Origin: an uncultured Erysipelotrichaceae bacterium
GTDB taxonomy: Bacteria; Bacillota_I; Bacilli_A; RFN20; CAG-826
Assembly: GCA_900317165.1 (NCBI GenBank)
Contig: ONFU01000006.1
Location: forward strand, 1-37,788
Direction of reading: 5' to 3'
Length of the DNA stretch: 37,788 nucleotides
Shown piece after piece: positions 1 through 37,788 of the stretch; the stretch's first letter is position 1, and every line of letters starts with the position of its first letter. The position numbers and the translations under genes were made by a program. The notes beneath the pieces were generated by a model. That model ran no database searches, was not told where the DNA came from, and was given only the letters and a program-made list of their open reading frames with translations.

Positions 1-3000
1 GTTTCCATCCGGATATAGGGTTTTTCCATCGCTTCCTCAATGGCCTTAATGGTCCCTTCCTTATCCTTATAATAGGAAACGGCATACACTTTCACGATTT
101 TCCATTCCAAGGAATTAAAGACGTTAAGCTCCACATATTCCTTATCGCGTAGACTCGCGGAGGAGACCTCGCCATCATCGTCGATTAGGATGCCTAAAGC
201 ATAGGAATCCATGCTCTCGCCACGGATTGCGATATCGACCTTGTTCTTGCTCTCCCCGACATTGGTATCGCATAGATACCCTTTCCTTTCGAGGTCCTTG
301 CGGAGGAAATCGACGATTTCTAGTCTTGGAGAGGTCTTGCTTTCCTCTTCCTTTTCATAACGGATTTCCTCGCCTTTTGCGTAGGTGAGGAAGTGCTTCA
401 TGACAAGGGCCCCTTTGTTGGTAATCAGCTCGTCACGATCGAAATCCTCATCATCGATCGTGGATATGACATACATCTTCCTCTTTGAACGGGTGATCGC
501 GACGTTAAGACGCCTTTCGCCTCCACTTGAGGCAAGAGGACCGACGATGACCGCCCTTCCAGAAAGCGACTTACGGAAGCCGATGCAAAGGAGGATGATG
601 TCCCTTTCGTCCCCTTGGACGTTTTCGATGGATTTGATGAATAATGGTTCCCCACTAGCAATCTCGGCCTTATGGATTTTCTCTTCCAAAGCCGTATCCT
701 TTTCCAAATAGGTCTCCAAAGCCTTCTCCAAGGATTCCTTCTGCTTGATATTGAAGACGATGATGCCAACGCTAAGCGAGGCGTTTTCCTCCTTGGAATA
801 GATGAGGCTTAGTCGCCTTAAAATGGCCTTTATCTCTTCTGGAGATAGGCGTGTATCGCTTTTCTCTTCCTTTAGTTCGACCTTCTCGAATTTCAAAGCC
901 CTCTTGCCCTTATAGGAAGAAGGGAAGGTATGGAGTTCCTTGTCATAGAAGGTTTTGTTGGAGAAATCGATCAGCGATTCATGACGGGAACGGTAATGGT
1001 AGCATAGCCTGATGGAGGGGAAATCGATCGCTAAGCATTCATCGAGAAGGCTAGAGGCATCCATATAATCGTAATCGGCCTTGGAGATCGTTATATCGCT
1101 GGTGAAATAGGTCGTCGGAGGCATCTGCTGGGGGTCTCCGGCGATGATGAGGCTATTTCCTCTAGCGATAGGCCCAATCGCCTCGTGGACGGGGATTTGG
1201 GAGGCCTCATCAAAGATGACCATATCGAATTTCTTGATCTTCCTAGATGAATCGACCGATAGGTATTGGGCCGCGGAAAGAGGGGACATCAGGAAGCAAG
1301 GGAAATAATCGCGGATGATCTCATCGTATTTGATGAGGGTATCGCGGATAGAGACGCCCCTACCACCGCTTGAAGCGACTTTCTTCAAACTGCCGATTGG
1401 GGATGAGCCCTTGTATTCCATCCTGCCGTGGGTGAGGTTTTTCGTGGCTCTTTCGGTCACGGCCTCGATGACGGACTGCGAATATTCCCCGATTAACTGA
1501 CGGTATCTCTCTTTCGTCGCCTCGAATAAGGAAGGATGGAAATCATTGATCAGACGGTTATTGAAATAAAGCTTGATTAATTCCCTAGCGAAGGTCGCCT
1601 CAAATGTCGTGCCAAGAGTATCCAAGGAGAGGTTTTCGTTTTTGAAGGCCTTGATGAAAGGAAGGGCGATCGCGGGGGCCCTGGTAATTTCAAGGTTGAG
1701 GTGAGCGATATCGATGAGCTTACGGATGTTCGCTTCGCTTGTTCCTTCTTCTAACATCTCCATCAAGCAGTCGAGAGGCTCCTTGCCTTTCGTTTCGAAG
1801 TCGCTAGGTTCAAGATGGTATTTGAGGAAGAAGGAATCCTCGATTTCACGGAGGTTATCCTTTGCCTCTATTAAGGAAGCGATGGTTTTCCTCAAGCTTT
1901 CCTCCCTATTCTTAACAACTTCGTCGAAATAAGAATCGACTTCAGCCTTAGGAAGATAGCTATAGAGTTCCCTGACTTTTCTTGAATAGAGGAAAGTCTC
2001 ATCGAATTCCCCCTTAATGGCTTCAAGATCTTCGATGTTCTCGATTAAGGAAAGAGGGAAATAATCCCTAAAATGGGAATATTCCGCGGATAGATCCTTA
2101 TATTGTTTTTGATAGGAAGAGATATCTTCTAAGACTTTCTGATAGGAATCCTTATGGATTTTGCCTTCCCCTAAATAAACAGTCTTTAAGGCCTTTTTGA
2201 CCTTCTTGTTCCATTTCCTCTTATCGAGGAAGCCATTGGCCTTACGCCTTTCCTCAAGGAGTTCGCTCGCTTCGATCATCTGGATGCCCTTCAAATTGAA
2301 GGCCTTCTTAATGGCAAGGCGATTCTTAAGGGTCTCTTCCGCCATTTCGAATAGGCAATCTAGCTCCTCCGCGTCTTCTAGTTCAAGGATATTCTTGATG
2401 CAGGAAACGGAAAGATTTCCGTTCAAGGCCATATCCATCGCGAGAAGGTAATCGCCGATTGCCTGATAGGAAAGAGGGAATTTCAAGGGGCAAGAGGATA
2501 TCGCTTCAAGATAAAGGGAGAGGAAAGAGGATATCGTTTCCTTGTATTTTTGGAATTCTTCGCTCGCTTCATGGATATCGGAATAAGCGAAGAAATCGAG
2601 GCCGATGCGTTTAAGGTGGCTTTCCTCAATCCCCCCGATTCGCTTCACCAAGGAAGAATATTCGTTAAGGAAGGAAAGGGCCTCGAAATATTTATCCCTC
2701 TCCGTTTCCTTTATCAAAGACAAAGGAAGTTCGAAATAAAGGGTCTTGGAGGAGAGGTTCAAATCGAGGGTGACCGCCTCAAAGAAGGAAAGGCAATAGG
2801 TATTGACTTCATGCATCGCGGATATCGTTTTGCGGATATCCTCTCTGCGGAGTTCGAGCTCATTCACTTCCTTACGGAAATCGGAGACCCCTTCGGTGGG
2901 GCCTAACCTCATCGATTCGTTTAATCTACCGAAGAAATCCCTCTTATTGGCTTTGTTAGAATGGAGTTCAAGGCAGAAACGGTCAAGCTTGATTTTCGCA

Positions 3001-5551
3001 AGACGCTCCGCGACGACATCGAGGGCCGCTTTCTTTTCGGCGACGAAAAGCACGCTTTTGCCGTGGTATATGGCATTGACGATCATGTTGACGATGGTCT
3101 GGCTTTTCCCCGTTCCTGGAGGCCCATCGAGGATGAACGATTTCCCTTCCGCGGATTCAAGGATGGCCGCAAGTTGGGTGGAGTCATAGGGAAGAGGCGC
3201 GGCGAAATCCAGATAATTCTCGTTTTTCTCCACGCTTTCTAAGGAGATGGAAGACTTATCTAGTTTGGATTCCTGATCAAGGATCGAGGCGATTATTTTG
3301 TTGGATTTTAGTTCTTCTTTCCTCTTCCTCATATCAAGCCACATGATGTAATGGGAGAAGGTGAGGTTAGCAAGGAAAAAGGCGGTTTCATCGAGCTTGA
3401 TATCGTCTTCGACATGTTCTTTGAAGGTGCGGACGATATCGTAATAATCGTCCTCGCTATCGATCGAATAAAGTGGGGACATGTCAAAATCCGGATGTTC
3501 CAATTTGTAATATTCGAAGAAGGTTTTGTTGAGCATGACGTCATCGTAATCAAATGACATCGTATAGGTCGCACTCCCTAATCCCTTCCTCTCGATTTTG
3601 ACCGGTAAAAGCATGAATGGGGCGGTGGCCCTTTTGAATTCCCCTTTCCTTATTTCCTTGGTGACGAAAGTCAATAATCCAAGGCAAAGGTAGAGGGTCG
3701 GTGCGCCCGTTTCCTCAATTTCCGATTGGTTTTTGGAAAGGATCGAACGGAATTGCCTTTCCTTCCCGTAAATGTAGGTCGCGTTAAGCTCGCTTCCAAT
3801 GGGCAAAGACGATCTATCCGCGTTAAGGACGACATCGATTTGTTCTGCCCTAGAAGGAAGGTTTGGAGCCTCAACGAAACGGCAGGGAATCGGTTTATCC
3901 TCCTTTAGCAATGAAGGAAGGCTATTCGAAATCAGCTTAACAAAGTTGCTGGGACTGAAACGGAATGAGACAAGGGGGTTTTTCTCGGTTAGGTCGAGGA
4001 GTTTGTTCTCCCAGAAGGTGAACCTATCCTTGACCTCCTCATGATGGACTTCATGATAGGAACGTTCGATGATGGTCTCTAGGCGTTCCTCACTTAATTC
4101 CCGGAGAATGCTCGAGGTATCGAATTCCTCTCCGCTAGAAGAGGATGAAATAGGAAGGAATATGCTTCTATGCGCGGATAAAACGTCGACCGCAACGAAG
4201 CTTTCCCCTGTATAATCCCTTAATCTCGCCTCGGCGTTTTTAACCGCGCGAGGGAAGGAAACGACCGCGGATGAAAGGTCGACCGCGTCGATAAGAAGAA
4301 TATCGCCTTTTCCGGTTACCCTATTGTAGAAAGCCCCGAATTTAGCAAGACGCGAATTCTCGAATTTATCCTTTTCATTTAGGAAAACGCCAAGCATCGC
4401 GTGGTCATCGGTCAACACGAGAATCGGATGGAATCCGACTTCCAAAATTATCGAAGCGTAAAGGATAGCTAGGTCAAGGCAAGTGCCTTTATGGTCGCGG
4501 AGGACTTGGGAAGGCAGCCTGACGCGTTGGAATTTTGAGGTTGAGGCCGGAGGGTTTTGATAGGCAATTTTCTTTTCCGCGAGGGCATTCCAAAGAGCCC
4601 CGAGTTCGGCAGCCCTATCGTTTAAATCCTCGTTTTGGTAGGCAATGAAGCGATGATGGGGGCTAATTGAGGCGGCTTCGAGGGTGAATTTGCGGATTTC
4701 TTCCGCATTGGGGGTCACGAATTTGGACAAAATCCTCGCATCTTCATTTACGGTGGAATTGCTTTCTCCAATAGGGAGGATTAGGAAATCTTGGTTAAAG
4801 GATGATATGACCCTTCCTTTTGAGGAGATAATCTCCGCTTTCATTGAGGAGGGCAATGGCTCATCAAGAAGCATCAAGGCGGCTTTATCGGCCTTGATAT
4901 AGGGGGCTCTTAACCTAAGGCATTCCGCGCTTTCCAAAGCGGGGATAACCATCTCTTCGATTTCCAATATTGGGGAAGAGAAGGTAAACCTCATGGTTAG
5001 CCCGCGTAAGGAATAATCGGAACTATTGTCGATTATGATTCCTTTGATGAATTCATAACCGGTGGATTCCTCTTTCTTGCTCTTCCTTTTCTTCTCAAGA
5101 ATCCTTATCGCTAAGTCGGTTTCGTAGGTCAATAAGGAAAAGGATGGTTCGGTTTCTATCCTTATTATTAATTGCTCAGGGCTGATCAAATCGTCTGGGC
5201 TTTCCTCTTCCTCCAGGCTGGATTCCTCTTCAAAAATGAAATCCTCTTCCAACGCTTCTTCCTTCTCTTGGGTTTTTTCCTCTTCGATGGAGGTTTTCTC
5301 CATTGAGGCCATCGTGTGTTTGGAAAGGTCTTCCTTCTCCGCGAAAGCCTCCACTTCCAGCATATCGGAAGGAAGCAAAGGCAAGTCCTCAAGGGTATAG
5401 AAATCGCCCGAATTGACGTTCCAAACCCCATCGACTCCCTTGATGAGAATCAAATCGCCGGGCTTTATCGATTCGTCTTTACTTAAAACGCTCAACGTTT
5501 TATCCGCGTTGGAGACCGAGAGGACATAATACTTGGCAGAGACGATTTCCA
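1..5551 (-). CDS. DUF4011-type superfamily 1 helicase with transglutaminase-like and Vsr-like nuclease modules (C-terminus cut by window)
   Basis: One uninterrupted reading frame of about 1850 codons runs on the minus strand from an ATG at 5551, preceded by TAAGGA, to the left edge, so the C-terminus is missing. Read by eye, the order is: an N-terminal region ending in an acidic linker (residues ~90-120); a transglutaminase-like core (~305-400) with GTCLDLA and DDHAMLG supplying the Cys and His; a DUF4011-like start (WENKLLDLTEKNP, ~516); Walker A GPPGTGKS (~810); a long helical insertion; Walker B DEASQIP (~1447); GDPQQMPP (~1470); helicase motifs VQGDERD (~1642) and NVAITRSKRKMYV (~1680); and a PD-(D/E)XK/Vsr-like segment with VDIAIRG and LGILIDDDG (~1770-1790). 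It would act as an ATP-dependent nucleic-acid translocase with a tethered nuclease. From memory, DUF4011-helicase-Vsr proteins have been reported as antiviral. The architecture is clear, the biological role is inferred. Confidence 0.88.
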
Positions 5552-5708
5552 TGTTCCTTAATAGGATAATTGCAAAAGGTCGTTTCATAAAGATTTTTCG
5601 CTATATTTTTCCATTAGGAAAAGCACCAAGAAACTTAGGAAAACCAAGGATAGGTAGACACTGTCCAAGTTTTCGGATTATCAGGATTAAAATAGCTTGA
5701 TTTGCCGT

Positions 5709-5734
5709 TATAATTTAGACGGATGAAAAAGGAG
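5709..5734 (+). promoter_or_regulatory. Promoter -10 and RBS of the PhoH-like gene
   Basis: A perfect TATAAT at 5709-5714 lies 31 nt upstream of the ATG at 5746. An AAGGAG ribosome binding site at 5729-5734 follows with 11-nt spacing. No convincing -35 box is seen at 17 nt (ATTAAA), so strength is uncertain. Confidence 0.5.
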
Positions 5735-5745
5735 ATTTACGTAAG

Positions 5746-6561
5746 ATGACCGCTTCAAGCGCTTACCGTCTTTTTGGCGTTGATTTCGGCGCCAATGAGG
5801 GCCAAAGGGAGCTAATCCGCCAAATCAATGAGGATTGCACCCGGAAGCCCGTCGTTTTCGTTGCGGGGGCCGCAGGCACTGGCAAAACATTTGCCGCTTT
5901 GGCTGCCAGCCTTTCCCTAGTTAGGGGCAAAGGGGCCAAACGCAAATATAAGAATATATATTATGTTCGCGAGCCTGTGGAAATCGGTCATCGTTTAGGT
6001 TACCTAAAGGGCACTGAAGAAGACAAATTGGCCCCTTATCTTGGCCCGTTACTTGATAACTACAACCATTTGATGGCTGCCAATAGGAAGGAAATGCCCG
6101 AAGAAGCCCCTCCAATTAGGAGAAGGCGCAGCGTCCTAGATGACGATGAAATGATGCCAAAACCCTATCAGCATCTCCCTTCGGATATAGTTCCCTTAGC
6201 CCCGGAATTCATGAGGGGACGTAGCTTTGAGGATTGCATCATCATCGTTGATGAAGCCCAAAATATGACTCTAGATGAAATTCAGACTCTCGTTACCCGT
6301 ATTGGCAGATGGACGAAGATGGTTATCATCGGATCTCCCAACCAAATCGATATCCCGAACGCAAGTCGCGACAATAACGCTTTCACGGCTTCTTGGAACA
6401 TCCTAGCCCCCACCGGTTTGGTAGGCTATGTAGAGCTTACTGAGCCAATGCGTTCTGGCTTCGTTAAGGTCTTCGATGAGGCTTTCGTTGCTTATAAAGA
6501 AGAGCTGGCAAAGAAAGCCAAAGAAGAAAAAGAACGTAAGCTTAGGGAAGCTGAGGAATAG
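5746..6561 (+). CDS. PhoH-like P-loop ATPase
   Basis: The 271-residue product is a PhoH-family ATPase. Walker A GAAGTGKT is at residues 41-48. The family motif around REPVEIGHRLGYLKG follows at 75-89, then APYLGPLLD at 96-104, Walker B IIIVDEAQNMT at 165-175, and the sensor-like stretch KMVIIGSPNQIDIP. PhoH proteins are cytoplasmic ATPases linked to RNA metabolism. In many Firmicutes phoH sits next to ybeY, but no ybeY is adjacent here. The protein is somewhat short (PhoL-type proteins are about 320 residues) and lacks an N-terminal extension. It carries a charged insertion (residues ~110-140, RRRRS then DDDE) between the conserved blocks. The C-terminal ~25 residues form a Lys/Glu-rich helix. 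It is a single-gene unit between its own promoter and a strong terminator. Family assignment is firm, substrate unknown. Confidence 0.85.
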   Translation: MTASSAYRLFGVDFGANEGQRELIRQINEDCTRKPVVFVAGAAGTGKTFAALAASLSLVRGKGAKRKYKNIYYVREPVEIGHRLGYLKGTEEDKLAPYLGPLLDNYNHLMAANRKEMPEEAPPIRRRRSVLDDDEMMPKPYQHLPSDIVPLAPEFMRGRSFEDCIIIVDEAQNMTLDEIQTLVTRIGRWTKMVIIGSPNQIDIPNASRDNNAFTASWNILAPTGLVGYVELTEPMRSGFVKVFDEAFVAYKEELAKKAKEEKERKLREAEE

Positions 6562-6576
6562 ACTAAACCCGACATT

Positions 6577-6604
6577 AATCCCGCTTTAACGAGTGGGATT
6601 TTTT
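6577..6604 (+). terminator. Rho-independent terminator after the PhoH-like gene
   Basis: A 9-bp stem (6577-6585 with 6592-6600, AATCCCGCT against AGTGGGATT, one G-T pair) with a 6-nt loop is followed directly by a T run. It lies 15 nt after the stop codon. Confidence 0.85.
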
Positions 6605-7360
6605 AGTTGGCGATGGAAAGAATAAATTGACAAAAATTTGGAAAGAAATTGGAAATGAAAAGAACGATTGTTGAAAAGGCGGTTTAAAGAAAAAAAGAAG
6701 AGGGCTGGCAAAAGGATATGGACCAAGGACAAAGGAACGTGAACCAGGACAACGAACGAAGGACAAGGAGAAAAAAGAGTTTAATTATTGATCTTTGCAG
6801 GCATGGGAAGACAAATCGATTTATGAAGAAATAGAACAAAAACTAAATTGGCTAACAAAAGAAAAAAAGAAGGAAACTCAAAATAGAAATCGAACGAAAA
6901 AATAGAGTCGCAGAACATTGTTATTTAGAAGGAATATTGGAAGAGGGAAGAAAGATGCCAAAACAGAAAAATAGGCCTATAATCGAGCTTTTTTAATACC
7001 CTAAAAATCAAAGGAGAAGGGGGTTAGCAAAAAGCGCGATGAAATCGAGTCTTTTTAAAATGAAGAAAAAACCTCCTTTCAAATGATTAAAAAAGATAGA
7101 AGCATTCTAATCGTATAAAAAATTCGTCAATAAAAAATAGGCAAGAGTATTATCTTCCTCTCCAAAGATGACGATACCCCAAAACAGTCTTCGAGCTTGT
7201 TTTAGATTGCGGGCTAGCATTGGACGTAGGGAGTTTGTCTTAATGGGAAAAGTGGTCTTTAAAGGAGGAGATAAGGAGATTAAGTTTTAAAAATGGAAGC
7301 TACAAAACAAAATTTGCGTCGAAATTTATAAAAAGCGAGAAACCCTCCAAAAAGTATCTA
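6605..7360. other. AT-rich, purine-biased stretch with no intact gene
   Basis: No convincing gene is visible over about 750 nt. The plus strand is strongly purine-rich and AT-richer than the flanking genes. GGACAA or close variants recur four times between 6720 and 6765. A near-repeat ATCGAG(C/T)-CTTTTTTA occurs at about 6982 and 7046. A 40-codon ORF (7168-7290) has no good ribosome binding site and no recognisable protein features. The segment may be a decayed accessory region, or may encode an untranslated RNA I cannot recognise. Confidence 0.5.
6792..6996 (+). pseudogene. Possible decayed C-terminus of a Rpn/PD-(D/E)XK transposase-nuclease-like protein
   Basis: Two short frames joined by one frameshift near 6900 give a plausible protein-like helical, charged C-terminus. 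The first begins SLQAWEDKSIYEEIEQKLNW, and the second reads NRVAEHCYLEGILEEGRK before a stop at 6994-6996. The pattern 'E...A...EG..EG' resembles the C-terminal tails of Rpn-family nucleases. There is no start codon or preceding catalytic domain in the window. This is a weak call based only on composition and pattern, and random purine-rich sequence could give the same impression. Confidence 0.22.
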
Positions 7361-7417
7361 TATACTGAACGGTATAAATATAGTATAATCCTCTCGAAGG
7401 TATCAAAAAGCGATACC
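7361..7417 (+). promoter_or_regulatory. Promoter and inverted-repeat operators of the AbiEi-like gene
   Basis: A perfect -10 TATAAT lies at 7384-7389. It is flanked by two inverted repeats: TATAC-N6-GTATA at 7361-7376 over the -35 region, and GGTATC-N7-GATACC at 7399-7417 just downstream of the expected transcription start. The half-sites share the core GGTAT. AbiEi antitoxins are known to repress their own promoters through inverted repeats, so autoregulation is the natural inference. Confidence 0.6.
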
Positions 7418-7428
7418 TACAAGAGAAA

Positions 7429-8118
7429 ATGATACTATTTTGGGAAGATATCGAAAAACGTTACAAAAACTACTCGAACATTAAGACAAAAGTGGGTAGG
7501 GAGGTCAAAAAAGGATCCTTAATTTTGCTTAAAAAAGGTCTTTATACCGATGATCGAAATGCCCCTGGTTTTGTTTTTGCTAACGCCATATATTCACCAT
7601 CCTATGTCTCGTTTGTCACCGCTTTAAAAATCCATGGTCTGACTGAGGTAGACCAAACCGTTTTCCAAAGTGCTACACGTAACAAAAATAGACACAAGAA
7701 TTATGTCAATGAACTTGGTGAATTCTCCTATCGGGACGTGCCTTCCAAAATTTTCCACCAAGCGAATGTTTATTTGAATTTCGGTTCTTACACGATACTT
7801 GTCGCAAGTCGCGAAAAAGCTATCTGCGACACCCTTTATTCATTGGAAACTTTGACGAGCGCCAAAGCTCTGAAAACATATCTATTCGACGAACTAAGAA
7901 TCTCGGAAGAAGAGTTTTGGAAAATGAATTTGGAGTTGATTCTCAGCCTTTGTCCACTATATAAATCCCGCACCCTAAACGTCTTGGAAAGAATCATCGA
8001 AAAGCGCTTGGGCATTGTCCACGTCAAAAAGAATAACAAGAAGGCTTCTTCCAAAAATAAAGCCAAGGATGCCTGGGATGCTTTGGCGGCCTTTAGAAAC
8101 AAATACGTTGACAATTAA
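7429..8118 (+). CDS. AbiEi-family antitoxin / transcriptional regulator, without an adjacent toxin gene
   Basis: The 229-residue protein has the layout of type IV (AbiEi) antitoxins. An N-terminal winged-helix-like region is followed by the hallmark 'KKGLYT...ANAIYSPSYVSFVTAL..HGLT' at residues ~35-71, the SATRNK block at 81-86, GEFSYRDVP at 97-105, and the 'VASREKAICDTLYSL' helix. The C-terminus ends in a Lys-rich tail. In canonical systems AbiEi represses the operon and neutralises the nucleotidyltransferase toxin AbiEii encoded just downstream. Here the next gene, 30 nt away, is a TcdA-like E1 enzyme and no AbiEii-like gene is visible. The ribosome binding site is weak (AAGAGA). Base composition is AT-richer than the flanking phoH and clpB genes, consistent with transfer. 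It may be a solitary regulator, or the toxin may be lost or unlinked. Confidence 0.78.
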   Translation: MILFWEDIEKRYKNYSNIKTKVGREVKKGSLILLKKGLYTDDRNAPGFVFANAIYSPSYVSFVTALKIHGLTEVDQTVFQSATRNKNRHKNYVNELGEFSYRDVPSKIFHQANVYLNFGSYTILVASREKAICDTLYSLETLTSAKALKTYLFDELRISEEEFWKMNLELILSLCPLYKSRTLNVLERIIEKRLGIVHVKKNNKKASSKNKAKDAWDALAAFRNKYVDN

Positions 8119-8148
8119 TTTGTCTCAATGAAAGAAAGGAAAACGCGT

Positions 8149-8862
8149 ATGGAAGATTATAAAGATTCCCGTAGTGAAATGCTCCTAGGCAAACAAGGAG
8201 TGGGTTCTTTGCGTTCTAAAAGAGTTGCCGTTTTTGGCGTTGGAGGTGTTGGTGGGGCAGCTATAGAAGCTCTTGCTAGATCCTCTATTGGTGCAATTGA
8301 TATTTTTGATAACGACGTTTTCTCTGAAAGTAACCTTAACCGGCAAATCCTTTCCTCAATAGAAGTTATAGGAAAAGAAAAAGTTGAAGTAGCGAAATCT
8401 AGAATCGCCTCCATTGATCCATTAATAAAAGTGAATGTTCACAAGATGTTCTACCTTCCTCAAGAAAGAGAGAACATCGATTTTAGAGAATTCGATTATG
8501 TGATTGATGCTATCGATACCTTAACCGCAAAGGTCGATTTGGCTTTGGCCTGCCTAGAAGCAAACGTTCCGCTCATATCTGCTTTGGGCTGTGGAAATAG
8601 ACTTGATCCTAAAAAACTTATTGTAACTGATATTTTTAAAACCGAGGGCGATCCTTTGGCTAAGGCCTTTAGGAAAGCCCTAAGAGAAAAAGGCATTAAG
8701 AAATTGAAAGTGGTATATTCGACCGAACAACCATTAAAACCAATAAACCAATTGGAAGACGAAGTAACGAAAAGACATTCTCCGGGATCCTTGGTTTTTG
8801 TTCCAAACGCGGCTGGATTAATCTTGGCTTTCGAAGTGGTCAATACTCTTTTAGGTAATTAA
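8149..8862 (+). CDS. tcdA: TcdA-like tRNA threonylcarbamoyladenosine dehydratase (ThiF/E1 family)
   Basis: The 237-residue protein is an E1-like adenylating enzyme of the TcdA (YgdL/CsdL) type. It should activate the side-chain carboxylate of t6A37 in tRNA with ATP to form cyclic t6A. Visible features are the nucleotide-binding loop FGVGGVGG at residues ~29-36, the SNLNRQIL block, DAIDT with a following Lys, SALGCGNRLDP, and the family-typical DPLAKAFRKALREKG then VVYSTEQP. I chose the ATG at 8149 because AAGGA sits 8 nt upstream. The ATG at 8128 has no ribosome binding site and would add seven residues. No CxxC zinc pair is evident. It follows the AbiEi-like gene closely on the same strand and shares its AT-rich codon use, so the two may be co-transcribed. 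Confidence 0.85.
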   Translation: MEDYKDSRSEMLLGKQGVGSLRSKRVAVFGVGGVGGAAIEALARSSIGAIDIFDNDVFSESNLNRQILSSIEVIGKEKVEVAKSRIASIDPLIKVNVHKMFYLPQERENIDFREFDYVIDAIDTLTAKVDLALACLEANVPLISALGCGNRLDPKKLIVTDIFKTEGDPLAKAFRKALREKGIKKLKVVYSTEQPLKPINQLEDEVTKRHSPGSLVFVPNAAGLILAFEVVNTLLGN

Positions 8863-8865
8863 TGG

Positions 8866-8912
8866 TTTTGCATATGCAAAAAGTATGGAAAAAATCATTT
8901 TCCCTTTTAAAA
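8866..8912 (+). promoter_or_regulatory. Perfect 16-bp palindrome and weak hairpin before the 4-TM gene
   Basis: TTTTGCATATGCAAAA at 8866-8881 is a perfect palindrome starting three bases after the tcdA stop. It is followed by GGAAAA-N5-TTTTCC (8887-8903) and a T-rich tail that could be a weak terminator for tcdA. A possible -10 TAAAAT lies at 8908-8913. It could be an operator or a terminator, and I cannot decide which. Confidence 0.35.
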
Positions 8913-8945
8913 TAGATGCGTTCATTGAAGGAGAAAAAATAGATT

Positions 8946-9419
8946 ATGAACAAAAAAGTCGGTAAGACAAGTCTCCTCAACCTCGGACTTGTCGGTTGTG
9001 CCTCGATCATGGGACTTGTTTACATCCTATTGTTCCTTGGCGAGTTTGTCTTCCTCGAAGGAGGAATTGGTGGTTGGACATTGCGTACTGGTAGCACTAG
9101 CGGCTACGACCTCATTTTTAAGGAAAACCCAGTTGCCGGTCTTCTAGTTGCTTGGATTTTCGCCCTTCTTGCCCTCATCGCTTTAATTGGCGTTATCGTC
9201 CTCAACTTCCTTCCTTCCGTCAAACTTCCGAAGCTTTGCGTTCCTGCCATCGTTTGCTTCGCCGGTCTCTTACTTCTTGTTGGAGGCATCCTTGCCTTCT
9301 CTACGACTGGGTTGCTCGAAGTTGGAAAACTTGGTGTTGCCGCTGTCTTTGCTGGTATCTTTGGAATCCTTGGTTTCCTTGCTGCTGGCGCCGGAGCCTT
9401 CTTACTCTATAAAGAATAA
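8946..9419 (+). CDS. Small four-helix membrane protein, unknown function
   Basis: I do not recognise this 157-residue family. It has a Lys-rich N-terminus (MNKKVGKTS) and four hydrophobic segments: ~9-35; ~63-88 (AGLLVAWIFALLALIALIGVI); ~97-120; and ~128-153. It ends in LLYKE. The loop after helix 1 is Gly/aromatic-rich and contains 'SGYDLIF', presumably outside the cell. The protein at 34369-34827 on the other strand has the same plan: similar length, four helices, a GYD motif in the first loop, and a C-terminus ending in a Lys-Glu pair. The two are probably diverged paralogues. A GGAG ribosome binding site lies about 12 nt before the ATG, and a terminator follows. It is likely a monocistronic inner-membrane protein. 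Confidence 0.7.
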   Translation: MNKKVGKTSLLNLGLVGCASIMGLVYILLFLGEFVFLEGGIGGWTLRTGSTSGYDLIFKENPVAGLLVAWIFALLALIALIGVIVLNFLPSVKLPKLCVPAIVCFAGLLLLVGGILAFSTTGLLEVGKLGVAAVFAGIFGILGFLAAGAGAFLLYKE

Positions 9420-9437
9420 GTTCGAAAACAAAATGAT

Positions 9438-9466
9438 TACCGCTTCGAAAGAGGCGGTTTTCTTTT
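9438..9466 (+). terminator. Terminator after the 4-TM gene
   Basis: The stem ACCGCTTC/GAGGCGGT (9439-9446 with 9451-9458, one wobble) closes on a GAAA tetraloop and is followed by TTTCTTTT. Confidence 0.8.
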
Positions 9467-9512
9467 AAGCAAATCACTTTGTGTAAAAAGAATTTAAGGA
9501 TAAAATCAAACC

Positions 9513-9953
9513 ATGGCAAAGACGAAGTATATCCTCCCGATGGTCGGCAGTTATGAAGGCGATGAGCCTTATGTATATGCGACCTACTCCAAAAAGGATA
9601 CTGAAGTAGTGGCAAACATTCTGGCGATTGCTAGGAAATCGGGAGCCAGGATTTCCTTTGATCCCCGTTATTTAGATGGGGCGATTCTTCTTATTGCCTT
9701 TATTTCCAAAAACACGGTTCATGACCAAAAGGTTAAAAGGGATATTCTGTTTGCCAGATCCCTTTTTATGGATGTAGTCTGTTTCTATCTCGATGATTCA
9801 TATTTGGGAAAAGAAAAAGAAAACGAATACAAATTCGCTAGATACATTAGGTTAAACGAAGTATCGATTCTTCAATATGGCCCAACACTTCTTTCGATAT
9901 TGCCTAGGGATGTTTTCCCCGGTCCTCCAAGAGAAGTCAAAAAAGACTCATAA
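9513..9953 (+). CDS. Atypical TIR-like domain protein (small, probably non-catalytic)
   Basis: The 146-residue protein resembles a bacterial TIR domain. PYVYATYSKKDTEVV at residues ~19-33 matches the first strand and the S/K-D turn, IAFISKNTVHDQKVKRDI (~61-78) matches the 'FIS.NS..S..V..EI' block, and MDVVCFYLDD (~86-95) matches the following strand. TIR enzymes cleave NAD+ using a Glu in the second block. Here the corresponding position appears to be Asp (KRDI), and the segment between 'SFDP' and 'LIAFIS' is about 25 residues shorter than usual, removing the 'G..W' region. It is thus either a degenerate TIR, a binding or scaffold module, or a distinct fold with a similar pattern. A -10-like TAAAAT ends 6 nt before the ATG. 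A terminator follows and the next gene is convergent. Confidence 0.5.
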   Translation: MAKTKYILPMVGSYEGDEPYVYATYSKKDTEVVANILAIARKSGARISFDPRYLDGAILLIAFISKNTVHDQKVKRDILFARSLFMDVVCFYLDDSYLGKEKENEYKFARYIRLNEVSILQYGPTLLSILPRDVFPGPPREVKKDS

Positions 9954-9958
9954 TATGA

Positions 9959-9986
9959 AAAGTGATGACACGCATCGCTTCTTTTT
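9959..9986 (+). terminator. Terminator after the TIR-like gene
   Basis: AAGTGATG at 9960-9967 pairs with CATCGCTT (one wobble), then a run of T. It overlaps the stop codon of the convergent NrnA-like gene. Confidence 0.6.
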
Positions 9987-10923
9987 AGTTAATCGTCTTT
10001 CTTACATAATCGATGACTTGGTACAAATCAAAGTCAATTGGGAAGGTAGCGCCCGCGGCTTGGAGGTGACCTCCACCACCGAAATGAGAACACAGGGCCT
10101 CAACAGAATAATCGTTTCTTGACCTTGATGATAAACGTATTTCGTTTGCGCTTTTTGTGAAAAGAAGAATTACCATCGCGGAAGGAAAGCGAAGACCGAG
10201 ATCCGTGGATTTGGCCCCAGCTTCCGCATAATCAAGCCCACATCCTTTGTAATCCTCTTCTTCCATAATCGCGTAGCAGAACTTCCCTTCTAAAACGCCT
10301 TTCTTTCCTAATAAATCTTCATAGGCTCTGACTTCTGGCGATTTTTCATGGACTGCTCGCAGGGCTTTTTCTTTATCTCCGCCCAAAGAAATGAAGAGCC
10401 CATCGATTTCCCTAACCGATAGAGGCGCGTTGCCATCACTATATTGCAAGCAATCATCTAAGAAAGCGATGAAAAGATATTGAACTGCTTCCTTAGGGAT
10501 TTTGAGATTACATCTAATGGCCCAAAGAAGAATAACAGAACTGGCGGATGGGGCGTCTTCATCGCAAATGAATGGGAAACGGTATGGTTTTTTGCCTCCG
10601 ATATGATGATCAAATCGGATACCGTTTTCCGCTATTTCCACTCTTTTGTCACAAACTCTATCCATGGAATTATGATCAACGATGATCGCGAGGGATTGCT
10701 TGATGGTTTGATCATCGACCTCTTCGCCTTTTCCAAGAACCCATTCCCACTTTTTGGATGGTTCAGCCAACCCGTGTATTTGTTTTTCGGGAAAATTGGC
10801 TTCGAGGATGACCTTCAATCCCCTCATTGAACCAAGACAATCCCCATCTGGATAATGATGAGAGAAAATGCAGATTGAGTCCGCTTCTTTGATTTTTTCT
10901 AAGAACAATTCATCGTTTTCCAT
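9985..10923 (-). CDS. nrnA: DHH/DHHA1 phosphoesterase, NrnA-like (nanoRNase/pAp phosphatase)
   Basis: The 312-residue protein has the complete DHH plus DHHA1 layout. The metal site HHYPDGDCLGS is at residues ~22-32, IVDH at 81-84, the signature FDHH at 104-107, FLDDCLQYS as the fourth metal motif, and the DHHA1 substrate loop GGGGHLQAAG at 282-291. Family members hydrolyse very short oligoribonucleotides, 3'-phosphoadenosine-5'-phosphate or cyclic-dinucleotide products in the cytoplasm, and NrnA is the commonest form at this length without extra sensory domains. The start at 10923 is fixed because an in-frame TGA lies two codons upstream. No good ribosome binding site is present. It is divergent from the DEDDh exonuclease gene with only 18 bp between the start codons, so the two promoters must overlap the opposite coding regions. 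Exact substrate is inferred. Confidence 0.87.
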   Translation of the reverse strand: MENDELFLEKIKEADSICIFSHHYPDGDCLGSMRGLKVILEANFPEKQIHGLAEPSKKWEWVLGKGEEVDDQTIKQSLAIIVDHNSMDRVCDKRVEIAENGIRFDHHIGGKKPYRFPFICDEDAPSASSVILLWAIRCNLKIPKEAVQYLFIAFLDDCLQYSDGNAPLSVREIDGLFISLGGDKEKALRAVHEKSPEVRAYEDLLGKKGVLEGKFCYAIMEEEDYKGCGLDYAEAGAKSTDLGLRFPSAMVILLFTKSANEIRLSSRSRNDYSVEALCSHFGGGGHLQAAGATFPIDFDLYQVIDYVRKTIN

Positions 10924-10941
10924 AGACCATCATATTTAATC

Positions 10942-12249
10942 ATGCTTTTTCCTTCTTTTAAAGAAGGGAGGGTAAGAATAGAATTCCCTTGCATGGAAAA
11001 CAACTTACTATTTTTTCATTTCATCGAAGAGGAGGAACAGGACATCCTTAGTTTTGGATATCTCCTTTATTCCCCTTCCTTTTCTTTAATATCTTCCGGA
11101 AAGAAAACCAACCCTCACGATATCCTTGATTTGATTGAGGAAAACATCCCTATTTGCTATGACCTCCTTTATTTTTCGGCCGATATCCTCTCTTTATATG
11201 AGAAGGATGGCCGCCCGATAGATTGGGATAAGAAATATTTTGATCTATATGCTTTATATAAATACAAGAGGCATCTCCATTTTTACGTCGATATCTTTGA
11301 TTGCCTAACCCATCTTGGTCTTTTCCATAAAACAGTCGATTCGAATTTCGACGTCGAAGACGCGGATGCGAAAGACATGGCTAGATTATCTAGGGTCATC
11401 TTCGAGGACTTCTCCTTGAAATATGATGGAAGCAGTACTGGGGTTCTTAATGGACGTCTTGGATGGAGTGATTTAAGAAGGCAAAAGAAGATTGGCGAAT
11501 CCCTTGATGAATACGCGGATGATTCGGAATCCGCGCGATACATGCTATCGAAATCGAAGAAAAACAAATTCCTTTTCTTTGATATCGAATGCTCGAACAC
11601 CGACTATTGCGAAGGAAAGATCTGCGAGTTCTCCTATTGTTTGTTCGATTCTAATTTCAAACTCCTTGAGAAGAAGGAAATCCTTATAAACCCAGGAGAA
11701 GGAGAAGAGAACGACTTCAAGCTTCTTGGCAGAAGTGATTCTCGCGATCTCCATCTTCAATACGAAGAGAACGATTATAAAGCCTATCGCGAATCCCCGA
11801 CATTCGATAAGTTCATGGATGAAATAGAAGCTCTCCTTTTTGATGAGGACACAATCGTTTTGGGATATGAGGTCGAAAGCGATTTACGCTTCCTCTCCTA
11901 TTCCTTCTCCCGTTATGAAAGGCCTTTGAGAAATTTAGTCGCAATAGACGTAAAACGCGTATACGAAGAAATCTTATCTAGGGGGGTAGGATCTCTTGGG
12001 GACCTCGTGTCGCGTTATGTTCCTAGCGATGAGGCCGCCTCTTTACGCTTTCATTCGGCTTTGGATGATGCTTATGCAACGGGCCTTGTCCTTAAGTATT
12101 TCCTTCTCATAAAGGAAATTGACTTCAAAACGCTTTTCAAGGATTTAAGTAGCGATGTCGTTTGCCTTTCCTCCTATGCCTTTTCGGGGATACCAGAGCT
12201 TATAGACGACGAGGTTTATGAACGTCTTTTAAAAGACGGTTTGCTATAA
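10942..12249 (+). CDS. DEDDh 3'-5' exonuclease with a degenerate N-terminal duplicate domain
   Basis: The C-terminal half (residues ~207-390) is a DnaQ-like exonuclease. Exo I FFDIE (D214, E216), Exo II GYEVESDLRFL (D314), LVAIDVKRVYEEIL, and Exo III HSALDD (H371, D376) give a complete DEDDh set. It should remove nucleotides 3' to 5' from DNA or RNA using two metal ions. The N-terminal half (~20-160) shows the same succession: LLFFHFI, then I.SFGYLLY.P.F.LI....NP, then DILDLIEE and FSADILSL, then a closing helix. Its catalytic positions are replaced (D to H26, E to I28, no His-x4-Asp), so it looks like an inactive internal duplicate. The start is uncertain: the ATG at 10942 has no ribosome binding site, while GGGAGGG at about 10964 could serve a start near 10978-10993. 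It is divergent from the NrnA-like gene. Confidence 0.82.
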   Translation: MLFPSFKEGRVRIEFPCMENNLLFFHFIEEEEQDILSFGYLLYSPSFSLISSGKKTNPHDILDLIEENIPICYDLLYFSADILSLYEKDGRPIDWDKKYFDLYALYKYKRHLHFYVDIFDCLTHLGLFHKTVDSNFDVEDADAKDMARLSRVIFEDFSLKYDGSSTGVLNGRLGWSDLRRQKKIGESLDEYADDSESARYMLSKSKKNKFLFFDIECSNTDYCEGKICEFSYCLFDSNFKLLEKKEILINPGEGEENDFKLLGRSDSRDLHLQYEENDYKAYRESPTFDKFMDEIEALLFDEDTIVLGYEVESDLRFLSYSFSRYERPLRNLVAIDVKRVYEEILSRGVGSLGDLVSRYVPSDEAASLRFHSALDDAYATGLVLKYFLLIKEIDFKTLFKDLSSDVVCLSSYAFSGIPELIDDEVYERLLKDGLL

Positions 12250-12268
12250 TTAGATTAGTTAAAGGGAG
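12242..12268 (+). promoter_or_regulatory. Extended -10 promoter and RBS for the zinc-ribbon gene
   Basis: TGCTATAAT at 12242-12250 is an extended -10 element that overlaps the stop codon of the exonuclease gene. AAAGGGAG at 12261-12268 lies 8 nt before the ATG at 12277. Confidence 0.6.
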
Positions 12269-12276
12269 TCCAAACC

Positions 12277-12432
12277 ATGAAACAGCAGTTTGAAGTCATA
12301 GACGGAGTCAAATATCTGGTGATCAAATGCCCAAAATGTGGGAACGTCATGAAGTTTAAGGTTAATAACCCGAAAATTAGGCGCCATACAGGATGCGGCA
12401 AGTGTGGTTTGACCTTTGAAGTCGAGGCCTAA
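12277..12432 (+). CDS. Small zinc-ribbon protein (51 aa)
   Basis: A 51-codon gene with its own extended -10 promoter and a good ribosome binding site encodes a compact zinc ribbon: CPKCG at residues ~18-22 and CGKCG at ~40-44, with hydrophobic strands around them (FEVIDGVKYLVIKC before, LTFEVEA after). Such minimal two-CxxC ribbons bind one Zn2+ and often act as nucleic-acid or protein adaptors, and I cannot assign a partner. The stop codon lies 12 nt before the start of the next gene, so the two are almost certainly co-transcribed. Confidence 0.8.
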   Translation: MKQQFEVIDGVKYLVIKCPKCGNVMKFKVNNPKIRRHTGCGKCGLTFEVEA

Positions 12433-12444
12433 AGAGGATAAGAA

Positions 12445-13266
12445 ATGGTCGTCACCACGGAAACAACAAAGGAATCTTTGAGGTTAACTCTCGCTGACCG
12501 CAGCTTTTTGGGTTACCTAGTTTCCGCGCGCAATAACGCGAAAGCCTTCCGCCCCGCGGCCTTCAAAAGGGATCTTGAGGCGTGGATTGGCCGCTTAGCA
12601 AACGCGATTTCTGCAAGTATCCTTAGCCCAAAGACCAAGGATTTTTCCATCGATTCCTCGATAATGTATCTGGCGATCACGATTTTGGACCAGCCAAAAC
12701 TCTATGCACGTCTTTCCTATTATTTCGACGATAAGGATTACCTATCAATTGATACCGGAGTTAGGTTTTATAACGAACTCCTCAAGGCTTTGGTGGATTT
12801 ACTTAAATTCCCTTACCTTGAAGAACTCTATCTCCGCGTCATGAGTGTGGATAAGATGGAGGCTAAGGAGGTTAGGGACACCCTTCATTTTGGGACTTTA
12901 TCCGTTGATGTCTCCGTTAGAAGACCCTGTTACATTAAAAACGACATCCTTTATCCCGAGATGATTTTTGAGTTTTACGATAACGATGATCCGAACGCGA
13001 TGTGCAAGCTCTTCCTTTATGACGAACACCTAAAAGGGCATACCCGTCCCATCATCTTCCCACTCGATGGAAAGAGGATTAAACGTTCGTTCTTCTTTGA
13101 GCTCGGCCATGAAAGCCTAGGCGCCCATTCCAAAGCTTTGCTTGGCGCTAGGGTCATGGTTTCCCACCGCGTCCCCGCTTTAAGGAACGGCAAGACCACC
13201 TTCATCGTGGAATCGCAGGAACAAGAAACCGTTTTAAGTGTCTATCTCCTGCCACAGAAGAAATAA
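12445..13266 (+). CDS. Hypothetical protein, co-transcribed with zinc ribbon
   Basis: I do not recognise this 273-residue protein. The N-terminal half (residues ~10-140) is predicted by eye to be mostly helical, with alternating Leu/Tyr-rich segments such as YNELLKALVDLLKFPYLEELYLRVM. The C-terminal half (~145-270) is rich in short strands: FGTLSVDVSVRRP, MIFEFYDND, KLFLYDEH, RPIIFPLDGKRI, TTFIVESQ and TVLSVYLLP. There is no signal peptide, membrane segment, P-loop or cysteine cluster. The gene starts 12 nt after the zinc-ribbon stop, with AGAGGA as ribosome binding site. The operon link suggests both act in one cytoplasmic process, possibly together with the exonuclease gene just upstream. 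That function is speculation. Confidence 0.65.
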   Translation: MVVTTETTKESLRLTLADRSFLGYLVSARNNAKAFRPAAFKRDLEAWIGRLANAISASILSPKTKDFSIDSSIMYLAITILDQPKLYARLSYYFDDKDYLSIDTGVRFYNELLKALVDLLKFPYLEELYLRVMSVDKMEAKEVRDTLHFGTLSVDVSVRRPCYIKNDILYPEMIFEFYDNDDPNAMCKLFLYDEHLKGHTRPIIFPLDGKRIKRSFFFELGHESLGAHSKALLGARVMVSHRVPALRNGKTTFIVESQEQETVLSVYLLPQKK

Positions 13267-13334
13267 TATAGTTCGCATCTATTCGATAATTCGGGGGTAT
13301 TCATCCTCCTTTTTATTATGCTAGGATAATGTCA

Positions 13335-13922
13335 ATGATCGAGGAAAGCGGACTAACCCCAATGACCATGGAATATGCTTGCCTAGAGGCAGGCCGTTAT
13401 GGCGTTTTCCTTTCCCTTCTTGAAAAGAAGATTGCCTCAGTTGGCTTCCTTCCTGAATGCGGGAATGGCTTCCCCGAGATTTTCTCTTTGCTTTACGCTC
13501 TTCTCCCGCATGCCAAAAAAAGGGAGGAAATCCTTTCCCGCGTTCCTTCTTTGGCGGTCCAGGTTTACGATAAAAGAACCATCCAAGATGATGACGATAG
13601 GCTATACGTGTATCCGTTATCGCTAAGAAGCGGCGCGGACAACCGCCTCGATATGGCTCTTCTTTATATAGCTTTGGAATATGGGTACACCAATAACGAA
13701 GAAGACCCGATCACTCATCTTTCATATCTTCTTTCTATCCGCGACACCTTATTACCATATGTCGAATCGGGTTATGCCTTATCCCCCCAATATCATGATA
13801 TCGAGGTCGAAGTGGCTTCATTTTTGGACTCCACTAGCCCAGATGACCTCAACGGAGTCTTGTCCCGCCTTCAAACCCAAATTGAGGAAGTAAGGACCTA
13901 TCTAGCAAATATCCCTAACTAG
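13335..13922 (+). CDS. Hypothetical cytoplasmic protein
   Basis: This protein of 195 residues (197 if translation begins at 13329) is not recognised. It is mostly helical and acidic, with Leu/Tyr-rich helices (IFSLLYALLPHAKKREEIL and RLDMALLYIALEYGYTN) and a C-terminal helix suggestive of a short coiled coil (LNGVLSRLQTQIEEVRTYL). No cysteine cluster, P-loop or membrane segment is visible. I prefer the ATG at 13335 because AGGA at 13323-13326 is 8 nt upstream of it but only 2 nt upstream of 13329. The gene sits alone between a weak GC hairpin with a T run (13293-13315) and a strong terminator. A perfect 18-bp palindrome spans its stop codon. Confidence 0.6.
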   Translation: MIEESGLTPMTMEYACLEAGRYGVFLSLLEKKIASVGFLPECGNGFPEIFSLLYALLPHAKKREEILSRVPSLAVQVYDKRTIQDDDDRLYVYPLSLRSGADNRLDMALLYIALEYGYTNNEEDPITHLSYLLSIRDTLLPYVESGYALSPQYHDIEVEVASFLDSTSPDDLNGVLSRLQTQIEEVRTYLANIPN

Positions 13923-13929
13923 TTAGGGA
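13912..13929. repeat. Perfect 18-bp palindrome across a stop codon
   Basis: TCCCTAACT at 13912-13920 is followed immediately by its exact reverse complement at 13921-13929. The TAG stop codon of the upstream gene lies inside it. It has no loop and no T run and precedes the real terminator, so it could be a protein-binding site or an RNA-processing signal. Confidence 0.5.
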
Positions 13930-13946
13930 ACACATCTCGTTTTATC

Positions 13947-13976
13947 ACCCCACGAAATGAATCGCGGGGTCTTTTT
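13947..13976 (+). terminator. Terminator before clpB
   Basis: ACCCCACG at 13947-13954 pairs with CGCGGGGT at 13963-13970 (one internal mismatch), followed by CTTTTTC. It separates the 195-aa gene from clpB. Confidence 0.8.
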
Positions 13977-13996
13977 CATGGTGCTTAATAATATTT

Positions 13997-14023
13997 TTAG
14001 CACTCTCCCCTTGCGAGTGCCAA
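13997..14023 (+). promoter_or_regulatory. CIRCE operator (HrcA-binding) of clpB
   Basis: TTAGCACTC-N9-GAGTGCCAA matches the CIRCE consensus with a single mismatch in the right arm. It lies just upstream of an extended -10 (TGGTATATT, 14028-14036), where bound HrcA would block RNA polymerase. HrcA is encoded outside this window. Confidence 0.92.
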
Positions 14024-14027
14024 AATT

Positions 14028-14036
14028 TGGTATATT
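14028..14036 (+). promoter_or_regulatory. Extended -10 of clpB
   Basis: TGG followed by TATATT lies 36 nt before the clpB start and 5 nt after the CIRCE element. No clear -35 is visible apart from TTGCGA inside CIRCE, at a short spacing. Confidence 0.5.
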
Positions 14037-14071
14037 ATTGATATGGGCCTAGAGCCAGAAAGGAGAAATTT

Positions 14072-16210
14072 ATGGCAAACAATCCATTTGGTATGCAGGA
14101 TTATGGGTCAGATCCCGAAATCCTTTCTAAATTCGGGCGTATGGTTAATGACGCCGTCAAAGATGGAAAAATCGATCCAGTCATCGGTAGGGACGAAGAA
14201 ATCCGCAAAGTCATCACCGTCCTTGCCCGTAAAACCAAGAACAACGTTATCTTGCTAGGAGAAGCAGGAGTCGGCAAAACCGCAATCGTGGAAGGGCTCG
14301 CGCAACGTATCGTCAAAAACGATGTCCCCGCGACCTTAGCCGATAAGCAGATCTATGAGCTAGATATGGGTGCCCTTATCGCCGGGGCCAAATTCCAAGG
14401 CGAATTCGAGGAGCGTCTTAAGGCGGTCCTTAACAAGATTAAGGAGAGCAATCGCAAGATTATTCTCTTTATCGATGAAATCCACCTCATCATCGGGGCG
14501 GGCAGAAACCAAGGAGCGATGGACGCAGCGAACCTCCTTAAGCCGATGCTCGCTAGAGGGGATATCGATTGCATAGGCGCGACCACCCTTGCGGAATACC
14601 GCGAATACATTGAGACCGACCGCGCCCTTGAAAGACGCTTCCAGACCGTTATGGTCAATGAGCCAACCGTTGAGGACACAATCTCCATCCTAAGGGGCTT
14701 GAAGGAAAGATTCGAATCCTATCATGGGGTTCAGATCCTTGATGAGGCCCTTGTCGCCGCCAGCACCTTAAGCGCCCGCTATATCACCAATCGTTTCCTT
14801 CCGGATAAAGCAATCGACCTTCTTGATGAAGCCTGCGCTGGCATCAAGGTCGAAATCGAATCGATGCCCAGCGAACTCGACGATATCACAAGGCGCAAGA
14901 AGCAGCTTGAAATCGAAAAGCTCGCCCTATCAAAAGAGAAGGATTCCTCCTCACAAACCAGATTATCGACGTTAGAAGAAGAGCTTCGCGAGGTTAACGC
15001 GGAGCATGATCGTCTATACGCGGAATGGGAAAGGGAGAAAAAAGAGGTTGAGGAAGCCAAGACCATCAAGGCCGAACTCGAAAAGGCGAGGTTTGATCTT
15101 CAGACCTATTTTGGTCAAGGGGATTACGCTAAAGCCTCAAAACTCCAATACCAACTTATTCCAGAATTGGAGCAGCGCCTCCGCGATATCAATTCCAAAA
15201 ACAAAGACGGGGAAAGACTCGTCTATGAAATCGTGGATGCCGAGGAAGTCGCGAGAATCGTCGCCAAAAGGACGGGCATCCCCGTTTCCCGCATCGAAAA
15301 AGGGGAAAGGGAACGTGTTCTTGAGCTTCCTGAAATACTTTCAAAGAGGGTCCTTGGCCAAGATGAGGCCATCAAACTTGTCTCCAATGCGATCTTGCGT
15401 CAAAGAGCAGGTATCAACAACCCATCTAGACCAATCGGTTCATTCCTTTTCCTTGGGCCTACGGGCGTAGGTAAAACCGAGGTCAGCAAAGCCCTCGCGG
15501 AAGCTTTGTTCGATAATGAGAACAACATCATCCGCATCGATATGAGCGAATACATGGAAAAGTTCTCCGTCTCACGTTTGATTGGAGCCCCTCCAGGATA
15601 TGTCGGTTATCAAGAAGGCGGACAACTCACCGAGAAAGTCAGGAGAAACCCCTATTCGATCGTCTTGTTCGATGAAGTCGAAAAAGCCCATCCAGAAGTC
15701 TTCAATTTGCTTCTCCAGGTTCTTGATGAAGGCAGGTTAACCGATAGCCAAGGCAGGGTCGTCGATTTCCGTAACACCGTGATTATCCTTACCTCAAACC
15801 TAGGTTCCGAAGCCTTACTTAGAGGAGATAAAAATGCGGTCATGAACGCGGTTAGGGCAACCTTCAAACCGGAATTCCTTAACAGAATCGACGAAATCGT
15901 CATCTTCAACACCTTGCCTTATGATGTTCAAAAGGGCATTGTCAGCAAGATGCTCAACGAACTTTCGGAAAGGCTAAAGGAGCAATTCGTCTTCGTTAGC
16001 TTTACCGATAAGGCGAAGGAGAAGGTTCTCTCGGAAGCCTATACCCCCGAATTCGGCGCGCGTCCATTGAAGCGTTACATTCAGGATAACATCGAGACCT
16101 TCCTAGCCCTAAAGCTTGTTTCCAATGAACTTAAGGCTAAGGAGTTCTACACCGTCGATGCTTCTGAAAACGGGTTTGTCGTTATGCCTTCTTCTGCTAG
16201 AGAAGCTTAA
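14072..16210 (+). CDS. clpB: ClpB-type disaggregase lacking the N-domain
   Basis: The 712-residue protein has two AAA+ modules. The first has Walker A GEAGVGKT at residues 63-70, Walker B LFIDEIH at 132-138 and a GA(T)T sensor. The second has Walker A GPTGVGKT, Walker [11 protein letters not shown], and the pore loop [14 protein letters not shown] full-length helical middle domain (~270-390, including [15 protein letters not shown]) lies between them, which defines ClpB rather than ClpC. No ClpP-docking IGF/LGF tripeptide was noticed. It would use ATP to thread proteins out of aggregates with DnaK. Full-length ClpB is about 860 residues. The missing ~150-residue N-domain is replaced by a short start ([12 protein letters not shown]), as in mycoplasmal ClpB. 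The ATG is preceded by AAAGGAG. Control is by CIRCE/HrcA. Confidence 0.95.
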
Positions 16211-16231
16211 AACAAGAGACCCATGTATCAA

Positions 16232-16265
16232 AAAACGGCAGGAGCGGATCCTGCCGTTTTCCTTT
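16232..16265. terminator. Bidirectional terminator between clpB and the flavodoxin gene
   Basis: A perfect 12-bp stem, AAAACGGCAGGA (16232-16243) against its complement (16249-16260), with a 5-nt loop. T-rich sequence lies on the clpB side and A-rich on the other, so it can end transcription in both directions. Confidence 0.9.
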
Positions 16266-16272
16266 TATTCCT

Positions 16273-16815
16273 TTAGTTTAATAAGTCGAGGTTATCCTTA
16301 AGGAAGTCTTCGATGACATGCTTGGCCATATTGATGTAAGAGGCGGAGCAAGAGAAGCCCTTGATGACTTCGACGTCTTTCAAGACGGATTTGATCTCGT
16401 CTAAGGAATAGAGGAAATCCTGACCGCCATGGGTGACAAAGGGGATAACAATCTTCCCTTTGAAATTATGGTCGCGGATAAAGGAATGGATAGGCGCCGG
16501 AATGGTTCCCCACCAATTGGGATAGCCAAGGAAGACGACATCATACAAATCGAAGCCATTTGGTCCTCCGTTAATTAAGGGCAAGGCCCCATCTTCTTTT
16601 TCCTGACGGCTTCTAGCGAGGGTTCCGTTATAGTCGTAAGGATAAGGAATCATTTCCTCGATGCGGAAGAGACTTGGGTTACCACCCTTTTCGCGAAGGC
16701 TATTGGCAAGCTCTTCCGCGGCGAGCATGGTGTTGCCTTTGCTTAAAGGAACCAATTCGTCATCGATAAGGTTCTCCCCTTCGTGGGAGAAATAGGCAAT
16801 TAGAATCTTTTTCAT
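16273..16815 (-). CDS. Flavodoxin-like protein
   Basis: The 180-residue protein fits the flavodoxin fold. The first strand ILIAYFSHEGEN (residues ~4-15) leads into the FMN phosphate-binding loop. The FMN-binding segment VVFLGYPNWWGTIPAPI (~93-110) with the tandem Trp is typical of the flavodoxin_4 family, and VIPFVTHGG (~124-132) forms the next strand and loop. It should bind FMN and carry electrons or reduce small substrates in the cytoplasm, but the partner is unknown. The ribosome binding site AAAGGAAAC precedes the ATG. The gene begins 28 nt after the metalloprotease stop, so it is probably the second gene of that transcript, although a secreted protease and a flavodoxin make no obvious functional pair. 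It ends at the shared bidirectional terminator. Confidence 0.87.
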   Translation of the reverse strand: MKKILIAYFSHEGENLIDDELVPLSKGNTMLAAEELANSLREKGGNPSLFRIEEMIPYPYDYNGTLARSRQEKEDGALPLINGGPNGFDLYDVVFLGYPNWWGTIPAPIHSFIRDHNFKGKIVIPFVTHGGQDFLYSLDEIKSVLKDVEVIKGFSCSASYINMAKHVIEDFLKDNLDLLN

Positions 16816-16843
16816 ATCGTTTCCTTTCGTTTATCGTTTGGGA

Positions 16844-19800
16844 TTAAACCCTCTTGAGGGTGATTCTAGCAAGATAGGTGCCATCGGCTCCGCTTCTAAT
16901 AGAAGAGACATCAAATGTCCAACCTAAGGCTTTCCCGCTATCCATCAGGCCATCGTTAACATAGAACTGCTTAGAGTATTTCTCCATGTCGAAGTGGTCG
17001 CCTTCATGGAAGAGGGCCTCGCTGATGCTCGTGTTCGCCGTCTTATAGGTTTCGTCTTCTTTTTCCCTGATTAAATGGAGGACATCGGGACGGAGATCGA
17101 TGACGTTAGGTGAAGAATAGACGGTCCAGTTTGTGTATTTATGACGGGTATAACTTTCGATAACGCTATTGACGTGCCATAGCCTTATGCCGACATCGTC
17201 GGAATGATAAAAGAAGTCATAGTATTTAGCGTGGAATTCGTTTAATCCGGTCGGGGTGTATAGCTCAAGGAGGAAGTATTCGTCGAAGACACCTTTTTCG
17301 CCATCGAATTTCGGCGTCAACATGATGAGGTCCCCGCTGGATTGACTATCGGAGATATCGATTTCGAATTCATCGCCAACCGAATAATCGGAAGCGTCAA
17401 AGACATATGGCTTCTCCCAGCCAATCGCGAGTTTGGAATAGGCATCATGGCCACCAAAGCTCATATCCTGCATGGAGAATCCGCCGGCTGGACGGAAGCG
17501 TTCTGTGGTATCGCCTAACGGATGCCCGTATTCATCGTAATAGTCGGTCAAACCGAAGCTATGCCCAAATTCATGGATGGAGGTATTGGCTTCGAGTCTA
17601 TCGTTCTTGAACTTCGAGAGGTCTGGGGTCTTTAACTGAGTTTCAAGCGTTTCGCCTTCGGCCCCATCGAGTCCATAAATATCCATCGCGGAGGAGAAGG
17701 AGTAATCGGAGAAGCCGTCAGATGAGCCGAAATGGTTCGAATTGAAGGCGCGGGAATAATAATCGGAAGAATATGCGTTCGCCCCATAGAAGATATGGAG
17801 AGCGTCGAGCATACCATCGCCATTGGAATCAAAATCAGCTACCGTTTTGCCGCTATTTGCAAAATACCAGTCAAAGGCGGCTCTTGCTAATTGATCTTCG
17901 GTAATTCTTCCGGAAGTCGGATTCTTGTAGTTGCTTAATGCGGTCGAAGGATAATCGACGACGAACCAATCAGAAACGACGCCAGAATAATTGAAGACGC
18001 CATGGGATTCCTTTTTGTAATAGGAAGCGACGGATTCCCATTCGACTTTGTCATTCGCTTCGCCAAATACGACTTCGTTAAGGTCCTCCCTAATCTGTTC
18101 TTTTTGGTTCTTCCCATTCGCGTCGCTCATGTTGACGTTGATGAAATTGCTTGAATCCGTGAACCAAACGGGGATTACGAGTCCTTTGACATCGCCAGAT
18201 TTTGGAGTAACGGCCCCCACGTTTTTCCCGTTGATGAGGCTGCTATAGGAATTTGGCATATCACGTTTTGGATAGGAGGAAGAGGAGGAAACCTTCACGT
18301 TGAATGACTGCTCGAGGCGTTCGCCACGGAGTTCGAAGATGAAGGTGACTTTCTTGATGTCCTCTTTATCGGTATCCTCGACATTGACAACTAATCCATC
18401 CTCTTTGGTGACGTAGATTTCCCTGCCAATATCGAATGTGACCTTTACGCCTTTGCTGGTAAAGACCTTGCCGTTAACGATGGAAACGGCATCCGCCCCG
18501 CCTTCGATTTCCATTTTCACAGGTTTCGATTCGTCGATTACTTCGAGGGTGAAGGAAATTGAATAGGTTCTTGTAACTTCCGCCAAATCCGTTTCCTCAA
18601 CGGAGAAAGAAGCATTGACGGTCCCAACCTTTCTGGCCCTTATGGAATCTTTGGTGGCAATTGAGGCGATGGAGGAATCGGAAAGGCCACCCGCAAGGAT
18701 GAGGGGACGCTCGGCCCCGTTATAAGTTAGATAGAAGGAAGTATCGATATAGCATTGGATTTTCACTTTATCCCCATCTTTGATCGGGGTCTTGTTCGGC
18801 CCATAGCAAAGCTCGAAATTCCCTTCACCGATTCCGGTTGGGATAGCGCATCCCTTGACGGACTTAAGAAGCTCATTCGTGGAGGCGTCATAGACTTCGG
18901 CCACGAAACGGACGCGGTAATAATATTTGGGTGAGGTCTGATTGATCTTCATGCAGGGGACCCCGTCGATTTCCACGAACTCGAGGGATTCATGCAACGG
19001 GGTGAAACGGCAATAGGTTTCTTTGGTGTAGTCAGCCACGCTCAATTTTGGGCATGGGTAATAGTTCCCGCCATACGGAACGTTGATTTCGTATTGGCCG
19101 TAAAAGTTATCTTCGATCGCCTTGACGCTTACCCTTTCATCGTCGGAAACGAGTTCCGCGGTCAATTCCGGATGGGGGTCCGCGATTATGGCCTTGATTC
19201 CCGCGGTGGTGATTTTCGTATCGCCAACATAAGCGGTTATCCTAACCCTTCCATAATCCCCGATGAAGGATTCTTGAGAGGCTTTTAATAGACCCATGTC
19301 ACTGATTTCAAACTTTTCTTCGCCATATGTAAGTTCATAGACAAAGGTCGCGTTTTTGAAAAACTCCAGTTTTGGATTGAATTGATATTCGCCTCCAGAC
19401 CTCATTTTGAGGATATAGCCGTATTCGCTTTCGTCGTAATAGAGGTCATCGCTTTCGGTGAAACTGATGGTGTCGCCATATTCGCCATGGGCGTAAACGT
19501 TGACTAACGCGGATTGCACGGACTTTCCGTTTTTGTCCATGCTAACTTTGACGTAAGTGTTTGAAGAAGCATAGCTGAAGGACTCATCAATAGAGATTGC
19601 TCCTTTTTCATCGAGGTTAAGCCAAGTGTTGGAGGCAACGTATTTGGAATAGGAAATAGTGTATTCGTTGCCTTCATATTGCCCTAAATCGGCGTTGATT
19701 TGATAGGTTTCGCTTTTGGCAAGGTGGAGGGAATATTCCTTTTTCGCGGAGTCATAGGTTAACTTATCGTCGATATGGATGATAAGCTCGGGGACTACGC

Positions 19801-19969
19801 TAATTGGGGAAGAGGTCGAGATGCCGCCACCTTGGCTAGAGGTCGAGGCGCCGCCACCTTGGCTAGAGGAGGATGAGCTTTTGGAACTCGGGCTTGGGAA
19901 AAACGAGCAAGAAGAAATGAGAAGCGGTGAGCAAAGCAACAACGCTTTTCCTAATTTTGGTTTTTTCAT
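16844..19969 (-). CDS. Secreted M6-family metalloprotease lipoprotein
   Basis: The 1041-residue protein starts at the ATG at 19969, which has GGAGG 7 nt upstream; the 40 codons in frame before it lack a signal sequence. The lipobox is LLISSC with Cys21, followed by a Ser/Gly-rich linker. Residues ~60-600 hold several strand-rich Ig-like or Big-type segments. The catalytic part follows, with a Ca2+-type loop DSNGDG (~713) and the zinc site HEFGHSFGLTD (~798-808), an HExxHxxGxxD metzincin-type motif as in immune-inhibitor-A-like M6 peptidases. It should be anchored outside the membrane and degrade extracellular proteins. It is much longer than the catalytic core because of the N-terminal modules. 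Flavodoxin follows on the same transcript. The promoter lies in the 126-nt gap shared with a divergent gene. Confidence 0.88.
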   Translation of the reverse strand: MKKPKLGKALLLCSPLLISSCSFFPSPSSKSSSSSSQGGGASTSSQGGGISTSSPISVVPELIIHIDDKLTYDSAKKEYSLHLAKSETYQINADLGQYEGNEYTISYSKYVASNTWLNLDEKGAISIDESFSYASSNTYVKVSMDKNGKSVQSALVNVYAHGEYGDTISFTESDDLYYDESEYGYILKMRSGGEYQFNPKLEFFKNATFVYELTYGEEKFEISDMGLLKASQESFIGDYGRVRITAYVGDTKITTAGIKAIIADPHPELTAELVSDDERVSVKAIEDNFYGQYEINVPYGGNYYPCPKLSVADYTKETYCRFTPLHESLEFVEIDGVPCMKINQTSPKYYYRVRFVAEVYDASTNELLKSVKGCAIPTGIGEGNFELCYGPNKTPIKDGDKVKIQCYIDTSFYLTYNGAERPLILAGGLSDSSIASIATKDSIRARKVGTVNASFSVEETDLAEVTRTYSISFTLEVIDESKPVKMEIEGGADAVSIVNGKVFTSKGVKVTFDIGREIYVTKEDGLVVNVEDTDKEDIKKVTFIFELRGERLEQSFNVKVSSSSSYPKRDMPNSYSSLINGKNVGAVTPKSGDVKGLVIPVWFTDSSNFINVNMSDANGKNQKEQIREDLNEVVFGEANDKVEWESVASYYKKESHGVFNYSGVVSDWFVVDYPSTALSNYKNPTSGRITEDQLARAAFDWYFANSGKTVADFDSNGDGMLDALHIFYGANAYSSDYYSRAFNSNHFGSSDGFSDYSFSSAMDIYGLDGAEGETLETQLKTPDLSKFKNDRLEANTSIHEFGHSFGLTDYYDEYGHPLGDTTERFRPAGGFSMQDMSFGGHDAYSKLAIGWEKPYVFDASDYSVGDEFEIDISDSQSSGDLIMLTPKFDGEKGVFDEYFLLELYTPTGLNEFHAKYYDFFYHSDDVGIRLWHVNSVIESYTRHKYTNWTVYSSPNVIDLRPDVLHLIREKEDETYKTANTSISEALFHEGDHFDMEKYSKQFYVNDGLMDSGKALGWTFDVSSIRSGADGTYLARITLKRV
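19812..19865. repeat. Two tandem 27-bp units encoding the Ser/Gly linker
   Basis: Two adjacent 27-bp copies differing at two positions encode the 9-residue repeat SSQGGG plus (A/I)ST just after the lipobox of the metalloprotease. The copy number could vary by slippage, changing the length of the surface tether. Confidence 0.75.
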
Positions 19970-19997
19970 ATTCGACCTCCAAAACTTTCGCAAGCGA

Positions 19998-20024
19998 ATT
20001 ATACTCCCTTCGCGCAATTGCGCG
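19998..20024 (-). promoter_or_regulatory. Promoter -10 and palindromic operator of the metalloprotease operon
   Basis: Read on the minus strand, a perfect TATAAT (19998-20003) lies 28 nt upstream of the start. A perfect 14-bp palindrome, CGCGCAATTGCGCG (20011-20024), sits over the spacer/-35 position. No -35 consensus is visible, so a regulator bound at the palindrome is a reasonable inference. Confidence 0.55.
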
Positions 20025-20095
20025 CACTCAAGTATTACCCCTGCCCTGAAGTATTTTTCTCTTCCCTTTTTCTTTTCCTCGCATATCATTAAAGC

Positions 20096-21250
20096 ATGCT
20101 AACGATAAAACTTCTTAAAGAAGGCCGTTATTCTAGGCCCAAAAAATCAATCATCATATTCGGCTTTATCTCCATAGGAATCATTGCCGTCTCTAGTCTC
20201 TTTTACCTTTTCGCTTCCCTTCTCCCCGCCTTAAGAGATTCCATCAACAACTTTAGGGTGGACATGATAATCATCAACAGTGAGTTCCATCTTACCGGCA
20301 TGGAAGCCCTCAAGTTGCTTCTTATCATCCCTCTTTCCTCGCTCGGGGCCGCGGTTGGGGCCATCAACCTCATCAGGATGAGCAACCGCAAACGCTTTTT
20401 CTCCGCTCTCCATATCATCCCCGGCATCGGCTTCATCGCTTTGATTACGGGGGCAATCGTCTATTTCTTCTTCCCAAGCGCCATGGCTTCCATCCCTCCA
20501 GAAGTCCCAATCCCACCCGAACTCCCGTATTTGGTCTACGCTTATGGTGCCTTAGCCTTTGTCGTCGGCATTCTCATCGCCGACGTCTTCGCGGTGTTAT
20601 ATCCCCATATCAACTACAGGGAATACGCCCCGATCTACAACGCCTATAAAGCTGAGCTCAAAGCCGCTCCGACCCCAGAAAGAAGAATCGAAATCAAGAA
20701 GGAATTCAACCTCTTCTGGAAGAAACGTCGTTATGAAGAGATGATTTCCCTTCTCTTCGGCCATATGCTTGATGTCGATTGTGAGGAAATGCTCACCCGC
20801 GATGCCTATGAATACCTTAAGGAAAAGGCCTTAACCAATTACAAAGCCATCAAGGAAAAGGAACTCGACGAACTCTTCAAGGGCAACCAAAACGAATCCC
20901 TCCGCAGAGAACTCGCCCTCCTCTCCCGCAAAGCCGCCGATAAAGAGGACAAGAAGACCGAGGCCCGCATGGATGCCGAGAAGGACTCCGGGGCCAAGGT
21001 TCCTATCGTCCCACCTGCTCAAGGGCAACAGCCTGAGCCAAATAAACCAGCTCCTCAGCCGCAAACCCCTCCGAAGACCGAGATGACCAAGCAAGACGAG
21101 AAGGTCGTCGCCAAGGAGAAAAAGAAGCTCGAGAAAGAGAAGAAGAAGGCTGAAAAGGAAGCGAAGAAAGAGGCGAAAACCAAAGAAAAAGGAAAGAAGA
21201 AGGAAGAGGCGGAAGCCCCTAAGCCCTCATCCCCGGATACCCCTAAATAA
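20096..21250 (+). CDS. Four-helix membrane protein with long charged cytoplasmic tail
   Basis: I do not recognise this 384-residue protein. A basic N-terminus (residues 1-17) precedes four transmembrane helices at ~18-42, ~69-92, ~103-126 and ~142-164. The soluble C-terminal ~220 residues start with a helical, moderately conserved-looking block (INYREYAPIYNAYKAELKAA and KRRYEEMISLLFGHMLD). They continue into a Pro/Gln-rich stretch (~315-335) and end in a low-complexity Lys/Glu/Ala coiled-coil-like tail (~340-384). The tail is basic overall and may bind nucleic acid or acidic lipid headgroups. No ribosome binding site precedes the ATG. Instead TATCAT ends 6 nt upstream, which would suit a leaderless message. 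It is divergent from the metalloprotease operon and convergent with pepF. Confidence 0.65.
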   Translation: MLTIKLLKEGRYSRPKKSIIIFGFISIGIIAVSSLFYLFASLLPALRDSINNFRVDMIIINSEFHLTGMEALKLLLIIPLSSLGAAVGAINLIRMSNRKRFFSALHIIPGIGFIALITGAIVYFFFPSAMASIPPEVPIPPELPYLVYAYGALAFVVGILIADVFAVLYPHINYREYAPIYNAYKAELKAAPTPERRIEIKKEFNLFWKKRRYEEMISLLFGHMLDVDCEEMLTRDAYEYLKEKALTNYKAIKEKELDELFKGNQNESLRRELALLSRKAADKEDKKTEARMDAEKDSGAKVPIVPPAQGQQPEPNKPAPQPQTPPKTEMTKQDEKVVAKEKKKLEKEKKKAEKEAKKEAKTKEKGKKKEEAEAPKPSSPDTPK

Positions 21251-21253
21251 GCA

Positions 21254-21288
21254 AACGAAAACCCGGCGCGAACCGGGTTTTCGTTTTT
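21254..21288. terminator. Bidirectional terminator between the 4-TM protein gene and pepF
   Basis: A 13-bp stem (21254-21266 with 21273-21285, core CGAAAACCCGG) with a 6-nt loop, followed by a T run on the plus strand and preceded by A-rich sequence. Confidence 0.88.
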
Positions 21289-21298
21289 CTTCTTTTTC

Positions 21299-23080
21299 TT
21301 ATTCAGCAAGAAGCTTCTCAAGCTTATCGACAAGCTCTTCCATTCTCTTGGTAACCGCAAGATAGGGTTCCTTGCTCGTTAGGTCGACGCCAGCTTTCTT
21401 AACTTGCTCGACCGGGAAGTCGCTGCCGCCGCTACGGAGGAGGTTGATGTAATTTTCAAAAGCCTCCGGCTTCCCTTCCTTGACGTTTTCATAGATTAGC
21501 ATCGAGGAGGTGAAGCTCGTCGCGTATTGGTATACATAGAAGGGGGAATTGAATAGGTGAGGGATATAGGCCCAAACGAGAGGCTTATAGACTTCTTCCT
21601 GGATATCGATTCCATAATAACGTTTGTAGAGGTCGATCATGACGTTATTGAGGACTTCGTAGTTGATTGGCTGCTGGTTTTCCGCGAGTTTGCTTACACG
21701 GTATTCATAATCGCCGAAGAGGGTCTGACGGTAGAAGGTCGAGACGATCTCATCGATGGATTTCTGGAGGAGGTAGATTTGGTCTTCCTTGGAAAGGGTG
21801 CCAGACTTAAGGAGGTAATCGAGGAGGTTATGCTCATTGAAAGTTGAGGCGATTTCCGCGACGAAGATCGTGTAATCCTGGGTCATCAGGGGTTGGGCTT
21901 CCTCACTATAGAGAGTATGGATGGAATGGCCTGATTCGTGGGCGAGGGTGAAGACATCCGAGAGTTCCCCGTTGAAATTGAGGAGGATGAAGGGGTGGAA
22001 GTTGGCCCCGCCATTAGAATAGGCGCCCGTCCGTTTTCCTGGGCCTGGATAGACGTCGACGAAGCCGTCGCGGTTGACTTCTTTGGCTTTTTCTTGGAAA
22101 TCCGCCGGGAATTCCTTGATGGAATCAAAGAAGAGGGCTTGGGCTTCCTCAAAGGTGTATTTCTTTTTGGATTTGGCGAGTTGGAGGAACCTATCGTAGC
22201 TGCGGAATTTCTCTAACCCCAAATATTTACGTTTGATTTCGAGATATTTCTTGAGTGGGGCGCTTCCTTCTTCGCTTGAAGCGACTTCGATTAGACTATG
22301 GAAGACGCCTTCGTCGATCGCGTTATGGAAGAGGTGGAGGTTAAGGATATCCTTATATCCCCTAGCCTTGACGCTAGCCATTTGGGCGTGGAGGCTCGCG
22401 TTATATATTTCCGCGAAGGTGTTCTTATGCTTATCGTAATTCGCGTATAACGCCTCGAAGATCGCCTTCCTATCTTCCGCGGATTCCGCGCTTTCGATAA
22501 GGGAAGACCAATTCGCGTGGGTGACCGTCACCTCTTTCCCGGAGGGGAGGGTGATCGTTGGGTCAACGTAATCCGCGACCGCGAGGGTCGAATAGAGGTC
22601 GCGTGGTTCCCCAACAAGAGGGGAATAGGCGGAAAGAAGCAGTTCCTTATCGGGGGAGAGTACGTATTTCTCGCCGCGGAAAAGCTTCTTGATGCCGAAA
22701 TGGAATTCTTCGTATTCCTTGTTCCTTGCAAAGAAGTCCTCCATTTTCTTTTCGCCTAGCGCGATGATTTCGGGTTCATAATAAGCGAAGGCCTCGCCTA
22801 AAACGGCGAAGAGCATTTTGACCTTCATGAGGTCGCTGCCGTTAGCAACGTCTTTCTTATCGCGGTCCGAACGCATCGAGGCGAAGAAATATAGACGCGA
22901 TAATTCGACTTCGAGCTTCTTTTGCTCATCGAAGCATTTCTTCAAAGTTTCCTCGTCATTTAGTTTGCCTTTGAAGGAAGCGAGGGTTTCGGGGATTTTC
23001 TTAAAATCCTCAAGGGCCTTGAGGAATGCTTCCTCATCCTTGAAGAAATAAGTCAGATTCCATTGTTTTTTATTGGACAT
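21299..23080 (-). CDS. pepF: Oligoendopeptidase F (M3 family)
   Basis: The 593-residue protein is a typical PepF. The helical N-terminal region (WNLTYFFKDEEAFLKALEDF) is family-like. The zinc site AHESGHSIHT lies at residues ~380-389, followed about 25 residues later by the third ligand region FVAEIASTFNEH, both diagnostic for M3 thermolysin-like oligopeptidases. The C-terminal block with YYGIDIQEEVYKPLVWAYIPHLFNSPFYVYQYATSF matches the substrate-binding region. Length is as expected (about 600). It should cleave 7-17-residue peptides in the cytoplasm. AAGGAG precedes the ATG. A TetR and a membrane-bound XRE regulator are encoded just upstream on the same strand, so it may be the last gene of that transcript. 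It ends at a strong bidirectional terminator. Confidence 0.95.
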   Translation of the reverse strand: MSNKKQWNLTYFFKDEEAFLKALEDFKKIPETLASFKGKLNDEETLKKCFDEQKKLEVELSRLYFFASMRSDRDKKDVANGSDLMKVKMLFAVLGEAFAYYEPEIIALGEKKMEDFFARNKEYEEFHFGIKKLFRGEKYVLSPDKELLLSAYSPLVGEPRDLYSTLAVADYVDPTITLPSGKEVTVTHANWSSLIESAESAEDRKAIFEALYANYDKHKNTFAEIYNASLHAQMASVKARGYKDILNLHLFHNAIDEGVFHSLIEVASSEEGSAPLKKYLEIKRKYLGLEKFRSYDRFLQLAKSKKKYTFEEAQALFFDSIKEFPADFQEKAKEVNRDGFVDVYPGPGKRTGAYSNGGANFHPFILLNFNGELSDVFTLAHESGHSIHTLYSEEAQPLMTQDYTIFVAEIASTFNEHNLLDYLLKSGTLSKEDQIYLLQKSIDEIVSTFYRQTLFGDYEYRVSKLAENQQPINYEVLNNVMIDLYKRYYGIDIQEEVYKPLVWAYIPHLFNSPFYVYQYATSFTSSMLIYENVKEGKPEAFENYINLLRSGGSDFPVEQVKKAGVDLTSKEPYLAVTKRMEELVDKLEKLLAE

Positions 23081-23172
23081 GGTTTTCTCCTTTTCTTAAA
23101 CGGGCATATCTTACAATAGAACGAAAAAAACACCACAAAAATGATTGGTTTATCAATGGACTAATTTAAGAT

Positions 23173-23625
23173 TTAACCAAGCACTTTGGTTAGTATTGGA
23201 AGGATTGCTTCCTTCTCGCGGTTTTTCATAACGGCATTAACGATGATTTCCGCGGATACGTTAAGGGCGATTTCCTCTTTCTCCCTATATAGGTTACGAA
23301 GGCCCTTGTTCAAGGCTTCAAGGACGTTATTCTCTTCTTCCCCATAGCCTAGGGCGGAAGCGGTCAAATCATAGAGCTTCTCCAAGGGCTTTTCGGCCTT
23401 TCCCTTAAAGGAGGCCATTTCCTTGCAGATCAAAGCCCCTTGTTTCTTGTTGACGGCCTTAAGGAGCTCTTCCTTGTTTGGATAATAGTTATAAATGGTT
23501 CCGACGGAGACCTTGGCTTTCTTGGCGACAAGACGCATGGAGAAATCCTCCTCACCGACCTTCTTGAGGACTTCGGCGGCGGAAGAGAGGATCTTGTTCG
23601 TGGGATCGATGAGAATCTTTGGCAT
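23173..23625 (-). CDS. TetR-family transcriptional regulator
   Basis: The 150-residue protein begins with a standard TetR helix-turn-helix: ILSSAAEVLKKVGEEDFSMRLVAKKAKVSVGTIYNYYPNKEELL, residues ~12-56 (quoted segments: ILSSAAEVL, VAKKAKVSVGTIYNYYPNKE). The remaining ~95 residues are helical and form a shorter than usual ligand/dimer domain (typical TetR proteins have 180-220 residues). It ends at a Leu-Gly pair and may be a minimal family member. GAAAGGAG lies at the proper distance from the ATG. It sits 46 nt after the XRE gene and 92 nt before pepF on the same strand. The ligand and target are unknown, and no clear palindrome was found in the two gaps. Confidence 0.88.
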   Translation of the reverse strand: MPKILIDPTNKILSSAAEVLKKVGEEDFSMRLVAKKAKVSVGTIYNYYPNKEELLKAVNKKQGALICKEMASFKGKAEKPLEKLYDLTASALGYGEEENNVLEALNKGLRNLYREKEEIALNVSAEIIVNAVMKNREKEAILPILTKVLG

Positions 23626-23671
23626 GGTTTGTCTCCTTTCGAAAAATGGATTTTAGGGGATGCGTGTAGTC

Positions 23672-24307
23672 TTATTTGCGGAGTTTATAGTTCGCGATGA
23701 GGATGAGGATTATCTGGATTGGGGCCCCAACGGAGAGGATGAACCAAATCTGTTCGGGCTTTTCGTTAACAAAGCCAAATTGCACGCAGAAAGAAATCAA
23801 CAATGACCAAACGAAGAGGGATAGCAAGACGATGACCGCAACGCGGTTATGGAAGAATTTCCAAACCTCAAAGGCCGCGAGGAAGGCTCCTGCCGGGACC
23901 ATCCAAAGGAAAACGATGAGGTTCCTGATCCAATGTTCGCTCCCTTGGAAGATATAGTCGGAGAAATAGATGGAGAAAGCGACGAGGACCACGAAGGTCA
24001 TGGTCATCGATAATATCAAGGCCTTATTGGTCTCCTGCCTTTTCTTCTCTTTTTGGGCCTCTTCGTTAACGGTGACCTCGTTGATGGATTCTTCGTTTTG
24101 CTCGGTCAATAGGTAATCGACGGTGACCCCAAAGAAACGGGCGATATCGATGAGGATATCGACGCTTGGGGCGGCATATCCGAGTTCCCATTTGGAAATC
24201 GATTTGTCGCTATAATGGATTTTCTCAGCAAGTTCTTGCTGGGTGAGCCCCCTGGCTTTGCGCAGGGCGGCGACGTTTTTCCCGATGATTGAGGCGAGGT
24301 TGTTCAT
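23672..24307 (-). CDS. Membrane-anchored XRE-family regulator
   Basis: The 211-residue protein combines an N-terminal XRE/Cro helix-turn-helix (GKNVAALRKARGLTQQELAE and KSISKWELGYAAPSVDIL, residues ~9-50, then ARFFGVTVDYLL) with four hydrophobic helices in its C-terminal half (~97-120, ~133-155, ~160-183, ~187-208). Such fusions are common in Firmicutes and probably sense an envelope or membrane signal while bound to DNA. The ATG at 24307 is chosen because the HTH starts a few residues later. A TTG six codons upstream is possible, but neither has a ribosome binding site. CACAAT ends about 6 nt before the ATG, which could be a -10 of a leaderless transcript. It is the first gene of the probable XRE-tetR-pepF unit. 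Confidence 0.83.
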   Translation of the reverse strand: MNNLASIIGKNVAALRKARGLTQQELAEKIHYSDKSISKWELGYAAPSVDILIDIARFFGVTVDYLLTEQNEESINEVTVNEEAQKEKKRQETNKALILSMTMTFVVLVAFSIYFSDYIFQGSEHWIRNLIVFLWMVPAGAFLAAFEVWKFFHNRVAVIVLLSLFVWSLLISFCVQFGFVNEKPEQIWFILSVGAPIQIILILIANYKLRK

Positions 24308-24370
24308 GAGACTATTGTGCCACAAAAGGAGGGAAAATCAAACTTTCCTTTGGAAATGCGTTCAAATAGA

Positions 24371-27300
24371 TTAGGGTTTAACCGTATATCCAAGCGAGGT
24401 TCTACTCGCGAATTTGCTATCGAAAACAGAAGAAGGAATCGAGGATTGGGTGGTAACTGTATATCTTTTCCAAAGGGTTCCGGAGCTCTTCGTGCCGGTG
24501 AACATCGTGAGCTTATGGGAAGATGAATTCCAGGCGTTCTCGTATTTGCCGATTGAGGTGATGTTCTTTATCGATAGGGAGAGGGTCGCGCTAGCCGCGG
24601 AGATACCGATGATCTTCAAGGCCAATGACCCGCTCGCGCTATATAAGGACTCCTTGGAATAATTCTTCCCATTGGATGAATAGGTGACGGTCTTGCCATT
24701 AATCGTGAGGTCAAGATTCTCAAACATTGATACATGGGTCAACGCTTTCATGGAAATGGAGAGATTCCAAACGGGGTTTTCGAATGACCCGGAGGTGGAG
24801 AAGGACTGGATGAGGTCCTCACCATGGATCGATTGCTTGGAGGAGGAATCGCCCGAAAGGTTATCGGTGATGATCGAGCCCATGTTGAGAATGTATTTCA
24901 AAAGCCAATCGAGGAGGTTATCCGAGAAATCGGAGCCTTTGACCCTGACCTTATCACTATAGGTTTTGTCGCTTGTAAGGGTATTCTTTTGGATGCGGAT
25001 CCTTTCCATATAGAGTTCGCCGCTTGAATCGTCGCCATTGGTCTCATAATAGATGTTCGTATAGGTGTTTTCGGAAACGACATCGACGATACCGACCGGT
25101 TTGATTTCGGGAATGGTGACGTTCGCGGCCAATTTGATATGGGCCCCATCCAAATATATGAAGGCATCGATATCGATGTTGTAGGTCTTCGTGAGGATCT
25201 TCAAGGGGATGCTCGCGTTCAAATGGTAGGTCGTTAGATACGATTCGTCCGTTACCCCTAGGGTGATGGTTCCCAAAAGGAAGCTGACGAGATGGGATAA
25301 GGAGGAGAAGGAGATGAAATCGTTAAGAGAATAAGACGAACCAATCCAGTTATAATCCGGTGGGTTAACCGAGAAATCGGTGGAGTCGAAATCAATTTTG
25401 ACGTAGATTTCGTTCCCATCGGATTTTACCGAATTCGCATAAACCTCGATGGTCTCGAGCTTGCCAACGCGGTCAATTCCTTCCGAATCGGTATAGTTTT
25501 CCGCAAACTTCAAACGGAGATTGAGGGGGTAATCATCATGGATGACGCCTTGCTTGATGACGAAGGTATCGGTACGGGTCGCGTTATTGATATTCGCGGA
25601 AAGGAGGAACCCACTCGCGAGGACTTCGAGATAACGCCCGTCGATCAAAGCCCCCAAGACGGTTCTTGAGGTCAAGGAAGAGAAGGAATTCGTCAATCTT
25701 TTGAAACGGGGATCGGTCGAAGAGAGTAAGCTCGCGACCGTATCAAGGACATCATTAAGGGAATTGATGGAGAACCTTCCCTTAAGGGGGTTACCTTCTG
25801 GCTCGGTCCTTTTTTCCGCGGATTTGGAACTATTGTTCTTGGAGTTATACTCAACAAGCATATAGCCTGTGTCGCCTTCGTTTCCTTGGTAATCCTTCAA
25901 GGCCGAATCCGTTTCATTTGAAGGACCCGTGACATCGACTTTGAGGTTATGGTCTTGGAAGAAATGTTCCTTATGGTCGGTGATGGTCGCTTTGCCAGTC
26001 CCTATCTTTTCCGCTAAATCAAAGCCCAAGGAACCCGAGAAGGAGAAGCCTTGTCTATCGAGCGTCTTGTTCCCGTTATAGGAAGGAAGGGTATAAGAGG
26101 TGACGGCCGTTTCGCCTTTTTTGGCGAAATAGCCGGAGAGGGAAATGGAGAGCTGATCGTTTTCCGCGATATCGTTGATGGTGTCTTCGAGTCCTGGGAG
26201 ATGTTCCAATTCCGTATATCCGGTTTTATCGAAAACTGTCTCCTCATAATCCATCACCTCGAGGGTACCATCGAGGATTAGGCTTAATTTGGGGGAACTT
26301 GAGGAAACGATACCCGCGGATTCGAATGTCACCGATAGAAGGTCGAGGTTATTGGAGGAAAGGGTGACATAAGCCTTCCCCCTTCCGTTAGCCTTACTTA
26401 GATCGAGGGTCGCGTAAATCTCGTTATTCGCATGGGTTAACGAGGTGACCATCGATATAAGGCCTTCGTAATGGCCTTCGTTTATATCGGTGTAAACGAC
26501 GCTTTCCTTAATCGCGTCGATCGCTTCGCTCAATGAGCCTAAGGATACAAGGAAGCCGGAAAGGACCTTCATAATGGTATCGTTTTGGATGCTTTCATCG
26601 CTTAAGGCATCGCCTGTTGAGGAAGCGAAATTTGATAACGTTTTGATGTTTGTCTTGGCCTTAAGGATGTTATTGAGATTGATGTAGGCTTTTCCTTCGC
26701 CTTCTTCTTCTTCGATATGGAGAGCAAGGTATTCATCATTTCCATTTGAGGAGAAATCCACCTCACCCGTGACATCGTTATAGGAAGTGGAGAGATCGAC
26801 GTTCGCGGATAAATCGAGGTGACCATCCTCTTCGATTTCGTCGCGGGCGAAATGGGTGTCGTCGCCGATGACCTCCTCTTCGATATGGGTGATATCCAAA
26901 TTCGCGGAGATCCCGAATTTCTTATGGGATATCTTATTCCCTATCTCCTTTACGAGGGCCAAGGAATCCCCGAGCACTAGATAATCTTCTTCTTCGTAAG
27001 GCAAGGTGAAGGAAGGGGATTCGCTAGGATTGATATCCGCGGAAAGGGATATTTCAAATCCATCGTTAAAGGAGAAGGAAGAGAGGTTGTTCTCGTTATC
27101 AAGAGGGAAATCGACGTGGTTAAGGATTCCCTTTTCGTTGCTTCCTAAACCAAACGATAGGGTATCCTCGCCTAAAGGGAGATCCAAACGGAAATAATGT
27201 TCGGAAAGGGAAACCATGTGGTTGGTGGCTTCTCTGAATTCCTCGAAATCAAAGGCGAGTTTTTCGCCGTCTCCTCCTTTGAGGCTTATTTCTTTGATAT

Positions 27301-27823
27301 CGAATGATTCAAGGACGGAATAGACGAAATAATCAAGGCTGCCGTATTCGTAATAGACGATGCCCCTTGTCAATTCGTCTTCCTCGCTTTCGTCATAGGC
27401 GGTGACGTTCGTCTTAAATTTGATCCCGCCATCGTTAGGCCAGGAAAGGGAGAAGTAGAGGCTCTCGTTTTTCAAGGTCAAGTTGGCCTCGCGCTTTAAG
27501 CCGTTGTAATCAAGCGGCAAATCGATTGAGGCGTTGATGCCATGGATCGAAGGCTCATCGATTCTAAGGTTTATGGAGCCGTTTTCGATTAAGACGTTAT
27601 TGTCCTTCCCCTCGATTTTCCCAGGAATCTTCAATGACAATTGGTCGATATCTAGGCTTAGTCCGCCCGTTACGGCATCGCGAAGCTGATAACCGATTTC
27701 AAGAGGCTCAATATCCTCGTTTTCTTCAGGAAGGGCCCCGACTTTATTCGGGGTGCATGAAAGCAAAAAGGACCCCATGAGGAGGGCGGATAAGAAGAAT
27801 TTTGTCTTATTTCCTTTTTGCAT
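24371..27823 (-). CDS. Giant secreted lipoprotein, paralogue of the 1255-aa neighbour
   Basis: The 1150-residue protein has a lipoprotein signal (Lys-rich N-region, hydrophobic core, SFLLSC with Cys23). The mature part is dominated by alternating polar/hydrophobic residues, suggesting long beta-sheets (SINLRIDEPSIHGINASIDL, NLTLKNESLYFSLSW). It aligns by eye along its whole length with the upstream gene product: GSNEKGILNHVDFPLD versus GGNENAVLNHVDLPAK, GFEISLSADI versus GMDLSLSADI, FFQDHNLKVDV versus YVQDHNIKLGL, LIDGRYLEVLASG versus ILDGRYFDLLTYRG. The family is unknown to me. It would sit on the outer face of the membrane. It is the last gene of a three-gene operon, 57 nt after its paralogue, and its ribosome binding site lies within a GC-rich hairpin. 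It lacks the Ca2+-type loop of its paralogue. Confidence 0.85.
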   Translation of the reverse strand: MQKGNKTKFFLSALLMGSFLLSCTPNKVGALPEENEDIEPLEIGYQLRDAVTGGLSLDIDQLSLKIPGKIEGKDNNVLIENGSINLRIDEPSIHGINASIDLPLDYNGLKREANLTLKNESLYFSLSWPNDGGIKFKTNVTAYDESEEDELTRGIVYYEYGSLDYFVYSVLESFDIKEISLKGGDGEKLAFDFEEFREATNHMVSLSEHYFRLDLPLGEDTLSFGLGSNEKGILNHVDFPLDNENNLSSFSFNDGFEISLSADINPSESPSFTLPYEEEDYLVLGDSLALVKEIGNKISHKKFGISANLDITHIEEEVIGDDTHFARDEIEEDGHLDLSANVDLSTSYNDVTGEVDFSSNGNDEYLALHIEEEEGEGKAYINLNNILKAKTNIKTLSNFASSTGDALSDESIQNDTIMKVLSGFLVSLGSLSEAIDAIKESVVYTDINEGHYEGLISMVTSLTHANNEIYATLDLSKANGRGKAYVTLSSNNLDLLSVTFESAGIVSSSSPKLSLILDGTLEVMDYEETVFDKTGYTELEHLPGLEDTINDIAENDQLSISLSGYFAKKGETAVTSYTLPSYNGNKTLDRQGFSFSGSLGFDLAEKIGTGKATITDHKEHFFQDHNLKVDVTGPSNETDSALKDYQGNEGDTGYMLVEYNSKNNSSKSAEKRTEPEGNPLKGRFSINSLNDVLDTVASLLSSTDPRFKRLTNSFSSLTSRTVLGALIDGRYLEVLASGFLLSANINNATRTDTFVIKQGVIHDDYPLNLRLKFAENYTDSEGIDRVGKLETIEVYANSVKSDGNEIYVKIDFDSTDFSVNPPDYNWIGSSYSLNDFISFSSLSHLVSFLLGTITLGVTDESYLTTYHLNASIPLKILTKTYNIDIDAFIYLDGAHIKLAANVTIPEIKPVGIVDVVSENTYTNIYYETNGDDSSGELYMERIRIQKNTLTSDKTYSDKVRVKGSDFSDNLLDWLLKYILNMGSIITDNLSGDSSSKQSIHGEDLIQSFSTSGSFENPVWNLSISMKALTHVSMFENLDLTINGKTVTYSSNGKNYSKESLYSASGSLALKIIGISAASATLSLSIKNITSIGKYENAWNSSSHKLTMFTGTKSSGTLWKRYTVTTQSSIPSSVFDSKFASRTSLGYTVKP

Positions 27824-27833
27824 AAATGGATTC

Positions 27834-27868
27834 GCCCCTCCCCTAGGAACGAAACAAAGGGGAGGGGC
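27834..27868 (-). promoter_or_regulatory. Intercistronic hairpin covering the RBS of the giant lipoprotein gene
   Basis: A perfect 10-bp GC-rich stem (27834-27843 with 27859-27868, GCCCCTCCCC and complement) with a 15-nt loop lies between the two paralogous genes. On the minus strand its 3' arm contains GGGGAGGGG, the only candidate ribosome binding site, about 11-13 nt before the ATG at 27823. There is no T run after it, so it is not a terminator. A role in translational coupling or mRNA stability is inferred. Confidence 0.65.
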
Positions 27869-27880
27869 ATGTATTAGTTT

Positions 27881-30800
27881 TTAGGCAATCCCGAGGTAGA
27901 GGTTACGTCCAGCTGGGATTTCGTCTAGGCCGATGTAGTTATAGCCATAGAGCGAGTAGTAGGGGTTGTTTTTGTCATCGCTTTGGAAACCGTTGACGAG
28001 GTCATAGAGATCGCCTTTGGCTTCTGCGTCGATGATGCCGTTATCGTTAACGTCTTTGACGAAGAGGTTAGCGTATTCGCTTCCGAGTCCATTGACTTCG
28101 GAAATGAGGCCATCTGCGTCGAAATTGGTGAGGCCGATGGTGACGTCAGCTTCCGCGAAACGGAGCTTGCTGCCATCGTTTTCGGCGGTAGCGTCAGCGT
28201 AGACGTTGGCTTCGAGTCCGGTAAGGCAACGGGCATCGAATCCGGAAGCGCTATGGAGATCGGTGGAGGTGAAGGTCAAATCGGCATTGCCGATGACGCC
28301 AATTCCAAGAAGGGCACCCAAATCAAGGGAGATGGTGTAGGCCCTGCCGTTGGTGAGGTCTTTGGTGAAGAAACCGTTGAAGCAATCGGCGACATGGATA
28401 CCTTTCTCGTCGAAGAGGCCTTTCTTTGGTTTAGCTTCTTCTTCGTTATTGACTTCTGGTTCCTCGGGTTCCTCGTTTTCATTCTTGGCGAAGAGGGATT
28501 CATCAACGCCCAAGGTGTATCCGAGGACCCAGTTAAGGAAATCGCCGTTATAGTCTTTGCCATCGATTCTGACCGCGTCCTTGACGTCTTTGATTCTTCC
28601 ATAGGAGGAATCGCGGGTGAGGAGGAGTTCGCCATCTGGATCGACTCCGTTAGCGTAGTAATAGATTTTGGAATCGCGTTTGCCCTCTAGTTCGTTTGGA
28701 CGGAAATAATGGGCATCGTCAGGTCCATTGAGTCCCCTGATGACTGGGAGATTGGAGAAATCGGCCATGAGTTTGGTCTCGGCCCCTTCAACGGAGGCGT
28801 CGAGGGTGAAGCCATAGACGTTAAGGCCATATCCCGCGACCATGAGATCGACGGAACCTTCAAGTCCATAATAGGAGACGCCCGCGAGGTTGCCATCGTT
28901 ATTCTCGACCACGCCCATCGTGAGGGTGTTGAGGAGCTCGTTGCCCATCGAGGCAAGAGGGGTGAAGTCGGTGAATCCTTCGAAGGAAGAGAAGGCTTCC
29001 GCGGAGGCTTCGCCTAAGGTATCGATGTCGGAGATCGTCAAATCGAATTTGTTGACGTTATCCTTCTTGACGAGGACCTTAAGGTCGGAAAGGCCTTTTT
29101 CGGCTCCGTTACCTTCTTCGTCTCCGCCATAGGTCTGTTCGGAATCATAGGAGAGGACGAGGTCGATCTTGATGCCATCAAGGCCAAGAGCGTCCCCGCT
29201 GATGGTGACTTTGGTCTGTTCGCCAAGGCTAACGTCTTCGAGGATTCCGCGATAAGTCAGCAAATCGAAGTAGCGGCCATCGAGGATATCGCTAAGCAAG
29301 GAGCTGCTCGCTTCGCCCATGATGGAGGCGCCAAGACGGGAGAACCTATCGTCGCCCCTGACGAAATCGAGGAGGAAATCAAGGCTAAAGCCATTGTCCT
29401 CGCTGAAGATTTCCTTCGCGGCATTGAGGTCGATTAAGCCTTCAATTCCCTTTTCGGATTCTTGGGAAACGGTCGCTTTTCCGGACTTGGACAAGGAATC
29501 GTAGGAGAAGCCGATCTTCTTCATATCATCCTGCAAGCCAAGCTTGATGTTATGGTCTTGGACATAGGTGTCCGCGAAATGGGTGAGGGTAAGATCGACC
29601 TTGCCTTCTTTGGTGGTAACTTCGCCTTCGCCTTCTTTGGCGAAATCGAAGGCGAGTCCGCCACCGATTTCAAGGGAGTGGTCGACGCCGTTTTCCTTAT
29701 AGAGGTTGCCGTTAAGCGAAGCCTTGAAGGATTTATCGTCCGCGATGGCTTTGATTTGGCCACCCAAACCTTTGAGGTGGGAAAGGGATTCGTATTCTTT
29801 GTCGGAACCGTATTCGGGTTCTTTTGGGGTTTCGAATTCGCTGGTCTTAATCTCGCCGTTAAGGGAGATGGAAGCGAGCTCGATGTCCTTCAAGGTGATG
29901 CTAAGCAAGGAGGAGTCGTTTCTTCCGGAAACCTTGAGGATAACGTTACCTGATAATCCTAAAGGAGCAAGGCTAAGCTCAATGGTGATGAGGTTATCTT
30001 CGCCCTTGATCAAGGAGACGACGTCGAGGACGGAGACGAAGGTCCCGTCTTCGATTCCCTTAACGAGGGAGGAATTCATAATCCTATCGATTTCATCGCC
30101 AAGGCTTCCAAGAAGTTTGGTGATGGAGGAAAGGTCCATCTTCTCCTCGGAGGAACCGCTGAAAGCGTCCTTCAAGACGTTGGTGTAGAACTCATCGAGG
30201 TAGGTCTTGCTGGTTTTGGCTTTGAGGACGTCGTTGACGTTGAGGTATCCCTGGTAGCCGTTTTCCTCTTCAAGATAAGCGACTCCGATGCGGTGTCCTT
30301 TGAATTCTTCGCCTTCTTCACGTTTCTTATCGATGGTGATGTTGGCATCGATTCCCTCGAGGGCGCGTTTTTTATTGCCTTCCTCATCGACTTTGAAAGC
30401 ATCGATGTTGGCGTCAAGATGAAGGAGTGCCGCTTCGTCGACGGAGGATTTTTTCATGACGGTGCGGGAGCCTTCCTTGGCTTCCTTTCGATGGCCAATT
30501 TCTAAATCGGCGGTCAAACCGATTTCGGGTTTGGCGACGACTTTGGCGATGTTGCGGAACAAAGCGGCCGAATCGGCGAGATCGCGGTATTCTTCCGGAT
30601 TGCCATAGATGGTGCTAGCCCAGTCGATGTCCTCGCCGTTGTTGACGAGTTTTCCGCCGATATCCGCGGAAAGGGAGAGGTCCATGCCGTCTTGGATATG
30701 CCAAACCGGATTCTCAAGGGGATGTCCGTTCTCGTCGAACTTAGCTGGCAAATCGACATGGTTAAGGACGGCGTTTTCGTTACCGCCAAGACCGAGTTTG

Positions 30801-31648
30801 ATGGATTTGTCGCCAAGCTTAAGGTTCCAAATGAAGTAAGCGGTGTTATCCTCACCGCCGATATTGACCATCTCGTTAAGGGAAGTGAGAATCTCATCGG
30901 TATCGATGGAAGAAGTGGATTCCTCTTCTTCCTCTTCCTCAACGGAGACGCTTCCGGTTAACTTATCAAGCCATCCCTCGAAGGAGACGGAGATACCTCC
31001 ATCGGAAAGGATCTCGAGGATATCGGCGATAAGCCAGTCCAATTTACCGTATTCGTATTGATAGGTACCGCGGGTCGTCGGGTCTTCGCTGTTCCCGTCG
31101 ATCTCTGTTTCGTAAGCGGCGGTTGAGATCTTGTATTTGAAGTCCCAGCTTCCGCCTTCGCTTCTTTCCCCGCCAACGCTATCCGCATTGCCCCTATCGG
31201 CAAGATTGAGATAGAGATTGTCGTTAACTAATGAGGCGTGGATATCGCGATACTTGGCATCGGTCCCGTTATTGGAATAGATGACGGGAGCGGTGAGGGC
31301 GAAGTTGACGCCGTGGAGGTTAAGCTCTTCGAGAGCGAAATCAAGGGTCGCCGGGTTTTCTGGATCGACCGTGATCGTGTTATGGCCCTCTTTGGCGTTT
31401 TCGCCGGTGTAATAATGGTCGAATTTGAGGTCGTTGATCTCGACATGGAGACCCGCGGTCGCCCCTTCTGCGAGGTTGTTGACGAATTTCTCGCGGAAGG
31501 TAAGTGTTGGCTGGGACGGTGTCGAATGGTCGCGAAGGTCAATGACCGTGACATTTTGGGGGATGACGAAGAAGGCCGTGGCCGCGGAGGCGGCGAAGAC
31601 TAGGCCAAAGGCCCCAATCGTCGTTGCTGTCTTAAGTTTCTTATTCAT
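27881..31648 (-). CDS. Giant secreted or membrane-anchored beta-rich protein (1255 aa)
   Basis: The 1255-residue protein has an N-terminal signal or anchor (KKLKTATTIGAFGLVFAASA then TAFFV, residues ~4-28) without a lipobox Cys. The body consists of repeated strand-rich segments of alternating hydrophobicity (TLDFALEELNLHGVNFALTA, DGMDLSLSADI, LTADLEIGH, GLTNFDADG). An acidic low-complexity insertion (EEEEEEE) lies at ~240 and another (EEPEEPEVNNEEEAKPKK) at about 1080. Near the C-terminus, DVNDNGIID at ~1199-1207 is an EF-hand/dockerin-type Ca2+ loop. It is an end-to-end paralogue of the next gene product. No known family is recognised. The sheet-forming pattern would suit an elongated adhesin or a hydrophobic-groove lipid carrier, but that is speculation. 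AAGGAG lies in the 22-nt gap after the preceding gene, so the genes are co-transcribed. Confidence 0.85.
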   Translation of the reverse strand: MNKKLKTATTIGAFGLVFAASAATAFFVIPQNVTVIDLRDHSTPSQPTLTFREKFVNNLAEGATAGLHVEINDLKFDHYYTGENAKEGHNTITVDPENPATLDFALEELNLHGVNFALTAPVIYSNNGTDAKYRDIHASLVNDNLYLNLADRGNADSVGGERSEGGSWDFKYKISTAAYETEIDGNSEDPTTRGTYQYEYGKLDWLIADILEILSDGGISVSFEGWLDKLTGSVSVEEEEEEESTSSIDTDEILTSLNEMVNIGGEDNTAYFIWNLKLGDKSIKLGLGGNENAVLNHVDLPAKFDENGHPLENPVWHIQDGMDLSLSADIGGKLVNNGEDIDWASTIYGNPEEYRDLADSAALFRNIAKVVAKPEIGLTADLEIGHRKEAKEGSRTVMKKSSVDEAALLHLDANIDAFKVDEEGNKKRALEGIDANITIDKKREEGEEFKGHRIGVAYLEEENGYQGYLNVNDVLKAKTSKTYLDEFYTNVLKDAFSGSSEEKMDLSSITKLLGSLGDEIDRIMNSSLVKGIEDGTFVSVLDVVSLIKGEDNLITIELSLAPLGLSGNVILKVSGRNDSSLLSITLKDIELASISLNGEIKTSEFETPKEPEYGSDKEYESLSHLKGLGGQIKAIADDKSFKASLNGNLYKENGVDHSLEIGGGLAFDFAKEGEGEVTTKEGKVDLTLTHFADTYVQDHNIKLGLQDDMKKIGFSYDSLSKSGKATVSQESEKGIEGLIDLNAAKEIFSEDNGFSLDFLLDFVRGDDRFSRLGASIMGEASSSLLSDILDGRYFDLLTYRGILEDVSLGEQTKVTISGDALGLDGIKIDLVLSYDSEQTYGGDEEGNGAEKGLSDLKVLVKKDNVNKFDLTISDIDTLGEASAEAFSSFEGFTDFTPLASMGNELLNTLTMGVVENNDGNLAGVSYYGLEGSVDLMVAGYGLNVYGFTLDASVEGAETKLMADFSNLPVIRGLNGPDDAHYFRPNELEGKRDSKIYYYANGVDPDGELLLTRDSSYGRIKDVKDAVRIDGKDYNGDFLNWVLGYTLGVDESLFAKNENEEPEEPEVNNEEEAKPKKGLFDEKGIHVADCFNGFFTKDLTNGRAYTISLDLGALLGIGVIGNADLTFTSTDLHSASGFDARCLTGLEANVYADATAENDGSKLRFAEADVTIGLTNFDADGLISEVNGLGSEYANLFVKDVNDNGIIDAEAKGDLYDLVNGFQSDDKNNPYYSLYGYNYIGLDEIPAGRNLYLGIA

Positions 31649-31670
31649 GGTTTTAACTCCTTAAGTCCTG

Positions 31671-32615
31671 TTATAGGGTTTCCGGATAGGCCGGGAGGGT
31701 CGAATCCGGAGAGGGGAATCCGTAATCTGGCGTTCCCAAGTGGTATTCGGTTACGAGGCTTTGGGTGGCCGGGCTTCCGAATCCCGCTCCTGTTGTGGCT
31801 GTATATCTTTCATGGGTCACGAATCGCTTCGGCAGCAATTCGTCATCCAGATAGAACGTTAGGTGACAATATTCGAATGGTGGTGGATACTTGAGGCTCG
31901 ATATCGTCTGCATCTGCTTTTGGTAATTGAGGACCCCTTTCTTTGGGTCTAACTCGATTTCCACCTTGTACCCCCCGCCTTCGTTTTTGGTGAAGGAGGT
32001 CGGCCCTTCCCCTGAAAGCGGGTCGCCTTCAAGGAGAGTTCCCGGGGCCACGATGTAGATGAGTCCATTGGAGACGTTTCTTCCCATCATCTCTTTGTAT
32101 TCCGCGTTGGAATAGGTTTTCTTCTCGTGAGATGCATAATTTGGGTTATCTCCCCAATAGGTGTCAGTTGTTTCGCCTTCTTGGAACATCCTATCGTAGA
32201 GGTTCACAAGCCCAAGGGAGTTGCTTTCCTCGAAGAAGCGGTCGCCCTCTTTTATGGTTCGCGATTCGATGCGTATCTTTACGTGTCCTAGGTCAGCAAC
32301 CGATCCGCCGATCCCTACCGTATAGGTGTTTTCCAGTTGCTCGAACAAGTAGTAAGCGGCATTGACTGCTTCGTCCGGTTTGAGGGAGAGGTAGTTCCCA
32401 CTGGCTTTCGCTTTGTTATAGGAAGCGATCACCGACTTCATATCGACTGTTACCTCATCGACAAGGTATTGGGTTTGGTCAGGCCTAACTACTTTGGCGA
32501 GGACGATCCCGGTTATGACCCCGGCGAGGACAACGCCAAAACCGACGCCGCCGTAGATGCCGATTCTGCGGAGACGCTTGTTTGAATTGTTTTTCTCACT
32601 CACTTCGTTTTTCAT
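31671..32615 (-). CDS. Single-TM anchored extracellular protein, first gene of surface operon
   Basis: The product of 314 residues (321 if the ATG at 32636 is used) has a short basic cytoplasmic N-terminus, one transmembrane helix (IGIYGGVGFGVVLAGVITGI, about residues 20-42), and an extracellular domain of ~265 residues. The latter starts helical (VTVDMKSVIASYNKAKASGN then DEAVNAAYYLFEQL) and becomes strand-rich (HVKIRIESRTIKEGDRFFEE, GYKVEIELDPKKGVLNYQKQ, CHLTFYLDDELLPKRFVTHE). The pattern of strands after an N-terminal helix is vaguely like LppX/LolA-type lipid-binding folds, but I cannot assign it. The ATG at 32615 has AAGGA 6 nt upstream and is preferred. The alternative at 32636 has only AAAGGCG. 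Its stop is 22 nt before the 1255-aa gene. A hairpin and several AGAATTG repeats precede it. Confidence 0.78.
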   Translation of the reverse strand: MKNEVSEKNNSNKRLRRIGIYGGVGFGVVLAGVITGIVLAKVVRPDQTQYLVDEVTVDMKSVIASYNKAKASGNYLSLKPDEAVNAAYYLFEQLENTYTVGIGGSVADLGHVKIRIESRTIKEGDRFFEESNSLGLVNLYDRMFQEGETTDTYWGDNPNYASHEKKTYSNAEYKEMMGRNVSNGLIYIVAPGTLLEGDPLSGEGPTSFTKNEGGGYKVEIELDPKKGVLNYQKQMQTISSLKYPPPFEYCHLTFYLDDELLPKRFVTHERYTATTGAGFGSPATQSLVTEYHLGTPDYGFPSPDSTLPAYPETL

Positions 32616-32652
32616 ACTAGGTCCTTGACCGGCCATATTAAGCGCCTTTATG

Positions 32653-32674
32653 CGCGGGAGGGCACTCTCCTGCG
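32653..32674 (-). promoter_or_regulatory. 5'-leader hairpin of the surface-protein operon
   Basis: CGCGGGAG (32653-32660) pairs with CTCCTGCG (32667-32674) with one wobble and a 6-nt loop. In transcript orientation it lies 17 nt before the ATG at 32636 and contains an AGGAG. It could influence translation initiation or mRNA stability. Confidence 0.4.
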
Positions 32675-32688
32675 TGTTTCCAATATAA

Positions 32689-32778
32689 AGAATTGCAATT
32701 CTCCAAATCGTAGAATTGCCATTTCATTAGAAGCATTCGGGACTTTTTGTGATCTGTTTTCTCAACAGTAGAATTGAG
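32689..32778. promoter_or_regulatory. Cluster of AGAATTG motifs, including a 14-bp palindrome, in a divergent promoter region
   Basis: AGAATTGCAATTCT at 32689-32702 is a perfect palindrome next to a possible minus-strand -10 (TATATT, 32682-32687). TAGAATTG recurs at 32711-32718 and at 32769-32776, the latter inside CTCAA-N8-TTGAG (32761-32778). The arrangement suggests multiple sites for one DNA-binding protein controlling the surface operon, hypB or both. Confidence 0.45.
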
Positions 32779-32865
32779 GAAAATAGGTTATAAACTGTAT
32801 AGTCACTTTGAAAAACTCATGCATGCCCACTTTATTTTCTTTTAAAGGAATGACGTCTATCTTTA

Positions 32866-32874
32866 TGGTAAAAT
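32866..32874 (+). promoter_or_regulatory. Extended -10 of hypB
   Basis: TGGTAAAAT is an extended -10 element 27 nt before the hypB ATG. No good -35 is present. AGAGG serves as ribosome binding site about 9 nt before the start. Confidence 0.5.
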
Positions 32875-32900
32875 ATGGTTAGATAGAAGAGGTTCGAAAA

Positions 32901-33575
32901 ATGGAAAGTAATATCCGCGTCATAAAAGTCAAACAAAGCGTTCTCGCCAATAACGACGCCCGTGCCGAGAAGGTTCGCGCGAAATTAAAGGAGAATGGAG
33001 TCTTCCTCATCAATTTGATGTCCTCTCCAGGGGCTGGAAAAACTACGCTCTTGGTTTCTTTGATCAACGAGCTTAAAAAGAACCTTCGGGTTGGCGTAAT
33101 CGAAGCAGATATGGACGCCGTCGTCGATACTGAAACGATAAAAGAAAAGACAGGCGTCAAAGCGATGCAGTTGCATACCTCGGGTGAATGCCACCTCGAT
33201 GCCAAAATGGTCGATGAGGCAATCACCGAATTTGGGCTCGGCGAGCTTGATCTTGTGATTTTGGAAAATATCGGAAATCTTGTCTGCCCCGCGGAATTTG
33301 ATACGGGCGCTAGCATGAACCTCGTCCTTCTCTCCGTCCCAGAAGGAGACGATAAACCTTTGAAATATCCTTTGATGTTCAAAGTCGGTGAAGTCTTTGT
33401 CTTTACTAAAATGGATGTTGCCCCCTATTTTGATTTTGACTTAGAAAAGGTCAAAGGCCACATCCTCAAGCTTAATAAAGAAGCTTCTTTCTATCCCGTT
33501 TCCGCGAAAACCGGAGAAGGAATGGAAGAACTGGAAAAAGCCATTCTTAACGCTGTTAGGGAATACAAAAAATAA
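32901..33575 (+). CDS. hypB: HypB-type nickel-incorporation GTPase
   Basis: The 224-residue protein is a HypB GTPase of the SIMIBI class. The P-loop SSPGAGKT is at residues 41-48, EADMDAVVD forms the switch I region, and the metal-site residues appear in GECHLDA (Cys-His) and LVCPAEFD (Cys). FTKMDVAPYFDFD supplies the guanine specificity position, and PVSAKTGEGMEEL closes the fold. HypB normally delivers Ni2+ to [NiFe]-hydrogenase together with HypA. This form lacks the His-rich N-terminal stretch and the N-terminal CxxCGC motif of some homologues. No hypA, hydrogenase or urease gene is visible in the window, so it is an isolated maturation factor here. Its partner may be elsewhere, or it may serve another nickel enzyme. 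It is transcribed alone from an extended -10 promoter. Confidence 0.92.
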   Translation: MESNIRVIKVKQSVLANNDARAEKVRAKLKENGVFLINLMSSPGAGKTTLLVSLINELKKNLRVGVIEADMDAVVDTETIKEKTGVKAMQLHTSGECHLDAKMVDEAITEFGLGELDLVILENIGNLVCPAEFDTGASMNLVLLSVPEGDDKPLKYPLMFKVGEVFVFTKMDVAPYFDFDLEKVKGHILKLNKEASFYPVSAKTGEGMEELEKAILNAVREYKK

Positions 33576-33578
33576 CCC

Positions 33579-33618
33579 CCGTTTCTTGTTTTTTCGATAA
33601 ACGGTATTGGTTTTACCG
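33579..33618 (+). promoter_or_regulatory. Two overlapping hairpins downstream of hypB
   Basis: CCGTTT at 33579-33584 pairs with AAACGG at 33599-33604, while CGGTA at 33602-33606 pairs with TACCG at 33614-33618. The two stems share bases 33602-33604 and exclude each other. There is no long T run, so this is either a poor hypB terminator or a small RNA switch. Confidence 0.3.
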
Positions 33619-33733
33619 CATTTTGATTATACAAAAAACGCTACATTATCTTATTGATAATATACAATTATCTTGCGGTTAATTCGGAAAAACTTCATTT
33701 TCTATTGACAATAATTTAATGAAAACGACCCCG

Positions 33734-33762
33734 TTGATTCTGTTTTCAAAGGGGTGTAGAAT
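33734..33762 (+). promoter_or_regulatory. Promoter of the CarD-like gene
   Basis: TTGATT (33734-33739), a 17-nt spacer, then TAGAAT (33757-33762) form a good housekeeping-sigma promoter. It leaves a leader of about 35 nt with GAGG 9 nt before the ATG. Confidence 0.65.
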
Positions 33763-33803
33763 AATAAAGGTTAGGGAGTGTATCTTCCTACGAGGTCCAC
33801 ATA

Positions 33804-34295
33804 ATGATATTCAAAAAAGATTCCTATGTGTTTCACAAAAGGGTCGGTATTTGTCGCGTTGACGATATCGCTCCCTTCCCTGGAGATGATTCCGGGAATC
33901 TTTACTATGTCCTCGCCCCTTTATATGGCGATGATAAGGGGAATATCCTTCATGTCCCTTTAGGCAACGCGATTAGCCTTTCGCTTCCTTTGACCAAGGA
34001 AGAAGCAGGGGTAATCGTTAGGGATTGGCCAAATCCCGATGAAAACCATTACGTGGTTGATTCCAAGAAAAGGAAAACCCTTTACGAGGAATCGCTGGGC
34101 TCAGGATCAATCGTCACCCTCGCCCCCTTGTTAGAAGGAGCCATGCAAAGAAAGAAGAGGGATGGCCACCTCAATTCCATGGACGGCCAATTCGTCTCCC
34201 ATGCAGAGCCCTTGATCTATGGCTCTATCGCGCACGCATTAAATATAGATTACGCAAACGTCAGGGAATACATCATCAACAATCTTGGCAAATAG
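33804..34295 (+). CDS. CarD/CdnL-like transcriptional regulator
   Basis: The 163-residue protein matches the CarD_CdnL_TRCF layout. An N-terminal Tudor-like RNA-polymerase interaction domain runs over residues ~1-60 (YVFHKRVGICRVDDIAPF, NLYYVLAPLYG, ILHVPLGNA). A helical C-terminal domain follows (~75-163) with LGSGSIVTLAPLLEGAMQRK, the loop where family members have '(S)GD...' and 'L...R', and a final helix YANVREYIINNLGK. CarD proteins bind the RNAP beta subunit and stabilise open complexes at housekeeping promoters. Usually the consensus reads Y..HGVG.I, here FHKRVGICRV, a modest divergence. It has its own good promoter and terminator, so it forms a single-gene unit. Confidence 0.85.
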   Translation: MIFKKDSYVFHKRVGICRVDDIAPFPGDDSGNLYYVLAPLYGDDKGNILHVPLGNAISLSLPLTKEEAGVIVRDWPNPDENHYVVDSKKRKTLYEESLGSGSIVTLAPLLEGAMQRKKRDGHLNSMDGQFVSHAEPLIYGSIAHALNIDYANVREYIINNLGK

Positions 34296-34322
34296 GTCTT
34301 GGAAATAACCAAGGCCTTTTTT
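34294..34322 (+). terminator. Terminator after the CarD-like gene
   Basis: GGTCTTGG (34294-34301) pairs with CCAAGGCC (34308-34315), one wobble, loop of 6 nt, followed by seven T. The first bases overlap the TAG stop codon. Confidence 0.85.
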
Positions 34323-34351
34323 AGAAAAAGAAAAACCGCCGAAGCGGTTTT
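34322..34351 (-). terminator. Terminator of the second 4-TM gene
   Basis: On the minus strand, AAAACCGC (34344-34351) pairs with GCGGTTTT (34332-34339) around a TTCG loop, followed by CTTTTTC. It ends transcription of the convergent 4-TM gene. Confidence 0.85.
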
Positions 34352-34368
34352 GATTTCGATTAGGAATC

Positions 34369-34827
34369 TTATTCCTTCATGGCGTTACGGGCGCCGAGAA
34401 GTCCGAATAGACCGCCGACGATTCCGAAGATAGCCGGGAGGATTAAGCCAACGCCAAGGGTTGGGTTCTCTTCAACAAGTGGAGCTCCGGCATTGGCAAC
34501 GCCAAGGAACATCTGAGGTCCGAAGAAGAGAAGGACCGCTCCGACGATTCCAACAACCGCGCCAAGTCCGAGTCCGATCATTCCGGCTTTGGAAGGAAGG
34601 AATGTGCCAATTAGAAGGATAACCGCGGAAACAACGAGAAGGACGAAGGCCGCGATAAGTCCTGGAACCGCGTCATAGCCTTGGTAGCCAAACATGACCT
34701 GGAAGGCTGAACCGCGGGAGGATGGATAATCCTTGACTCCGCCGAAAGCAGATGCAAATAGGGTGAATATCGCTACGATCATCGCGACGGTCGCAACGAG
34801 TCCAATTAATGTTTTAGTTCTTTTCAT
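34369..34827 (-). CDS. Small four-helix membrane protein, paralogue-like of the 8.9-kb gene
   Basis: This 152-residue protein has four hydrophobic segments (~7-28, ~55-77, ~81-103, ~125-146) and a Lys-rich start (MKRTKT). The loop after helix 1 carries the aromatic/Gly stretch FQVMFGYQGYD. The same arrangement, including a GYD in the loop, Ala/Gly-rich helices and a Lys-Glu C-terminus, is seen in the protein at 8946-9419, so both probably belong to one lineage-specific family. I do not recognise its function. The gene has its own promoter with an operator-like inverted repeat and its own terminator. A GGAG lies about 11 nt before the ATG. Confidence 0.72.
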   Translation of the reverse strand: MKRTKTLIGLVATVAMIVAIFTLFASAFGGVKDYPSSRGSAFQVMFGYQGYDAVPGLIAAFVLLVVSAVILLIGTFLPSKAGMIGLGLGAVVGIVGAVLLFFGPQMFLGVANAGAPLVEENPTLGVGLILPAIFGIVGGLFGLLGARNAMKE

Positions 34828-34854
34828 TTAGGGTAATCTCCGTGTCCGAGAGAG

Positions 34855-34883
34855 AGTATACCCTTACAAAGGGTAATCGGCAA
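34855..34883 (-). promoter_or_regulatory. Promoter and operator-like repeat of the second 4-TM gene
   Basis: Read on the minus strand, TTGCCG (34878-34883), a 17-nt spacer and TATACT (34855-34860) form a good promoter. The spacer contains a perfect inverted repeat TACCCTT-aca-AAGGGTA (34859-34875) touching the -10, a position typical of a repressor site. Confidence 0.65.
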
Positions 34884-34960
34884 TAATGGGATTTTTCTTA
34901 TAAAATAAGGAAAAACTCTCGATAACAAGTGGACTATTTTCAAAACAATAGCAATAGATG

Positions 34961-36346
34961 CTATTCTTCGCTCTTTTCTTCAACGCTTTCAATAGGTTCT
35001 TTTTGACCCTTTTTCCTCATTTTGCGCAAGATTAAGAAAATGGAGGGGATTAAGGATAAAGCGGCCGCGATTGAAGTGACGATGAACATGTTCCTATCGG
35101 GATATAGGACGCTGCCGGTTTCATCGACCCTTCTATCAGTGAAGACCGCTAAGGCGATATTGCTTCCGACTAGCATTGGGATAAGGACGGCGAAAACCAT
35201 CCTGACTCCTTGGGCGGAACCGACCTCGTTTTCCTTTGTCTCATCCCTAACCGTGGCTCCCAAAACCGCCGTTCCGATAAGATAACCGCTCATCATGAGG
35301 GTCGCGCTTAAAACGGCTGGCCACCAGGCGGCACCCGAGAAGAAAAGCAACAACGCGCCGCTAGCCATCATCACGACCCCAGGAATCAGCAATTTCAACT
35401 TACCAATCTTATCCATGAAGGCCCCTAAGGCTACGGTTACCAAGGAACTGACCCCTAGGATTATGGCCATGGCAGGATAGAAATTCCCGAGGGCTAGGGT
35501 ATTGGTGAAATAGACCAAATAATAGGGCATGAAGGCATCGACGCCGATATTGAAGAAGAGGAAAGCGAGTAAGGCGATATAGAAATCTGGATTGCCTTTA
35601 ATTGAAGAAGGAAGGAACCCGTGTATCAAAGTTTTGAAATAATTGCCGTTCCTATTGGGGACAATTTTGTCCTTTGGAAGGAAGATGAAGCAGATTATTC
35701 CGACAATGCTTGTGATGACCCCGACTATTAGGAAGAAAATGAGCCAGAGGTTTTGGACTTCCTTAGCGAAATCCGCATAGCTTTGTCCTTCCGCGGGGTT
35801 ACCGCCTAGGGCAAGGCTTCCCCCGAGGACGACCATCAAGGCTGTCGCGATAAGAGGCAAAACCGAGAGGACGCTTTCCACGAGCGGCCTCGTGTGCTCA
35901 TCTGTATTATCGGTTACCCAAGCGTTGAAACAGGCATCGTTCGCACTAGATCCGAAGAAGGTCATAAGGCAATCGATGATGCAATTGAAGACCCCAACAA
36001 GAATCAAGGCCAAGGCCATGTCCCCGTTAGAGAGGGTCAACATATTGCTTAGACTCATGATGGCGAAGCCAAAGACGAAGACGCCCCAAATGGTATAACC
36101 TAGGGAAATGAAAATACGCCTTTTGCCTAATCTATCGGACAAAGCGCCGATAAGAAAAGTCGTAACGGTCGCCACGATTGAGCTAGCCGCGGTCATCCAA
36201 GTGATATGCGCGGCGTTATGGGATTGGGAGAAGACCCAAAGGTTGATGTATTGGTTTTCTACGGCCCATGCTAATTGCCCTGCAAACCCAAGAAGAAGGA
36301 GCAATAGCCAAAAACGGGCTTTGGAAAGTGGTTTGTCTTTGTTCAT
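34961..36346 (-). CDS. MFS transporter (12-TM, sugar-type)
   Basis: The 461-residue protein is a polytopic Major Facilitator. Helix 1 (FWLLLLLLGFAGQLAWAVEN) is followed by the loop 2-3 signature GALSDRLGKRRIFISLGY (residues ~67-84) and its second-half counterpart GAFMDKIGKLKLLIPG (~308-323). About 12 hydrophobic helices are spread over residues ~10-440. It ends in a Lys/Arg then Glu-rich cytoplasmic tail. The layout resembles the SLC45/GPH-like sugar transporters common in Firmicutes, but the substrate cannot be read from sequence. Acidic residues in helix 1 (E30 region) would suit cation coupling. It starts 21 nt after the rdgB stop with AGAGG before the ATG, so it is probably co-transcribed with rdgB and the DUF2974 gene. 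Confidence 0.87.
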   Translation of the reverse strand: MNKDKPLSKARFWLLLLLLGFAGQLAWAVENQYINLWVFSQSHNAAHITWMTAASSIVATVTTFLIGALSDRLGKRRIFISLGYTIWGVFVFGFAIMSLSNMLTLSNGDMALALILVGVFNCIIDCLMTFFGSSANDACFNAWVTDNTDEHTRPLVESVLSVLPLIATALMVVLGGSLALGGNPAEGQSYADFAKEVQNLWLIFFLIVGVITSIVGIICFIFLPKDKIVPNRNGNYFKTLIHGFLPSSIKGNPDFYIALLAFLFFNIGVDAFMPYYLVYFTNTLALGNFYPAMAIILGVSSLVTVALGAFMDKIGKLKLLIPGVVMMASGALLLFFSGAAWWPAVLSATLMMSGYLIGTAVLGATVRDETKENEVGSAQGVRMVFAVLIPMLVGSNIALAVFTDRRVDETGSVLYPDRNMFIVTSIAAALSLIPSIFLILRKMRKKGQKEPIESVEEKSEE

Positions 36347-36367
36347 AAAGGTTTACCTCTAGGTAGA

Positions 36368-36952
36368 TTATAGACCCTTTGAAAGGAAGTCCAACAATTT
36401 GGACGCGGCCTTACCCCTATGGGAATAACGGTTCTTGATTTCCTCGTCCAAAGTTCCAAAGGGTTTATTCAGTTCCTTGCTAAAGAAGATGGGATCATAG
36501 CCAAACCCATTCTCCCCAACGGCTTTATCCAAAATAAACCCTTCGCATATGCCTTCAAAGAAATGAGCTTCCTCCGATTTTTCGGGGAGGTAGGCGATAT
36601 GGCAAACGAATCTTGCGTCTTTCTTCTTTCCTTCTAACCTTTTGTTTAGCTCATCGAAGGCATTTGGATATCCTCCAAGTGAACTGGCAAACCTCGCGGT
36701 GAATAATCCTGGGAAACGATCCAATTCCAAAACCTCAAGTCCGGAATCATCCGCGATGATGGGTAAATCGGTGTACGGTCTCAACGCTTTTGCCTTAATG
36801 AAGGCATTCTCCTCGTATGTTTTCCCGTTTTCTTCAACGTCAATTTCGATTCCTAAATCCTTCATGGTCAAAATCTCGATTCCCTTAGGGGAAAGGATAT
36901 CGAGGTATTCCTTGACCTTCCCAAGATTGTTGCTTGCCAAAAGTATTCTCAT
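36368..36952 (-). CDS. rdgB: XTP/dITP pyrophosphatase (HAM1/RdgB family)
   Basis: The 194-residue protein has all HAM1 motifs: the nucleotide-binding start LLASNNLGKVKEY (residues ~4-16), ENGKTYEENAFIKAKAL (~40-56), IADDSGLEVLELDRFPGLFT (~65-84) with the catalytic Asp pair, GENGFGYDPIFF (~151-162), and SHRGKAASKLL (~181-191). Length is typical (about 195-200). It hydrolyses ITP, dITP and XTP to the monophosphate and pyrophosphate, keeping deaminated purines out of DNA and RNA. Its ATG overlaps the TGA stop of the preceding DUF2974 gene (ATGA), implying translational coupling. The MFS gene follows after 21 nt. Confidence 0.95.
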   Translation of the reverse strand: MRILLASNNLGKVKEYLDILSPKGIEILTMKDLGIEIDVEENGKTYEENAFIKAKALRPYTDLPIIADDSGLEVLELDRFPGLFTARFASSLGGYPNAFDELNKRLEGKKKDARFVCHIAYLPEKSEEAHFFEGICEGFILDKAVGENGFGYDPIFFSKELNKPFGTLDEEIKNRYSHRGKAASKLLDFLSKGL

Positions 36953-37788
36953 TGCTTCTTAACGGCCTTCTTGGGTTTATAACGAATCATGACGTCGAGA
37001 AGGATTCCGCTGACAATGCGGATGTTCTTCCTTTCGCTCGCGGAGAGCTTCCCAAACCTCGCCATGAAGGGAAAGAAGTTCTTCGGAGAGAAGGCGTCGG
37101 AAAGGGTCAAATTGTCATCGTCGCCTTTCAATAATTGATATATGGTGTCCATATAATTCCTTAATTGGGCATCGGTTAAACGTGACATCATCTCGTTCAA
37201 ATGACCCTTATCGAGTTCGGTTCCGCTCGCATATTCCATGGTGTGGACCAAATGGTCGTATTCAATGTCCCAGGTGAAGTGATAATGGGACAATGGTCCT
37301 TTGCTGGAGGATTTGATGACCGTGATCGGCTGTTTCTTTCTGAATACCAAACCGACGATGGAATATTCGGGGATGAATGTGTGAACTTTAGGAAGGATGC
37401 GTTCATAACCTCCCATGCTTATCAATGAACCCTTGAAGCCCGGGCAATCGCAATCCATGACATAACGGATTCGCTTTTGCTTTTCCTCGCTTACGGAACT
37501 TGCGGCGAAAACCGCAAGGATGCCTCCTTTGGAATGGCCTCCCACATAAAAACTGTGTTGGGGATAATCGTCCATTAGCTTATCTAGGGTTTTAGCCGCG
37601 ATTTCCTCAGAAGGGACGACCTCGGTAGTGGCCATGTTCGCGTCTTCCTTCCATGATAGAAGCGTTTCATCGGTCCCTCTATAGGAAAGGAATAACCTTT
37701 TGCCAGGAAGATGAATCAATAGATTCGCATGGGTGATTTGGTTGGCTTCATCGAAAATGGAATTGAAGTGGCTGATTCTGATATTGGC
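36949..37788 (-). CDS. DUF2974 (Mbeg1-like) alpha/beta-hydrolase-like protein, N-terminus cut by window
   Basis: The frame is open to the right edge, so the gene is partial at its 5' end. At least 279 residues are present. The readable start ISHFNSIFDEANQITHANLL, then LFLSYRGTDETLLSWKEDAN and, 50 residues on, the nucleophile elbow YVGGHSKGGILAVFAA, match DUF2974 proteins, a lipase-like alpha/beta-hydrolase family with Ser in GHSKGG. Later HFTWDIEYDHLVHT could supply the His. The substrate is unknown, possibly lipid or ester. The TTG at 37719 is in frame but not a likely start, since homologous sequence continues upstream of it. It ends with the only TGA stop among the genes in this window, overlapping the rdgB start. 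Confidence 0.85.
   Translation of the reverse strand, partial: ANIRISHFNSIFDEANQITHANLLIHLPGKRLFLSYRGTDETLLSWKEDANMATTEVVPSEEIAAKTLDKLMDDYPQHSFYVGGHSKGGILAVFAASSVSEEKQKRIRYVMDCDCPGFKGSLISMGGYERILPKVHTFIPEYSIVGLVFRKKQPITVIKSSSKGPLSHYHFTWDIEYDHLVHTMEYASGTELDKGHLNEMMSRLTDAQLRNYMDTIYQLLKGDDDNLTLSDAFSPKNFFPFMARFGKLSASERKNIRIVSGILLDVMIRYKPKKAVKKQ

Follow-up and report, generated by a model that had tools for sequence, protein, structure and literature searches.

A locus encoding two paralogous giant surface proteins and a single-pass partner

We analyzed a 37,788-nt stretch of DNA (the window), contig 137 of the 1.66-Mb genome assembly of an uncultured Erysipelotrichaceae bacterium. An earlier note, made from the sequence alone, had described three adjacent genes on the minus strand, here termed C, A and B. 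Our open reading frames agree with it on their positions, their lengths and the 22-nt spacing between C and A; A and B are separated by 57 nt:

31671 to 32636, minus strand: gene C, 321 aa, of a family seen in 169 of 279 genomes of the order
27881 to 31648, minus strand: gene A, a 1255-aa giant with an N-terminal transmembrane (TM) anchor and four repeat domains
24371 to 27823, minus strand: gene B, a 1150-aa lipoprotein (lipobox LLSC) with four repeat domains

A and B are paralogous end to end, as the note had judged by eye: blastp aligns them from residue ~50 to ~1100 (204 bits, E = 2e-57, 25% identity), and the profiles of the two families match each other with E = 1e-163. The predicted topologies also stand. 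C has a short cytoplasmic N-terminus, a single TM helix (residues 31-49) and an extracytoplasmic domain of ~270 aa; A carries a hydrophobic N-terminal anchor without a lipobox, and B is a lipoprotein. The surface location proposed in the note is likewise supported. Both giants are acidic (pI 4.4-4.6), and their C-termini, read directly, lack an LPXTG-type sorting signal. A Ca2+-type loop (DVNDNGIID) pointed out in A proved not to be a general feature, as it occurs in only two of 21 A proteins, that of the window and a 98% relative. Against the closest relative, dN/dS is 0.04 for C, 0.05 for A, 0.07 for B and 0.07 for the regulator described below; such purifying selection indicates that all four are real genes.

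The three proteins belong to no recognised family, in keeping with the note. Searches of C, A and B against Pfam and NCBIfam, and profile searches of PDB sequences, gave nothing credible, and when 45 giants and 43 C proteins were compared with Pfam the matches were scattered and none was consistent. AlphaFold predictions of B (with A and near-identical relatives) and of C reached a pLDDT of only ~30, and the models were unusable. A contig scan with a single-protein query recovered one close relative only, and a search of viral contigs found no relatives of the operon, and hence no sign of a prophage module. Four features described below had escaped the note: a four-fold internal repeat, fused forms, a regulator and an operator.

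Each giant consists of four copies of one domain

Comparing segments of 79 giants with the remainder of each protein at the profile level revealed an internal repeat of ~245 columns. Each giant is made of four copies of one domain of ~215-250 aa, which map to the window as follows:

30605 to 31495, minus strand: A repeat R1, residues 52-348
29759 to 30553, minus strand: A repeat R2, residues 366-630
28922 to 29761, minus strand: A repeat R3, residues 630-909
28076 to 28924, minus strand: A repeat R4, residues 909-1191
26999 to 27697, minus strand: B repeat R1, residues 43-275
26183 to 26947, minus strand: B repeat R2, residues 293-547
25265 to 26185, minus strand: B repeat R3, residues 547-853
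24425 to 25267, minus strand: B repeat R4, residues 853-1133

The repeats match one another in hhalign for R2-R3 (E = 7e-20), R1-R2 (2e-10), R1-R4 (1.4e-5) and R2-R4 (2.4e-5). Direct R3-R4 and R1-R3 comparisons were not significant, so R1 and R2 provide the links among the four units. Local scores were 40-133 for matching pairs and stayed below 26 in reversed-profile controls of different repeats. A merged repeat model resolves four clean tandem units in compact homologues, such as the 948-aa giant of locus L105 (residues 56-233, 260-467, 474-692 and 737-875). A MAFFT alignment of the eight window repeats conflicted with this profile mapping and was dropped. Profile comparisons detected no relation between C and the giant repeats.

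Hydrophobic periodicity supports the beta-type sequence that the note had described, and suggests that each unit has strands on either side of a central helical segment; the domain is probably beta-rich. This layout bears on a reading in which the system handles lipids or other hydrophobic ligands. The repeats would then be half-barrels of the LolA/LppX kind (strands, a helical lid, strands), the tandem giants a chain or bridge for lipids or scavenged hydrophobic molecules, and C a single-domain partner. The domain size and the strand-helix-strand order that we infer do resemble those of LppX_LprAFG, LolA-like and DUF6612 carriers, and an all-beta stalk would not normally have, in domains of ~215-250 aa, a helix flanked by two runs of alternating strands. 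Among the fused homologues, one reaches E = 0.0097 with LppX_LprAFG (PF07161), in register with a repeat, but the same profile scores a phosphoglucomutase higher (E = 0.003). The hhalign comparison with DUF6612, made with few sequences, stayed at noise level. The relation to LppX, LolA-like or AsmA proteins raised in the note thus finds no detectable sequence or profile similarity. AsmA/TamB bridge proteins are likewise large, membrane-anchored, probably beta-rich and repetitive; in contrast to them, A and B have no AsmA, DUF3971 or TamB match in Pfam, their repeats hold helical segments, and no outer membrane is expected here. The single-copy state of the system and its dedicated membrane regulator (below) would suit lipid handling, while the lack of a consistent Pfam match among the 45 giants and 43 C proteins, and of a conserved adjoining transporter gene, speaks against it. 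The lipid-carrier reading is structurally plausible without sequence support, and we consider it unlikely on balance.

The giant pair arose by duplication from a two-gene unit

The gene-order survey that the note had proposed shows C-A-B order maintained across relatives in the genus, at about 20 loci. In other genera of the order, C is followed by a single giant. This two-gene unit is ancestral in the order, and the duplication into A and B is an event of the genus. With the A profile, 114 of the order's 279 genomes show a giant; a wider giant profile recovers one in 38 of 80 genomes that had been negative with the A profile, so that the giant system is present in at least 152 of 279.

In a tree of the giants, the A copies fall in a single clade (support 0.999) next to the B copies, whose own clade has a support of only 0.43; most likely, the duplication occurred once, at the base of the genus and a close neighbour. 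Tandem duplication followed by specialisation, as the note had it, agrees with this tree and with the different anchors of the two copies. A copies share a hydrophobic anchor with a conserved tail, PQK, and about 17 of 21 downstream copies have a lipobox when their N-termini are read (15 by a stricter scripted pattern). A second tandem pair, at L093, looks independent in the tree, with low support, and there too the downstream copy is the lipoprotein.

C-giant gaps are mostly 0-30 nt (54 loci), and C and giant distances correlate (mirror-tree r = 0.84), as those of linked genes should. Normally present once per genome and in housekeeping neighbourhoods, the system in this respect fits a core envelope function more readily than a variable adhesin. 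Among the loci compared, no conserved enzyme, transporter or secretion partner stands beside the operon.

Some C homologues occur alone. Those at L125:9655-10539, L126:10057-10941 and L127:9245-10129 have lipobox-like N-termini and lie in mraY-positive genomes with no giant, regulator or operator alongside; the C domain may be put to a separate use in them. Three others, of ~500 aa (L162:8108-9676, L163:2660-4156 and L167:8897-10327), have ~200 additional residues at the N-terminus and no adjoining giant.

C and the giants are fused in other Bacilli

In another family of the same order, at L128, a 989-aa open reading frame combines a C domain (residues 53-275) with giant repeats (252-968). A class-wide search with a wide C profile identified further fusions outside the order, where the C domain forms the N-terminal part of very long open reading frames:

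L149, 2802 aa; L150, 2840 aa; L168, 2636 aa; L151, 2477 aa
L165, 2472 aa; L166, 2180 aa; L159, 1801 aa; L157, 1361 aa

All eight have an N-terminal TM helix and giant-type matches behind the C domain. L159 lies in a complete genome of 1,554,229 bp, which from its size may be that of the wall-less Acholeplasma palmae J233. Some fusions carry tip modules at their distal ends: LRR_5 scores above cut-off in L149 and L150, and the ends of L166 and L168 show weaker LRR_5 or Listeria-Bacteroides repeat (List_Bact_rpt) matches below it. No giant part was detected behind C in L152, L154 and L155, long open reading frames that run off their contigs. By the logic of gene fusion, the joining of C and giants in one chain suggests that they act together outside the membrane. 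No regulator gene was found beside the fused forms.

A 1710-aa C-domain protein at L152:5813-10945 has a PF24716 (WapI-like) match above cut-off at residues 422-567, which could reflect either biased composition or a new insertion.

A membrane regulator and a single putative operator accompany the operon

The note had taken the operon to consist of three genes. The genes are real, but their number is too small: the gene after B is their most conserved partner, and the operon thus extends to include it. Upstream of C lies a palindrome:

23672 to 24307, minus strand: regulator, an HTH_3 (XRE-type) domain followed by four TM helices; alternative TTG start at 24325
32695 to 32719, unstranded: putative operator, palindrome GCAATTCT-N9-AGAATTGC, 59-83 bp upstream of gene C

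The HTH_3 match is strong (E = 5.5e-18), and the four TM helices recur in most of 52 homologues. This family is the commonest neighbour of the system (49 of 63 loci). In 27 loci its gene sits immediately upstream of C in divergent orientation; in the window's genus it follows B or separates A from B.

When 57 regions upstream of C were searched for dyads, TCTC-N7-GAGA turned up in 29; shuffled sequences gave at most 10. The combined core pattern, ATTCTM-N7-KAGAAT, is present in 40 of the 57, at 2.65 per kb upstream of C versus 0.106 per kb elsewhere in the same loci. The window site is a perfect palindrome (0.03 expected), and its core is the sole copy in the 1.66-Mb genome. Five whole genomes (G000, G030, G269, G111 and G259) have one core each, which by its coordinates falls upstream of C at this locus. 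Of the three cores in G005, two lie upstream of C and of B; G010 has one elsewhere and lacks the strict form at C. The site is found in 36 of 44 loci with a regulator gene in the stretch and in 4 of 13 without (Fisher p = 0.001), a comparison that includes short contigs among the 13 and treats related loci as if independent.

From its sequence, the regulator is predicted to hold its HTH domain in the cytoplasm and to control the operon through this putative operator. Transmembrane transcription regulators are a recognised class (PMC10269533). The regulator resembles them in combining an HTH domain and TM helices in one chain and in adjoining its proposed target operon; it differs in its HTH_3/XRE domain with four TM helices, its lack of a large extracytoplasmic sensor domain and its proposed single genomic target. 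The close pairing with the operon and the unique operator could also mean that C, A and B are extracellular sensors acting on the regulator, in the manner of co-component systems, rather than its output. Two proteins of more than 120 kDa would be a large investment for sensing that governs its own operon, and the fused forms have no adjoining regulator; we regard this arrangement as very improbable.

Relation to cell wall loss

The window's genus and nearly all of its family lack mraY, which is present in 21 of 279 genomes of the order. One study reports no sortases in RFN20 and predicts two RFN20 families to be peptidoglycan-deficient (PMC10868615); we infer that the window belongs to one of the two. 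Taken together, the lack of reported sortases, the predicted peptidoglycan deficiency and the missing mraY make membrane anchoring the expected route to the surface.

An idea that the system replaces a lost cell wall, prompted by an initial zero overlap between A-profile matches and mraY-positive genomes, was abandoned when that separation vanished with a more sensitive giant profile and at class level. The sensitive profile detects a giant in 5 of the 21 mraY-positive genomes of the order, and in the class 13 of 26 genomes with a C domain have mraY, which shows that the system does not depend on wall loss. The same counts weigh against A, B and C forming a dense protein coat that shields a peptidoglycan-less cell. 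Such a coat would fit the lack of mraY in the genus and nearly all of the family, the acidity of the giants and the presence of the system in what may be the genome of wall-less A. palmae; we judge it improbable.

A model for the surface complex

The anatomy of the system (paralogy, repeats, fusion, conservation and uniqueness of the operator) is firm. The reading of it that we favor, with a probability of roughly 0.5, is a multi-domain binding or adhesion complex that is extracellular, anchored in the membrane, divided among subunits and served by a dedicated regulator. C would be the membrane-anchored base, A a TM-anchored arm and B a lipid-anchored arm, each arm with four domains of ~215-250 aa. 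Assembled into one complex, as their sequences and fusions suggest, the three would be the split and partly duplicated counterpart of the fused protein of other Bacilli (anchor, C domain, many repeats, variable tip). The complex would reach out from the membrane and bind or adhere to external material, and the regulator, acting through the single palindromic operator upstream of C, would tune its output to a signal at the membrane. We favor binding or adhesion because of the anchors, the long repeated chain, the tips of fused homologues and the absence of conserved enzyme, transporter or secretion partners; this role is a prediction from sequence, and A and B of the window have no recognised ligand-binding tip.

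The closest parallels to this model are BspA-LRR and Listeria-Bacteroides-repeat proteins, which are likewise exported and anchored through the N-terminus, string repeated domains into long chains and contain the LRR_5 or List_Bact_rpt modules that tip some fused homologues. In contrast to these proteins, the repeat of ~215-250 aa is new, the anchor is a TM helix or lipid with no C-terminal sortase signal, and the system is split into subunits and normally confined to one locus per genome.

The passages that we searched of two papers on these lineages (PMC10868615, PMC7301438) do not mention such proteins, and further literature searches found nothing on them. A large uncultured order of Bacilli has, in at least 152 of its 279 genomes, a surface system without a family name in the libraries searched, and other orders have it in fused form. 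It represents a very large coding investment for genomes of ~1-1.7 Mb and faces outward on cells mostly without peptidoglycan genes, and so may govern the contacts of these gut bacteria with host or neighbours. More tentatively, it may be an undescribed class of extracellular machine in Bacilli, built from a new repeat domain in four to about ten copies, either as one chain (up to ~2,800 residues) or as an anchored base with separate TM- and lipid-anchored arms, under a one-target membrane regulator; it would bridge or decorate the envelope of gut bacteria with a reduced wall. A dedicated regulator and a single genomic operator open the role of the system to a test with one gene, one DNA site and one readout.

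Other features of the window

The gap between A and B contains a hairpin:

27834 to 27868, minus strand: GC-rich hairpin, fold -26.6 kcal/mol, no T-run

Hairpins of unrelated sequence occupy the same position at L023, L026, L038 and L039, and in other congeners the A-B gap is 3-22 nt; the hairpin could possibly control the A:B ratio. Near the operon, 16844-20089 encodes a large protein (1081 aa) that weakly matches Peptidase_M6 (immune inhibitor A type). At 3-5588 lies a large helicase-nuclease of DUF4011-AAA_11/12-MTES_1575 architecture that resembles candidate defence proteins.
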